NCBI GenBank assembly: GCA_902582105.1
Contig: CACHQT010000004.1
Span: 1-61,779, forward strand
Direction of reading: 5' to 3'
Length of the DNA: 61,779 nt
Source of the DNA: an uncultured Pelagibacteraceae bacterium
Lineage (GTDB): Bacteria; Pseudomonadota; Alphaproteobacteria; Pelagibacterales; Pelagibacteraceae
A model generated the notes under the pieces. It did not search any database. It had not been told where the DNA came from and saw only the letters and a program-made list of their open reading frames with translations. The stretch's first letter is position 1, and the number at the start of each line of letters is the position of its first letter. This document shows, piece by piece, positions 1 through 61,779 of the stretch. Both the position numbers and the translations under genes were made by a program.

Positions 1-163
1 AAGAAAAAATTCAAGAAGAAAAAATGGCCATAGACAACAATATTCTCTAATAAGAATTAACAAAATATTTTCAAAAGATGGTAAATTATTATCAGAAGCA
101 GAAAAAATAAATAAATCAGTTAAGAAGAAAGAAGTAAAAAAAGAAACTCGGGAAAAAAAGTAA
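1..163 (+). CDS. rplU: 50S ribosomal protein L21, C-terminal fragment
   Basis: The window opens inside this gene; the frame beginning at base 2 is open to TAA at 161-163. The visible residues include RRKNGHRQQYSLIRI, which matches the conserved C-terminal RNA-binding end of L21 (the K-x-x-x-G-H-R-Q family motif). About 30 lysine/glutamate-rich residues follow, beyond the usual end of L21, so this copy carries a charged tail. It sits 11 bp upstream of rpmA, the standard L21-L27-Obg order. The identity is secure from the motif plus context; the N-terminus lies outside the window. Confidence 0.88.
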   Translation, partial: RKNSRRKNGHRQQYSLIRINKIFSKDGKLLSEAEKINKSVKKKEVKKETREKK

Positions 164-174
164 TAAGGTAAGCT

Positions 175-429
175 ATGGCAACAAAAAAGGCAGGCGGATC
201 ATCAAGAAACGGACGTGATAGCGCAGGAAGAAGACTTGGGGTAAAAAAATATGGTGGTCAATATGTTATACCTGGAAATATTATTGTGAGACAAAGAGGT
301 ACAAAAATTTTTCCTGGGGAACACGTTAAAATGGGCAAAGATCATTCAATATTTTCACTAGTTAAAGGTAAAGTTGAATTTAAAAAAACAAAATCAGACA
401 GAACCTTTGTTTCAGTAAAACCCAATTAA
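175..429 (+). CDS. rpmA: 50S ribosomal protein L27
   Basis: L27 lies near the peptidyl-transferase centre of the large subunit. The 84-residue product begins [20 protein letters not shown], the canonical L27 N-terminus, and continues with the conserved LGVKKYGGQ and [10 protein letters not shown] segments; the length is normal. The ATG follows an AAGGTAAGCT stretch that provides a modest ribosome-binding site. It sits between rplU and obgE as in most bacteria, and probably shares one transcript with them. There is no N-terminal cleavage extension of the Firmicute type. Confidence 0.97.
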
Positions 430-433
430 TTAG

Positions 434-2540
<2,107 letters not shown>

Positions 2541-2541
2541 A

Positions 2542-3792
2542 ATGAGCAAATATTTAAAGATAATTGGAAAAGAGGCAAAGAAAGCAATAAAAAGCAAAGT
2601 TGATAGCAAGACGAAAAACAAAGTTCTAAATAGTTTTTTACTTCTATTGACAAAAAATCAAAACAAAATTTTACAAGAAAACAAGAAAGATATTAAATTT
2701 GCCAAAAAAAATAAACTTAAAGCAAATTTGATTGATAGATTAGTTTTAAATTCAAAAAAATTGGTATCTATAAAAAAATCAGTCGAAGATATTATTAAAT
2801 TAGAAGATCCTGTTGATAAAATTTTGGAAAATTGGAAAAGACCAAATGGATTAAATATTAAAAAAGTTTCAACACCTATTGGTGTAATCGCTGTTATTTA
2901 TGAAAGTAGACCAAATGTTACTTCCGATATATCAAGCTTATGTTTTAAGTCAGGAAATGCTGTAATTTTGAGAGGTGGTTCGGAAGCAATAAATACTAAT
3001 AAAATTTTATCTTTATTATTTAGAAGAGCCTTAATAGCCAATAATGTCAATCCTAATTTTGTTCAATTTATAAATGATAGAAATAGAAAGGTAGTAGACT
3101 TCTTGTTGGCTAAAATGACCAAAGAGATTGATGTAATTATACCAAGAGGTGGAAAGAGTTTGGTTAAAAAAGTCCAAACTATATCAAAATTGCCAATAAT
3201 TGGGCATTTAGAGGGAATTTGTCATACATATATTGATAAGGATGCAGATTTAAAAATGGCTACTAAAGTACTTCATAATGCAAAGCTAAGAAATACTAGC
3301 ATTTGTGGTGCAACAGAAACTGTTTTGTTTCATAAAAAAATTATTAAGAAATTTTGTGATATAGTTTTAAAAAATTTGCAGGATAGTAATTGTAAAATTA
3401 TAGGAGATAAATTAACAAGAAAATTTTTTAAAGGAAAAATATACCCAGCTGGTAATAAAGATTGGTCTACAGAATACTTATCTGCTACAATTTCCGCAAA
3501 ATCTGTTAATAATTGCGATGAAGCAATAGAACATATCAATAAATATGGAACATCTCATACAGAATGTATTATTACAAAAAATAAAAAAACTGCTCAAAAA
3601 TTTATTAAAAATATCAATAGTTCAATAGTTATGCATAATACATCAACTCAATTTGCTGATGGTGGGGAATTTGGATTTGGGGGTGAGGTAGGAATTTCTA
3701 CAAACAATTTGCCCCCTAGAGGTCCAGTTGGATTAAATCAATTAACTTCATATAAATATGAAGTTCGTGGAAAAGGCCATATCAGGAAATAA
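2542..3792 (+). CDS. proA: Gamma-glutamyl phosphate reductase
   Basis: Reduces gamma-glutamyl phosphate with NADPH to glutamate 5-semialdehyde, which cyclises toward proline. The 416-residue product has the ALDH-superfamily ProA pattern: IYESRPNVTSD, AVILRGGSEAI, and the catalytic cysteine region NTSICGATETVL around residue 255. The C-terminal VMHNTSTQFADGGEFGFGGE signature is also present. It starts 1 bp after proB and ends 2 bp before nadD. No frameshift or missing motif is seen. Confidence 0.96.
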   Translation: MSKYLKIIGKEAKKAIKSKVDSKTKNKVLNSFLLLLTKNQNKILQENKKDIKFAKKNKLKANLIDRLVLNSKKLVSIKKSVEDIIKLEDPVDKILENWKRPNGLNIKKVSTPIGVIAVIYESRPNVTSDISSLCFKSGNAVILRGGSEAINTNKILSLLFRRALIANNVNPNFVQFINDRNRKVVDFLLAKMTKEIDVIIPRGGKSLVKKVQTISKLPIIGHLEGICHTYIDKDADLKMATKVLHNAKLRNTSICGATETVLFHKKIIKKFCDIVLKNLQDSNCKIIGDKLTRKFFKGKIYPAGNKDWSTEYLSATISAKSVNNCDEAIEHINKYGTSHTECIITKNKKTAQKFIKNINSSIVMHNTSTQFADGGEFGFGGEVGISTNNLPPRGPVGLNQLTSYKYEVRGKGHIRK

Positions 3793-3794
3793 AA

Positions 3795-4328
3795 TTGAAG
3801 ATTAATAATAAAAAAATAATAAAAAAAATAGGATTATTGGGCGGTACTTTTGATCCACCACATATAGGACATCTTGCAATATCAACATCAGCAAAGAAGA
3901 AGTTTAAATTAGATCGTATAATTTGGGCTATTACTAAAAAGAGTCCTTTTAAAAAAAAAAGTAAACTAAATTTAAAAGAAAGAGTTAAATTATCAAAAAA
4001 AATAATAAAATTTAATAAATTTATTAAAATTAAATATTTTGAAGACAAAATAAAGTCTAATAGAACAATTAATTTAATTAATTATATAAAAACTAAAAAT
4101 AATTGTAAAATATTTTTAATTATTGGTGCTGATAGTCTTGTTGAATTTCATAAGTGGCATAAATGGAAATTGATTTCTCAAAAATGTAATATTTTAGTTT
4201 TTGATAGGCAGGGCTATAAAGTACAATCCTTAAAATCGATCGCTTTTAAACACTTAAGACAGAAAAATTTAAAGTTTGTAAATTTCAAAAAAGTCAATAT
4301 TTCATCTTCTAAAATAAGAAAAATTTGA
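3795..4328 (+). CDS. nadD: Nicotinate-nucleotide adenylyltransferase (short C-terminus)
   Basis: Converts nicotinate mononucleotide plus ATP to deamido-NAD. The nucleotidyltransferase motif GGTFDPPHIGHL is at residues 15-26, and the second signature ISSSKIR lies almost at the C-terminus. At 177 residues the protein stops just after this motif, whereas most NadD proteins continue for roughly 15-25 residues. The start is TTG at 3795, 2 bp after the proA stop; no better in-frame ATG precedes the P-loop-like motif. It sits before rsfS, the usual nadD-rsfS pairing. Function is secure; the short tail is unusual. Confidence 0.9.
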   Translation: MKINNKKIIKKIGLLGGTFDPPHIGHLAISTSAKKKFKLDRIIWAITKKSPFKKKSKLNLKERVKLSKKIIKFNKFIKIKYFEDKIKSNRTINLINYIKTKNNCKIFLIIGADSLVEFHKWHKWKLISQKCNILVFDRQGYKVQSLKSIAFKHLRQKNLKFVNFKKVNISSSKIRKI

Positions 4329-4345
4329 TAAGATTTTACTAATTA

Positions 4346-4696
4346 ATGGATAAAATAGTAGATCTAAAAGAAACAATTCTAAAGACCTTAGATAATAACA
4401 AAGCGCTAGACATAGTTAGTATAGATCTTGCAAACAAAAGCTCAATGGCAGACTATATGATTATAGCAAGTGGCACATCATCAAGACATATTCAGGCCTT
4501 GTCAGAGCAAGTTCTAGAAAAATTTAAAAATAATGGAGTTAAAAATTGTAAAATAGAAGGTACAGATAGCAGTGAATGGAAACTAATTGATGGTATAGAT
4601 TTAATAGTTCATATTTTTAATCCGGAAAAAAGAAAATTTTATGAACTAGAAGAAATGTGGTCTGAATTAATTCCAAAAGAGAAGGTAACGATATGA
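4346..4696 (+). CDS. rsfS: Ribosomal silencing factor RsfS
   Basis: RsfS (formerly YbeB/Iojap) binds L14 on the 50S subunit and blocks joining with 30S under starvation. The 116-residue product shows the family pattern ADYMIIASGTSSRHIQALSE, then KIEGTDSSEWKLIDGIDLIVHIF and the closing YELEEMW. Length is typical. It follows nadD by 17 bp and overlaps ctpA by 4 bp through an ATGA junction. Confidence 0.94.
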   Translation: MDKIVDLKETILKTLDNNKALDIVSIDLANKSSMADYMIIASGTSSRHIQALSEQVLEKFKNNGVKNCKIEGTDSSEWKLIDGIDLIVHIFNPEKRKFYELEEMWSELIPKEKVTI

Positions 4697-5829
4697 AAAA
4701 ATACTTTCAAATTACTATAGTTCTATTTTTATTTTATTTAAGCAAAAGTTTTGCTGCCGAAAATACAACAATCTATAAAAAAATCGATTTGTTTAGTGAA
4801 GTTTTAAATAAAATAAATAATGAGTATGTAGAAGAAATTAACCAAAGTGAAGTGATGGATGCAGCAATTGATGGTGTCTTACAGTCTCTAGACCCATATT
4901 CATCTTACCTGTCGCCAGAAATGTTATTAAATATGCAAACTGAAACTAGTGGAAAATTTGGTGGTTTAGGAATTGAAGTTGGTATGGAAGCTGGTGTTGT
5001 AAAAGTAATTTCGCCAATTGATAACACACCAGCTTCAAAAGCTGGTTTAAAAGCTGGTGATTACATAGTCAAAATTAATGATGATCAAGTTCAGGGAAAA
5101 TCATTATCGGAAGCAGTTGATTTAATGAGAGGAAAAGTTGGAAGCAATATAGAAATTACAGTAAGAAGAAAAGGAGTTAAGAAAGCTTTAATTTTTAACA
5201 TAACAAGAGAAATTATTAAAATTCAGTCAGTAAAGTCTGAAATCTTAGAAGATAATGTAGGCTATTTAAGATTAAATGCTTTTAATGAAAATAGCAGTAA
5301 CCAAATTAAAAATAAAATTAAAGAAATAAAAAAAAACAAATATGTTAAAAGTTATATTTTGGACCTAAGAAACAACCCTGGTGGTTTACTCTCACAAGCT
5401 ATAAAAATATCTGACTTCTTTTTAAATGAAGGAGAAATTGTATCAACTAAGAGTAGAAATAAATCAGAAAACAAAAAATTTTTTGCAGATGAAGGTGATA
5501 TAATTGATGGAAAAACTTTAATTGTTTTAATTAATTATGGATCAGCTTCAGCATCGGAAATTGTAGCTGGTGCATTAAAAGATCATAAAAGAGCAATAGT
5601 TATTGGTGAACAAAGTTATGGAAAAGGATCAGTACAGTCCATCATACCTTTAAAAAATAAAGGAGCTATTAGATTAACTATATCAAAGTATTATTTACCT
5701 TCAGGAGTGTCTATATCAGAAGTCGGAGTAGTGCCCGATATAGAAATAAGTGAAGAAACAGATGATTTCAAAATAAATACAGAAAGCGATAATCAACTTA
5801 AATTTGCATTAAAGCTTCTTAATGAATGA
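4693..5829 (+). CDS. ctpA: Carboxy-terminal processing peptidase (S41 family)
   Basis: Exported serine protease that trims periplasmic or cell-envelope proteins. A cleavable signal peptide is visible (MKKYFQITIVLFLFYLSKSFA, predicted cleavage about residue 21). A PDZ domain spans roughly residues 85-170 (GLGIEVGMEAGVVKVISP). The S41 core contains the catalytic serine in GSASASEI at 283-290 and the catalytic lysine in YGKGSVQ near 313. The length of 378 is slightly short of many CtpA proteins. It overlaps rsfS and rppH, consistent with one operon. The substrate cannot be read from the sequence. Confidence 0.92.
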   Translation: MKKYFQITIVLFLFYLSKSFAAENTTIYKKIDLFSEVLNKINNEYVEEINQSEVMDAAIDGVLQSLDPYSSYLSPEMLLNMQTETSGKFGGLGIEVGMEAGVVKVISPIDNTPASKAGLKAGDYIVKINDDQVQGKSLSEAVDLMRGKVGSNIEITVRRKGVKKALIFNITREIIKIQSVKSEILEDNVGYLRLNAFNENSSNQIKNKIKEIKKNKYVKSYILDLRNNPGGLLSQAIKISDFFLNEGEIVSTKSRNKSENKKFFADEGDIIDGKTLIVLINYGSASASEIVAGALKDHKRAIVIGEQSYGKGSVQSIIPLKNKGAIRLTISKYYLPSGVSISEVGVVPDIEISEETDDFKINTESDNQLKFALKLLNE

Positions 5830-6307
5830 AAAAGAAAAAAAATTTGAAAAACTGCCCCTCAGGAATGGAGTTGGAATTATAGTATTAAATAATGAAAATA
5901 AAATATTTGTAGCAAAAAGAATAGATAACCCAAAAAATTTTTGGCAAATGCCTCAGGGGGGCGTAGATAAAGGTGAAAACTATTATGAGGCTGCCTTAAG
6001 AGAGTTAAAAGAAGAAACTAGCATTGTAAGCGTAGAACTAGTTCAGGAAATTGAAAAAAAACTTACTTATATTTTACCAGATGAATTAATAGGAATTATT
6101 TGGAAAGGTAGATTTAAAGGTCAAATACAAAAATGGTTTGTGGTAAGATTTATTGGAAATGATTCCGAGATTAATATAAACACCAAAAAACCTGAATTTC
6201 TTGAATGGAAATGGATTGATTTAGAGGATTTAACAAAAATAGCTGTAAATTTTAAACTAAATGTTTACAAAAATCTTAAGCAGGAAATATCGAAAATATT
6301 AAACTAA
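5822..6307 (+). CDS. rppH: RNA pyrophosphohydrolase (Nudix)
   Basis: Removes pyrophosphate from 5'-triphosphate RNA ends, which triggers RNase E-dependent decay. The N-terminal LPLRNGVGIIVLNN and WQMPQGGVDKGE segments are typical of RppH. The Nudix box follows (RELKEETSI, about residues 61-69), with serine where the consensus often has glycine. Length 161 is usual. The ATG lies within the end of ctpA (8-bp overlap). Its TAA shares the bases CTAA with the TAG of the opposing atpC gene, leaving no room for a terminator. Confidence 0.93.
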   Translation: MNEKEKKFEKLPLRNGVGIIVLNNENKIFVAKRIDNPKNFWQMPQGGVDKGENYYEAALRELKEETSIVSVELVQEIEKKLTYILPDELIGIIWKGRFKGQIQKWFVVRFIGNDSEININTKKPEFLEWKWIDLEDLTKIAVNFKLNVYKNLKQEISKILN

Positions 6308-6701
6308 TTTAAAGTTAAATTCTTTAAAACATCAATCTTTTGATCATTTAGGTATTTGTTTTGATCAGAAATATCTTTTTTTTGATTGTCTTGTTCAGCT
6401 TTATTTAAAGCATCTTTAACTATATTTTTATCTATTTTTTTAATATCGAAAATATTACTAGTTAATATTGACAAGCAATTATTCTTGAATTCTACTATTC
6501 CATCATCAACATAGTAAATTTCTTCTTTGGAACCTTCAAAAATTTTTACTAACCCGGGTTTTAAAAAAGATATTATTGATATGTGGTCTTTTAATATTCC
6601 CATATCACCTTCAAAAGCTGGCACCACTACCTCAGAAACTCCTTCTTTTGATAAGAATGAACTTTCTGGGTTTACTATTTCAAGCTTAAAACCTTCGCTC
6701 A

Positions 6702-6702
<1 letters not shown>
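6304..6702 (-). CDS. atpC: F1-ATPase epsilon subunit
   Basis: Rotor-stalk subunit that couples and regulates F1. The N-terminal beta-sandwich is visible (FKLEIVNPESSFLSKEGVSEVVVPAFEGDMGILKDH has the family's GxxGILxxH element), followed by a shorter C-terminal helical region, 132 residues in total. It is the last gene of the atpHAGDC operon and overlaps atpD by one base (TAATG). The stop overlaps the opposing rppH stop. Confidence 0.94.
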
Positions 6703-8998
<2,296 letters not shown>

Positions 8999-9001
8999 TT
9001 T

Positions 9002-10537
9002 CTAAGAATTAAAATTTTTTTTGAGTTCTGTAACAACTTCATTTAATGATTTTTCCGTATTTTCCTCAAGTTTTCCAGAACTTGAAATCGAATCTAAAAT
9101 TTCAGCTTTTTCTGACCTACATTTTTCTATAATTTTTTTTTCGAAATCAGAAATATTTTTTTGCTCAATATTGTCTAAATGACCTTTTACACCACAAAAT
9201 ACAGAGATTACTTGTTCGGCTACAGTCATAGGTGAATATTGTTTTTGTTTTAATAGTTCAGTTAATTTAGAACCTCTATTTAAAAGTTTTTGAGTAGAAG
9301 CGTCTAAATCTGATCCAAACTGAGCAAATGCTGCCATTTCTCTATATTGAGCAAGTTCAAGTTTCATTGATCCAGAAACTTTTTTCATTGCTTTTGTTTG
9401 GGCAGAAGATCCGACTCTCGAAACTGACAATCCTACGTTAATTGCAGGTCTTATACCTTGGTTAAATAATTCTGTTTCCAAAAAAATTTGACCATCTGTA
9501 ATTGAAATTACATTTGTAGGTATAAACGCCGAAACATCACCACCCTGTGTTTCAATTATTGGAAGGGCCGTCAAGGACCCTCCACCATGATCATCACTCA
9601 ACTTAGCTGCTCTTTCTAGCAGTCTACTATGTAAATAAAATACATCTCCTGGGTAGGCTTCTCTTCCAGGAGGTCTTCTTAATAAAAGCGACATCTGTCT
9701 ATAAGCAACTGCTTGTTTTGACAGGTCGTCATAAATAATTAATGCGTGCATCCCGTTATCTCTAAAATATTCTCCCATCGCACAGCCAGTATAAGGAGCT
9801 AAAAATTGCAGCGGTGCTGCATCAGAAGCTGTTGCTGCAACAATAGTTGTATATTCCATGGCGCCAGCTTCTTCTAGAGTCTTTTCGATTTGTCTAACCG
9901 TAGACCTTTTTTGTCCTATTGCTACATAAACACAATATAATTTTTGTTTCTCATCGTTAGACTCGTTTATTTTTTTTTGGTTAATAATTGCGTCAATAGC
10001 AACTGCTGTTTTACCTGTTTGTCTATCACCAATAATTAATTCTCTCTGACCTCTTCCAATTGGAACTAAACTATCAATTGATTTAAGTCCGGTTTGCATT
10101 GGTTCACTAACTGATTTACGTGGAATAATTCCTGGAGCCTTTACCTCAACTCTGCTTCGTTTAATTGATTTGGCTAATGCACCCTTTCCATCAATTGGAT
10201 TGCCTAATCCGTCAACAACTCTTCCTAATAATTCTTTTCCCACTGGAGTGTCAACAATTGCTCCTGTTCTTTTAACTGTGTCCCCTTCTTTAATTGCCTT
10301 ATCGTCTCCAAAAATTACAACACCAACATTTTCACTTTCTAAGTTTAGTGCCATTCCTTTTGATCCGTCTGCAAATTCTACCATCTCGCCTGCCTGGACA
10401 TTATCAAGTCCATAAATTCTGGCTATACCATCACCTACTGACAAAACCTGTCCTACTTCTGTTATTTCAGCCTTATCTCCAAAATTTTTTATTTGTTCTT
10501 TTAGTATTTTAGTTACTTCTGAAGGATTTATTTCCAT
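9002..10537 (-). CDS. atpA: F1-ATPase alpha subunit
   Basis: Non-catalytic nucleotide-binding subunit of F1. The Walker A motif GDRQTGKTA is near residue 170. The family segments [19 protein letters not shown] and [15 protein letters not shown] are intact. The 511-residue length is normal. It abuts atpH directly (its ATG follows the atpH stop) and is 3 bp ahead of atpG. The membrane F0 genes are not present here, as expected for alphaproteobacteria, where they form a separate cluster. Confidence 0.98.
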
Positions 10538-11095
10538 TTAAGCCTCGATCATTCTATTTTCAATTTTTTGTAGTTTATTTTTTATTGATGAGTCAATCAT
10601 CGTACTTCCAACCTGCACTATTAAACCTCCAATTAAAGTTTCATCATGCTTATAGTTTAATTTTATTTTTGAACCAAAATTTTTTGTTAAATCATCTTTT
10701 ATACTATTTATCTCACTTTCTGAAAGTTCTTTTGCTGAAGTTAATTGAGCTTTAATTTCTCCTCTTTTTTTTGAACAAGTTTCTATAAAATCCTTTAAAA
10801 TCTTTTCAATGTAAAAAAATCTTCTTTTTGAAATTAAAAAACTTAAAAATTTAATTAATAAAGCATTTAATTTATATTGTTCTGATATCTTTGATATAGC
10901 AGTAAGTAGTTCGTTTTTTTTAATAGTTGGATTTTTTATTAAGGATTGAAATTCATTATTGTTAAATATTAATTGAATTAATGAAAAAGAGTTTTTTTCT
11001 ATTTCATCTAATTCACTAGATTCCTTGGCTAATTCATAAAGTGCTAAAGAATACCTATTCGCTGATGTATCTGAAAAACTCTTATTTTTACTCAA
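10538..11095 (-). CDS. atpH: F1-ATPase delta subunit
   Basis: Peripheral-stalk subunit joining F1 alpha to the b subunits. The 185-residue protein has the delta/OSCP pattern: an N-terminal helical domain starting around SANRYSLALYELA and a C-terminal domain ending GGLIVQVGSTMIDSSIKNKL. The start is TTG at 11095; a strong AGGAG lies six bases upstream, which decides for this codon. It is the first gene of atpHAGDC, and the 108-bp gap upstream is the only place for an operon promoter. Confidence 0.94.
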   Translation of the reverse strand: MSKNKSFSDTSANRYSLALYELAKESSELDEIEKNSFSLIQLIFNNNEFQSLIKNPTIKKNELLTAISKISEQYKLNALLIKFLSFLISKRRFFYIEKILKDFIETCSKKRGEIKAQLTSAKELSESEINSIKDDLTKNFGSKIKLNYKHDETLIGGLIVQVGSTMIDSSIKNKLQKIENRMIEA

Positions 11096-11203
11096 TTTAA
11101 GCTCCTAATTAATATTTGAAGTTTTTTTAAATTTTGAATTTAACTAACATATGACAATATTCTCTTCAAGCTGCAGTTTGTCGAAATTCCTTTTTTTTAT
11201 CAA
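11096..11203 (-). promoter_or_regulatory. Leader region of the atp operon
   Basis: This 108-bp gap between priA and atpH is long by local standards. It ends in an AGGAG ribosome-binding site matched to the TTG start of atpH. A near-palindrome, AAACTGCAGCTT on the minus strand (about 11168-11179), lies in the middle. I found no convincing -35/-10 pair with a good spacer, so the promoter position remains open. That a promoter lies here is inferred from gap size and from the high expression expected for ATP synthase. Confidence 0.35.
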
Positions 11204-13165
11204 TTAATTAAAGCTTATTGGATCAACATCAACCGTCAGTTTCATTTCTGGTGAAAATTTAAATTTTTTTAAGATAATACTAAGGGACTCTTGAATTTTA
11301 TCTGATTTTTTACTGCGTATTAAAATTCTATTTCTAAAATTTTTTCTAATCCTATAAATAGGTGCATTAATAGGTCCTAAAATTTTACTACTTAAATTTT
11401 TTACTAAGTGCTTTTTTAACCTATAAGATTCATTTTCTAATTTTTTTTCATTTTTACCAGTTAATATTAAAGCAATAAATCTTTCAAACGGTGGTAGATT
11501 ATTTTTCTTTCTTAATTCAAGCTCGTTTTCTAAAAATATAAATGGATCTGAGTTAGTAAGTTTAGAAATAGTATCAGATTTTAAATTATAGGTTTGGAAA
11601 TATACAATTGCTGGTTTTCCAGTTCTGCCGGCTCTACCTGATAACTGATGATATAATTGAAGATTCTTTTCTGCTCCTCTTAAATCATGACCTAGTGATG
11701 ATAAGTCAATATCTAATACAATTATACAATTTAAATTTGGAAAATGATAACCTTTAGATATCAATTGTGTACCAATTAAAATTTTAACTTCATTATTAAT
11801 AATTTTTTGCAAATCATTTGATGATTTTTTTTTATTCATCGTATCACTAGAAAAAATTAATGATTGTTGGTTAGGAAAAAATTTCTTCACTTCTTCAAAA
11901 ATCTTTTCCACACCTGGTCCACTCAAAATAAATTTACAACTACCACTTATATTGCTATCACATGTTCTTTTTAAATTTGCTGTAAAGCCACAGTAGTGAC
12001 ATAAAAGTTTTTTTTTATTCTTATGATAAACTAAATTAATTGAACAATGTGGACATGAATAAACTTTTAAACAATTTTTACAAAAAACATAAGGTGAAAA
12101 TCCTCTTCTATTAATAAAAAAAAGTACCTGATCACCATTCTCTAAATGATTTTTTGCTTTTTCAACTGTTTTTGATGAGATCCAAGATTGATTGTTAAGT
12201 TTATATTTATTTAAATCAATAATCTCGTGTTTGGGCAGTTGAGCATTTTTATATCTGTTAAAAATCCTGGAGTAAGAATATTTTTTTTTTTTTATATTCT
12301 CATATGTTTCAATTGAAGGTACTGCGGAAACAAGATCTATTGGAATATTCTCAAAAGATGCTCTTGAGATTGCCATATCGCGAGCATTATAAATTACACC
12401 TTCGTCTTGCTTATAAGATTGATCGTGCTCCTCATCTACAATAATTATTCCTAATTTATTAAATGGTAGAAATAATGCAGATCTTGCTCCAATAACTACT
12501 TTTATTTTTCCATTTGATAATCCGTTCCAAATAATTTTTTTCTTTTTTTTTGTTATTCCTGAATGCCAAATTGCTGGGTTAAACCCAAAGAAGTCAATAA
12601 ATTTTTTCTCAAATTCAGATGTTAATCCTATCTCAGGTAATAAAATCAAGCCCTGATAACCTTTGTCGATTTTGTCTTTGATTGAATTAAAATATACAAT
12701 TGTTTTTCCAGATCCAGTTGTTCCTTGTAAAACATGAACTCTAAATTCTTTATTTTTAATTTTTATTTCATATAAACTTTTCTCTTGTTCTTTAGAAAGT
12801 TTAAAGTCATTTTTTTTTTTAACTAACCTATAGCTCTCAAATTCTTTATCAGGTATTTCTTCTACTGCTTCATTGCTTAATAAATGTAATTTTAAAGACA
12901 TTCCTTTTGGAATAAGATTATATTGTGAAAACCAGTTTAAAAATTTAATTGTATTTTCATTTAATGGAGTAATTTTAAGTCTTTTTATAATTTTTTTGAG
13001 ATGGAAGTTTTTTTCATTTTTTTTTTCGAAATGATTCCAAACTACACCTACCATTTTTGTTTTGCCAAAAGGAACTATTACATATTCACCAACTTTTAAG
13101 TTTAAGTCAGACTGATAAGTGAATGGATAGTTAAAAATATTAGGTAAGAGAATCGGCACTTTCAT
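11204..13165 (-). CDS. priA: Primosomal replication restart helicase PriA
   Basis: 3'-5' helicase that reloads the replisome at stalled forks. The Walker A motif is GTTGSGKT (about residues 148-155) and the DEAH-type box is VDEEHDQSYKQ. Motif III reads SAVPS instead of the usual SATPS. The zinc-binding region has CKNC, CPHC and CHYC pairs, but the fourth pair is widely spaced (C-x7-C in TCDSNISGSC) rather than CPxC. C-terminal helicase motifs include LIGTQLISKGYHFPNL and QLSGRAGR. The length of 653 is slightly short. It precedes the atp operon and follows lpd. Confidence 0.94.
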   Translation of the reverse strand: MKVPILLPNIFNYPFTYQSDLNLKVGEYVIVPFGKTKMVGVVWNHFEKKNEKNFHLKKIIKRLKITPLNENTIKFLNWFSQYNLIPKGMSLKLHLLSNEAVEEIPDKEFESYRLVKKKNDFKLSKEQEKSLYEIKIKNKEFRVHVLQGTTGSGKTIVYFNSIKDKIDKGYQGLILLPEIGLTSEFEKKFIDFFGFNPAIWHSGITKKKKKIIWNGLSNGKIKVVIGARSALFLPFNKLGIIIVDEEHDQSYKQDEGVIYNARDMAISRASFENIPIDLVSAVPSIETYENIKKKKYSYSRIFNRYKNAQLPKHEIIDLNKYKLNNQSWISSKTVEKAKNHLENGDQVLFFINRRGFSPYVFCKNCLKVYSCPHCSINLVYHKNKKKLLCHYCGFTANLKRTCDSNISGSCKFILSGPGVEKIFEEVKKFFPNQQSLIFSSDTMNKKKSSNDLQKIINNEVKILIGTQLISKGYHFPNLNCIIVLDIDLSSLGHDLRGAEKNLQLYHQLSGRAGRTGKPAIVYFQTYNLKSDTISKLTNSDPFIFLENELELRKKNNLPPFERFIALILTGKNEKKLENESYRLKKHLVKNLSSKILGPINAPIYRIRKNFRNRILIRSKKSDKIQESLSIILKKFKFSPEMKLTVDVDPISFN

Positions 13166-13187
13166 ATTTATATATTATGAAAATTTT

Positions 13188-14585
13188 CTAAGAGTGTATT
13201 GCTCTTTTATCTACAGATAAAGCAGCCTCTTTTATAGCTTCAGAAAAAGTTGGGTGAGCGTGACAAGTTCGAGCTATATCCTCTGCGCTTGCTCCAAATT
13301 CCATAGCAATCCCTATTTCTGCAATCATTTCACCTGCGTGGGGTCCTATCATATGAGCGCCCAATATTTTATCTGTTTTATCATCCGCAAGGATTTTTAC
13401 AAAACCTTCGGGTACATCTATAGCTTTTGCTCTTGAATTGGCTAAAAAAGGAAACTTTCCTATTTTATACTTTTTGTTCATTTCTTTTAATTGTTCCTCT
13501 GTTTTTCCAACTGATGCAACTTCTGGAGATGTATAAATAACTCCTGGTATAACATCGTAATTAACATGTCCTGATTGTCCTGCAATTAATTCAGCAACTG
13601 CTATACCTTCTTCTTCAGCTTTATGCGCTAACATGGGCCCAGATATAACGTCTCCAATTGCGTAAATATTTTTTACGCTAGTTTCAAAATTTTTGTTAGT
13701 TTTTATACGTTTTTTATCATCTAAAATAATATTTATTTTTTCTAAATTTAAATTTTTTGTATTTGGTTTTCTTCCAATAGAAATTAGCACAGCATCACAA
13801 TTAAAATCAATTTTTTTTCCATCTTTACTGCTTGATGTAACTATAACTCCACTATCATTTTTTCTAATACTCTCTAGTTTGGTTTGTAAATGGAACTTCA
13901 TTCCCTGTTTTGTTAATATTTTCATAAACTCTTTTGAAATTTCTCTATCCATTCCTGGAGTGATATGATCTAGAGATTCTATTACATGCACCTCAGAACC
14001 AAATCTTAACCAAACAGAGCCCATTTCTAATCCAATATAACCTCCACCAACCACTAACATTTTTTTTGGTACTTTTTCTAAAGATAATGCACCTGTTGAA
14101 GATAAAATTTTTTTTTCATCAAATTCTGCACCTGGTAATGAAACTGGTTCAGAGCCTGTGCTTATAATTGTTTTTTCTGTTTCAATTATAATTTCTTTTT
14201 TTTCATCTTTTATTGAAATTTTTTTTGCAGTTTTAAAAGTTGCAGTACCTTTGTAATAAGAAACTTTATTTTTTTTAAACAGAAATTCTACTCCTTTAGT
14301 CAAAGTGTCTACTGCCTTATTTTTGTTTTTCATTATCTTTTCTAAATTAAGCTTAACTTGACCAACTTCTATCCCAAGTTTAGAAAAATTTTTCGTTTTT
14401 TCAAAATTTTCAGATAAGTTCAGCAAACTTTTGGATGGTATACATCCAATGTTTAGACATGTTCCACCTAATGCTCCTCTAGCATCTATGCAAGCTGTTT
14501 TAATACCTAATTGAGATAATCGTATTGCACAAACATAGCCTCCTGGACCCCCACCAATAACAACTGCTTGAAATTTTTCAGACAT
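13188..14585 (-). CDS. lpdA: Dihydrolipoyl dehydrogenase (E3)
   Basis: FAD enzyme that reoxidises dihydrolipoamide of 2-oxoglutarate dehydrogenase with NAD+, and may serve other lipoyl complexes. The FAD-binding VVIGGGPGGYVCAIR is at the N-terminus. The redox disulphide GGTCLNIGCIPSK has Cys43 and Cys48, the NAD site is VVGGGYIGLEMGS, and the active-site HAHPTFSEA sits near the C-terminus. Length 465 is normal. It directly abuts sucB, so it is the E3 of the sucA-sucB complex. Confidence 0.97.
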   Translation of the reverse strand: MSEKFQAVVIGGGPGGYVCAIRLSQLGIKTACIDARGALGGTCLNIGCIPSKSLLNLSENFEKTKNFSKLGIEVGQVKLNLEKIMKNKNKAVDTLTKGVEFLFKKNKVSYYKGTATFKTAKKISIKDEKKEIIIETEKTIISTGSEPVSLPGAEFDEKKILSSTGALSLEKVPKKMLVVGGGYIGLEMGSVWLRFGSEVHVIESLDHITPGMDREISKEFMKILTKQGMKFHLQTKLESIRKNDSGVIVTSSSKDGKKIDFNCDAVLISIGRKPNTKNLNLEKINIILDDKKRIKTNKNFETSVKNIYAIGDVISGPMLAHKAEEEGIAVAELIAGQSGHVNYDVIPGVIYTSPEVASVGKTEEQLKEMNKKYKIGKFPFLANSRAKAIDVPEGFVKILADDKTDKILGAHMIGPHAGEMIAEIGIAMEFGASAEDIARTCHAHPTFSEAIKEAALSVDKRAIHS

Positions 14586-15935
14586 TTAAATATTTAAAAA
14601 TAACCTTCTAGGATCTTCTAAATTCTCTTTTATAGTTTTTAAAAAAGATACCGAGTCTTTTCCATCTATTATTCGGTGATCATAAGATAAAGCTAAATAC
14701 ATCACAGGTCTAATTTTAATTTCACCATCTACTACAATTGGTCTATCAACAATATTATGCATACCTAATACTCCTGACTGAGGTAAATTTAGAATAGGGG
14801 TAGAAAGCATAGATCCATAAACTCCTCCATTGCTAATTGTAAAAGTTCCTCCCTGCAGATCTTCAATAGTTAGTTTTCCTTCTTTAGCTTTATCTGAAAG
14901 TTTTTTTATATTTTTTTCTATATCAGCAAAAGATAGTTCGTCTGCATTTCTTAAAACTGGAACAACAAGACCTTTTTCAGTGCCAACTGCAAAACTTATA
15001 TTATAATAATTTTTATAAACTATTTCATTATCTTCTATTTCAGCATTAACAGCTGGATAATTTTTTAAAGCAACTACAGAAGCTTTTACAAAAAAAGACA
15101 TAAATCCTAATTTAATCCCATATCTTCTTTGAAAATCATCCTGATTTTCTTTTCTCATTTCAACAATGTTTGTCATATCTACTTCATTAAATGTCGTAAG
15201 CAGAGCTGCATTTTCTTGGGCTTGTTTTAGTCTTTTTGCTATGGTTTGTCTTAATCTAGTCATTTTAATTCTTTCTTCATGACCATATTTAATTTTTCTC
15301 TCGGATGGACCAGGGTTCACTCCCATTAGGTCAATCAAGTCTTCTTTTAATATTCTTCCTTCTTTTCCTGACCCTTTAATTTTTTTTACATCAATTTTAT
15401 TTTCAGCAACTATTTTTCTTACAGCTGGAGATAAATTTTCATTGGCTTCGGTTTTTTCTTCAACCTCGTTTGTTAAAACTAAAGGTTTTTCCTCTATAGG
15501 ACTCTCTTGTTCTTGAGCTTCTAAAACTAAAGGTTTTTCCTCTACTGAACTCTCTGACTCAGCTGCTGTTTCTTGTTCTTCCTTTAATATTTTAATTTCT
15601 TTTTGTTCCTTTTTTTTTTCAATATCAATACTTACTATATTATTTTCTTCTTTATCTTCCGACTTATCTTTTAAATTATTTCCACTATGACCTTTTGAAT
15701 TTGAATTTATTAAACCCAATGTTGAGCCAACTTGGACTACATCGCCTTCACTAGCGCTAATTTTTCCTAAAACTCCATTAATTGGAGATGGAACTTCAAG
15801 GTTAACTTTGTCTGTTTCAAGTTCAACAATTGGTTCATCTGCCTCTATACTGTCTCCAGTATTTTTTAACCATTTAGCTACTGTTGCTTCAGTTATGCTT
15901 TCTCCTAGTGCTGGTACTACAATCTTTTCACTCAT
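14586..15935 (-). CDS. sucB: 2-oxoglutarate dehydrogenase E2 (dihydrolipoyl succinyltransferase)
   Basis: Core of the 2-oxoglutarate dehydrogenase complex; transfers the succinyl group from lipoate to CoA. A single lipoyl domain has the lipoyl lysine in ELETDKVNL at Lys43. An acidic linker (about 75-165) contains a 16-residue duplication. The subunit-binding domain ([15 protein letters not shown]) is near 168-182, and the catalytic domain ends with SYDHRIIDG around 420. Length 449 is a little above many SucB proteins because of the linker. It lies between sucA and lpdA. Confidence 0.96.
15456..15551 (-). repeat. 48-bp tandem duplication inside the sucB linker
   Basis: Two adjacent 48-bp imperfect copies (15504-15551 and 15456-15503) encode [16 protein letters not shown] and [16 protein letters not shown]. 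The copies share the core EEKPLVL and lie in the flexible linker between the lipoyl and subunit-binding domains. The duplication preserves the frame and lengthens the arm that carries the lipoyl group. Confidence 0.75.
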
Positions 15936-15938
15936 TAT

Positions 15939-18812
15939 TTATTCAAATACTTGATCAATTATTGCTTTCTGTTGCGCTATATGTCTTTTAGCATAACCAG
16001 TAGCTGGAGATGCTGAAGGGTTTCTACCTATATACATGATTTCTTTATTTTTAGCGCCTATATACTTTAATGTCCATTGAATATAATCTCGCACTAAAAG
16101 CCATGCACCCATATTCTTTGGTTCTTCTTGGCACCAATAAAATTTTGCATTTTCGGCATATTTTGCAATCTCTTTAACCAAGGGTTTTACTGGAAATGGG
16201 TATAATTGTTCAATTCTAAAAATTATTACATCATCGATTTTCATCTTCTCTCTGGCCTGCAAAAGATCGAAGTATATTTTACCAGAACACAAAATAACTT
16301 TCTTAATTTTTTTACTTTTTTTTAATTTAATAAAACCTTTTTCTTTAGGATCTATAGCATGATCCCATAAAACTCTATGAAAAGAATTTTTTTTTCCAAA
16401 ATCTTCTAAATTTGATACACAGAGTTTATTTCTTAATAATGATTTTGGTGTCATAATAACTAGCGGTTTTCTAAAGTCCCTATGTATTTGACGTCTCAAA
16501 GCATGGAAGTAATTTGCAGGGGTTGTACAGTTCATTACTTGTAAATTATCCTGTGCACATAATTGTAAAAATCTTTCAAGTCTTCCTGATGAATGTTCTG
16601 GACCTTGGCCCTCGTATCCATGGGGTAGTAACATTACAAGTCCGCTTGCTCTAGACCATTTTCGTTCACCTGATGCAATAAATTGATCTATAATAACTTG
16701 AGCCCCATTTACAAAATCTCCAAATTGTGCCTCCCAAATTGTTAGTGTACTTGGTTCGACTAAACTATATCCATATTCAAATCCTAAAACTGCAAGCTCT
16801 GATAAAAAGCTATCAACAGCTTCAAAACTTTTTTGTTTATTTGAAATATTATTTAAAGGTATAAAACGAGAGTTATCTATTTGATTTCTCAAAACAGAAT
16901 GTCTTTGACTAAACGTTCCTCTTCCAGAATCTTGGCCAACAAGCCTTACAGGAAACCCTTCTTCAAGTAGAGTACCAAACGCTAATGCTTCAGCAGAAGA
17001 CCAGTCTATACCTTTTTTATTAATAACTGATTGTTTTCTTAGTTCTAAAACTTTAGAAATTGTTTTATGAATGTTAATTGTTGAGGGAATAGTATTTATT
17101 TGATCAGAAATTTTTTGAATTTTTGATAAATCTACACCACTTTTTCCTCTTTTATCTTTTCCTTTTTCCGGTTTGTATCTTGACCACGTTCCCTCATACC
17201 ACTCTATTTTAGGTTTATAGTCTTTGGCAGTTTTATACTGCTCTTCTAGAAGATTTTTAAAATCATTTTTCATTTTATCAAATTCATCTGCATTTATGGT
17301 CCCCTCTCTAATCAATCTATTTCCATAAACATTTAATGTAGTAGGGTGCTGCCTAATTTTTTTGTACATTAAAGGTTGAGTGAATGAAGGCTCGTCTCCT
17401 TCATTGTGGCCAAATCTTCTATAACAAATCATATCTAGAACTACATCTTTATTAAATTTTTGCCTAAACTCTATAGCAATTTTTGCACAGTGAGTTACTG
17501 ACTCTGGATCATCGCCGTTACAATGTAAAATTGGAGCATCGACAACTTTACCTAAATCAGAAGGGTAAGGGCTTGATCTTGCAAATCTAGGGCTTGTTGT
17601 AAAACCAATTTGATTATTTACAATTATATGAATTGTTCCTCCGGTATTGTGACCAGGCAACCCAGACATAGCAAAGCACTCTGCTACTACACCTTGTCCT
17701 GCGAAAGCAGCATCGCCATGAATTAATATTGGTATTACTTTGTTTCTTTTTGTGTCTCTATGAAAAAATTGCTTTGCTCTTGTTTGTCCTAAAACAACAG
17801 GATCTACAGCTTCTAAATGCGAAGGGTTATCAGTCAAACTTACATGAACTGAGTTACCATCAAACTCTCTATTTGATGAAGCTCCTAAATGATATTTAAC
17901 ATCACCAGCTGAGTCCTCTTGATTACTAGAAATTTCTCCTGCAAATTCATTAAAAATTCTTTTATAAGACTTTTGTAACACATTTGCTAGGACATTCAGC
18001 CTGCCCCTATGTGGCATACCAATTTTAATTTCTTTAACTCCAAGCTGACCGCCTCTTTTAATTATTTGTTCCATCGCAGGAATTAAAGACTCAGCACCAT
18101 CTAATCCAAATCTTTTTGTTCCAACATATTTTTTTGCTAAGAACTTTTCAAATCCTTCTGCTTGAATAATTTTGTTTAGTATTGCCTTTTTACCAGTATC
18201 TGTAAACTTAATTTGATTTTCTCCTTTTTCCATTCTATTTCTAAACCAAACTTTTTCAACTGGGTCAGATATATGCATATATTCAACACCAATTGTTGAA
18301 CAATAAATTTTTTTTAAATTAGAAATTATTTCATTAACTGTTGAATAGCCTTTTTCCATATAAGAATGTAGAAAAATTTTTTTATCATAATCTTCTTTAT
18401 TAAATCCATGATCTGATGGATGTAGTTCATGAAGATATTTTCTTTCCATCATTCCAAGTGGATCTAGATTAGCAATTAAGTGGCCTCTAATTCTATATGC
18501 TCGTATTAAAGCTATTGCTCTTATTGAATCTGCTTTATCTTTTTCAATTTCTTCATTATTAAAATAGCTCTTATTTTTTATAATTTTTTTGTCTAAATTT
18601 ATTTTTTTTCTATTTCTCTTCCAGCTAGGTCCTTCTATTTCTTTTATAATTAAATCGAAATCATCTCCCAAAGTTTCAAAATAACTTTTCCAACTTTCAG
18701 GGAGATTTGGATCTTTTTCAATAAATTTTTGATACATGTCCTCAATAAAAGCGCTATTAGATTTGCTTAAAAATGAAGTTTGTTCAAAATCTATATTTTT
18801 TGAAGAGGACAT
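15939..18812 (-). CDS. sucA: 2-oxoglutarate dehydrogenase E1
   Basis: Thiamine-diphosphate-dependent decarboxylase of the 2-oxoglutarate dehydrogenase complex. Visible features are the N-terminal E2-binding region (FLSKSNSAFIEDMYQKF), IRAYRIRGHLIANLDPLG, the substrate/ThDP region GMPHRGRLNVLAN, the ThDP-Mg site HGDAAFAGQGVV with IVNNQIGFTT, and the C-terminal GQDSGRGTFSQRH. The length of 957 is typical. It follows sucD with a 39-bp gap that holds a good sigma70-like promoter, so it may have its own transcript start. Confidence 0.97.
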   Translation of the reverse strand: MSSSKNIDFEQTSFLSKSNSAFIEDMYQKFIEKDPNLPESWKSYFETLGDDFDLIIKEIEGPSWKRNRKKINLDKKIIKNKSYFNNEEIEKDKADSIRAIALIRAYRIRGHLIANLDPLGMMERKYLHELHPSDHGFNKEDYDKKIFLHSYMEKGYSTVNEIISNLKKIYCSTIGVEYMHISDPVEKVWFRNRMEKGENQIKFTDTGKKAILNKIIQAEGFEKFLAKKYVGTKRFGLDGAESLIPAMEQIIKRGGQLGVKEIKIGMPHRGRLNVLANVLQKSYKRIFNEFAGEISSNQEDSAGDVKYHLGASSNREFDGNSVHVSLTDNPSHLEAVDPVVLGQTRAKQFFHRDTKRNKVIPILIHGDAAFAGQGVVAECFAMSGLPGHNTGGTIHIIVNNQIGFTTSPRFARSSPYPSDLGKVVDAPILHCNGDDPESVTHCAKIAIEFRQKFNKDVVLDMICYRRFGHNEGDEPSFTQPLMYKKIRQHPTTLNVYGNRLIREGTINADEFDKMKNDFKNLLEEQYKTAKDYKPKIEWYEGTWSRYKPEKGKDKRGKSGVDLSKIQKISDQINTIPSTINIHKTISKVLELRKQSVINKKGIDWSSAEALAFGTLLEEGFPVRLVGQDSGRGTFSQRHSVLRNQIDNSRFIPLNNISNKQKSFEAVDSFLSELAVLGFEYGYSLVEPSTLTIWEAQFGDFVNGAQVIIDQFIASGERKWSRASGLVMLLPHGYEGQGPEHSSGRLERFLQLCAQDNLQVMNCTTPANYFHALRRQIHRDFRKPLVIMTPKSLLRNKLCVSNLEDFGKKNSFHRVLWDHAIDPKEKGFIKLKKSKKIKKVILCSGKIYFDLLQAREKMKIDDVIIFRIEQLYPFPVKPLVKEIAKYAENAKFYWCQEEPKNMGAWLLVRDYIQWTLKYIGAKNKEIMYIGRNPSASPATGYAKRHIAQQKAIIDQVFE

Positions 18813-18827
18813 TAATTTATTAATGTT

Positions 18828-18855
18828 ATTATATTATCTGAAAATAGTTTTTCAA
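18828..18855 (-). promoter_or_regulatory. Putative sigma70-type promoter for sucA
   Basis: On the minus strand TTGAAA (18855-18850) and a perfect TATAAT (18833-18828) are separated by 16 bases. The -35 box overlaps the TGA stop of sucD. The predicted start would leave a leader of only about 10 bases before the sucA ATG at 18812. In AT-rich DNA a perfect -10 is not rare, so confidence is moderate. Confidence 0.5.
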
Positions 18856-19727
18856 TTAGACAATTTATTTAATAATGTTTTGCCTATTTCTGCAGGTGAT
18901 TTTGCGATAGTAATTCCACATTCCTTCATCTTTTTTATTTTATCTTGTGCCGTTCCTTTGCCTCCTGAGATAATAGCTCCAGCATGACCCATTCGTCTAC
19001 CTGGTGGAGCAGTGACTCCAGCAATAAAACCAACAATTGGTTTTTTAACTTTGTGGTTTTTTAAAAATTCAGAAGCTTCCTCCTCTGATGTTCCGCCTAT
19101 TTCTCCGATCATCAAAATTGATTTAGTTTCATCATCTTTTAGAAATAAATCCAAACAATCTATAAAACTTGTTCCGTTTATTGGATCTCCACCGATCCCA
19201 ATACATGATGATTGGCCTAACCCATTTTCTGTAGTCTGTGCAACCGCTTCATAAGTTAAAGTACCAGATCTTGACACAATTCCCACTGTACCTTTCTTAT
19301 GAATAATACCAGGCATAATTCCAATTTTACATTCACCAGGAGTAATTATTCCAGGGCAATTAGGTCCTATTAACCTACTTTTTGAATTCTTTAATTTTAA
19401 CTTAACTTTAAGCATATCTTGCACGGGTATACCCTCAGTTACACAAACTATAATTTCAATAGAAGATTCAATTGCCTCAATTATAGCTGATGCAGCAAAT
19501 TTTGCCGGAACATAAATCATGCTTGCATTAGCACCAGTTTCTTTTTTTGCTTCTTCAACAGTATTAAAAACGGGCCGATCAAGATGTGTTTGTCCTCCTT
19601 TTTTTGGAGTAACACCACCTACCAAATTTGTTCCATATTTAATTGCTTGTTCGGAATGAAATGTGCCATGAGATCCTGTAAAACCTTGGCAAATTACTTT
19701 TGTATTTTTATCAACTAATATTGACAT
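18852..19727 (-). CDS. sucD: Succinyl-CoA synthetase alpha subunit
   Basis: Together with SucC it converts succinyl-CoA to succinate with substrate-level phosphorylation. The CoA-binding Rossmann segment [17 protein letters not shown] is at the N-terminus. [20 protein letters not shown] and the phosphohistidine motif [14 protein letters not shown] near residue 247 are intact. Length 291 is normal. It begins one base after the sucC stop, and its own stop overlaps the predicted sucA promoter. Confidence 0.97.
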
Positions 19728-19728
19728 G

Positions 19729-20889
19729 TTACTTTATAGCTTCCACAATTTTTTTTGCTGCATCATCTAAATTTTCAGCTGAAATTAACTTTAATCCTGA
19801 ACTATCTAATATTTTTTTTCCTTCTTTAAAATTTGTTCCTGCTAATCTGACTACTAAAGGAACATTAATATGCATATCTTTTGCTGCATTCACAACTCCT
19901 TCTGCAAGTACATCACATCTCATAATTCCTCCAAAAATATTTATTAAAATTCCTTTAACATTTTTATCCGAAAGAATTAATTTAAGCGCTTCTGTAACTT
20001 TTTCTTTAGAAGCGCCACCTCCAACATCCAAAAAATTAGCAGGTTCTTTTCCATATAGTTTTATAATATCCATTGTAGCCATAGCTAAACCAGCACCATT
20101 AACCATACATCCTATGCTTCCATCTAATTTAATATAAGATAAATCATGTTTGCTTGCTTCTATTTCAATTGGATCTTCTTCACTTAAGTCTCTAAGTTCA
20201 GCTATCTCAGGATGTTTAAACAAAGCATTATCGTCAAAATTAACTTTTGCATCTAAACAAATTATATTGCTCTCTTTAGTCAAAATTAATGGATTAATTT
20301 CAACCATACTTGCATCGGTACTTACAAACATTTTGTAGATTGCTTTTATTAAATTTTTTGCTTGTTCATGCACTTTCTTTTCTAAAGAAAAGATTTTTAT
20401 TATATTTTCACAATCTTCATTTAAAATTTCTTTGGAATAATTGATTTTTGTAGTAATAATTTTTTCTGGATTGTTTTTTGCTACCTCTTCTATATCTACT
20501 CCTCCTTGATCACTTGAAATAAATGCAATTTTTGAGCTAGCTCTATCAACTAAACAAGATAAATAAAATTCTTTTTCTATATTGGAAGATTCCTCAACAT
20601 ATAGTCTTCTAACCACTTTGCCTTCTTGGCCTGTTTGATGAGTAATGAGTTTTTTACCCATCATTTCTTTTGATGCTTTTTTTAATTCTTCAATACTATC
20701 AAGTATTTTTACGCCACCAGCTTTACCTCTGCCTCCCGCATGAATTTGTGCTTTTAAAATATATTTATTAGTTTTTAATGATTTTGATTTTTCAATTAAT
20801 TCTTCAACTGTTAATCCAAAAACTCCATTTGGCACAGGTACTCCATATTTTTTTAAGATTTGTTTCGCTTGGTGTTCGTGAATATTCAT
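19729..20889 (-). CDS. sucC: Succinyl-CoA synthetase beta subunit
   Basis: ATP-grasp subunit of succinyl-CoA synthetase. N-terminal [20 protein letters not shown] and [16 protein letters not shown] are the classic SucC signatures. [19 protein letters not shown] and [15 protein letters not shown] mark the C-terminal half. Length 386 is normal. Its ATG overlaps the mdh stop by one base, linking the malate and succinyl-CoA steps in one operon. Confidence 0.97.
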
Positions 20890-21851
20890 TACTTAGAGAG
20901 ATCTGGATCTATTTTAGATGCAGCTTCCCATAATTTTTTAACAGCCTCAATTGAATTAACAAACTCTTTTTTTTCTTTATCATCTAGATTTATTTCTTCA
21001 ATTTTTTCTACCCCTGATTTTCCAATGATGACAGGTACTCCTGCATAAATATTTTTAACACCATATTCGCCATTAAGATAAGCAGCGCAGGGTAATAGTT
21101 TTTTTTCATCTTTTAAATACGCTTCAGCCATCTGAACCCCTGATGCTGCTGGTGCATAAAATGCAGAACCTTTTTCTAAATATTTAACAATCTCTGCACC
21201 TCCATCTCTAGTTCTTTGATTTATTTCTTCTAATCTCTCTAGTGATAATTTTCCTTCTTTCACTAAATCTAACAAAGATTTTCCTGAAACCTTTGTAAAC
21301 CTTGGTAGCGGAACCATTGTGTCTCCATGACCTCCCATTACCATTGCTTCGATTTCTTTCACTGGAACTTTTAACTCTTGCGATAAAAATAATTTAAATC
21401 TTGAACTATCTAAAATTCCTGCCATTCCAACTACTTTATTTGTAGGTAAATTTGAATATTTTTGAAAAGCCATCACCATTACATCTAATGGATTTGTAAT
21501 ACATATAACAAAAGCATCTGCAGCATGTTTTTTTATTCCTTCAGCGACTTGCTTAATAATTTTTAAATTAATACCCAAAAGGTCATCTCTGCTCATGCCA
21601 GGTTTTCTAGGAACTCCAGCAGTAATAATTATTGCGTCTGAATTTTTTATATCTTCATATTTATCAGTCCCGGAAAAACTAACATTAAATCCATCTACAG
21701 ATGATGACTGCGCAATATCCAAAGCTTTGCCTTTAGCAATTCCACTAGCAACATCAAAAAGGACAACTTCTGAGGCTGTTTCTTTTAAACCAATTAAGTG
21801 CGCTAACGTTCCACCAATTTGACCTGCTCCAATTAAAGATATTTTTTTCAT
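20889..21851 (-). CDS. mdh: Malate dehydrogenase
   Basis: NAD-dependent malate to oxaloacetate interconversion. The LDH-like MDH family is shown by [18 protein letters not shown] at the N-terminus, [22 protein letters not shown] and the catalytic-histidine motif [12 protein letters not shown]. Length 320 is standard for this type. The arginine of the substrate loop is in [10 protein letters not shown]. It lies between mmsA and sucC in the TCA run. Confidence 0.97.
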
Positions 21852-21857
21852 AATTTT

Positions 21858-23351
21858 TTATTTCATAGTTGGCATTACAAACTCTGCATTTGATCTTATT
21901 CCAGAAGGCCACCTTGATGTTACAGTTTTAAGTTTAGTATAAAATCTTACCCCTTCAAGTCCATGCATTGCACTATCACCAAATAATGATCTTTTCCAAC
22001 CTCCAAAACTATGAAATGCCATTGGAACAGGTATTGGTACATTTATACCAACCATACCTACTTGAATTTTGCTAGCAAATGTTCTTCCTGCGTCTCCATC
22101 TCTAGTGTAAATACTTACTCCATTACCATACTCATGCTCATTAATTAGTTTTGTAGCCTCTTCAAAAGTTTTTACTCTCACAACTGACAATACAGGACCA
22201 AATATTTCCTCTTTATAAATTCTCATATCTCTTTTAACATTATCAAACAGGCAACCACCTATAAAAAAACCATTTTCATAACCTTGAAGTTTTAAATTTC
22301 TTCCATCAACAACTAGATTAGCTCCTTCTTTTACACCCAGATCTACATATCCTTTTACTTTTTCTAAGTGTTCTTTTGTTACCAGTGGTCCCATCTCCGA
22401 ATTTTTATCCATACCCGGTCCAACTTTTAATAACTCCACTTTTTTTGATAGGCGAGAAACAAGTTCATCCCCAATATTTCCTACGGCTACTGCAACAGAT
22501 TGTGCCATACATCTTTCGCCAGCCGATCCATATGCTGCTCCCATCAATCCATTAACCGCACCATCAATGTCGCAATCGGGCATAACAACTAAATGATTTT
22601 TTGCCCCTCCTAAAGCTTGAACTCTCTTCTCATTCTTTGCTGAATTTTCATAAATATATTTTGCAATATTTGTTGAACCAACAAAACTTATAGCTTGAAT
22701 TTCTTTATTTTCTAAAATTGCATCTACAGCTTCCTTATCTCCATTAACAACATTAAACACTCCATCTGGGAGACCTGCTTCTTTAAGCAGTTTAGCCAAT
22801 TTTATTGAACAAGACGGATCCTTTTCTGAAGGTTTTAAAATAAAAGTGTTTCCACATGCAATTGCAATAGGAAACATCCACATTGGTACCATAGCTGGAA
22901 AATTAAACGGAGTTATTCCCGCAACAACTCCTAATGGTTGACGCATGGACCAACTATCAACATTTGTACCAACATTTTCTGAAAATTCTCCCTTAAGAAC
23001 TTGTGGAATGCCGCATGCAAATTCGACAACTTCTAATCCCCTTGTTAGAGATCCTTTTGCATCTTCATAAACTTTTCCATGCTCAGATACTATCAGCTCG
23101 GTAAGCTCCTCTGAGTTTTTCTCTATTAATTCTTTAAATTTAAACATAACCCTAGCTCTTTGAAGCGCTGGTTTTAAAGACCATGACTCAAATGCTTTTT
23201 TTGCAATATCAACTGCTTTATTTAGATCAGATTTGTTAGCTAATAATACGTCGGATTCTTGTTCCCCTGTGGCAGGATTAAAAACTTTACCTTTTTTATT
23301 TGATGAACCTAAGAATAGTTCACCACCAACAAAATGCTGTATTAAATTCAT
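21858..23351 (-). CDS. mmsA: Methylmalonate-semialdehyde dehydrogenase (CoA-acylating)
   Basis: ALDH-superfamily enzyme. The MmsA family converts methylmalonate semialdehyde to propionyl-CoA, and malonate semialdehyde to acetyl-CoA, with NAD and CoA. MmsA-specific signatures are the N-terminal HFVGGE, ITPFNFPAMVPMWMFP, FVGSTNIAKYIYE, the active-site cysteine in GSAGERCMAQS and the end GVRFYTKLKTVTSRWP. Length 497 is normal. Its position between sdhB and mdh suggests feeding of C3/C4 semialdehydes into central metabolism; other small aldehydes as substrates are possible but not shown. Confidence 0.93.
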   Translation of the reverse strand: MNLIQHFVGGELFLGSSNKKGKVFNPATGEQESDVLLANKSDLNKAVDIAKKAFESWSLKPALQRARVMFKFKELIEKNSEELTELIVSEHGKVYEDAKGSLTRGLEVVEFACGIPQVLKGEFSENVGTNVDSWSMRQPLGVVAGITPFNFPAMVPMWMFPIAIACGNTFILKPSEKDPSCSIKLAKLLKEAGLPDGVFNVVNGDKEAVDAILENKEIQAISFVGSTNIAKYIYENSAKNEKRVQALGGAKNHLVVMPDCDIDGAVNGLMGAAYGSAGERCMAQSVAVAVGNIGDELVSRLSKKVELLKVGPGMDKNSEMGPLVTKEHLEKVKGYVDLGVKEGANLVVDGRNLKLQGYENGFFIGGCLFDNVKRDMRIYKEEIFGPVLSVVRVKTFEEATKLINEHEYGNGVSIYTRDGDAGRTFASKIQVGMVGINVPIPVPMAFHSFGGWKRSLFGDSAMHGLEGVRFYTKLKTVTSRWPSGIRSNAEFVMPTMK

Positions 23352-23375
23352 GGCTAAAATTATTTAAATAAGTAA

Positions 23376-24149
23376 TCAGCTTGTTGCAAGCATTTTTTTT
23401 ATAGATGCAATTGCTTTTGCTGGATTTAATCCTTTTGGACAAGCATTAGTACAATTCATAATGGTATGGCATCTATAAAGTTTTAATTCATCTGCAACTT
23501 TTTTTAACCTTTCTTTTCTTTCTTCATCTCTGCTATCAATTATCCATCTATAGGCTTGTAGCAAAACTGCAGGTCCAAGATACTTGTCTCCATTCCACCA
23601 ATAACTTGGGCATGAAGTAGAGCAGCAAGCACACATTATACATTCGTACAGACCATCTAATTTAGATCTATCTTCTATTGACTGAATATTCTCCTTTGCA
23701 TCATCTTTTTTTGAATTTTTTAACCATGGTTCTACAGACGCATATTGCTTATACAATGTGCTCAAATCCCCGATTAAATCTTTTTGAACTTTTAGATGGG
23801 GTAAGGGATAAATATTTATATCTCCCTTTATTTCTTTATGTGGTTTTGTACAAGCTAAACCATTTTTTCCATCCATATTCATTGCACATGAACCACAAAC
23901 TCCATGAGCGCATGATCTTCTATACGCAATCGATGGATCAATTTCATTTTTAATTTTATTTAATAAATCTAATACTTTTGAAGGACAATTATCCATGTCT
24001 ACTTCGTAAGTATCTATTCGAGGTTTATCACCTGTAGAAGGATCCCATCTATAAATATTAACTTTTCGAATATTTTTTGAGCCAGTATTATCTTTATAAT
24101 ATTTACCCTTTTGAACTTTCGAGTTTTGGGGTAAATTTATTTGGACCAT
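23376..24149 (-). CDS. sdhB: Succinate dehydrogenase iron-sulfur subunit
   Basis: Carries electrons from FAD to quinone through three iron-sulfur clusters. The [2Fe-2S] ligands are Cys80, Cys85, Cys88 and Cys100 ([10 protein letters not shown] and GLAC). The C-terminal ferredoxin-like domain has [17 protein letters not shown] and [17 protein letters not shown] for the 4Fe and 3Fe clusters. The PSYWWN and CHTI residues also build the quinone pocket and are intact. Length 257 is normal. It abuts sdhA. Confidence 0.97.
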
Positions 24150-25924
24150 TAATATACTCTTTCTTGAGGTGGAAAATATTGTACATCATTTGATAAGGTA
24201 GATCTATGTACATCTCTATAAGCAATCTTAGTTTTACTTCCTTCACACCAGGATAACGTATGTTTCATAAAATTATTGTCATCCCTTTTAGGATGATCCT
24301 CTCTAGCATGTGCACCTCTACTTTCTTTACGTTCATATGCAGAGTCTATAGTAACAATAGCCTGTCTAATTAAATTATCAAATTCAAGCGTTTCTACTAA
24401 GTCAGTATTAAAAATTAATGACTTATCTTTTACAGAAATAGATTCTATTCCTTCATAAGGCTTTCTAATTTCTTCTACACCTTCTTTTAATGTTTTTTCG
24501 GTTCTAAAAACTGCACATTTTGATTGCATTGTTTTCTGCATAGAAAGTCTTAAATCTGCAGTTCTATTGCTTCCATTTCCATTTCTTAACTTTTCAAATC
24601 TATCTAAACATTTATCTGTTTCAGATTGAGGTATTTCTTCATGAGCTGTACCAGGTTTCACAATTTCTGATGCTCTTTTTGCTGCTGCTCTTCCAAAAAC
24701 GACTAAATCAATTAAAGAATTGGAACCCAATCTATTTGCACCATGAACAGAAACACAAGCTGCTTCTCCAATAGCCATAAGACCAGGAACGATTTTTTCA
24801 GATCCATTTAATGTTAAGACTTCAGCTTTATAGTTTGTAGGAATACCACCCATATTATAATGTACTGTAGGTACTACTGGTATAGGCTCTTTCGTTACAT
24901 CAACGTCAGCAAATAGTCTAGAGGACTCAGAAATCCCTGGTAATCTTTCTTCAATAACTTTTGGATCTAAATGGTTTAAATGAAGATGAACATGATCTTT
25001 TTCTTTTCCAACTCCTCTTCCTTCGTTTATTTCTACAGCTATCGATCTACTTACAACATCTCTAGATGCGAGATCTTTTGCTTTAGGAGCATAACGTTCC
25101 ATAAATCTTTCTCCTTTAGAATTTAGTAGATACCCACCTTCACCTCTTACACCCTCTGAAATTAGAGTTCCATGACCATAAATTCCTGTAGGGTGAAACT
25201 GAACGAACTCCATATCTTGTAGAGGTAAACCAGCTCTCAAAACCATTGCATTTCCATCGCCCGTACATGTATGTGCAGAAGTTGATGAATAGTAAGTCTT
25301 GCCATATCCACCTGTAGCTATAATTGTAATATGTGATCTGAATCTATGAATAGTTCCGTCATTTAAATTCCATGCTATCAAACCCTTACATTCTCCATTT
25401 TTCATTAATAGATCTAATGCAAAATATTCTATAAAAAATTCTGTATTATGTTTTAAAGCTTGACCATACATTGTATGTAATATGGCATGACCGGTTCTAT
25501 CTGCTGCTGCACAAGTTCTTTGTACAGTTTCATTTCCATAATTTTTAGTCATTCCTCCAAAAGGTCTTTGATAAATTTTTCCATCCTCAGTTCGGCTAAA
25601 AGGAACACCATATTTTTCTAATTCCAAAACTGCTCTAGGTGCCTCTTTACATAGATATTCAATACAGTCTTGATCCCCCAGCCAATCAGCTCCTTTCACG
25701 GTATCATACATGTGCCATCTCCAGTCGTCTTCTCCCATGTTTCCTAATGCTGCAGAAATACCACCTTGAGCTGCTGATGTATGGCTTCGAGTAGGAAATA
25801 CTTTTGATATACAGGCTGTTTTTAAACCAGCCTCACTTAAGCCAACAGCTGCTCTTAATCCTGCGCCACCTGCACCCAATACGACGACATCATATTCATG
25901 TTCTATAATTTTATATTTGCTCAT
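24149..25924 (-). CDS. sdhA: Succinate dehydrogenase flavoprotein subunit
   Basis: Oxidises succinate to fumarate using covalent FAD. The FAD-binding [16 protein letters not shown] is at residues 14-29. The covalent flavin histidine is His48 in [13 protein letters not shown]. Substrate-site segments such as [14 protein letters not shown] and [19 protein letters not shown] are intact, as is the C-terminal arginine motif [14 protein letters not shown]. Length 591 is normal. It overlaps sdhD by 4 bp and sdhB by one base. Confidence 0.98.
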
Positions 25925-26250
25925 TGACTTAATTTAAATAGTGTTAGTAGGGTTGATATAGGTATTATTATAGCAAATAAAAAGAGTAATTTGTTTGCGA
26001 CATTTTTTAATTTTTCATTCTCAATATAGTCTTCAAAAACCTCACTAATACTCAAAGCTGAGTAAAAATAAGCAAAGATAATAAACAATGAAAATAAAAA
26101 TTGCGTCGGTTGGCTAGTAAAAAATAATAATACCTGGTTGTAAGTTTTATCGTAGAAAGATACTAAACTAAATAAAAACCATAGCATCAATGGAACTAGT
26201 ATTGCCGAGCTTATTTTCAAAAATATCCATTTTTTAGTTGCATTAATCAT
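25921..26250 (-). CDS. sdhD: Succinate dehydrogenase membrane anchor SdhD
   Basis: Small hydrophobic anchor with three predicted membrane segments (about residues 14-31, 48-68 and 85-105). The quinone-site Asp-Tyr pair is present as EDYI (Asp74, Tyr75). The residue 11 before the Asp, which is the haem b axial histidine in E. coli SdhD (His71), is Tyr63 here (TAC at 26062-26064), so the canonical haem ligand is absent. Length 109 is normal. It has ATGA-type overlaps with sdhC and sdhA. Assignment rests on position and this motif, since overall identity of SdhD proteins is low. Confidence 0.88.
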
Positions 26251-26633
26251 AAAACTAAATTTCTTCCTAAAATAAAAATAAAAATTGTTAAAATAAATGA
26301 TCCAAAAATAACTATAAGGCCAGTTATATTTGAGGTTTTTAATTCAAATCCTATTCCAAAATCCCAAAATAAATGTCTAATTTCACTTAAGATTTGAAAA
26401 GAAAAAGACCAAGCAGTAGCAATAATCACAAATTTACCAAAAAAAGTTCCAAAGAAATTATGTATTAATTCATAATTTGAATTTCCTAAAAGCAAAAGTG
26501 ATACCCAAAAACAAATTAAAGTTATAATTATTATATTTATAATACCAGTTATTCTATGAGAAATTGAAATCAAAGATGATATATGCCAATTATAAATTTG
26601 AATATGTGGTGATATTGGATTATCGTTTTTCAT
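26247..26633 (-). CDS. sdhC: Succinate dehydrogenase cytochrome b556 subunit SdhC
   Basis: Membrane anchor of complex II. The family N-terminus PISPHIQIYNWHISSLISISHRITG includes the quinone-site serine and arginine (Ser23, Arg27). Three membrane segments follow at about 30-50, 66-84 and 104-125. The second signature reads QILSEIRHLFWD; compared with the usual HxxxGIRHLxWD, the haem ligand histidine is Gln80 (CAA at 26394-26396) and the glycine is Glu84. Length 128 is normal. It starts one base into the asd stop and overlaps sdhD by 4 bp. Confidence 0.93.
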   Translation of the reverse strand: MKNDNPISPHIQIYNWHISSLISISHRITGIINIIIITLICFWVSLLLLGNSNYELIHNFFGTFFGKFVIIATAWSFSFQILSEIRHLFWDFGIGFELKTSNITGLIVIFGSFILTIFIFILGRNLVL

Positions 26634-27628
26634 TAATTGTTTTTTATATATGCTTCAGCTATTTCCACGGAGTTCAATGCGGCTCCTCTTAACAAGTTGT
26701 CAGAAACACACCAAAGGTTAATCGAGTTTTTATTTGTATTATCTTTTCTAATTCTAGAAATAAATGTTTCGTTTTTTCCTTCAGCTTCAACTGGTGTTAT
26801 ATAACCTCCATCTTTCCTATCATCAATAACCTTGCATCCATCAGCGCTATTTAAAGCCTCAGTAATTTTTTCCAAAGTGAATGGTTTTTCAAATTCTATA
26901 TTCAAAGATTCTGCATGAGAAACGAGCACCGGAATTCTTACACATGTTGCTGTTAGTTCTATTTTACTATCTAAAATCTTTTTAGTTTCATTAACCATCT
27001 TTATTTCTTCTTTTGTATATCCTTCCTCAACAAACACATCAATATGAGGAATTGCATTAAATGCAATTTGTTTAGTAAAATTTTTTGAAATAATTTTTTT
27101 ATTATTTAAAGAAAGTTTAGTTTGCTCTATCAGCTCATCCATCGGCGCTTTACCTGCGCCTGAAGTAGACTGATACGTAGAAATAACTACTCTTTTGACA
27201 TTAAACAAATCATGTAATGGTTTTAAAATTATAACGAGTTGGGCTGTTGAACAATTTGGGTTTGCGATTATATTTTTTTTTAAATTTTTTAGTTGGTTTG
27301 AATTAACCTGAGGAACAATTAAGGGTACATCGGGATCCATTCTAAAATGACTCGAGTTATCTATTACAACAGAATGTTTTGCAGCAATTGGAACATATTT
27401 TTCAGAAATTTTTCCTCCTGCTGAAAAAAAAGTAATATTTGCTTTTGAAAAATCAAAGCTTTCTAAATTTTCAACTTCAACTTCTTTGCCTTTGAATTTT
27501 AATTTTGATCCAGCACTTTTAGATGATGCAACTAAATACAAATTACCTATAGAAAAGTTTTTTTTTTCTAAAACTTCAATAATTTTTCTTCCAACATTTC
27601 CTGTTGCGCCTACTATCGCTATATTCAT
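26633..27628 (-). CDS. asd: Aspartate-semialdehyde dehydrogenase
   Basis: Reduces aspartyl phosphate to aspartate semialdehyde for lysine, diaminopimelate, threonine and methionine. The NADP-binding IAIVGATGNVGRK is at the N-terminus, and the catalytic Cys126 is in NPNCSTAQLV. SLNIEFEKPFT with a histidine in VSHAES completes the active site. Length 331 is typical. It follows dmdA by 15 bp and overlaps the start of sdhC. Being beside dmdA may be only operon packing, although both relate to sulfur and methyl metabolism through methionine. Confidence 0.95.
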   Translation of the reverse strand: MNIAIVGATGNVGRKIIEVLEKKNFSIGNLYLVASSKSAGSKLKFKGKEVEVENLESFDFSKANITFFSAGGKISEKYVPIAAKHSVVIDNSSHFRMDPDVPLIVPQVNSNQLKNLKKNIIANPNCSTAQLVIILKPLHDLFNVKRVVISTYQSTSGAGKAPMDELIEQTKLSLNNKKIISKNFTKQIAFNAIPHIDVFVEEGYTKEEIKMVNETKKILDSKIELTATCVRIPVLVSHAESLNIEFEKPFTLEKITEALNSADGCKVIDDRKDGGYITPVEAEGKNETFISRIRKDNTNKNSINLWCVSDNLLRGAALNSVEIAEAYIKNN

Positions 27629-27643
27629 GATGAATTAGTTATA

Positions 27644-28753
27644 CTAAATGAAAGGTAAATCGCAAACTTTTCCCTCAAAAACATCATCATTTATTGATAT
27701 TTTAAATGTTTCCGAAACTTCAAAGTAAGGTTTATCAATCATTGCGATCCCAATTACTTTTTTAAAATGTGGTGAATAAGTTCCTGATCTTAATTCACCA
27801 ATTTTTGAATTTTTTCCATTAATAAGATTGATTGATTTTGATACATTTATTTCTTTTGCATCAATTACTACCCCCATTAACTTTCTTGTAACTCCTTTTT
27901 TTTTAATTTCTTTTAGTTTTTCTTTTCCAAGAAAATTAATATCTGTATCTAAATTTACATATTTATCTAATCCACACTCCAGTGGGTTATCATCATTATC
28001 CATATCATTACCATATGATAATAAAGCACTTTCAATTCTTTCAATTAAATTTGGACAACCAGCTTTTACATTAAATTCTTTTCCAACTTCAAATAATTTA
28101 TCATATAAAGCTAATCCTGATTCTGTATTTTCTACATAAATTTCATAACCTCCTTGTTTTGACCACCCAGATTTTGCAATTAAATGTTTTGCTCCTGCAA
28201 ATTCAAAATAATCAAAACCAAAAAATTTCATTTCGGTTATTTTTTTTCCAAATATTTTTTCCATAAGCGCAAATGATTTTGGTCCTTGCACAGCTAATAT
28301 ATCAACGTTGGGCTCAAATATTTTAACATCAAATTTGTTTCCTATGGCTAATCCTTTTGCAAATAAAATAACATCTGAGTCTGCGATAGAAATCCACCAA
28401 CGATCTTCTCCTAGTTTTAAAATTACAGGATCATTAATAATTCCTGCTTTATCATCAATAATTGGACAATAATAACATCTTCCTATTTTAGATTTTGATA
28501 GATCTCTACACGTCATTAATTGAACTAATTTTCCAGAGTCTTTGCCAGATATTTCAACTTGTCTTTCTCCAGCTACATCCCAAACTTGTACATTTTCTTT
28601 TAAATGATGGTAAGAATCTTCTAAAGATCCAAAAGCAGCAGGCAAAAGCATATGGTTGTAAGATGTATAAGCAGTCACACCTTGTTTTTCAATTCTTGAA
28701 GTGTATGGTGTGCTTCTAAGTCTTCTAGATCTTGCAATAGAATAATTTTTCAT
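27644..28753 (-). CDS. dmdA: Dimethylsulfoniopropionate demethylase DmdA
   Basis: Transfers a methyl group from DMSP to tetrahydrofolate, giving 3-methylthiopropionate (MMPA) and 5-methyl-THF. The 369-residue protein belongs to the GcvT/aminomethyltransferase fold. Segments [16 protein letters not shown] and [19 protein letters not shown], and the length, match my memory of Pelagibacter DmdA rather than true GcvT. The ATG overlaps the stop of the upstream hydrolase gene (ATGA). With dmdB- and dmdC-like genes upstream, context supports demethylase rather than glycine cleavage. No gcvH or gcvP is nearby. Confidence 0.92.
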
Positions 28754-29532
28754 TTATTTTTTTGTATAAATTCTTTTACTAATTTTCTCATTTCAAATGC
28801 TTTTTCAAAAAGTATCATATGACCACAATTTGAAATAATTTTGGTTTGGCAGTTTTTTATCTGCTCTGACATTTTAACTCCAACCTTAATTGGCACCATT
28901 TTATCTAATTCTCCAAAAATACATAACGTTGAACAATTAATTTTTTTAATTGCATTTTCGCCATCCTTATAATTATTACAGGCGTTTAAGTCTACTGCTA
29001 ATACTTCTCGGATAGCTCTTGCAGAATTTACAATTTTTTTCACTGGATTCCCGCCTATAAAAGCTTTAGATCCCTCATAGCCCCATTTCATCATTAACAA
29101 AACTGCTTTTTCGTCTCCAGACTCTGCTAAATCTATAAGTTCTCTGTTAACTGGCATTTTGTTTGAACCAGCAACTAAAACCAACTTGTCAATTAACTCT
29201 GGATATCTAGAAGCAAAGTCAATTCCAACAAGAGTTCCTTGTGAGTGTCCCATAAAACTAATTTTGGAAAGATCTAAAACATTAATTAAAGATTTTACCC
29301 AATCAGAAATTGACTCAATAGATTTTAAAGAAGGTCCCTCAGATTCTCCATGACCTGGTAAATCTACTGATAGAACATTAAATCCATTTGCTGAGTAAAA
29401 TTGCTCATGGAGAGACCAGACTATATGTGTAAGTCCACTGCCGTGCATCAATAAAATTGATGGCTTGTTTTTATCAATACTCATGCCACTAGTTGACATG
29501 AATACGTCTTTATTATCGACGTTTAAATTCAG
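28750..29532 (-). CDS. Alpha/beta hydrolase in the dmd operon, apparent CTG start
   Basis: Predicted soluble serine hydrolase. The oxyanion region is LMHGSG, the nucleophile elbow is GHSQG, the acid lies in FGELDKMVP and the histidine in [10 protein letters not shown], so the catalytic triad is complete. An ATG at 29499 has no upstream ribosome-binding site. A CTG at 29532-29530 lies 5 bases after AAGGAG (29543-29538) and overlaps the stop of the ligase gene; starting there adds 11 residues that fit the family's usual N-terminal strand. The 3' end overlaps dmdA by an ATGA. The substrate is unknown; context suggests an ester or thioester from DMSP breakdown. Confidence 0.8.
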
Positions 29533-31157
29533 TTTAACTCCTTGGCCTTTTTTCTTAATTCAAATTTTTGGATTTTTCCCGTAGATGTCTTTGGAAGTTC
29601 ACAAAATTCAACTTTTTTTGGAACTTTAAAGCTTGCAAGAGTTTCTTTACAAAAAGAAATTAATTCTTTTTCAGTAACTGGCTTATCTTTAACCATTTCT
29701 ATAAATGCACAAGGAACTTCTCCCCACTTTTCATCAGGTTTTGCCACTACTGCAGCAATAGATACGGAAGGATGTTTCGCTAATGTATTTTCTATCTCGA
29801 TTGATGATATATTTTCGCCACCAGAAATAATTATATCTTTAGATCTATCTTGTATCTTTACATAGCCATCTGGATGCATTACTGCCAAATCTCCTGTGTG
29901 AAACCATCCACCTTTCATCGCTTTATCTGTAGCATCTTTGTCTTTAAAATAGCCTTTCATTACTATATTTCCTCTAATCATTATCTCGCCAATTGTTTTA
30001 CCATCCCTTGGAACCTCTTTCATAGTCTCTGGATCCATAATTGTTGCACCTTCTGTATTTGGGTATCTCACTCCTTGCCTAGCTTTAATCTCATTTTGTT
30101 TTTCTTCCTCCAAATCTTCCCATGACTCATTCCATGCACATTGAGTTACATGTCCGTAGGTTTCAGTTAACCCATAAACATGCATTACTTCAAAACCAAG
30201 ATTTTTCATTTTTTTAAAAATAATACTCGGTGGAGGCGCACCTGCAGTTAATACATAAACTTTATGTTTTAATTTTTTACGATCGCTTTCAGGTGCTCCA
30301 GTAATCATATTAAGTACGATTGGCGCACCTCCAAAGTGAGTTACATTATATTTTTCTATTAGTTCAAAGATTTTTTTAATATCAATATTTCTAAGGCAAA
30401 TTGTTCTTCCATTTAACATCGGAACAGTCCAAGGATAACACCAACCATTGCAGTGAAACATTGGTACTATAGTTAGAAAGTTTAATCTGTTTGGCATATT
30501 CCATGCTACTGCACTACCAGTAGCCATTAAATATGATCCTCTATGATGATACACAACTCCTTTTGGGTTTCCTGTTGTGCCAGATGTGTAACTTAATGAA
30601 ATAGCTTGCCACTCATCTTCTGGCATTTTCCAAATATAGTTCTCATCGCCGGTATTTAAAAATTCTTCATACTCTAAATTACCAATTTTTTCTAATTTTG
30701 ACTGGTCTGCATATTTATCATTTATATCAATTATGGTAATTTTTTTTTTTATAGCGTTTAATGCTTTTTTAACCTCTGTATGAAGTTGTCTATCAACAAC
30801 TAAAACTTTTGCATCACTGTGTTCTAAAATGTAGCCGATAGTCTTAGCGTCTAATCTGATATTAATTGTATTTAATACTGCACCAGTCATAGGAACAGAA
30901 TAATGAGCTTCAAAAATTTCTGGAGTATTAAAAGCCAAAAATGAAACTGTATCTCCTTTTTGAATTCCAATTTTCTCTAATGCGCTCGCAAATTTAATAC
31001 ACCTTTTATACACTTCACTCCAAGTATATTTTCTATCTTCATATACGATTGCTTCATAATTTGGATAAATATCTTTGGCTCTTTGTAAAAAAGATATAGG
31101 TGTTAGTGGAACAAAATTAGCATCATTTTTATTTAAATTTGTTTCGTAGTGACTCAT
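29529..31157 (-). CDS. dmdB: Acyl-CoA ligase, probable MMPA-CoA ligase DmdB
   Basis: AMP-forming acyl-CoA synthetase of 542 residues. The ATP-binding signature SLSYTSGTTGNPKGVV is near 185-200. The hinge/adenylate segment is GWFHTGDLAVMHPDGYVKI, and the catalytic lysine is in KTSTGKIQKFELR at the C-terminus. The family also covers medium-chain and aryl-acid ligases. Assignment to MMPA + CoA + ATP -> MMPA-CoA rests on the operon: it lies between a dmdC-like dehydrogenase (5-bp gap) and the hydrolase-dmdA pair. Function as a ligase is sure; the substrate is inferred. Confidence 0.82.
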   Translation of the reverse strand: MSHYETNLNKNDANFVPLTPISFLQRAKDIYPNYEAIVYEDRKYTWSEVYKRCIKFASALEKIGIQKGDTVSFLAFNTPEIFEAHYSVPMTGAVLNTINIRLDAKTIGYILEHSDAKVLVVDRQLHTEVKKALNAIKKKITIIDINDKYADQSKLEKIGNLEYEEFLNTGDENYIWKMPEDEWQAISLSYTSGTTGNPKGVVYHHRGSYLMATGSAVAWNMPNRLNFLTIVPMFHCNGWCYPWTVPMLNGRTICLRNIDIKKIFELIEKYNVTHFGGAPIVLNMITGAPESDRKKLKHKVYVLTAGAPPPSIIFKKMKNLGFEVMHVYGLTETYGHVTQCAWNESWEDLEEEKQNEIKARQGVRYPNTEGATIMDPETMKEVPRDGKTIGEIMIRGNIVMKGYFKDKDATDKAMKGGWFHTGDLAVMHPDGYVKIQDRSKDIIISGGENISSIEIENTLAKHPSVSIAAVVAKPDEKWGEVPCAFIEMVKDKPVTEKELISFCKETLASFKVPKKVEFCELPKTSTGKIQKFELRKKAKELN

Positions 31158-31162
31158 AATAA

Positions 31163-32929
31163 TTAATTGAATTTAAAGTCCATTATATATTTGCTTCCAG
31201 TAGTTGCAGACAAATAATGACTTTCTACTCTAGGTAAGACTCTATTGAAATAAAAATTTGCAGTTTGAATTTTATCCTCATAAAAATCTTTGTTATTTGA
31301 ATAATCCTTATAACTAACCTCTAGAACTTTCAGCCAAGAATAGCCAATTGCAACATAACCAAGCACTCTTAAATAATCATTTGAAGCTGCATTCGCATCA
31401 TCTTTAGAATTTTTTATTTTTTCTTTCATCCAGCCTGAAAATAAGTTTAATTTCTCAATATACGTTTTAAGTTTTTCTACAAATGGTTTTAAATTATCAT
31501 TACTATCATTTAAATCACTTGAGATCATTTTAATATAATTATCAATTACATCGCCGTTCTTATTAACTAATTTTCTAAATACTAAATCAATTGCTTGAAC
31601 AGAATTTGTTCCTTCATAAATTGGGGTAATTCTATTATCCCTATATAATTGCTCAATGCCCTGGTCTTTAGTGTAGCCATATCCACCATATATTTGCATT
31701 GCATCGCTTGTTATTTCCATTCCTAAATCTGAAAATAAAGATTTTACAACTGGGGTCATTAAAGAAACTAGATCAGTTGCTTCTTGCTTAATTTTTTGGT
31801 CACTATGGTTTAAACTTACCTCAGTTTGTTGAGACAACCAGAAACATAATGCTCTTTCTCCTTCTATAATTGATTTCATATTTAATAAAGTTTTTCTTAT
31901 ATCTGCATGTTCAATAATTAGATCAGCACTACCATTTTTTGATTTACTGTTATTGCTTTTTCCTTGTTTTCTTTCTTTCGCATAGCTTAGTGAATTTTGA
32001 TAAGCAATTTCTGACAAACCTAAACCTTGTATTCCTACTACAATTCTCTCTAAATTCATCATTGTAAACATTTGGCTTAGTCCCTTATTTTTTGGACCAA
32101 TCATATAGCCAAGCGCATCATCAAAATTTAAAACACAAGTAGCAGAACCTTTTATTCCCATTTTTGTTTCGATAGATCCCGTAGATATTCCATTTCTAGT
32201 TCCAATAGTTCCATCTTCTTTAACAATAAATTTTGGTACCAAAAATAAACTTATTCCTTTTGTGCCTGGTGGAGAATCTGAAGCTCTTGCAATTACTAAA
32301 TGAATAATATTTTCTGTAAGATCATGATCGCCTGAAGTAATAAAGATTTTTTGTCCTGTTATTTTAAATGTACCATCACCTTGTTCTGTTGCTTTTGTTT
32401 TAAGCAATCCAAGGTCAGTACCACATACTGGTTCTGTTAAGCACATTGTTCCACTCCATTTTCCCTCAACCATCTTTGGTAGATATTTATCTTTTATTTC
32501 GTCTGTTGCATGATGATGAATACAATTATAAGCTCCAAGTGTTAATTCGCTATAAAGTTTAAATGCAAGACTAGATGATGATAACATTTCATCAAAAAAT
32601 GCACTCACAGTTCTTGGCATTCCTTGTCCTCCATATTTAGGATCACAAGATAAAGACGTCCAACCATCTTCAATAAACTTTCTATATACATCTTTATAAC
32701 CAGGCGGTGTCCTAACAACTCCATTTTCTAAAACAGTAGGATTTTCATCTCCAGCTTTTGCAAGGGGTAAAATTAAATTTTGATTAATTTTTGCAGCTTC
32801 TTCTAAAATATTCTTAACCAATTCAGAGTTAACTTCTTTATATTTTTCAATCTCATTATAGTTTTTATTATTTCTTAACTTATCGAAAAGAAACATCATA
32901 TCTTCTAGTGGAGCTGTGTAATTTGGCAT
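31163..32929 (-). CDS. dmdC: Acyl-CoA dehydrogenase, probable MMPA-CoA dehydrogenase DmdC
   Basis: FAD acyl-CoA dehydrogenase of 588 residues, the long form typical of DmdC rather than the roughly 390-residue short-chain enzymes. Visible parts are the flavin/substrate region MCLTEPVCGTDLGLLKTKA with ITGQKIFITSGDHDL, the C-terminal YGGYGYTKDQGIEQLYRD and the catalytic glutamate in IYEGTNSVQ near residue 430. A C-terminal extension of about 140 residues follows. Oxidation of MMPA-CoA to methylthioacryloyl-CoA is inferred from the dmd context. It starts 26 bp after leuB. Confidence 0.82.
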   Translation of the reverse strand: MPNYTAPLEDMMFLFDKLRNNKNYNEIEKYKEVNSELVKNILEEAAKINQNLILPLAKAGDENPTVLENGVVRTPPGYKDVYRKFIEDGWTSLSCDPKYGGQGMPRTVSAFFDEMLSSSSLAFKLYSELTLGAYNCIHHHATDEIKDKYLPKMVEGKWSGTMCLTEPVCGTDLGLLKTKATEQGDGTFKITGQKIFITSGDHDLTENIIHLVIARASDSPPGTKGISLFLVPKFIVKEDGTIGTRNGISTGSIETKMGIKGSATCVLNFDDALGYMIGPKNKGLSQMFTMMNLERIVVGIQGLGLSEIAYQNSLSYAKERKQGKSNNSKSKNGSADLIIEHADIRKTLLNMKSIIEGERALCFWLSQQTEVSLNHSDQKIKQEATDLVSLMTPVVKSLFSDLGMEITSDAMQIYGGYGYTKDQGIEQLYRDNRITPIYEGTNSVQAIDLVFRKLVNKNGDVIDNYIKMISSDLNDSNDNLKPFVEKLKTYIEKLNLFSGWMKEKIKNSKDDANAASNDYLRVLGYVAIGYSWLKVLEVSYKDYSNNKDFYEDKIQTANFYFNRVLPRVESHYLSATTGSKYIMDFKFN

Positions 32930-32955
32930 TTTAGAAGTTTAGAATAAATGATTAA

Positions 32956-34062
32956 TTATTGCAATTTTGAAATTATCGCATCACCCATTTGAGAGGTAGA
33001 TACTTCCTTTTTGCCTTTTGATATAATATCTTTTGTTCTTAAACCATCATTTAGCACATCTTGTACAGCTTTTTCTAAATTGTCAGCTTCTTTATCTAAG
33101 TCTAGCGAATATCTTAATGCCATAGCAAAACTTAAAATTGTTGCTATTGGATTTGCAATTCCCTTACCGGCTATGTCTGGAGCTGAACCATGTATTGGTT
33201 CATACATAGCTCGCATTTCACCATCCTTATTTTTTGCACCTAATGACGCTGAGGGCAAAAGGCCTAATGAACCGGTTAACATGGATGCTTGATCTGACAA
33301 CATGTCTCCAAACAGGTTATCAGTTACAATAACATCAAACTGCTTAGGATTTCTTAGCAATTGCATAGCACAATTATCAGCTAGCATGTGATTTAATTCA
33401 ACTTCTTTAAACTCTTCATCATGTAAGGTTTGGACCTCTTCTTTCCAAAGTTGTCCTGCCTCCATTACATTTGATTTTTCACAAGAAGTAACTTTATTCG
33501 ATCTTTTTTTGGCTAAATCAAAAGCAACTCTTGCTACTCTTACAATTTCACTACTAGTATAAGAATGAGTATTAATTCCTTTTCTTTCACCATTGTCTAT
33601 AGGCTTAATGCCTCTTGGTTCTCCAAAATATATACCTCCAGTTAGCTCTCTTACAATCATAATATCTAAACCCGAAACAATTTCAGGTTTAAGAGTAGAT
33701 GCATCAACCAATTGTTTAAAACATATTGCTGGTCTTAAATTTGCGAATAATTTTAATTCTTTTCTTAATTTCAATAAAGCTCTTTCAGGTTTTTTAGAAA
33801 ATTCAAGATTGTCCCATTTGGGTCCGCCAACTGCACCTAATATTACAACTTCACTTTCTAGAGCTTTATAAAAAACTTCATCTGTAATTGGAGTTCCATG
33901 CGCGTCATAAGATGCACCTCCTGCCAAATCTTCATCAATTTCAAAATCTAAAGATTTTTTTGAATTAAACCATGTAATAATTTTTTTTACCTCATTAGTT
34001 ACTTCTGGACCAACGCCGTCTCCTGGCAAAAGTAAAATTTTTCGTTTTTTAACCTTAATCAT
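32956..34062 (-). CDS. leuB: 3-isopropylmalate dehydrogenase
   Basis: NAD-dependent oxidative decarboxylation in leucine synthesis. [12 protein letters not shown] opens the protein; [19 protein letters not shown] and [26 protein letters not shown] are characteristic, and [19 protein letters not shown] marks the cofactor/substrate region. The length of 368 is normal. It overlaps leuD by 8 bp. Transcription order is leuC-leuD-leuB; leuA is not in the window. Confidence 0.96.
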
Positions 34063-34660
34063 TAAATATCCATGGTTTTTTATTTTTTAATTCTTTTTCA
34101 AAAGAATTAATTTTATCTGATTTTTCTAAAGAAAGTGCAATGTCGTCTAATCCTTCTAATAAACATTTTTTTTTAAATGGATCAATGTCAAATCCAACTT
34201 CATTGTTTCCATAAATAATCTTTTGTTCTCTTAAATCAATAGATATTTCTTCTTTTCTATTAGAGTATTCTGATAGTTCTTTTATATTTTCTTCATTTAA
34301 AATAATTGGCAATATTCCATTTTTAAAGCAGTTGTTATAAAAAATATCTGCATAACTTGAACTTATAACGCAGGTTATTCCAAAATCTAATAATGCCCAA
34401 GGAGCATGTTCTCTCGAAGATCCGCAGCCAAAATTCTTTCCGGATATCAATATTTTTGAATTATTATATGGCTTTTGATTAAGAATAAAATCTTTAATTT
34501 CATTACCCTTTTCATCATATCTCAATTCAAAAAATAAATTTTTTCCTAACCCTGTTCTTTTTATGGTTTTTAAGAACTGTTTTGGAATAATCATATCCGT
34601 ATCAATATTTACAATAGGTAAATATGCAGGAATACTTTTTATAGATATAAATTTTTGCAT
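34055..34660 (-). CDS. leuD: 3-isopropylmalate dehydratase small subunit
   Basis: Small swivel-domain subunit of isopropylmalate isomerase. Diagnostic segments are [16 protein letters not shown] near the N-terminus and [22 protein letters not shown] in the middle. Length 201 is normal. It starts immediately after the leuC stop and overlaps leuB, so the isomerase subunits are made from one message. Confidence 0.96.
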
Positions 34661-36064
34661 TTAACTTTGATATTTTCTAACGTCATCAAGATTTCCTGAT
34701 ATAGCTGCTGCTGCTGCCATTCCAGGACTAACTAAATGAGTTCTGCCTCCACGACCTTGCCTACCTTCAAAATTTCTATTAGAAGTAGACGCACATCTTT
34801 CTTCTGGTTTCAATTTATCGGCATTCATTGCTAAACACATTGAACAACCTGGCTCTCTCCATTCAAAGCCTGAGTCTATAAAAATCTTATCTAATCCTTC
34901 TTGTTCAGCTTGTTGTTTAACTAATCCTGACCCTGGGACTACCATTGCTTCAATATGAGACGCTTTCTTCTTATCCTTCAATATTTTTGCTGCTTCTCTC
35001 AAATCTTCAATTCGTCCATTAGTACAGCTACCAATGAAAACTTTATCAATCTTTATATCTTTTGCGGCAGTATCAGGCTTTAAACCCATATATTTTAGAG
35101 ATCTTTCAATTGAATTTTTTTTATCTAAATCTTTTTCATTTTTTGGATTAGGAACTTTGCCTTCAATAGTAATTACATCTTGGGGAGAAGTACCCCATGT
35201 CACCATTGGTATAATTTCTTCGGCTTTTAAATTAACTTCTTTATCAAATATTGCATCTGAGTCTGATTTTAAATTTTTCCAGTTTTCTAATGCTTTGTCC
35301 CAATTATCTTTTTTTGGAGACATTGGTCTATCTTTTAAATAATCAAAAATTTTTTGATCAGGTTCAATAAGCCCTGCTCTTGCGCCTCCTTCGATAGTCA
35401 TATTGCAAATTGTCATTCTTTGTTCAACGCTTAAAGATGATATAAGGGTACCGGAATATTCAACTACACAGCCAGTGCCTCCGGCAGTTCCAATTTTTCC
35501 AATAATTTGTAAAATTACATCTTTTGAAGTTACTCCAATAGGTAGTTTGCCATTTACATTTATTCTAAAATTTTTAGCTTTTTTTTGAACTAACGTTTGT
35601 GTTGCTAAAACATGTTCAACTTCAGATGTTCCGATTCCAAAAGCTAACGCTCCAAAAGCTCCGTGTGTTGCAGTATGACTATCGCCACATACAATTACTG
35701 TACCAGGTTGGGTAAAGCCTTGTTCCGGACCAATTATATGAACAATGCCTTGTCGTTTATCACCCATTCCAAAAAGTTTAATTCCAAATTCTTTACAATT
35801 AGTTTCTAAAGTATCAACTTGTATTTTAGACTCAATATCATCTATTCCTTTACTCCTATCAGTTGTCGGTACGTTATGATCGGCAACCGCCAATGTTAAA
35901 GTTGGTTGTCTTACTTTTCTATTTGAATTTCTTAAACCTTCAAAAGCTTGTGGACTTGTAACTTCATGTATTAGATGTCTATCAACAAATAATAATGCGG
36001 TACCATCTTCTTGTTGATGAACTAAATGTTCATTCCAAATTTTATCGTAAAGAGTTAATGGCAT
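34661..36064 (-). CDS. leuC: 3-isopropylmalate dehydratase large subunit
   Basis: Aconitase-family [4Fe-4S] enzyme isomerising 2- to 3-isopropylmalate. [15 protein letters not shown] opens the protein; [21 protein letters not shown] is conserved. Cluster cysteines lie in [13 protein letters not shown] and [11 protein letters not shown]. Arginine-containing substrate segments ([12 protein letters not shown]) are intact. Length 467 is normal. It follows rplS by 11 bp, so leucine genes appear to share transcripts with ribosomal-protein genes. Confidence 0.97.
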
Positions 36065-36075
36065 TGAAAAAAAAA

Positions 36076-36609
36076 TTATTTTTTTTCTTCTGAGCTTTCT
36101 TTTTTAGGTTCTTCGGAACCTTCTTTTTTGGTAGGCTCAGATTTAGTTTCTACTTTTTTAGTTTCTTCTTTATCTACTTGAGAATCGATTGGAGCTAAGA
36201 CTTCTTCTTTTGGAGTTTCAGATTTAACATCAACTTCTATTCCTATATTCTTTCTAATCTTTTCAGCAATTCTTGCAGATTTTCCGGTTCTATCTCTTAA
36301 ATAATACAATTTTGCTCTTCTTACATCTCCTGATCTTGTAACTTTAATCGAGTCAACGATTGGACTATATAATGCAAAAGTCCGTTCAACACCTTCTCCA
36401 AAAGAAATTTTTCTAACTGTAAAAGATGAATTTATGTCTCGACTTTTCTTTGCAATACAAACACCTTCAAAGTATTGAATTCTATCCCTTTTTCCTTCTG
36501 TAATTCTTACCCCAACTTTAACAATATCTCCTGGATAAAATTCTGGCAATTTCTTCTCGGCCTGAATTTTTTTTACATTCATATTGTTTATTTCTTCGAT
36601 GTTTTTCAT
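36076..36609 (-). CDS. rplS: 50S ribosomal protein L19 with charged C-terminal tail
   Basis: L19 sits at the 30S-50S interface. The core contains [65 protein letters not shown] and TGKSARI, ending near residue 120. About 50 further residues rich in Lys, Glu and Ser are not part of normal L19. The ATG at 36609 lies 16 bases after the trmD stop and is preferred over an in-frame TTG at 36624 without a clear ribosome-binding site. The order is rpsP-trmD-rplS, with rimM missing between rpsP and trmD. Confidence 0.93.
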
Positions 36610-36625
36610 TGTAATATTTATCAAG

Positions 36626-37312
36626 TTAATTCTTTTTATATTTTTGCCATAAATCCGGCCTTCGGTCGCGTGTTATAGCCTCAGATTGAGACAAACGCCA
36701 GTCTTTAATTTTAGCGTGATCGCCTGATAATAAGACTTCTGGAACACCTTTTTCCTCCCAAATTTGAGGTTTTGTATACTGAGGATATTCTAATAACCCA
36801 TTTTCAAAACTTTCATTTTTTTTTGATGAGTCATTTCCTAAAACTCCAGGTAACAATCTAAGAATGCTATCAATTATCACAACAGCTGCGGACTCTCCTC
36901 CAGATAAAATAAAATCTCCAATGCTTATTTCTTCAATATTTCTTGTAGACAACAGTCTTTCATCAACTCCTTCGAAATGACCACATATTAAATTTATTGA
37001 TTTTTCTTTTGAAAGTTCTTTTGCAATTTTTTGATCAAATTTTTTACCTTTTGGAGATAAATAAAAAATTCTACTATTATCATTTAAATTTTTATCAATA
37101 GATCTTGCTAAAATATCAGCCTTCAGAAGCATTCCCGCTCCACCTCCAAACGGGGTATCATCGACAGTTTTATGTTTGTCCACTGCGGCATCTCTAATAT
37201 TTACAACTTTTAAATTCCATATTTTTTTTTCTAATGCTTTTCCATAAAGACCCTTTGACAAAGGTCCAGGGAAAAACTCTGGATATAAAGTAAATATTTG
37301 TGCCTGCCACAT
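36626..37312 (-). CDS. trmD: tRNA (guanine-N1)-methyltransferase
   Basis: Methylates G37 of tRNAs to prevent frameshifting, using S-adenosylmethionine. The SPOUT-fold trefoil knot is recognisable from [45 protein letters not shown] and the C-terminal [17 protein letters not shown]. Length 228 is normal. It begins 3 bp after rpsP and ends 16 bases before the ATG of rplS. Confidence 0.96.
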
Positions 37313-37315
37313 AAA

Positions 37316-37744
37316 TTATTTTGTTTCCTTTGGAGCTTCTGCCTTTGGAGCTTCCGCTTTTTTAGCTTCTTCCTTTGGAGCTTCCGCTTTTTTAGCTTCT
37401 TCCTTTGGAGCTTCACCAGAAGGTGCAGCTTCATCTTTTTTCTTTCTATCTTTTTTTGGAATTGCTTTCTGAGGATTGTTTCCTTTAACTGGCATTGGCA
37501 TTAATTGATTTTCTCCAAGTATTCTAGAAACCCTAATTGTAGGTTGTGCTCCCTGTCCTAACCAATATTTAATTCTATCTATTTCTAATCCAACTCTTTC
37601 TTTTTTATCTTTTGGTAATAATGGATTAAAAAAACCAAGTTTTTCTATAAATCTTCCATCTCTTGAAAATCTACTATCTGCAACAACTATTTTGTATACT
37701 GGTCTCTTTTTTGTTCCCCCCATTGACAATCTTAACTTTAACAT
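37316..37744 (-). CDS. rpsP: 30S ribosomal protein S16 with repetitive tail
   Basis: S16 is an early-assembly 30S protein. The core [20 protein letters not shown] with [20 protein letters not shown] and [12 protein letters not shown] is canonical and ends near residue 80. The next 60 residues are a Lys/Glu/Ala/Pro-rich extension with direct repeats ([10 protein letters not shown] units). Length 142 is far above the usual 80-90. The tail resembles those of L19 and L21 in this window. It starts 13 bp after ffh and ends 3 bp before trmD. Confidence 0.94.
37329..37414 (-). repeat. 30-bp tandem repeats coding the S16 tail
   Basis: Two full 30-bp units (37344-37373 and 37374-37403) are nearly identical, flanked by a half unit on each side. 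Each encodes a ten-residue Lys/Glu/Ala/Pro unit of the rpsP C-terminal extension, so length change by slippage would keep the frame. Confidence 0.8.
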
Positions 37745-37757
37745 TTTATTCCTTTCA

Positions 37758-39116
37758 TTATTTTAATTGATTAAAAAGCTCTGGCGGTATTCCTTTGTCA
37801 GTCATACCTTTCAGATTTCCTTTTGACATCTTTTTCATCATTTCAGACATCATTTTAAATTGCTTAAGCAATTTATTGATAGTGGCTGTATCTGTTCCAG
37901 AGCCATTAGCAATTCTTTTCTTTCTAGATCCATTAATGATTTTTGGATCTTCTCTTTCTTTTTTAGTCATAGATAATATTATTGCTTCATTTTGAGTTAT
38001 AATTTTTTCATCTACTCCTGCAGCATCCATTTGAGATTTAATTTTAGAAACACCGGGCAAGAAAGACATAACGCCCTCTATTCCCCCCATTTTTTTCATC
38101 TGCCTAAGTTGAGTTAAATAATCTTCTAGTGAAAATTGTCCTTTTTTTAAATTTTCTTCAGCTTTTTTAATATTTTCTTCTCCAAGATCTTGGGCGGCCT
38201 TTTCGACTAAAGAAACAACATCTCCCATGCCTAATATTCGGTTTGCAATACGATCCGGATGAAATACTTCAATATTATCTATTTTCTCTCCGATCCCTAA
38301 AAATTTTATTGGTACTTGAGATACATATTTCATGCTAACAGCTGCTCCACCTCTTGCGTCACCATCGGCTCTAGTTAAAATAATTCCAGTTAGATTTACT
38401 GTATTTTTAAATTCTTTTGCAACTTCGGCAGCCACTTGACCTGTAAGAGAATCTGCAACAAGAAATGTTTCAGTTGGTTTAATTATGCTTTCTATTTGCT
38501 TTATCTCACTCATCATTTGAAGATCAATTTGAGTTCTTCCTGCAGTATCAAATAAAATTATTTCTGCTCCATTTAAGTTGGCTGCACTAATTGCTCTCCT
38601 GCAGATATCTGCTGGTAGTTGACCTTCAATCACTGGCAATGTCATTATATTATTTTGCTCGCCTAATGATTTTAATTGTTCTTGTGCAGCTGGTCTGTAA
38701 ACATCAAGACTAACCATCATTATTTTCTTTTTTTTATTAATTTCTAAAAATTTAGCTAGTTTAGCTGTAGTAGTTGTTTTTCCTGAACCCTGAAGCCCTA
38801 CTAGCATCATTGGAACAGGTGGAACAGCATTTAAATTAATCTCTTCATTTTTTTCACCAAGTAACTTTACTAATTCATCATAAACTATTTTGATAACCAT
38901 TTGGCCAGGTGAGGTAGATCTAATTATTTCTTGACCTAGAGCTTTTGGTTTAACGTTTTCGATGAAATTTTTAGCCACATTGAGAGATACATCTGCCTCT
39001 AAAAGAGCTTGTCGTATGCCTCTAAGCCCTTCATCTACTTGTTTTTCATCAAGCGATGGTGCTTTTTTTAGAGAAGAAAAAACTTCTTCAAATTTATTTG
39101 TCAAATTTTCAAACAT
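37758..39116 (-). CDS. ffh: Signal recognition particle protein Ffh
   Basis: SRP54-type GTPase that binds signal peptides and SRP RNA for co-translational targeting. The N domain is followed by G1 [15 protein letters not shown] (about 107-121), G3 DTAGRTQ and the [12 protein letters not shown] segment. The methionine-rich M domain ends with [18 protein letters not shown]. The 452-residue length is normal. The ATG at 39116 is preceded by a GGATGA-type ribosome-binding site embedded in the structured leader described separately. It starts a co-directional run with rpsP and trmD. Confidence 0.97.
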
Positions 39117-39119
39117 ATT

Positions 39120-39226
39120 TTCATCCAGCAGCTATCGCACCAGTGGGCGAACCCTCGCTGACTGGTGTCGATCTCTTTGTTGCCAAAGACACCGCAAATT
39201 GCTGATTTTGCGGAAGTGGCGATAAA
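39120..39226 (-). ncRNA. Structured RNA leader upstream of ffh
   Basis: A conspicuously GC-rich segment sits between ffh and dapF. On the minus strand it folds into a closed multibranch element. P1 is TATCGC (39224-39219) with GCGATA (39138-39133); P2 is CCGCAAA with TTTGCGG (39213-39207 with 39198-39192); P3 is CTTTG-GCAA-CAAAG with a GNRA loop (39188-39175); P4 is CACCAGT with ACTGGTG (39167-39161 with 39144-39138), capped by GGG-TTCG-CCC (39154-39145). The P2 loop TCAGCA can pair with TGCTGG (39130-39125), which overlaps the ffh ribosome-binding site. An alternative helix GGTGTC/GACACC competes with P2 and P4. I recall an 'ffh' RNA motif reported from Pelagibacter; this may be that element. 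Confidence 0.65.
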
Positions 39227-39234
39227 CTATAATA
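39226..39234. promoter_or_regulatory. Overlapping divergent -10 elements for ffh and dapF
   Basis: The nearly self-complementary ACTATAATA gives TATAAT on the plus strand (39228-39233, toward dapF) and TATTAT/TATAGT on the minus strand (39234-39229 or 39231-39226, toward ffh). A minus-strand start about seven bases on falls at 39219-39222, just where helix P1 of the ffh leader begins. Neither direction has a strong -35 at ideal spacing. The position of both start sites is inference. Confidence 0.4.
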
Positions 39235-39273
39235 GAGGTTCAAAAAGTCAATAAATAAGTTAAGTATTAATAT

Positions 39274-40092
39274 ATGGAATTTAAAGCTTTTAAAATGGAC
39301 GGTTTGGGTAATGATTTTGTTATCGTTGATAGAAGAAAAAATCCAATTTCTATTGTTAAAGAAAAAATTATTGAACTGGGAAAAAGAGATAATGTTGGTT
39401 TTGACCAATTAATATTTCTTGATGAGATAGACCCTCAAGTTCCTAATTATATTCCAATTACAATATTTAATTCTGATGGAGAAGAGGTTGAAGCTTGCGG
39501 CAATGGAAGTAGATGTGTTGCAAAGCTTATATGTGATGAAAAAAAAATTGAACATACTGCAGTAGTAGCTGGTAAGAGAGTTTTAAAAGCTCAAAAAATT
39601 TCTGAAGATAGTGTTAGAATTATAATGGGTGATCCTATTTTTGATTGGGAAAAAATTCCTTTATCGAAAAATATAGATTGTAAAAATATAAACCTAAAAA
39701 TTGGAAATCAAGAATTTAAAAATGGTTATGCATTAAATGTAGGTAATCCACATATAGTTTTTTTTGTTGAGGATTGTTATAAATATAACTTAAAACAAAT
39801 TGGACCATTAATTGAAAACCATGAATTATTTCCAGAAAAAATAAATGTTACATTTGCTCAAATAAAAGATAGTAATAATATTTTGGTAAATGTTTGGGAA
39901 CGTGGAGCTGGACAAACTAAAGCATGTGGAACAGCTGCTTGTGCAACTGGTGTTGTTGCTTTCGAAAAAAAAATTGCTTCAAATAACAACAATATTCATT
40001 TCAAAGAAGGTTTTTTAAATATTGAATATGATGGAATTATTTCTATGACAGGTCCTGTTTCAGGTATTAAAGAAATTAAAATAAAATTATAA
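39274..40092 (+). CDS. dapF: Diaminopimelate epimerase
   Basis: Interconverts LL- and meso-diaminopimelate for lysine and peptidoglycan. The protein opens FKMDGLGNDFVIVD. The two catalytic cysteines are in EACGNGSRCVA (first) and AGQTKACGTAACAT (second). Length 272 is normal. It is divergent from ffh and shares its stop/start junction with ftsY (TAATG). Confidence 0.97.
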   Translation: MEFKAFKMDGLGNDFVIVDRRKNPISIVKEKIIELGKRDNVGFDQLIFLDEIDPQVPNYIPITIFNSDGEEVEACGNGSRCVAKLICDEKKIEHTAVVAGKRVLKAQKISEDSVRIIMGDPIFDWEKIPLSKNIDCKNINLKIGNQEFKNGYALNVGNPHIVFFVEDCYKYNLKQIGPLIENHELFPEKINVTFAQIKDSNNILVNVWERGAGQTKACGTAACATGVVAFEKKIASNNNNIHFKEGFLNIEYDGIISMTGPVSGIKEIKIKL

Positions 40093-41009
40093 TGGGTATT
40101 TTTGAAAAATTTAAATTAGGTTTTAAAAAAAGTGCCTCAGCTTTTACATCTGGGCTTAAAGAAATAATTATAAAAGAAGAAATTGATGACAAAGCACTAG
40201 ATGAAATTGAAGAGTTTTTAATACAATCTGATGTGGGTACTGTTGCATCAGAGGAAATTAAAGAAATAATTGCAGAAAAAAAAATTGATCCAAATAAAAA
40301 TAAAGTTGATGAAATTAATTCACTTCTTAGAAAATATATAATTGATTTAATGTCTCCATTAGAAAAAAATGATTTTTTTTCTAATAAAACTGACTTAAAT
40401 GCAATTCTTGTTTCTGGTGTTAATGGAGTTGGAAAAACAACTACAATTGGAAAAATAGGAAAAATCTTAAAATCTAATGGTAATAAAGTTATTTTTTCAG
40501 CATCTGATACTTTTAGAGCCGCAGCAATTGAACAGTTGGAAAACTGGGCTAAAAAAATAGATGTAAATATAATTAAATCCGCACAGGGTTCTGATCCTGC
40601 TTCTGTTGCATTTAAAGCTATTGATGAAGCAATTAAGAAGGAATTTACTCATGTGCTTATAGATACTGCTGGAAGATTACAAAATAAAAAAAATTTAATG
40701 GAAGAATATAAAAAAATTGCAAATGTTACTAAAAAAATTGATCCTAACGCTCCTCACGAAGTATTATTAGTTTTAGATGCAACTTCTGGACAAAATGTAA
40801 TAAATCAAGTGGAGGAATTTAATAAAATAATTCCAATTACAGGTCTAATCATGACTAAATTAGACGGAACTGCAAAAGGTGGAATTTTAATAGCAATTGC
40901 CAAAAAATATAAATTACCAATTATTGCTTTGGGTTTAGGTGAAAAAGAGGATGATCTTCAAATTTTTGAAGCAAAAAAATTTGCAGATGCTTTTATCAGT
41001 ACAAACTAA
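40092..41009 (+). CDS. ftsY: Signal recognition particle receptor FtsY
   Basis: SRP receptor GTPase. It contains only the NG core: the N domain from about residue 10, G1 SGVNGVGKTTTIGKIG near 110-125, the closing-loop DTFRAAAIEQLENWA, G3 DTAGRLQNKKNLMEE and TKLDGTAKGG. The acidic A domain of the E. coli protein is absent, normal for alphaproteobacteria. Length 305. It overlaps dapF by one base. Its TAA shares CTAA with the TAG of the opposing hydrolase gene. Confidence 0.96.
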   Translation: MGIFEKFKLGFKKSASAFTSGLKEIIIKEEIDDKALDEIEEFLIQSDVGTVASEEIKEIIAEKKIDPNKNKVDEINSLLRKYIIDLMSPLEKNDFFSNKTDLNAILVSGVNGVGKTTTIGKIGKILKSNGNKVIFSASDTFRAAAIEQLENWAKKIDVNIIKSAQGSDPASVAFKAIDEAIKKEFTHVLIDTAGRLQNKKNLMEEYKKIANVTKKIDPNAPHEVLLVLDATSGQNVINQVEEFNKIIPITGLIMTKLDGTAKGGILIAIAKKYKLPIIALGLGEKEDDLQIFEAKKFADAFISTN

Positions 41010-41809
41010 CTTGACTGGTCTATAAAATTTTTAATAGAATCGATCAGATCTTGATTATATTCCATCATATGATCATCTTGTTCATTAAAGTAACTAAACT
41101 TCGGTGATGGTAAAATTTCAAATATTTGCTTTCCCATATAAAAAGGAACAATTTTATCTTTTTCACCATGCATTACTAACACTGGAGAGTTTATAAAATT
41201 AAGTTTTTTTTTACTTTCGTATTTATCTTTAAGGAGAAATTTTACAGGAAAGAAAGGATAGTATTTTTGTCCAAGATCTACCATTGATGTGAAAGGCGCT
41301 TCTAAAATAATGCCAGAAAAATTTTTGGACTGAGCAGTATGAATTGCAACAGCTGTTCCAAGTGACTCTCCATATAAAATAATGTTATTTTCTAAAATAT
41401 TTTTGGATTTAAGCCATATAATTACATTCTCAGCATCTTTATAAAGTCCCTCTTCAGACGGCTTACCTTCACTTTCATTAAAACCTCTATATGCAAATAT
41501 TAAATAATTTAAATTCAATTTTGATAATTCGTTTAATTTATAAATTCTATTTGAGAGGTCTCCTGCATTCCCATGAAAAAAAACTAATGTCTTATAATTT
41601 TCATTTTTTTTATAGTGCCAAGCGATTAATTCTTTTTCGGAGGGTATCTTTATTTCGTCAATTTCATGATCTAATGTGTAACTACTTCTAGAGTTAACAC
41701 TCGGATGATATAATAATTTTCTCTGATAAAAAAATAAGAAAAGTGTAATTAAAAAATAAACTATAAAAACTATAAGAAAAAAATTAATGAACATGCTGGT
41801 TGACTTCAT
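41006..41809 (-). CDS. Membrane-anchored alpha/beta hydrolase (BEM46-like)
   Basis: An N-terminal membrane segment (about residues 8-28) is followed by a serine-hydrolase domain. The oxyanion region is VFFHGNAGDLSNR, the nucleophile elbow GESLGTAVAI, the acid lies in MHGEKDKIVPF and the histidine in DDHMMEY. Length 267 matches the BEM46/YfhR (ABHD13/17-like) family, whose bacterial substrates are not well defined. It is the last gene of the minus-strand run and lies 15 bp after the 58-residue membrane protein. Confidence 0.8.
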   Translation of the reverse strand: MKSTSMFINFFLIVFIVYFLITLFLFFYQRKLLYHPSVNSRSSYTLDHEIDEIKIPSEKELIAWHYKKNENYKTLVFFHGNAGDLSNRIYKLNELSKLNLNYLIFAYRGFNESEGKPSEEGLYKDAENVIIWLKSKNILENNIILYGESLGTAVAIHTAQSKNFSGIILEAPFTSMVDLGQKYYPFFPVKFLLKDKYESKKKLNFINSPVLVMHGEKDKIVPFYMGKQIFEILPSPKFSYFNEQDDHMMEYNQDLIDSIKNFIDQSS

Positions 41810-41824
41810 TAACTAATAAAGGAT

Positions 41825-42001
41825 CTATTTTTTATCGAAGAAAGCCTCATAAAGCATCATAAAGATCGCTATTCCCATTAATATATAAACAGGTAAAACA
41901 TCCCAAAAAGTAATCATCATTGATCTTGTAAGTGTAGTTGCAAGACCAACCAAAAAAAATATTGCAAAAGATAAACCTATAATAGTAGTTATTTTATTCA
42001 T
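41825..42001 (-). CDS. 58-residue membrane protein, unknown function
   Basis: A small open frame runs from ATG (42001-41999) to TAG (41827-41825). Its ATG overlaps the last 8 bases of the amidase gene, so it is probably translationally coupled. The product starts MNKITTIIGLSFAIFFLVGL and has two predicted membrane helices (about 5-25 and 31-51), with a short Lys-ending tail (FFDKK). I recognise no family. Position at the end of the TRAP-amidase operon suggests an accessory membrane role, which is inference only. Confidence 0.6.
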   Translation of the reverse strand: MNKITTIIGLSFAIFFLVGLATTLTRSMMITFWDVLPVYILMGIAIFMMLYEAFFDKK

Positions 42002-43331
42002 TAAATCCTTTACTTTTTTGTTCTAGCCACCTAGCAGTCCCTAAAAATCTTTGATCGTCGTATTTATCTCCAATCAATTGTACGCCCAAAGGTAAATTAT
42101 TTTCACCTTGAAGTAAAGGAAGAGAAATACAAGGCGTTCCCATGAAAGACCAAAACTTGTTAAATTCAGCTGTGCCTGTACTTTTTAAACCTTTTGGTGC
42201 AACACCAGGACTAGATGGTGATAATACTCCATGGTAATCCTCAAAAACTTCTTTATATGACTCATAACTTCTTTTTATAAAATCGATTGCTTCAGCATAT
42301 TCCTTTGCAGAATATTTGTTTCCATTTGCTATAGCTTTTTGCATATAATTAGAAAGTTTCTTCTTATTTTTTTTATAATATTCACTAAAATTATTGGCTA
42401 AATCAGTTTCGTGAATAATCTGATGATATTTATTTATGTCTTTAAAATAAGATGGTGTATCAAAAACTTCTATATTTTTCCTAAATGATTTAATAAAATA
42501 TTCAAATGACTCTCTAGATTTTTTATCAATTAATTTCCATGCATCTGTTTTATAAAAAATAAATTTTGGTTCAAATAAAGGTTCTTTTCTACAAGCATTT
42601 AACATATCTTCTGCAGAATAGTATACGGTTGCATGATCGTAAGAGTCTTTTTTGATTAAAACTTTTGCTAATAAAGCAACATCCTCAACGGTTTTACCAA
42701 AAACTCCTATATGGTCTAGAGAGTAAGAAGTTCTTAAAACACCGTTTCTAGATATTAATCCATAAGATGGCTTATAACCAACAACGCCACAATAGGATGC
42801 GGGCCTAATTACGGATCCTCCTGTTTGAGATCCAATTGAGAGTGGGGCCATATGAGATGCAATTACAGCAGCAGATCCACTTGAAGAACCACCGGGTGTT
42901 CTATTGTAATCATGAGGGTTTTTTGTTGCAGGCGGGCCTAAATAAGCTAACTCCGAAGTGGCAGTTTTGCCCATAATTATTGCTCCCTCTGACTTAAGAA
43001 GATCAACTATTTCAGCATTCTGAGATTGTGTTTTTCCTTTTCGAAGAACAGTTCCACATTCTGTGGGCATATCATATGTGCCAATTATATCTTTTAAAGC
43101 AACTGGTATTCCATGAAGTAGACCTGTAGTTTTTCCTGATCTTCTATGATTGTCTGCTTCTTCAGCTTTTTCTAGTAAAAGTTTTTTATCAAAGTGTACC
43201 CAAGCCTTAATATCTTTTTCAAACTTATTTATTTGGTCAATATAGGATTTACAAATTTCAACAGATGTTAATTTTCCATCTTTAATTTTTTTTACAATAT
43301 CGTGAACTGGAAGTGAAAATAAGTCACTCAT
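41994..43331 (-). CDS. Amidase (amidase-signature family)
   Basis: Amide hydrolase with a Ser-cisSer-Lys triad. The lysine is in GIPVALKDIIGT, and GGSSSGSAAVIAS with SIGSQTGGSVIRPA supplies the two serines. The protein is GatA-like in length, but no gatB or gatC is nearby, so it is more likely a catabolic amidase. A TTG at 43349 is possible, but the ATG at 43331 lies 7 bases after the dctM stop and gives the natural N-terminus MSDLFSLP. It follows dctPQM, hinting that a transported amide, or an amide made from the transported acid, is its substrate. Confidence 0.85.
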   Translation of the reverse strand: MSDLFSLPVHDIVKKIKDGKLTSVEICKSYIDQINKFEKDIKAWVHFDKKLLLEKAEEADNHRRSGKTTGLLHGIPVALKDIIGTYDMPTECGTVLRKGKTQSQNAEIVDLLKSEGAIIMGKTATSELAYLGPPATKNPHDYNRTPGGSSSGSAAVIASHMAPLSIGSQTGGSVIRPASYCGVVGYKPSYGLISRNGVLRTSYSLDHIGVFGKTVEDVALLAKVLIKKDSYDHATVYYSAEDMLNACRKEPLFEPKFIFYKTDAWKLIDKKSRESFEYFIKSFRKNIEVFDTPSYFKDINKYHQIIHETDLANNFSEYYKKNKKKLSNYMQKAIANGNKYSAKEYAEAIDFIKRSYESYKEVFEDYHGVLSPSSPGVAPKGLKSTGTAEFNKFWSFMGTPCISLPLLQGENNLPLGVQLIGDKYDDQRFLGTARWLEQKSKGFNE

Positions 43332-43338
43332 TAATGCT

Positions 43339-44700
43339 CTATTCCGCAAATAAAGTTTCAGGCAACCATAAAGCTATACCAGGAAATAAATACATTAAAA
43401 CCATAGCCAATATAACTATTCCAAGGAATGGCATAATACCTTTGAAAATTTCTAATAATTCCACATTTCTACTTTGCACACCTTTTAAATAATATGCGGA
43501 CATGGCCATTGGTGGTGTCAAAAATGAAGTTTGTAAGTTTAATGCTATAAGCATTGCAAAAAAATATGGGTTAACTCCAAAAAACTCAACCAATGGTAAA
43601 AAGATAGGAACAAAAATGATTAAAATTTCGGTCCATTCCAAGGGCCATCCTAATAAGAAAATGATAATTTGTGTAATTACTAAAAATTGCCATGGCTGTA
43701 AATCCATCGATTTAAAGAAATGCTCAAACACTTCATGACCTCCAAGATAAGAAAACACAGAAGCAAAGGTCCATGATCCAACAAATAACCACATAATCAT
43801 TGCGCTAGTTTTGGCTGTTAAAAAAACTGACTCTTTAAAATTTTTCCATTTTAAAGATTTGTAAAAGTATGAAAGCACTAAAGAACCAAAAGCTCCTACA
43901 GCAGCTGCCTCTGCTGGTGTAGCAAGTCCTGCTAAAATAGTTCCAAGAACTAAAATTATTAAAGAAAAAAGTGGAACAAATGAAACTAAAACTTCTTTTA
44001 AAATAACCGCTCTAGGTGGAATTTCCTCTGAAGGTGGTTTTGGCGCTAAAGAGGGGTTAAGATATGCTCTAATAATTACATAAATTATATAAAGACCTGC
44101 CAACATTAAACCAGGAAATATCGCAGCTGCGAATAATCTTAAGGGTGATAGCTGAGCGATTACAGCATAAACAATTAGCATAATGCTTGGTGGAATTAAA
44201 ATTCCTAAACATCCTCCAGAACAAATTACTCCTGAAGCAAATTTTTTATCATATCCAGCTTTAACCATTGCTGGCCAGGCTAAAAGCCCCATTAATGTAA
44301 CAACTGCTCCGATTATTCCTGTTGCTGTTGAAAATAGTGCGCATGTAACAAGAGCTGCTACTGCCATAGATGCAGGTAAGCCATGTAAAGCTAACCTTAT
44401 TGCAAAAAATAATCTTGAAACAATGCCTGCTCTTTCAACCAAATATCCCATAAATAAAAATAAGGGGACTGCGGTCAAAACATTATTATCCATTATGGTG
44501 TATGTATTTGAGACAAGTAGTGAAAAAATCCTATTATCAAAAAGATGTTCCATCCTCGTTGGATCAAAATAGGCGTAATAACCAAAACCAACTCCCATCG
44601 CGAGTAAAGTAAATGCAATTGGAAAACCTAATAAGACTGCAAACAGGAATAGGCACATCATGAAGATTGCTATTTCTGGATTTGTTAAACTAAATAACAT
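43339..44700 (-). CDS. dctM: TRAP transporter large permease DctM
   Basis: Sodium-coupled large membrane subunit of a tripartite ATP-independent transporter. There are about 12 hydrophobic segments across 453 residues. Family landmarks include PLFLFMGYLVERAGIV near 80, SGGCLGILIPPSIMLIVYAV in the centre and LQTSFLTPPMAMSAYYLKG near the end. It overlaps dctQ by 11 bp and leaves 7 bases to the amidase ATG. Confidence 0.95.
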   Translation of the reverse strand: MLFSLTNPEIAIFMMCLFLFAVLLGFPIAFTLLAMGVGFGYYAYFDPTRMEHLFDNRIFSLLVSNTYTIMDNNVLTAVPLFLFMGYLVERAGIVSRLFFAIRLALHGLPASMAVAALVTCALFSTATGIIGAVVTLMGLLAWPAMVKAGYDKKFASGVICSGGCLGILIPPSIMLIVYAVIAQLSPLRLFAAAIFPGLMLAGLYIIYVIIRAYLNPSLAPKPPSEEIPPRAVILKEVLVSFVPLFSLIILVLGTILAGLATPAEAAAVGAFGSLVLSYFYKSLKWKNFKESVFLTAKTSAMIMWLFVGSWTFASVFSYLGGHEVFEHFFKSMDLQPWQFLVITQIIIFLLGWPLEWTEILIIFVPIFLPLVEFFGVNPYFFAMLIALNLQTSFLTPPMAMSAYYLKGVQSRNVELLEIFKGIMPFLGIVILAMVLMYLFPGIALWLPETLFAE

Positions 44701-45280
44701 CTGCTTTATCGTCCCTTTGTGAAGTCCTCATTAATACTTTTTCTGTTTCTTCTGCATCTGCTGATAATCTTTCTGGCCAGTGACCTGTTCTTATACAAAT
44801 GATCGCCCTGAACACTTCGCTAATACCTTGAATAGTTAGTAAAGTTCCTGATAATGGTATCATTGATTTTGCCATATAAATTTGAATTTGTGCTGGACTA
44901 TTCCAGCTTGTTTCTTTAATCTTCCAAGCAAGAGCAGCATACTCATATCCATAAAAAGCTAAAGCAATTACACCAGGGAAAAAAAATAGAAAATATAAAA
45001 TTAAATCTATCCAGCCTTGAACCCGAGTTGGAAAAAGTCTGTATAGTACATCTCCTCTAACATGTGCCTCTGTTGATAAACAATATGCACCTGCCATCAT
45101 GAAAATTGCACCATACATCTGCAAACTAAAATCAAAATTCCATAATGTTGGATTGTTGAATGCATATGCCATTATCACTTCATAGCAAGTTCCTCCCATT
45201 AAAATTACAATACACCATGAAAAAGCTTTTCCCATTGAGGTGCTTAATGTGTCAGCAAACTTTATGAAAGAACGCATCAT
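44690..45280 (-). CDS. dctQ: TRAP transporter small permease DctQ
   Basis: Small membrane subunit with four predicted helices across 196 residues. The conserved EAHVRGDVLYRLFP region in the second loop is the usual DctQ signature (xxHVxVDxL/xRxxP). It starts with tandem ATG codons at 45280. A terminator-like hairpin separates it from dctP, which suggests lower expression than the binding protein. Confidence 0.93.
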   Translation of the reverse strand: MMRSFIKFADTLSTSMGKAFSWCIVILMGGTCYEVIMAYAFNNPTLWNFDFSLQMYGAIFMMAGAYCLSTEAHVRGDVLYRLFPTRVQGWIDLILYFLFFFPGVIALAFYGYEYAALAWKIKETSWNSPAQIQIYMAKSMIPLSGTLLTIQGISEVFRAIICIRTGHWPERLSADAEETEKVLMRTSQRDDKADVI

Positions 45281-45313
45281 GTTAGTTTATGTTAAATTGT
45301 TACCTTAAATCAA

Positions 45314-45348
45314 ACAAAAAAAAGGGGACCATAGGTCCCCTTTTTTTA
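45314..45348 (-). terminator. Hairpin with T-tract between dctP and dctQ
   Basis: AGGGGACC and GGTCCCCT form a perfect stem around the three-base spacer at 45331-45333, bounded by runs of A and T. On the minus strand the stem is followed by eight T residues, a textbook Rho-independent terminator. It lies inside the dctPQM operon, directly after the binding-protein gene, and probably acts as an attenuator that favours dctP. Confidence 0.8.
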
Positions 45349-45362
45349 AATTTTAACACTAT

Positions 45363-46508
45363 TTAGATTTTTACTTTTCCAATAGGTCCAAACTCATTTT
45401 CATAAGCAAGTTTGTAATTAGGCTGATTCATCAGCAAGTACTTCATTACTCTCTTAGCGTATGATTTTTGCGAGTCTACGATTTTCTTAAAGAAAGGATC
45501 TTTAGCAGTAAAATCGCCTATAACTTTATCCCAACCTTTTAATTGTTGAGCTAAAATCTCATCTGAAGTTTGATAAACATTTACTTTATGCTCATTCATC
45601 AACTTAGCTAAATCAGCTGAGTATCTTACTAAAGCTTTAAAGTAGTTATCACTGTTAGCAGCATAAGCAGCATTTTTCAATATTGCTTGATTTGCTGGAG
45701 ACAGATTATTTAATGTTTTGTTGTTAACTGGTATTTCAAACATCTCTTGAGACTGGTGGAAGCTTCCTAAGTGATAATGCTTAGAAACATCTTGCATACC
45801 AAATTGAGAGTCTGAAGTTGGGTTATTAAACTCAGCCGCTTCAATTAAACCAGTTTTCATTGCTGGTTGAATTTCACCGCCAGGTAATTGTCTTACGACC
45901 ATTCCCATTGCAGTAAGAACGTTAGTTGCAAGACCAACTGTTCTATACTTCATACCTTTAACATCAGATACTTTGGTTACATTTTTCTTAAACCAACCAA
46001 ATGGCTGTGCTGGCATAGGCATATGAAAGAAGCCTGTGTAATCGAAACCAACTTTTTTAATCGTTTCTTCATACAATGCTCTTCCTCCACCATATTCCAT
46101 CCATCCCATAACTTCTTGAGATGACATTCCATATGAAGGTCCAGTTCCAAATAAAGATGCCGCTGCATTCTTACCGTACCAGTAAGCTGTTACCCAGTGA
46201 CCCATATCTACTGCACCTGAACTAACTGCTTGACCAATTTCCTTAGTCTTAACAATTGCTCCAACAGGTTGAAGATCTATTTTTAAAGATCCACCTGACA
46301 TGTCACTAACCATCTTGCAGTAATCACCTGCCATTTCAAAAAAGATGTTAGCGCCACTTGGCCATGCAGCTTGCATTTTTAATGTCTGTGCTGCACCTAG
46401 GTTAACATAAGGCATTGCAACTGCTGCTGCCCCTGCTACTGCTGCCGTTTTAAAGAACCTTCGTCTTGAAGGAACTTTTCCCTTCAATGATTTTTTTTCT
46501 TTAATCAT
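45363..46508 (-). CDS. dctP: TRAP solute-binding protein DctP (TakP/lactate type)
   Basis: Periplasmic receptor of the TRAP system. A Tat-type signal (RRRFFKTAAVAGAAAVAMP) is at residues 15-34. GPSYGMSSQEVMGWMEYGGG and the ligand-binding segment KGMKYRTVGL resemble the TakP/alpha-keto-acid and lactate-binding branch rather than C4-dicarboxylate DctP. The length of 381 fits that branch. GAGGAG lies 5 bases before the ATG, the strongest ribosome-binding site seen here. Neighbouring L- and D-hydroxyacid dehydrogenases support a 2-hydroxy/2-oxo monocarboxylate as ligand. Confidence 0.88.
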   Translation of the reverse strand: MIKEKKSLKGKVPSRRRFFKTAAVAGAAAVAMPYVNLGAAQTLKMQAAWPSGANIFFEMAGDYCKMVSDMSGGSLKIDLQPVGAIVKTKEIGQAVSSGAVDMGHWVTAYWYGKNAAASLFGTGPSYGMSSQEVMGWMEYGGGRALYEETIKKVGFDYTGFFHMPMPAQPFGWFKKNVTKVSDVKGMKYRTVGLATNVLTAMGMVVRQLPGGEIQPAMKTGLIEAAEFNNPTSDSQFGMQDVSKHYHLGSFHQSQEMFEIPVNNKTLNNLSPANQAILKNAAYAANSDNYFKALVRYSADLAKLMNEHKVNVYQTSDEILAQQLKGWDKVIGDFTAKDPFFKKIVDSQKSYAKRVMKYLLMNQPNYKLAYENEFGPIGKVKI

Positions 46509-46618
46509 TATTTCTCCTCTTTAGTTAATTAACTTGAAATAATTAAAACATATATGAACCGGAGAGTCCTGTGCAAATTAGTCTAATTCTAAATTATTTA
46601 CAACTAAGAGTAGTATAC

Positions 46619-47992
46619 TTAGTTTAAATCAAAAATTTTGCCTGGATTCATAATGTTATTTGGATCAATTGTTCTTTTTATAGATTTCATTAATGGCAAA
46701 TTATCTCCATGTTGTTCTAATAAATATTTTTTTTTATGGAGACCTATCCCATGTTCTCCGGTGATTGTGCCCTCAGACTCAAGGCTTTTTTTTATCAAAA
46801 TATCATTAAATTTTTTAATTTTTTGATATGCGTCCTTCTTAGATGGATCATATGGTAGCATAACGTGAAAATTACCATCACCTAAATGACCAACCATTGG
46901 ACCTCTTAATCCAAGTTTCCTAACTTCAGTCTCTGCAAATTTAACACACTCTGTGATTTTTGAAATTGGAACACAAATATCAGTGGTATAAACTCTTCCA
47001 TTATTTATCAATGCTCTAACAGAGTACCAAGCATCCCATCTTGCTTTCCACATCTTGTTTCTTTTTTCTAGTGTATCAGCCCATTTAAAATCGCTACCAC
47101 CATTATTTTTTGAGATTTCATCTACAATTTTAATTTGCTCTTTGTTTGAAATTTCATCTCCATGAAATTCAAAAAATAATGTTGGTAAAGCTTTCATGTC
47201 TTCTAATTTTGAATAATTAATACTTATGTCCATTTGATCTTTATTAAGCATTTCAATTCTTGCAATGGGTATACCATATTGGATTACTTCCTGTGCTGTC
47301 TTAACTGCATTTTCTAATTCTTGAAATTGACAAACAGCACTCATTATATTTTCTGGAATTGGTGATAATCTTAATTGGATCTCAGTAATAATTCCTAATG
47401 TCCCCTCTGATCCAATAAATAAATTTGTTAAATTATATCCTGCGGAAGTTTTTTTTGCTCTACCTCCAGTATTGATAATATCTCCGTTTGGCAAAATAAC
47501 TGTTAAACCTGTTATTACTGATTTCATAGTACCATATTTAACTGCCATTGTTCCTGAGGCAGAAGTAGATGCCATTCCCCCGATCGCTGCATTTGCGCCT
47601 GGGTCAATTGGAAAAAAAACACCATCTTCTCGAAGATATTCGTTTAATTGTTCTCTGGTCACGCACGCCTGAACTCTGCAATCAAAGTCTTCTGTATTTA
47701 CAACTAAAACTTTATTCATTTTTTCTAGTGAAATTGTTATACCTTTATCATTACCTACCGCATGCCCCTCTAAAGAAGTTCCAGTTCCAAATGGAACTAC
47801 TGGGACTTTATTTTCATTACACAGTTTTAATATTTGAGAAACTTCCTCATTAGTTTCGGGAAAAACTACTGCCTGTGAAAGTACAGGATCATATGTATCT
47901 TCTCCTCTAGCATAATTTGCTCTTGTTGATTCTGATTGAGAAAATCTACCATTCAGAATCTTTTTAAGCTGATTTTGAAGATTTAAATTCAT
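46619..47992 (-). CDS. FAD-linked D-lactate dehydrogenase-like oxidase
   Basis: VAO/PCMH-fold flavoprotein. The FAD-binding region is VVPFGTGTSLEGHAVGN, then FPIDPGANAAIGGMASTSAS and GSEGTLGIITEIQLRLSP. C-terminal HLGDGNFHVMLPYD and GTITGEHGIGLHKKKYLLEQ complete the substrate domain. The pattern is closer to D-lactate dehydrogenase (DLD/LDHD) than to glycolate oxidase GlcD, and no glcE or glcF is present. Length 457. It precedes dctP by a 110-bp gap. Likely role: oxidation of D-lactate or another D-2-hydroxyacid to the 2-oxoacid. Confidence 0.85.
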   Translation of the reverse strand: MNLNLQNQLKKILNGRFSQSESTRANYARGEDTYDPVLSQAVVFPETNEEVSQILKLCNENKVPVVPFGTGTSLEGHAVGNDKGITISLEKMNKVLVVNTEDFDCRVQACVTREQLNEYLREDGVFFPIDPGANAAIGGMASTSASGTMAVKYGTMKSVITGLTVILPNGDIINTGGRAKKTSAGYNLTNLFIGSEGTLGIITEIQLRLSPIPENIMSAVCQFQELENAVKTAQEVIQYGIPIARIEMLNKDQMDISINYSKLEDMKALPTLFFEFHGDEISNKEQIKIVDEISKNNGGSDFKWADTLEKRNKMWKARWDAWYSVRALINNGRVYTTDICVPISKITECVKFAETEVRKLGLRGPMVGHLGDGNFHVMLPYDPSKKDAYQKIKKFNDILIKKSLESEGTITGEHGIGLHKKKYLLEQHGDNLPLMKSIKRTIDPNNIMNPGKIFDLN

Positions 47993-48034
47993 TCAAATAT
48001 ATTATTAAAAAATATATAAAAAATATATGACTAA

Positions 48035-49198
48035 TTAACCAAGCATTTTTTTAATATTTTCAATCGCCTGAGAAATATTGTCTTGTGATGCAGCAAAACT
48101 AAACCTTACATAATCTTTAGCTTTTTTACCAAACGAAGTTCCTGGTACAATTGCAACCCCAGCTTCATGAAGGCATCTTTTTGAAAATTCTTCTCCATTC
48201 ATTCCTGTTTCTCTAACATTTGGAAAAGCATAAAATGCACCACCAGGCAAAACACATTCTATACCTTTAATGCTATTTAATCCTTCACAAATTAGTTTTC
48301 TTCTCTTTGTAAATTTTTCCATCATGAAGTTTATAGAGTCATCTGGGCCATCGAGGGCGGCAATACCACCGAATTGAATAGCAGCGTTTACGCATGAATG
48401 ATTGTTCACACAAAACTTTATTACTTGTTCAATAAGTTTTTCAGGCCAAACAGCCCATCCTAAACGCCAGCCAGTCATTGAGTAGGCTTTACTCCATCCA
48501 TCTAGTACAATTAATCTGTCATATAAATACGGATAATCAAAAAAAGATGGCATTTTTTTTCCATCAAAAATTTGTCTACAATAAATTTCATCACTTAAAA
48601 TAGCAACATTTGGAAATTTTTTTAAACCATCTGCCAGTTCATCTATTTTATTTTTTTCAGTAAATGCTCCTGTTGGATTATTGGGATTATTTAATATTAT
48701 TAGTCGAGTATTTTCGTTAATTAATGATAATATTTTTTTTGGATTTATAGAAAAATCTTTGTTCTCAAGCATATCTATCGGAACTGCTTTTGCTCCTGTA
48801 TAATTTATCATCGACTCATATATTGGAAAACCTGGATCAGGATATATGATTTCTGCACCTGGTTCTCCAAACAATGTTATTGCATAGTACATTGTTGGCT
48901 TTCCTCCAGGCATAATAATTACTCTTTCTGGGTCAATTTCTGCGTTATAAAGTTTTTTGATTTTTCTTGTAACAGCTTGTCTACACTCAATTATTCCATT
49001 TGGCAGAACATATCCGTGATGACCTTCATCTAAGGCTTTTTTTGCTGCATCTACAACATGTTTGGGTGATTTAAAATCTGGCTGACCTACGCTTAAATGA
49101 ATTATTTTCTTTCCATCGGCTTCTAGTTTTTTTGCCTCAGCTAAAATTTTAAAAGCAGTTTCTGTCCCAAGTTTTTCAATATTTTTTGCGAGTCGCAT
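48035..49198 (-). CDS. Class I/II aminotransferase (AspC-like)
   Basis: PLP-dependent aminotransferase of 387 residues. SVGQPDFKSPKHVVDAA opens the catalytic fold; NNPNNPTGAF holds the cofactor-contacting asparagine; the PLP lysine is in DGWSKAYSMTGWRLGW near residue 235; FVRFSFAAS-like YVRFSFAAS carries the carboxylate-binding arginine. The exact substrate is not readable. Embedded between two L-hydroxyacid dehydrogenases and a D-lactate dehydrogenase, it may aminate the resulting 2-oxoacid, for example pyruvate to alanine. It starts one base after the lldD-like stop. Confidence 0.85.
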   Translation of the reverse strand: MRLAKNIEKLGTETAFKILAEAKKLEADGKKIIHLSVGQPDFKSPKHVVDAAKKALDEGHHGYVLPNGIIECRQAVTRKIKKLYNAEIDPERVIIMPGGKPTMYYAITLFGEPGAEIIYPDPGFPIYESMINYTGAKAVPIDMLENKDFSINPKKILSLINENTRLIILNNPNNPTGAFTEKNKIDELADGLKKFPNVAILSDEIYCRQIFDGKKMPSFFDYPYLYDRLIVLDGWSKAYSMTGWRLGWAVWPEKLIEQVIKFCVNNHSCVNAAIQFGGIAALDGPDDSINFMMEKFTKRRKLICEGLNSIKGIECVLPGGAFYAFPNVRETGMNGEEFSKRCLHEAGVAIVPGTSFGKKAKDYVRFSFAASQDNISQAIENIKKMLG

Positions 49199-49199
49199 T

Positions 49200-50351
49200 T
49201 TATTTTCTATATATTATTTTTGATGAATCAATTTCTTTAAGATTCTTACAGCCCATCAACACCATATTTCTTCTAATTTCATCTTGCATGTTTTGAAGTA
49301 GTTTCTCAACTCCTTTTTGGCCGCCGGCTGCTAAAGAAAATAGAAACATTTTACCAAAGCTGCATGCTTTGGCTCCGGCTGCTAAAGCTTTTAATACATG
49401 AGTTCCTCTTCTAACTCCTCCATCTAATATAATTTCTAATTTATCACCAACTGCATCAGAGATTGCTTTTACTTGATCAAAGGGCGATCTTGATCCATCT
49501 AATTGTCTTCCTCCATGATTTGAAATCATTATAGCTGTACAACCAATATCAATAGCTCTTTTTGCATCTTCTACTGACATAACGCCTTTCAATGCAAAAG
49601 GACCATTCCATTTTTTTACACAATACTCTGCATCCTTCCAGCTCATTGTTGGATCATATTGCTCGTTAATATATTCCATTACTGACTTTGCAATATTTGT
49701 TCCTTTATCTGTTTTTTTGGCAACATTAGATAATTCAAATTTTTTATGAGTTAAATAATTAAACACCCACTCAGGTCGCATAATAAAACTCATTAAACTT
49801 TTAAGAGTTAGTTTTGGTGGTGTTGTAAATCCTGATCTGTGATCTCTTTCTCTGTTTCCTGCTACGAGAGTATCCACAGTCAAACACATTGCATCAAACC
49901 CAGATCTTCTTGATCTTTCTATTAGATCGTCTGAAATTGATCGGTCTTTATGAACGTATAACTGGAATAATTTTGGACCACTTGAGATATTAGATACTTC
50001 TTCAATAGTATTATTTCCCATAGATGACATACTGTAAAAAGTTCCAAATTTGTCTGCGGCTCTTGCTGAGGCCATATCCCCTTCATAATGATAAAGTCTT
50101 TGCATCGCTGCAGGGGAAAGAAAAATTGGCATATCAATTTTTCTTCCAAATAAAGTAGTTGATAAATCTGGTTTGCCAACACTAGCAAGAATATTAGGAA
50201 CTAAATCACAATCATTAAATGACTCTGTGTTTCTTTTTAGTGTAGACTCATCGTCTGCACCACCGTCAATGTAATGAAAAATTGGATAAGGTAACTTTTT
50301 TTTAGCAAGTTTTCTAAAATCCTCAAAGTTGTAACAATTTTTCAAACTCAC
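49200..50351 (-). CDS. FMN-dependent L-2-hydroxyacid dehydrogenase (copy 2)
   Basis: LldD/glycolate-oxidase family. IFHYIDGGADDEST opens the barrel; FQLYVHKDRS and LTVDTLVAGNRERDHRSGF bind flavin; the catalytic histidine and substrate arginine are in SNHGGRQLDGSRSPFDQ near 275; GGVRRGTHVLKALAAGA binds phosphate. Length 383. The start is GTG at 50351, overlapping the TAG of its paralogue by one base. The two proteins are clearly duplicates, yet have diverged at many positions. Likely substrate is L-lactate or a related L-2-hydroxyacid. Confidence 0.9.
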   Translation of the reverse strand: MSLKNCYNFEDFRKLAKKKLPYPIFHYIDGGADDESTLKRNTESFNDCDLVPNILASVGKPDLSTTLFGRKIDMPIFLSPAAMQRLYHYEGDMASARAADKFGTFYSMSSMGNNTIEEVSNISSGPKLFQLYVHKDRSISDDLIERSRRSGFDAMCLTVDTLVAGNRERDHRSGFTTPPKLTLKSLMSFIMRPEWVFNYLTHKKFELSNVAKKTDKGTNIAKSVMEYINEQYDPTMSWKDAEYCVKKWNGPFALKGVMSVEDAKRAIDIGCTAIMISNHGGRQLDGSRSPFDQVKAISDAVGDKLEIILDGGVRRGTHVLKALAAGAKACSFGKMFLFSLAAGGQKGVEKLLQNMQDEIRRNMVLMGCKNLKEIDSSKIIYRK

Positions 50352-51502
50352 TATCTTCTAAATCTTAAATTATCTCTATTAAGATCACTAATTTTGGTAC
50401 AACCCATTAATTTCATGTCTCTTACTAATTCAGTCTTGTACTTTTCTATAGCCCTTTCAACGCCTGCTTGCCCACCTGCTGCTAAAGCATAAAGATACAA
50501 TCTTCCACCTGAGCAAGCTTTTGCACCCAGTGATAACGCTTTAAGCATATGAGTCCCTCTATGAATTCCGCCTTCACAAATTACATCAAGCTTATCACCG
50601 ACCGCATCAACAATCTCGGCAAGTTGATCGAAGGGTGATCTTGATCCATCAAGTTGTCTTCCTCCATGATTTGAAACCATTATTCCTGTACATCCAATAT
50701 CTACAGCTCTCTTTGCATCCTCAACGCTCATCACCCCTTTCAGTGCAAAATGTCCTCCCCATTGAGAACAAAGCTTTTCTGCATCTTTCCAATTCATAGA
50801 TTGATCTAACATTGTAGAAAAATAATTTCCGATAGAAGTATTGGTATCGGTACCTTCTTTTACATAATCTTGGAGGTGAGGTAATTCAAACTTACCTTTG
50901 GTTAAATAATTTATTCCCCACATTGGCTTTACTGCAAAACTAAATAAACTAGCTAAAGTTAGTTTAGGAGGAGATGTAAAACCAGTCCTTAAATCTCTTT
51001 CACGATTTCCTCCTGTTATTGTATCTACTGTTAAAGCCATAACATCAAATTTTGCTGCTTTTGCTCTTTCCAAACAAGAATCATTTAAGCCTCTGTCTTT
51101 ATGGAAATAAAACTGAAACATCTTTGGGGTATCAATCATGGAAGATATTTCTTCTACACTAACTGTAGCTAAGGCTGAAACACCAAACATAGTTTTGAAC
51201 TTTTGTGCTGCTTTTCCAACTGCTCTTTCACCATCATAATGAAAAAGTCTTTGGAGTGCTGTTGGTGCAAGATAAAAAGGCAAATCTAATTTTTTACCGA
51301 ATATTGTAGTTGATAAATCAACATCCTCAACTCCCCTTAAAACATTGGGAACTAAATCAACGTCATCAAAAGCGCTTGTATTTCTGGCGTAAGTTATTTC
51401 ATCATCTGCAGCACCGTCAATGTAATGAAATATAGGTGATGGTAATTTTTTTTTTGCTAACTTTCTAAAATCACTAAAATTGTGACAATCTTTTAAATTC
51501 AT
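50351..51502 (-). CDS. FMN-dependent L-2-hydroxyacid dehydrogenase (copy 1)
   Basis: First of a tandem pair of equal length (383 residues). Landmarks are IFHYIDGAADDEIT, FQFYFHKDRG, LTVDTITGGNRERDLRTGF, the active-site SNHGGRQLDGSRSPFDQ and GGIHRGTHMLKALSLGA. All catalytic residues are kept. It starts 10 bp after the PagL-like gene. It probably passes electrons to quinone or cytochrome c as LldD enzymes do. lldD-type lactate oxidation fits the cluster, but glycolate or mandelate-type substrates cannot be excluded. Confidence 0.9.
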   Translation of the reverse strand: MNLKDCHNFSDFRKLAKKKLPSPIFHYIDGAADDEITYARNTSAFDDVDLVPNVLRGVEDVDLSTTIFGKKLDLPFYLAPTALQRLFHYDGERAVGKAAQKFKTMFGVSALATVSVEEISSMIDTPKMFQFYFHKDRGLNDSCLERAKAAKFDVMALTVDTITGGNRERDLRTGFTSPPKLTLASLFSFAVKPMWGINYLTKGKFELPHLQDYVKEGTDTNTSIGNYFSTMLDQSMNWKDAEKLCSQWGGHFALKGVMSVEDAKRAVDIGCTGIMVSNHGGRQLDGSRSPFDQLAEIVDAVGDKLDVICEGGIHRGTHMLKALSLGAKACSGGRLYLYALAAGGQAGVERAIEKYKTELVRDMKLMGCTKISDLNRDNLRFRR

Positions 51503-51512
51503 ATAAAAACTT

Positions 51513-52040
51513 TTAAAACTTTTTGAGAAAATTAAACATATAACTATTTGCCCCAGGATTTTTATCTCCTAAACTTGCATTAGATATATGATTATAAGAA
51601 AAACCAAACTGACTTTCTTTTGGTAAATCAAGTGATAATTGAACTTCACTTTTAAATTCTACGGCATGTCCCAAATCTTTGCCATCGCCTTGATTGTATA
51701 TTCCTGGAGTAAAACTTGGAGTTATATTAATGCCACCAACTTTATACATGGCTTGAACTCCGGTATAAATATAACTTGCATTATCTTGAGTAATTAAAGC
51801 TCCCGTAACAGGGGAAAGTGTGCCTAGAAAACTTTCCCTTACGAGGTTTTCATTTTGATGTTGAAAACCGATTATTTGAGATTTTTTTCCATCATCGCTA
51901 AAATCAAACATACCAGTAAAAATATTAAATTCATGTTCATTGCTCGAAATTTTTTTGTTCTCTTCACTTTTTAAAGGTAAAGATATCAACAAAAAAATGT
52001 TGATTAGAAAAAAATATTTTTTTATATACTGTAAATTCAT
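51513..52040 (-). CDS. PagL-like outer-membrane protein (acyloxyacyl hydrolase family)
   Basis: The 175-residue product has a signal peptide (about residues 1-25, ending LPLKSEE) and beta-barrel-like alternation ending in phenylalanine. The C-terminal SYNHISNASLGDKNPGANSY matches the lipid A 3-O-deacylase PagL signature, with His151 and Ser153 in the H-x-S spacing. The third triad residue, glutamate 14 after the histidine in Pseudomonas PagL as I recall, is Asn165 here, so activity is uncertain. It lies between ccmH and the lldD pair, 30 bp downstream of ccmH. Confidence 0.68.
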   Translation of the reverse strand: MNLQYIKKYFFLINIFLLISLPLKSEENKKISSNEHEFNIFTGMFDFSDDGKKSQIIGFQHQNENLVRESFLGTLSPVTGALITQDNASYIYTGVQAMYKVGGINITPSFTPGIYNQGDGKDLGHAVEFKSEVQLSLDLPKESQFGFSYNHISNASLGDKNPGANSYMFNFLKKF

Positions 52041-52070
52041 ATTTTAGTTTTATATCTTTTAAATATATCC

Positions 52071-52445
52071 TCAAATCTTTCTAAACGCTATTTTTTTAAC
52101 TATTATTGCACCTCCTAAAAAGAATAATAATACTGGCAATCCCCATAGAATAAACGTTTTTTTGTTAAAACTAGTATCATAAATAATCCATTCTCCATAT
52201 TTATCTTTTAGAAATTCATATATTTCTTTTTCGCTCAATCCATCGTCAATTTTATTATTTATAAGAAGCTTTATGCTTATGGCAAAATCAGATTGAGAAT
52301 CATAAATAGATTGTCCTTGACATACTACACATCTTAAGTTTTTTGAAATTTTTATTTTAAGTTGGTCATTTTTTTTCTGCTAAAGCAAAAGAAAAAAAAA
52401 GTTTAATATAAAAAATAATATAAAAAATATTTTAAATTTTTTCAT
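52071..52445 (-). pseudogene. ccmH: ccmH, reading frame interrupted by TAG
   Basis: CcmH is the thioredoxin-like partner that reduces apocytochrome c in haem ligation. The ATG at 52445 overlaps the ccmG stop (ATGA), giving a hydrophobic leader of 21 codons, then TAG at 52382-52380. The same frame continues for 102 codons to TGA at 52073-52071. That part includes LRCVVCQGQSIYDSQSDFA with the family RCxxC motif, YGEWIIYDTSF and a C-terminal membrane helix. If the T9 run (52391-52383 region) were T10 and the A8 run (52376-52369) were A7, a normal signal peptide ending FSFALAEKNDQL would result. Real nonsense mutation, or paired homopolymer errors, cannot be distinguished here. Confidence 0.8.
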
Positions 52446-52963
52446 TTTACAATTAAATTAATTTTTTTTACTGACTCATCAGTTAAATTTCCGATAAAAG
52501 TTTTAATTATTTTCTTATCTTTATTAATTAAAAAAGTTTCAGGTATTCCATAACCACCAAACTCTATTGATATAACTCCCGTCTTATCAGTTATAATAAC
52601 AGAAAACGGATTTCCTAATTTGATCAAAAAATCTTTTGCTTTTTTTGGATCATCTTTATAATTTAATCCTATAAGTTTAATTGAAGAATTTTTAGAAAGT
52701 TCCATTAGTTGAGGATGCTCTTTTCGACAAGGCGCACACCAACTAGCCCATATATTTAAAACATAATAATCACTTCCCTGAAAAATTTCTTCAGACGTAA
52801 TTTTTTTTTTATTAAAAAGATCTTCAGATACAAATTCTGATAATTGTGTACCTTCTTTTTTTTCTGGGACATAAATACTTGAGTCTTGTAAACTTTTAAA
52901 TAATACAAAAAAACAAAAGCTTAAAAAAAGTATTAATAAAATAATTGAAATTTTATTTTTCAT
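52442..52963 (-). CDS. ccmG: Cytochrome c maturation thioredoxin CcmG/DsbE
   Basis: Membrane-anchored periplasmic thioredoxin. An N-terminal anchor (about residues 5-25) precedes a thioredoxin fold with the active site NIWASWCAPCRKEHP near 72-86. The cis-proline region is FGGYGIPETFLI. Length 173 is normal. It overlaps ccmF by 11 bp and ccmH by 4 bp. It supplies reductant to CcmH and apocytochrome. Confidence 0.94.
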   Translation of the reverse strand: MKNKISIILLILFLSFCFFVLFKSLQDSSIYVPEKKEGTQLSEFVSEDLFNKKKITSEEIFQGSDYYVLNIWASWCAPCRKEHPQLMELSKNSSIKLIGLNYKDDPKKAKDFLIKLGNPFSVIITDKTGVISIEFGGYGIPETFLINKDKKIIKTFIGNLTDESVKKINLIVK

Positions 52964-54833
52964 ATAACCTATTAAATAAACTTAACATTCCGCCAATAGC
53001 CAATACTATGGTCGATATCCAAATCCATATCATGAATGGTTTAACTTGATATCTTACATTAAAATATTCATTTCCCTTAATTTTATTCATAACTAAAAAT
53101 TCATCTTTAAATAATGTTGTTTTAATATCTGCTTCGCTAGTAGCCACTAATGGTTGATCATAAATTCTTAATTCTGGTTTAAATTGAGAAATATTTTTTT
53201 TATCATCTTCAATTGTAAAATGACCAATAATCGACTGATAATTTTCCTTTTGTTTTTTTACTAAAGATTTAAGGATTATTTTTTCATTTTTTAAAATAAA
53301 CTTTTCACCTACTTTTAAATTAAAGATAGCCTCGCTAGAAAAAATTCCATTAAACAAAATGCTTAAAATTAATAAACTAAAACCAAAATGAGATATTTTT
53401 TTTGAAAAATTATGTAACTCTTTAGAAAAAAGATCTTTAATTGTAACTATAAATAAATATAGAGATGCAGCAATTAAAATAGTATTAATTAAATTTGTTT
53501 TACCAATTTTTATATAGATTAAGTAGGATATTGTTAAAGAAATAAAAAAAAATAAAATAAGCTGAAATTTATTTGTTATAACTTTTTCTTTAATCCATTT
53601 AAAGTTAGGTCCTACAGACATAAAAAGAAGAAAAAATATTAAAAATGGTATAATTAGCTTATTATAAAACGGTGGCCCAACTGAAATTTTATGATCTGTC
53701 AAAACTTCTAAAAAAATTGGATACAAAGTTCCAATTAAAACAACAGATAAAAAATACATTAAAAACCAATTGTTTACTATAATTGAAGCCTCCTTACTAA
53801 AAAAATGAATTTTTATATAATTTTTTTTATTTTCCTTATTAAAAATAAAAAAAATAATTAAAGAAATAGTTATTAAGAAAAATAAAAAACATAAAATAAA
53901 AATCCCTCTTGATGGATCATTTGCGAATGTATGAACAGAATTTAATATTCCTGATCTTACTAAAAATGTTCCACACATACTTAAAGTAAAAGTTGCTATT
54001 GATAAAATGATAGTCCAAGACTTTAAAAATTCTCTTTTTTCAAGAACTAAAACACAATGAAGTAACGCAGTTAAACAAAACCATGGCATTAATGATACAT
54101 TCTCAACTGGATCCCAAAACCAAAATCCTCCCCAGCCTAATTCATAATATGCCCAGACTGAACCAACCATAATTCCAATAGTTAAAAAAACCCAAGAAAT
54201 TAAAACCCAAATTTTAATATTTTTTGCCCAATCTTTTGAGATATAATTTTCAATTACAGCAGCAAGTGTTGCAGAAAAAATTAACGAAGAGCCTACATAA
54301 CCTACATATAAAATTGGAGGATGAATTGCTAAAGCTGGATCCTGTAAAATTGGGTTGAGGCCTAATCCTTCAGTAGGTATAGGAAATAAAAAGTTAAATG
54401 GGTTTGATGTTACTAAAACAAATATAAAAAAACCAATTATAATTATCTGTTGAAAAGTTACAGTTAAAACCCTGTATCTTTTTAATTCATTTTTTGAATT
54501 AATTAAGAACAGAAACAAAAATAAAGTTAAAACTAATAGCCAAAGTAGCAAACTTCCTTCGTGATTACCCCAAGTTCCAGAAATTTTATAAAAAATAGGT
54601 TTATTTGTATGAGAGTTATTAAAAACTGTTTCATTACTAAAGTCAGATATAACAAAACAGATAATTAAACTAATAAAACTAATTAGTACAAAAAAAAGTT
54701 GTAAAAATGATATTGAAAAAATCCGCTTATCAATAATTTTTAACTTGTAGCTTTTTAACGAAAGAAAAAAAATTATAACTGAAGCCATAAACCCCATAAT
54801 TAAAGAATAATGACCAATATAATTAAATAACAA
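52953..54833 (-). CDS. ccmF: Haem lyase subunit CcmF
   Basis: Large polytopic protein that attaches haem to apocytochrome c. It has about 14-15 hydrophobic segments in 626 residues. The WWD-domain signature is GWGGFWFWDPVENVSLMPW near 232-250. ISGTWGNHEGSLLLWLL and the conserved HPPILYVGYVG histidine region are intact. It follows ccmE by one base and overlaps ccmG. Confidence 0.96.
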   Translation of the reverse strand: MLFNYIGHYSLIMGFMASVIIFFLSLKSYKLKIIDKRIFSISFLQLFFVLISFISLIICFVISDFSNETVFNNSHTNKPIFYKISGTWGNHEGSLLLWLLVLTLFLFLFLINSKNELKRYRVLTVTFQQIIIIGFFIFVLVTSNPFNFLFPIPTEGLGLNPILQDPALAIHPPILYVGYVGSSLIFSATLAAVIENYISKDWAKNIKIWVLISWVFLTIGIMVGSVWAYYELGWGGFWFWDPVENVSLMPWFCLTALLHCVLVLEKREFLKSWTIILSIATFTLSMCGTFLVRSGILNSVHTFANDPSRGIFILCFLFFLITISLIIFFIFNKENKKNYIKIHFFSKEASIIVNNWFLMYFLSVVLIGTLYPIFLEVLTDHKISVGPPFYNKLIIPFLIFFLLFMSVGPNFKWIKEKVITNKFQLILFFFISLTISYLIYIKIGKTNLINTILIAASLYLFIVTIKDLFSKELHNFSKKISHFGFSLLILSILFNGIFSSEAIFNLKVGEKFILKNEKIILKSLVKKQKENYQSIIGHFTIEDDKKNISQFKPELRIYDQPLVATSEADIKTTLFKDEFLVMNKIKGNEYFNVRYQVKPFMIWIWISTIVLAIGGMLSLFNRLYEK

Positions 54834-54834
54834 T

Positions 54835-55251
54835 TTATTTTTCTCCCAAAGATTCTTTTACTTCTGGTGGCATATAATTTTCGTCATGCTTTGCTAAAAT
54901 CTTAACTGCTCTAAAATAATTTTTATCTTGCAAAAAGCCTTCTGCTACAACACCTTTATTTTCTGAAAATAGATTTGGGACAGATCCAGAATAACTAACG
55001 TTGATCTCATTTTTAAAATCAGTAACTATAAAATTAATTTTATCAGTATTAATGCTTATAGACTTATTTTTGACCATACCTCCAACCCTAATTTTTTTTG
55101 TCCCAATTTCTTCTAAATTTTTAATATCGGTAGGTGAAAGAAAAAATACAACATCTTTCTCTAAAGATTTAAGAATTAAATAAACAGATAAAATTAAAGA
55201 TAAAACAAGTGTTAATAGAAATGCTATTCTTAATTTAACTTTTTTTACCAT
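54835..55251 (-). CDS. ccmE: Haem chaperone CcmE
   Basis: Periplasmic haem carrier anchored by one N-terminal helix (about residues 8-28). The covalent haem-binding histidine is His122 in [13 protein letters not shown]. The OB-fold core includes [11 protein letters not shown] and [13 protein letters not shown]. Length 138 is normal. It lies between ccmD and ccmF. Confidence 0.96.
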
Positions 55252-55267
55252 TTTTTAGGACTTAAAG

Positions 55268-55501
55268 TTAAATTTTTGTAATTACAGAATTTAGAAGTAT
55301 CTCTTTATGTATTTTTTGTTCTCTAGCTACAACAATCTTAGTTTTGCTTAATGAACCAAATTTAGAAATATATTTCTTTTGTTCTTTCAGAAGCTGAAGT
55401 TTTGTTAACAAGTATAATGAAGCAAAACTTACAAGAGTAAATATAAAAGCAGACCAAACATATGGTCCATAACCGTTCATTAAAAATATTTCATTAATCA
55501 T
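55268..55501 (-). CDS. ccmD: CcmD-like small membrane protein
   Basis: CcmD helps release holo-CcmE from CcmC. The 77-residue protein has MNGYGPYVWSAFIFTLVSF, the typical CcmD start (G-x-x-x-Y-V-W-x-A-Y/F), followed by one membrane helix and a basic tail. It overlaps ccmC by 4 bp and lies 16 bp ahead of ccmE. The family is weakly conserved, so position is the main support. The tail is longer than in many CcmD proteins. Confidence 0.85.
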   Translation of the reverse strand: MINEIFLMNGYGPYVWSAFIFTLVSFASLYLLTKLQLLKEQKKYISKFGSLSKTKIVVAREQKIHKEILLNSVITKI

Positions 55502-56205
55502 AATCTATCTAATCCTTTATTTTTTATCCTTATCACTTCCGTATTAAATTTCATCAAAAAAATTAACAATGAAAATAGAGCAAATGCCGCAGTCATAATA
55601 CCTAATGGTATTAGCATTGATGAATGAATGGTTGTTTCGCTCATAATTTTTAATGATGGGCCCTGATGTAAAGTATTCCACCAATTAACAGAAAATTTTA
55701 TTATTGGAATATTAATTGCTCCAATTATTACAATTAAAGAGCTTATTTTAATAACACTATTTTTATTTTCAATAATTCTCCATGACAATAAATACATAAA
55801 ATAAAATAAAGCTAAAATTAACATAGACGTTATTCTTGCATCCCAAGCCCACCAAGTTCCCCATGTTGGTTTTCCCCATATTGATCCAGTTACTAAAGCG
55901 ATTATATTAAAGATAAATCCTGATGGCGCTAAACTTTTTGATATTAAAAAAAATTTTTTATTTTTAAAAACAAATGTACCAACTGACAAAAAAGTCATCA
56001 TTGAAAAGATACCTAGGGCTATCCATGCAGCGGGAACATGAACATACATAATTCTTACCGAATGGCTTTGTTTGTAATCTTCTGGAGATAGAAAGAGCGC
56101 TTCAGTTAAGCCTATTGTTAATACGATTATAAATAAAATAAATACGTACTTTATTGATCTTGAAGTAACCTCAAATACTTTTCCTAAATTAAAGAAATTA
56201 AACAT
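55498..56205 (-). CDS. ccmC: Haem exporter/ligase subunit CcmC
   Basis: Attaches haem to CcmE. Six hydrophobic segments in 235 residues; the WWD signature is WGTWWAWDARITSML near 115-129, with conserved histidines in MYVHVPAAW and NTLHQGPS. Length is normal. ccmA and ccmB are not in the window. The ATG is close downstream of a TATAAT-like stretch and of the hairpin at 56252-56322. Confidence 0.95.
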   Translation of the reverse strand: MFNFFNLGKVFEVTSRSIKYVFILFIIVLTIGLTEALFLSPEDYKQSHSVRIMYVHVPAAWIALGIFSMMTFLSVGTFVFKNKKFFLISKSLAPSGFIFNIIALVTGSIWGKPTWGTWWAWDARITSMLILALFYFMYLLSWRIIENKNSVIKISSLIVIIGAINIPIIKFSVNWWNTLHQGPSLKIMSETTIHSSMLIPLGIMTAAFALFSLLIFLMKFNTEVIRIKNKGLDRL

Positions 56206-56251
56206 TTTGAAATTATATATATTAACAATGGAGATTTTTTAAATATTATTT

Positions 56252-56322
56252 AAAAAAAAATTCTGACCAAGAATGCTGAGGGAGAAAATAATAAGGGATA
56301 CTATTGCATTCCTGATCAGAAT
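56252..56322 (-). ncRNA. 17-bp hairpin with C-rich loop and T-tract (sRNA or terminator)
   Basis: On the minus strand ATTCTGATCAGGAATGC (56322-56306) pairs with GCATTCTTGGTCAGAAT (56276-56260) over 17 positions, followed at once by a run of T. Two of the pairs are G-U on this strand but would be mismatches on the other, so the RNA is read from the minus strand. The 29-base loop contains TATCCCTT and CTCCCTC, complementary to ribosome-binding-site sequences. It lies between hspQ and ccmC. It could terminate hspQ, be a 3'-derived small RNA, or both. Confidence 0.55.
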
Positions 56323-56395
56323 ATAATTAATATTAAACATATGTTATGTCTAAGTTTTGCGGTAAATGTGTTAAAAAAATGACTTTACTCTAATA

Positions 56396-56716
56396 TCAAT
56401 TAGAAGGCTTAAAATAGGTTGATCCTTTTTTTCCTGAAAATATCTCATTAATCAAAGGATGCTTTATTGGTTCATCAGAGTCATCATTAAGCAAGTTTTG
56501 TTCTGAAACATAAGCTTCATAAGTTATTTCATCGTTTTCTGCGAGCAAATGATAAAATGGCTGATCTTTTCTTGGTCTTACATTTTTAGGGATAGATTGA
56601 TACCATTCCTCAGAGTTATTAAACTCAAAATCTACATCATATATTACACCTCTAAAATCAAAGTGCTTATGTTTAACAACATCTCCAATTGAAAATTTTG
56701 CTTTTTGAATAGCCAT
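56396..56716 (-). CDS. hspQ: Heat shock protein HspQ (YccV family)
   Basis: HspQ binds hemimethylated DNA in vitro and acts as a specificity factor for Lon in E. coli. The 106-residue protein has KFSIGDVVKHKHFDFRGVIYDVD, the family start, then PRKDQPFYHLLAEND and YEAYVSEQNLL. Length is normal. It is divergent from yciB across a 78-bp AT-rich spacer and is the first gene of the minus run toward ccm. Confidence 0.93.
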   Translation of the reverse strand: MAIQKAKFSIGDVVKHKHFDFRGVIYDVDFEFNNSEEWYQSIPKNVRPRKDQPFYHLLAENDEITYEAYVSEQNLLNDDSDEPIKHPLINEIFSGKKGSTYFKPSN

Positions 56717-56794
56717 TATTTTTAATATGAATATTTAAAAAAAAAAATCAATAGAAAAAATATAAAAGTTTTGTTAATCTGTTAATATCTAATT

Positions 56795-57346
56795 GTGAAT
56801 AAACCTTTTGTTAAATTTGTCACAGACTTTGGACCTTTAGTGGTATTTTTCTTCTTTTACTACAATAGTGACAAAAACCTTAAAATTGCAATACCCCCAT
56901 TTATATTGGTAACTTTGATTTCTTTAATGTTTGTTTGGATAATCGAAAAAAAAATTCCAATGGTTCCACTAATAAGTGGAATTTTGATAACTTTATTTGG
57001 TGGATTAACAATTTATTTTGATAATGCTATCTTTTTATATATTAAACCAACTATTATAAATATTTTATTTGGTTTAGCATTACTTCTTGGAAAATTTTTT
57101 ACAGACGAACCTATTTTAAAAAAAATAATGGGTAAATCTTTATCTTTAGCTCCAGAAGGTTGGGATCTATTAAATAAAAGATGGATTTATTTTTTCTTCG
57201 GTGTGGCAATATTAAATGAATGTGTTTGGAGAACTCAATCAGAAGAGTTTTGGGTTAACTTCAAAGTTTGGGGTTTATTGCCGATTACTTTTATTTTTAC
57301 AGCATTTCAAGTTCCTTTAATAAATAAATATAAAATTAATGAATAG
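56795..57346 (+). CDS. yciB: Inner-membrane septation/envelope protein YciB
   Basis: YciB (septation protein A/IspZ) is a polytopic protein linked to envelope synthesis. FVKFVTDFGPLVVFFFFYY opens the protein as in the family; about five hydrophobic segments follow; NECVWRTQSEEFWVNFKVWG near 140-160 is diagnostic. Length 183 is normal. The start is GTG at 56795; no upstream ATG is in frame. It overlaps the next gene by 8 bp. Confidence 0.92.
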   Translation: MNKPFVKFVTDFGPLVVFFFFYYNSDKNLKIAIPPFILVTLISLMFVWIIEKKIPMVPLISGILITLFGGLTIYFDNAIFLYIKPTIINILFGLALLLGKFFTDEPILKKIMGKSLSLAPEGWDLLNKRWIYFFFGVAILNECVWRTQSEEFWVNFKVWGLLPITFIFTAFQVPLINKYKINE

Positions 57347-57683
57347 AAATTTAAGATTAGTAATTAACAATTCATCTAAAAGTGTTGAAGAAAAACGTTT
57401 TTTTGAGAAAGGCGAACTAAAAATTATATTAAATTTGTATGCCCAAATGGTATCAAAAGGTTCTTGGAAAGACTACGGCTTAACAATTTCAAATAAACAA
57501 ATAGGTTTTAGTATTTTTAAAAACGCAACCGAAAATGCAATGTATAAGATTTGTAAAAACTTTAGACCAAGTAGTAAAAATCTAAAATATTTAGTCACTG
57601 ATTCTAATGGAAAAATTATAAAAAATTCCTACAGCCTGGATAATATGTTAAAAAATACTAATTGGAAAAAATTAACTGGATAG
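57339..57683 (+). CDS. DUF2794 family protein
   Basis: The 114-residue soluble protein matches the alphaproteobacterial DUF2794 pattern: ELKIILNLYAQMVSKGSWKDYGL, then FSIFKNATENAMYKICK and a C-terminal basic part. The function is unknown. It overlaps yciB by 8 bp, suggesting co-expression, and its TAG abuts the stop of the opposing BI-1 gene with no spacer. Confidence 0.82.
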   Translation: MNRNLRLVINNSSKSVEEKRFFEKGELKIILNLYAQMVSKGSWKDYGLTISNKQIGFSIFKNATENAMYKICKNFRPSSKNLKYLVTDSNGKIIKNSYSLDNMLKNTNWKKLTG

Positions 57684-58439
57684 TTATCTTCTTTGTCCGA
57701 AAAGTCTTAGAAGCATAATAAATAAATTTATAAAGTCTAAATATAAAGTTAAAGCACCCATAACAGCTTTTTTACCTATTATTTCTCCACTATCAGATGC
57801 TGAATACATATTTTTAATCTTTTGGGTATCATATGCTGTTAAGCCTACAAAGATTAACACACCCAAAATTGAAATCACAAAGTACATCATAGATGATTTA
57901 AGAAAAATATTTACCAAAGAGGCAATTATAATTCCTATTAATCCCATGAATAAAAAAGATCCAAGTTTTGTTAAATCTCTTTTGGTCGTATAGCCGTAAA
58001 TACTCATTGCTCCAAAGGTAGCTGAAGTTATAAAAAATACTCTTGCTACACTAACGCCTGTGTAAACTAATAGTATCCATGACAGAGAAAGACCCATCAG
58101 AGCAGCAAATATCCAAAAAACTGTTTGGGCTTTTGCTGAAGTCATCTTATTAATTCCAAAGCTCATGTAAAAAACAATACCTAGTGGAGCCAACATTACC
58201 ACCCACTTTAAGCCTGAAAAAAATAAAGCATTTCCAAAACTTGTAAATCCTGTAATTGCACCACTTGCATCAGTAACTACGGAAGTTTTAAATGACAAAA
58301 GAGCAATAATTCCAGTTAATAGAACTCCAGTGGCCATATAATTATATACCTTGAGCATATAAGACCTTAGGCCTTGATCCCAAACAACTGTCTTTTTAGC
58401 AGTTGTCGCTTGAAAAATATTTTGTCTATTAAAATCCAT
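57684..58439 (-). CDS. Bax inhibitor-1/YccA family membrane protein
   Basis: Seven predicted membrane segments in 251 residues, typical of the BI-1/TMBIM family of channels or transporters. Visible landmarks are the N-terminal LRSYMLKVYNYMATGVLLTG, MSIYGYTTKRDLTKLGSFLFMGLIG and the C-terminal GLTAYDTQKIKN with GALTLYLDFINLFIMLLRLFG. In other alphaproteobacteria these proteins are often called YbhL or YccA. It is flanked by opposing and divergent genes, so it is monocistronic. Confidence 0.93.
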   Translation of the reverse strand: MDFNRQNIFQATTAKKTVVWDQGLRSYMLKVYNYMATGVLLTGIIALLSFKTSVVTDASGAITGFTSFGNALFFSGLKWVVMLAPLGIVFYMSFGINKMTSAKAQTVFWIFAALMGLSLSWILLVYTGVSVARVFFITSATFGAMSIYGYTTKRDLTKLGSFLFMGLIGIIIASLVNIFLKSSMMYFVISILGVLIFVGLTAYDTQKIKNMYSASDSGEIIGKKAVMGALTLYLDFINLFIMLLRLFGQRR

Positions 58440-58499
58440 AAAGTATATATAATAATTTTTCTATAAACTTTCAAGAAGTCAAAATGAAATTAATTTTTT

Positions 58500-59537
58500 A
58501 TGAACTATAAAAAACTAGGAAATACTGACATAAATTTAAGTACAATATGCCTTGGAACTATGACTTGGGGAGAGCAAAATTCACAAGAGGAAGGTTTTCA
58601 ACAAATGGACTATGCCTTAGATCAAGGAGTAAATTTTTGGGACACTGCAGAATTATATTCAATACCACCTAAAGCCGAAACTTTTGGTCATACAGAGATA
58701 ATTATAGGCAATTGGTTTAAAAAAACTAAAAAGCGAAAACAGGTAATTTTGGCTACAAAAGTTTGTGGTCCAATGAGATCTTATGTAAGAGGTGGAGGAA
58801 ATCAATACGGAGTCAAGAATATTACAGAAGCATTAGAAGGAAGTTTGAAAAGACTTCAAACTGATTATATTGATCTCTATCAATTACATTGGCCTGAAAG
58901 AAATACTAATATGTTTGGTAGACTAGGATATGAGCATAATGATGTTGGTGATTGGAATAAATTTGAGGATATTTTAGGAAATTTAAAAAAATTTGTCGAC
59001 GATGGAAAAATAAGACACGTTGGTTTATCAAATGAAACTCCATGGGGAACTAAAAAATTTTTAGAAGTTGCAAAAGAAAAAAGGCTTCCTAGAATGATGT
59101 CAGTTCAAAATCCATATAATTTGTTGAATAGAACATATGAAGTGGGTTTAGCTGAAATTTCCATTCGTGATCAGATAGGTCTATTGGCCTACTCTCCCTT
59201 AGCATTTGGTTACTTAACTGGAAAATATAGAAATAACCAGATTCCAAAGAAATCAAGGTTAGATGTAGATCGGGATTTTTGGACTAGATATAATAAGCCA
59301 AATGCAGAAAAGGCTGTTGAAGCATATTATCAAATAGCAAAAAAAAATAATATAGATATGGCGCAAATGTCTTTAAAATTTTGTGAAATTCAACCATTTG
59401 TGACAAGTGTAATAATTGGCGCTACCACTATGGAGCAGTTGAAAACTGATATAGAAAGTGTAAATGTAAAATTAACAGATGAAATTATTAAAGAAATTAA
59501 TGAAGTTCAAAAAATATATCCAAACCCATGTCCGTAA
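58500..59537 (+). CDS. Aldo/keto reductase, Tas-like
   Basis: NADPH-dependent oxidoreductase of 345 residues. It resembles E. coli Tas: NINLSTICLGTMTWGEQNS near the start, FWDTAELYSIPPKAETFGHTE with the catalytic Asp and Tyr, ILATKVCGP with the lysine and LYQLHWPER with the histidine. The C-terminal cofactor site includes FVTSVIIGATTMEQL. The physiological substrate is unknown. It overlaps the IalB-like gene by 10 bp. Confidence 0.9.
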   Translation: MNYKKLGNTDINLSTICLGTMTWGEQNSQEEGFQQMDYALDQGVNFWDTAELYSIPPKAETFGHTEIIIGNWFKKTKKRKQVILATKVCGPMRSYVRGGGNQYGVKNITEALEGSLKRLQTDYIDLYQLHWPERNTNMFGRLGYEHNDVGDWNKFEDILGNLKKFVDDGKIRHVGLSNETPWGTKKFLEVAKEKRLPRMMSVQNPYNLLNRTYEVGLAEISIRDQIGLLAYSPLAFGYLTGKYRNNQIPKKSRLDVDRDFWTRYNKPNAEKAVEAYYQIAKKNNIDMAQMSLKFCEIQPFVTSVIIGATTMEQLKTDIESVNVKLTDEIIKEINEVQKIYPNPCP

Positions 59538-60034
59538 TTAGAACAATAATATTAACATCATTTGCATTGCTAATTGTAGCTAGTGTACAAGCTGAGGAAG
59601 TTAAAAAAGTTTTAAAAAATAAAGATTGGGAAACCTACGTTATAAAAAATGAAACCAGCAAAATCTGTTTTGCTCAATCTTTGCCTATATTACAAGCACC
59701 TAAATCAAATGTAAGAGAGGCAAGACTTTTTGTAACTTTTAGACCTAATGAAAAAATCTCTGATGAAATAAGTATAACTTCTGGATATGAATATAATAAA
59801 AAAAACTCAGTTATGGCGAGATCTGGAAAGTATAAATATAAATTTGATATATCTCAGGAAAATTTTGCATGGATTGCTGATAATAAAAAAGAAAAAAAAA
59901 TGATAAAGACCATGAAGAGAGGATCAAGGATAATGGTTACTGGATATAATCAAAAGGGCTCTCAAACTATTGATCACTATTCTCTGCTTGGTTTTACAAA
60001 AGCATATAATTCAGCGAAAAAAAGTTGTAGCTAA
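59528..60034 (+). CDS. IalB-like exported protein
   Basis: The 168-residue protein has a signal peptide (about 1-22, ending VASVQA). Segments KDWETYVIKNETSKICFAQS, REARLFVTFRPNEKISDEIS and GSQTIDHYSLLGFTKA follow the alphaproteobacterial 'invasion associated locus B' family. Two cysteines (one in ICFAQS, one at the C-terminus) may form a disulphide. The family is common in non-pathogens, where the role is unknown. It begins inside the end of the aldo/keto reductase gene and ends 10 bp before argG. Confidence 0.8.
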   Translation: MSVIRTIILTSFALLIVASVQAEEVKKVLKNKDWETYVIKNETSKICFAQSLPILQAPKSNVREARLFVTFRPNEKISDEISITSGYEYNKKNSVMARSGKYKYKFDISQENFAWIADNKKEKKMIKTMKRGSRIMVTGYNQKGSQTIDHYSLLGFTKAYNSAKKSCS

Positions 60035-60044
60035 AATACAATAA

Positions 60045-61226
60045 ATGAAATCAAAAAGAAGAATAGTTCTCGCATATTCGGGAGGGTTAGATACCTCTAT
60101 AATATTAAAATGGCTTCAAGAAAATTATGATGCTGAGGTAATCGCTTATACTGCCGATATTGGTCAAAAGATTGATAAAAAAAAAATAATCAGAAATGCA
60201 AAAAAATTAGGAGTAAAAAAAATTATTATTGAAAATCTTAAAGATGTTTTTGTTAAAGATTATGTTTATCCAATGCTAAGAGGACATGCTTTATATGAAG
60301 GAATTTATTTGCTTGGAACATCAATCGCCAGACCTTTAATTGCAAAAAGGCAAATAGCGATTGCTAAAAAATTTAAAGCATATGCAGTTTCACACGGCTC
60401 TACAGGTAAAGGAAATGATCAAGTTAGATTTGAATTAGGGTACCATTATTTTGGTCCGAAAATAGAAATTATAGCACCTTGGAGAAAATGGAAATTAAAT
60501 TCTAGAACAGATTTGATTAATTATGCTAAAAAAAAAAATATCCCTATACCTAAAGATAAAAAGGGTGCACCGCCTTTTTCAATAGATGATAATTTATATC
60601 ATACCTCCACAGAGGGAAAAATTTTAGAAAATCCAAAAAATTCTGCACCTGAATTTATTTTCCAAAGAACTATTTCTCCTGAAAAATCACCTAATAAATA
60701 TACTATTGTAAACATTGGATTTAAAAATGGAGATCCAATAACTATTAATGGTAAAAAGTTATCACCTAGCAATCTTTTAGAAAAATTAAATGTCTTAGCC
60801 GGTAAAAATGGAATTGGTAGAGTTGATTTGGTCGAGAATAGATTTATTGGAATAAAATCTAGAGGTGTCTATGAAACACCAGGAGGAACCGTATTAATGT
60901 TAGCTCATCGAGCTATAGAGTCAGTTACTCTAGATAAAAAAACAATGCACAAAAAAGATGAAGTCATGCCACGTTATGCAGAGCTAATTTATAATGGCTA
61001 CTGGTTTTCAAAAGAAAGATTTAAAATTCAAAAAATAGTTGATTTAAAAAAAAGTAAAGTTCATGGATCAATAAAACTAAAATTGTATAAAGGAAACGTA
61101 ACAATTATCTCAAGAGAAACAAAGAGCACTGCCTATTCAATGAAAAAGGTTTCGTTTGAAGAAAATAAAACATTTAATAAGTCAAATGTAGAGAGATTTA
61201 TTAATTTTCATAAAAAAAAACTATAA
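60045..61226 (+). CDS. argG: Argininosuccinate synthase
   Basis: Condenses citrulline and aspartate with ATP in arginine synthesis. The P-loop LAYSGGLDTSIILKWL is at residues 9-24, the second signature is VSHGSTGKGNDQVRFE, and IIAPWRKWKLNSR lies mid-protein. Length 393 is normal. No argH is adjacent in the window. Confidence 0.97.
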   Translation: MKSKRRIVLAYSGGLDTSIILKWLQENYDAEVIAYTADIGQKIDKKKIIRNAKKLGVKKIIIENLKDVFVKDYVYPMLRGHALYEGIYLLGTSIARPLIAKRQIAIAKKFKAYAVSHGSTGKGNDQVRFELGYHYFGPKIEIIAPWRKWKLNSRTDLINYAKKKNIPIPKDKKGAPPFSIDDNLYHTSTEGKILENPKNSAPEFIFQRTISPEKSPNKYTIVNIGFKNGDPITINGKKLSPSNLLEKLNVLAGKNGIGRVDLVENRFIGIKSRGVYETPGGTVLMLAHRAIESVTLDKKTMHKKDEVMPRYAELIYNGYWFSKERFKIQKIVDLKKSKVHGSIKLKLYKGNVTIISRETKSTAYSMKKVSFEENKTFNKSNVERFINFHKKKL

Positions 61227-61300
61227 AAACTCATTCAAATAGTTGCGTCAACAAGCGCTAGTTTTTAGTGAAAATTAATGTATATAAATAATGTTTAATT

Positions 61301-61684
61301 ATGGAAAATATTACAAAAAATTTGCAGCTTGCTTTATTAACACTAATTTTAATTAGTACAGTTATTGCTGTTGGAATAGAAATTAAAACAATGTTCATGA
61401 ATCAATCTGTTACATTGGCTGATCTTCTTTTGATGTTTCTATATTTGGAAGTATTAGCTATGGTTAGGGTTTTTTGGAGTCAACAATCAATCAGCATTAC
61501 TCTTCCTTTGTTAATTGCAATAACAGCTCTATCTAGATTTATTATTTTGCAAGGAAAAGAAATGGATCCTTCTGGATTAGTATATGAGGCTGTTGCTATA
61601 GCATTAATTGCATCCGCAATTGTGATTTTAAGATTAAGACACAGTGATAAGTTGGGTATTAAGCCGAGAAAAAAAAGAAAATAA
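61301..61684 (+). CDS. PsiE-like membrane protein
   Basis: The 127-residue protein has four predicted membrane segments (about 9-28, 41-58, 65-82 and 91-109) and a basic tail. DLLLMFLYLEVLAMVRVFW and YEAVAIALIASAIVILRLRH match the phosphate-starvation-inducible PsiE family. Its role is not established. Its stop is one base from the opposing folD stop. The 74-bp gap from argG may contain its promoter; no clear boxes were recognised. Confidence 0.78.
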   Translation: MENITKNLQLALLTLILISTVIAVGIEIKTMFMNQSVTLADLLLMFLYLEVLAMVRVFWSQQSISITLPLLIAITALSRFIILQGKEMDPSGLVYEAVAIALIASAIVILRLRHSDKLGIKPRKKRK

Positions 61685-61685
61685 T

Positions 61686-61779
61686 TTATTTCTGAATTCT
61701 TTTAAAACATTCAATAGTATTTTTAAGCAAACAAGCAATAGTCATTGGTCCAACACCCCCTGGAACAGGTGTAATTGCC
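61686..61779 (-). CDS. folD: Bifunctional methylene-THF dehydrogenase/cyclohydrolase, C-terminal part
   Basis: Only the last 31 codons are in the window. [20 protein letters not shown] is the highly conserved C-terminal FolD signature, and TAA is at 61688-61686. FolD interconverts 5,10-methylene-, methenyl- and 10-formyl-THF, the pool from which folate one-carbon units (including those from DMSP demethylation) are used. The rest of the gene lies beyond the window edge. Confidence 0.93.

Follow-up and report, generated by a model that had tools for sequence, protein, structure and literature searches.

The window, i.e. the whole analysed stretch of 61,779 nt, contains a tight minus-strand operon of four genes, dmdC-dmdB-hydrolase-dmdA, flanked by leuB and asd (Table 1). 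The genes dmdC and dmdB are 5 bp apart, and the hydrolase stop and the dmdA start share 4 bp (ATGA). The close coupling reported in the preliminary description was confirmed with these distances, while an overlap between dmdB and the hydrolase requires a CTG start. The gene order is beyond chance, since it recurs across the SAR11 family. The downstream asd is common to most of the genus loci read. No crotonase is encoded in the operon of the window, in agreement with the earlier statement that the next enzyme, DmdD or AcuH, is absent. A search for repeats in the operon gave no lead.

Table 1. Features of the dmd operon and its flanks (positions in the window).
Feature	Position	Strand	Description
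leuB	32956..34062	-	upstream flank in own genus
dmdC	31163..32929	-	acyl-CoA dehydrogenase (MMPA-CoA dehydrogenase), 588 aa
dmdB	29529..31157	-	AMP-forming acyl-CoA ligase (MMPA-CoA ligase), 542 aa
AAGGAG, Shine-Dalgarno-like	29538..29543	-	5 nt before the hydrolase CTG, inside dmdB
CTGA, proposed hydrolase start on the dmdB stop	29529..29532	-	proposed from the sequence and operon relatives
alpha/beta hydrolase (abH)	28750..29532	-	260 aa from CTG 29532; 249 aa from ATG 29499
dmdA	27644..28753	-	DMSP demethylase, 369 aa; ATGA overlaps the hydrolase stop
asd	26633..27628	-	aspartate-semialdehyde dehydrogenase, downstream flank

The dmdA product passed the DmdA equivalog NF009133 of NCBIfam with 579.6 bits (cut-off 410). 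The dmdB product passed the general model NF006020 (872.9 bits, cut-off 677) and stayed below the 3-(methylthio)propionyl-CoA ligase equivalog NF005426 (349.8 bits, cut-off 822). It matched PDB 6ihk, which we take to be a DmdB structure, at 2.1e-78; the SAR11 enzyme has reportedly been assayed as DmdB. The dmdC product contains the Pfam domains PF12806, PF00441, PF02770 and PF02771 and was identified as a DmdC-type acyl-CoA dehydrogenase, matching PDB 6ijc, presumably a DmdC structure, at 3e-153 over query residues 1-583.

Start codon of the hydrolase

The first ATG/GTG/TTG codon of the hydrolase is located at 29499, 29 bp beyond dmdB. A start at the CTG of 29532, which shares CTGA with the dmdB stop, would give a 4-bp overlap between the two genes. 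CTGA at the end of dmdB opens 24 distinct operon hydrolases, in 13 of which ATG/GTG/TTG first occurs at codon 28 or 29, directly ahead of the HGSG motif (residues 30-33). A further 36 operon hydrolases are opened by TTGA, with the stop overlap in a part of them. AAGGAG or a near variant was found at the equal place in many relatives; since AAGGAG makes up the dmdB codons AAG GAG, the encoded protein accounts for part of this conservation. Comparison with the relatives favours CTG 29532 as the probable start of the hydrolase.

Sequence and fold of the hydrolase

The hydrolase passed Pfam PF00561 with 82.3 bits (cut-off 25.8). At E 0.001 the Pfam matches were solely of alpha/beta hydrolase-type families, with no ECH family among them, which places the protein outside the crotonase superfamily of DmdD. 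The triad residues Ser97, Asp210 and His238 (260-aa numbering) were invariant in the alignments with 18 and with 40 relatives. The structure model (pLDDT 92, pTM 0.91) resembled 3-oxoadipate enol-lactonase and aryl esterases, the alignments with PcaD-type 2xua and RutD 3v48 resulting in Z values of 34.6 (254 residues, rmsd 1.9) and 30.7 (249 residues, rmsd 2.2), respectively; the substrate is not fixed by this fold. PcaD, RutD, BioH and MenH are near in fold and sequence models, but differ at about 20% identity, and the hydrolase scored below their NCBIfam cut-offs (75.0/255.85, 61/238.5, 73.1/206.95 and 70.3/208.55 bits, respectively). A search for an NCBIfam name of the hydrolase family gave no lead.

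Conservation of the hydrolase in the SAR11 family

The expected conservation of the hydrolase between dmdB and dmdA was borne out. The dmdA cut-off was exceeded in 131 genomes of the family, of which 128 have a listed place and 3 are unplaced. The hydrolase or a close relative was found in 124 of the 128 placed genomes: within 30 bp in 90, at a gap of about 0.9 kb in 8, on another contig in 1 and linked to metY in 25 (none in 4). The gene is thus neither absent from nor located elsewhere in most dmdA genomes, which would have spoken against the preliminary description.

Among 247 family genomes, both the hydrolase and dmdB were present in 131, only the hydrolase in 6, only dmdB in 2 and neither in 108; these genomes are related and not independent, which makes the Fisher value too strong, and the dmdB set leaves out matches of 50-51% identity (G145, G199; second matches of G034, G042 and G102) and the fragment in G216. 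If counted, G216 is a third dmdB-only genome. Two of the six hydrolase-only genomes, G068 and G101, show a dmdB piece cut by the contig end (L018, L053). The operon form was counted in 111 genomes, with fragments and the distant L068 (G054) included. The hydrolase tracks dmdB more than dmdA, and operons without dmdA retain it (L076, L077, L068).

The metY-linked form

The product of metY, O-acetylhomoserine sulfhydrylase, turns methanethiol (MeSH) into methionine. In 26 family genomes no operon copy of the hydrolase was found; instead, a relative of about 45% identity lies directly after metY in all 26. A dmdB-dmdA junction without space for the hydrolase was seen in 24 of these genomes; for G222 and G226, only part of the operon was seen. 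Altogether, 25 such junctions were detected, the exception being G172, in which no copy of the hydrolase was found. Both forms were present together in none of the genomes. At least 5 changes between the forms were determined on the tree of the operon genes, with G172 (L069), which is nested among metY-linked genomes and in which neither form was found, scored as metY-linked for want of an operon copy. The metY of L062 passed NF006004 and TIGR01326. In 10 of the 26 metY-linked SAR11 loci, a second metY was found further downstream in the stretch read.

Outside the family, 105 genomes were matched by the profile and the neighbours were read in 27; MetY was beside the hydrolase in all 27 loci. 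All 80 named loci, including two from SAR11, likewise had MetY as a neighbour of the hydrolase, directly adjacent in 78. In 100 neighbourhoods, metY was present in 100 and the FadB-like family in 12, and, shadow frames aside, no other family was present in more than 21. The hydrolase family occurs in Bradyrhizobium, Azospirillum and betaproteobacteria. The protein is assigned as a serine alpha/beta hydrolase of a proteobacterial family, the usual genomic partner of which is MetY.

The metY-linked proteobacterial hydrolases belong by profile to the same family as that of the window (E values as low as 7e-108 outside the SAR11 family) and have in common with it the triad and the short junction to the upstream gene. 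In contrast, their partner is metY and not dmdB, and their lid is about 8 residues longer. The identity of the window's hydrolase was 28-38% with 37 non-SAR11 metY-linked members and 45-46% with 2 SAR11 ones. The lid residues R172, D181, A184 and C185 and the triad are kept in the operon and metY-linked forms, and W150, A184 and the triad are invariant across the aligned metY-linked members. In the hydrolase tree, the operon rows form one clade (97/98), the metY-linked rows group at 85/92 and L068 falls outside on a long branch; the root is unsure, given the great length of the outgroup row and the long branches that join L068 to it. The window's copy is in the dmd operon and not beside metY; the one metY found in its genome lies on contig C19 and has no hydrolase of this kind within a distance of about 1.5 kb.

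The possibility that the hydrolase stands in for MetX was rejected. MetX-like genes (TIGR01392) were found elsewhere in 20 of the 24 genomes tried and in 9 of 10 within the SAR11 family (E 1e-133 to 1e-137, both hydrolase forms), all 20 matches being under the 500-bit cut-off and some outside the family weak. The same search in the incomplete genome of the window gave no MetX-like gene.

FadB-like hydratase and standalone crotonases

In 21 loci of sister genera within the SAR11 family, a FadB-like gene is located directly upstream of dmdC, at the place of leuB. In genomes of other families, fadB-dmdB-metY-hydrolase was found as one run (L172) and dmdC-metY-hydrolase-fadB in another case (L182). 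In the FadB-like protein, a 3-hydroxyacyl-CoA dehydrogenase and a hydratase are fused (PF02737, PF00725, PF00378). Crotonases have a motif with two catalytic Glu, and the FadB-like hydratase domain has GGGEE and LVE at these places. In the window's own genome, FadB is on a different contig from the operon, and its hydratase domain matches PF00378 weakly and over a part.

In the standalone crotonases read, one or both catalytic Glu are missing. Of three from the genus, L278 and L281 are ECHDC3-like and lack both, and L280, the neighbour of a CaiB-like gene, has one of them. In sister genera, the crotonase next to abH was rejected as a plain hydratase, being ECHDC3-like (L085: NF006008 over the cut-off; human ECHDC3 2vx2). 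The idea that FadB is the sole crotonase of the SAR11 genus was ruled out by matches in 45 of the 46 genus genomes searched (45 of at least 95% completeness and the window's own), mostly FadB and a standalone one. The window's own genome, 75.6% complete, gave a single crotonase match.

Discussion

SAR11 bacteria belong to the primary consumers of DMSP and produce MeSH, and the consulted part of PMC5069961 states that the gene for MeSH release in Pelagibacter has not been identified. The DMSP genes dmdA, mhpC, fadD and mmgC of SAR11 Ia (Sun et al. 2011, PMC3160333, text in part) are apparently the same four genes as in the window. In the portion of that paper examined, the hydrolase gene is named, without a role, the metY-linked form or the FadB-headed operon. 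The presence of the gene is already known; the metY-linked form is new here. Literature searches linking the hydrolase to O-acetylhomoserine or to methylthioacryloyl-CoA (MTA-CoA), as well as those by locus tag, were uninformative about its role, and no paper on its link to MetY was found.

The hydrolase is a candidate for the methanethiol-freeing step in SAR11. We tentatively propose a role for it on the way from MTA-CoA to MeSH, where it would most likely hydrolyse a CoA thioester once FadB has carried out the hydration, the two genes replacing DmdD. After the formation of MTA-CoA by DmdA, DmdB and DmdC, the FadB-like hydratase would add water to it; the resulting hemithioacetal would spontaneously lose MeSH to give malonate semialdehyde-CoA, the thioester of which would be cleaved by the hydrolase. 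Malonate semialdehyde would then yield acetaldehyde and CO2, and MetY would trap MeSH as methionine. FadB and the hydrolase could thus jointly do the work of DmdD. The genomic context is strong; we infer the substrate, the reaction and FadB as the hydratase.

DmdD of Ruegeria pomeroyi would share the place after DmdC and the products MeSH, CoA and malonate semialdehyde. However, DmdD is a crotonase which both hydrates and hydrolyses with two Glu, whereas the window's protein, a Ser-Asp-His hydrolase, could only hydrolyse; according to the part of Tan et al. 2013 (PMC3660561) consulted, hydration is followed by a spontaneous release of MeSH, and DmdD additionally hydrolyses the CoA ester. The preliminary description regarded the hydrolase as a candidate for a missing or alternative step on a CoA thioester or a side product. 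This is partly supported by the conservation in the dmdA genomes, the lack of a crotonase in the window's operon and the statement of PMC5069961 on the MeSH-release gene. A function in the release of MeSH or in an adjacent step is now more likely than MMPA-CoA hydrolysis, because the hydrolase follows dmdB more than dmdA and its relatives beyond the SAR11 family are chiefly partnered with metY. For MMPA, another fate, a second demethylation, is proposed in the consulted part of Sun et al. 2011 (PMC3160333).

For the same reasons, and because it is retained where dmdA is missing, the hydrolase is not DMSP-specific by origin. The base function of the family may be connected to MetY instead of MTA-CoA, since DMSP use is unexpected in Bradyrhizobium, Azospirillum and betaproteobacteria; the function could have shifted, as the dmd-operon form is a clade of its own. 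The hydrolase is tied to both sides of the MeSH-release gap, DmdB upstream and MetY downstream, which reduces the question to two enzymes and a few assays. Its pairing with metY also suggests that many non-marine bacteria have in common an unnamed step of methanethiol or methionine handling.

It is less probable, although still worth consideration, that the hydrolase serves MetY. Its target would then be a lactone or ester arising during methionine synthesis (a side product of acylhomoserine, or an ester of the S-methyl or acetyl type), and its place in the DMSP operon would reflect the supply of MeSH to MetY from DMSP. MetY as the sole constant neighbour (27 of 27 and 80 of 80 loci, all 100 neighbourhoods) and the second metY in 10 of the 26 metY-linked SAR11 loci are consistent with this role. 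It leaves unexplained the lock of the SAR11 copy between dmdB and dmdA, its staying with dmdB where dmdA is missing, and the joining of fadB, dmdB or dmdC to the metY pair in several lineages; the distribution of MetX-like genes disfavours a simple MetX stand-in.

An unnamed proteobacteria-wide step, in which the hydrolase frees methanethiol from a sulfur ester and hands it to MetY, seems unlikely; in SAR11, FadB would convert MTA-CoA to this ester, an S-methyl thioester, the carbon product would be malonyl-CoA, and the enzyme would be carried in the DMSP operon and not beside metY. The corresponding SAR11 route, taken by itself, is a little less likely again: the dehydrogenase half of FadB would oxidise the hemithioacetal formed from MTA-CoA to the malonyl-CoA S-methyl thioester, from which the hydrolase would free MeSH, leaving malonyl-CoA. 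The fused dehydrogenase-hydratase as a partner agrees with it, and a hydrolase releasing MeSH suits the partnership with MetY. We know of no precedent for such an intermediate. Spontaneous MeSH loss after hydration, as described in the consulted part of Tan et al. (PMC3660561), leaves little time for the oxidation.

Equally improbable is a housekeeping or proofreading thioesterase which recovers CoA from stalled MMPA-CoA or clears toxic acyl-CoA, as was partly suggested in the preliminary description; the tight linkage to the CoA ligase dmdB is in line with it, but MMPA-CoA hydrolysis would reverse DmdB and the metY-linked form stays unexplained. A bystander esterase retained through genome streamlining with no pathway role is very improbable: the unrelated leuB and asd do flank the operon closely, but the same family recurs beside metY across proteobacteria, and all the hydrolase-less dmdB-dmdA junctions except that of G172 belong to genomes with a metY-linked copy.

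The dmd operon and the start of the hydrolase gene

Re-reading of the window bore out the operon coordinates and the tight spacing of the preliminary description; leuB and asd flank the dmdC-dmdB-hydrolase-dmdA block. The coupling of the hydrolase to dmdB, also claimed there, stands only if translation begins at an in-frame CTG, which overlaps the dmdB stop as CTGA and is preceded 5 nt earlier by AAGGAG (29529-29543, minus strand). With the first ATG, 29 bp past dmdB, the overlap is lost. The CTGA at the dmdB end is the start of 24 distinct operon hydrolases (junctions of loci L001-L023 and L027), and 13 of these have no ATG, GTG or TTG earlier than codon 28 or 29, right before the HGSG motif. 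TTGA was the start in 36 further hydrolases, not all with stop overlap. As the CTGA junctions in relatives favour CTG, the hydrolase gene probably starts there and is coupled to dmdB. ORF callers restricted to ATG, GTG and TTG will cut the N-terminus of CTG-start hydrolases.

Genes of the dmd operon in the window, and loci of other genomes with a FadB-like gene
Feature	Position	Strand	Details
dmdC	32929-31163	minus	
dmdB	31157-29529	minus	
hydrolase (alpha/beta)	end 28750	minus	candidate starts: CTG 29532, ATG 29499
dmdA	28753-27644	minus	
FadB-like gene	upstream of dmdC		L068, L074, L075, L077, L082-L097, L100

In profile searches, dmdA scored over the cut-off of its equivalog model. The dmdB product passed a general acyl-CoA synthetase model and was below the cut-off of the equivalog model for 3-(methylthio)propionyl-CoA ligase. 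The hydrolase passed PF00561 and was below the cut-off for all NCBIfam models shown; its triad S97, D210 and H238 was invariant among the aligned relatives. The nearest fold to its structure model (pLDDT 92, pTM 0.91) was 3-oxoadipate enol-lactonase (Z 34.6, 254 residues, rmsd 1.9), with many esterases among the neighbours. The comparison of this predicted structure fixes the fold of the hydrolase, not its substrate.

Conservation in SAR11 genomes

The survey covered 247 genomes of the window's family; they are related to one another and some are incomplete, with the genome of the window at 75.6% completeness. The operon form of the hydrolase was present in 111 and a second, metY-linked form (44-48% identity) in 26; none of the 247 had both. 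dmdB, counted at ≥60% identity, was found in 133 genomes: 131 had dmdB with either hydrolase form, 2 dmdB alone, 6 the hydrolase alone and 108 neither (Fisher p 9e-60, inflated by kinship). Among the 108 genomes having both the operon form and dmdB, the operon form lay ≤30 bp from dmdB in 75, at 1.2-1.4 kb in 28, at other gaps in 2 and on separate contigs in 3. The association with dmdA, first noticed in the window, was conserved: in 128 genomes with placed dmdA, the hydrolase was ≤30 bp away in 90, about 0.9 kb in 8 and on a different contig in 1, while 25 had the second form and 4 none. A Gfo/Idh-type oxidoreductase gene lies between hydrolase and dmdA in L074 (5994-6920) and L075 (5958-6881), and a gap as large as this insertion was seen in 8 genomes.

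A FadB-like dehydrogenase and hydratase fusion is encoded directly upstream of dmdC in 21 loci from other genera of the family; in the window's genome it is on a different contig from the dmd operon. Its hydratase domain there keeps both catalytic Glu of crotonases by motif. By the same motif, both residues are missing in the crotonase read in L082 and L085. Genes resembling the ECHDC3-like crotonase and the OsmC-like protein of L085 are inserted between dmdB and the hydrolase in 13 loci (L082-L093, L097), which are DMSP operons from two sister genera.

The metY-linked form

In all 26 genomes the second form starts at the metY end on the same strand (tblastn boundaries), and for 7 distinct cases the junction was read as an ATGA overlap; metY is cut by the contig end in two (L080, L116). 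The metY of L062 exceeded the cut-offs of NF006004 (665.2 against 636) and TIGR01326 (611.3 against 495.1), and the remaining linked metY genes were 93-100% identical to it. The common metY had no hydrolase neighbour in any of 18 loci read (L124-L141; 14 operon-form genomes and 4 with neither form). For 48 loci, leuB, dmdC, dmdB, dmdA and asd were joined and a tree was built; on it the operon and metY-linked states require at least 5 changes, a number that recombination could inflate. The root of the separate hydrolase tree is unsure. Of the 26 genomes, 24 show a dmdB-dmdA junction with no space for a hydrolase. Loss of the operon form is thus repeatedly accompanied by the metY-linked form, as expected if one can substitute for the other, with genome G172 as an exception.

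A second metY occurs further downstream in 10 of the 26 stretches, and the clusters of L064-L067, L080 and L102-L106 hold two different MetY paralogues. Many SAR11 genomes also encode a 369-aa protein downstream of the metY-linked hydrolase (L062:4551-5660, L064, L066, L107-L119); it had zero Pfam or NCBIfam matches at the thresholds used and looks methyltransferase-like to the eye.

Of 385 alphaproteobacterial genomes searched with a profile built from SAR11 hydrolases, 108 contained the hydrolase family at E 1e-45. Of these, 105 belong to families other than that of the window, and metY was directly upstream on the same strand in all 27 loci read from those 105. Among the best 80 of 495 relatives in named genomes, a set partly selected for the metY-linked form through ranking by similarity to such a query, all 80 had a same-strand metY no more than 2.1 kb upstream, directly adjacent in 78. 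By title these were alpha-, beta- and gammaproteobacteria except two, and included two SAR11. In a set of 100 hydrolase neighbourhoods, metY occurred in 100 and the FadB-like family in 12, with no family other than metY above 21 except shadow frames. Further genes of the DMSP route accompany the pair in some neighbourhoods, with the orders fadB-dmdB-metY-hydrolase (L172), dmdC-metY-hydrolase-fadB (L182) and metY-hydrolase-fadB (L175-L177, L185, L188). Two records titled Polyangiaceae and Actinomycetota (L202, L255) carry a proteobacterial-type metY-hydrolase pair; these bins may be misnamed.

Proposed role of the hydrolase

The presence of the hydrolase is already published: for SAR11 Ia, Sun et al. 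2011 (PMC3160333) list mhpC together with dmdA, fadD and mmgC. Searches of open-licence papers found none that treats its role or its link to metY. According to Tan et al. 2013 (PMC3660561), DmdD performs both hydration and CoA-ester hydrolysis; after hydration methanethiol departs by itself, leaving malonate semialdehyde-CoA. Ca. Pelagibacter ubique is described in PMC5069961 as having no DmdD orthologues.

All functional proposals here are based on gene context and conserved residues. Tentatively, and at somewhat less than even chance, DmdD could be replaced by two proteins: a FadB-like enzyme would supply the hydration and the hydrolase the cleavage of the CoA ester. This fits the position beside the CoA ligase and dehydrogenase genes, the FadB-headed operons and the exchange with the metY-linked copy. 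Taken alone, it leaves unexplained the metY-hydrolase pairing in bacteria in which DMSP use is not expected; their hydrolase might act on a compound derived from methionine by way of MMPA, or it may serve MetY directly. We rate direct service to MetY as rather unlikely, and as less probable than the two-protein replacement of DmdD.

Some operons keep dmdB and the hydrolase without dmdA: dmdB-hydrolase-asd with no dmdA between in L076 and L077 (genomes G046 and G130), and fadB-dmdC-dmdB-hydrolase in L068 (G054). In these, use of MMPA from a non-DMSP source is possible.
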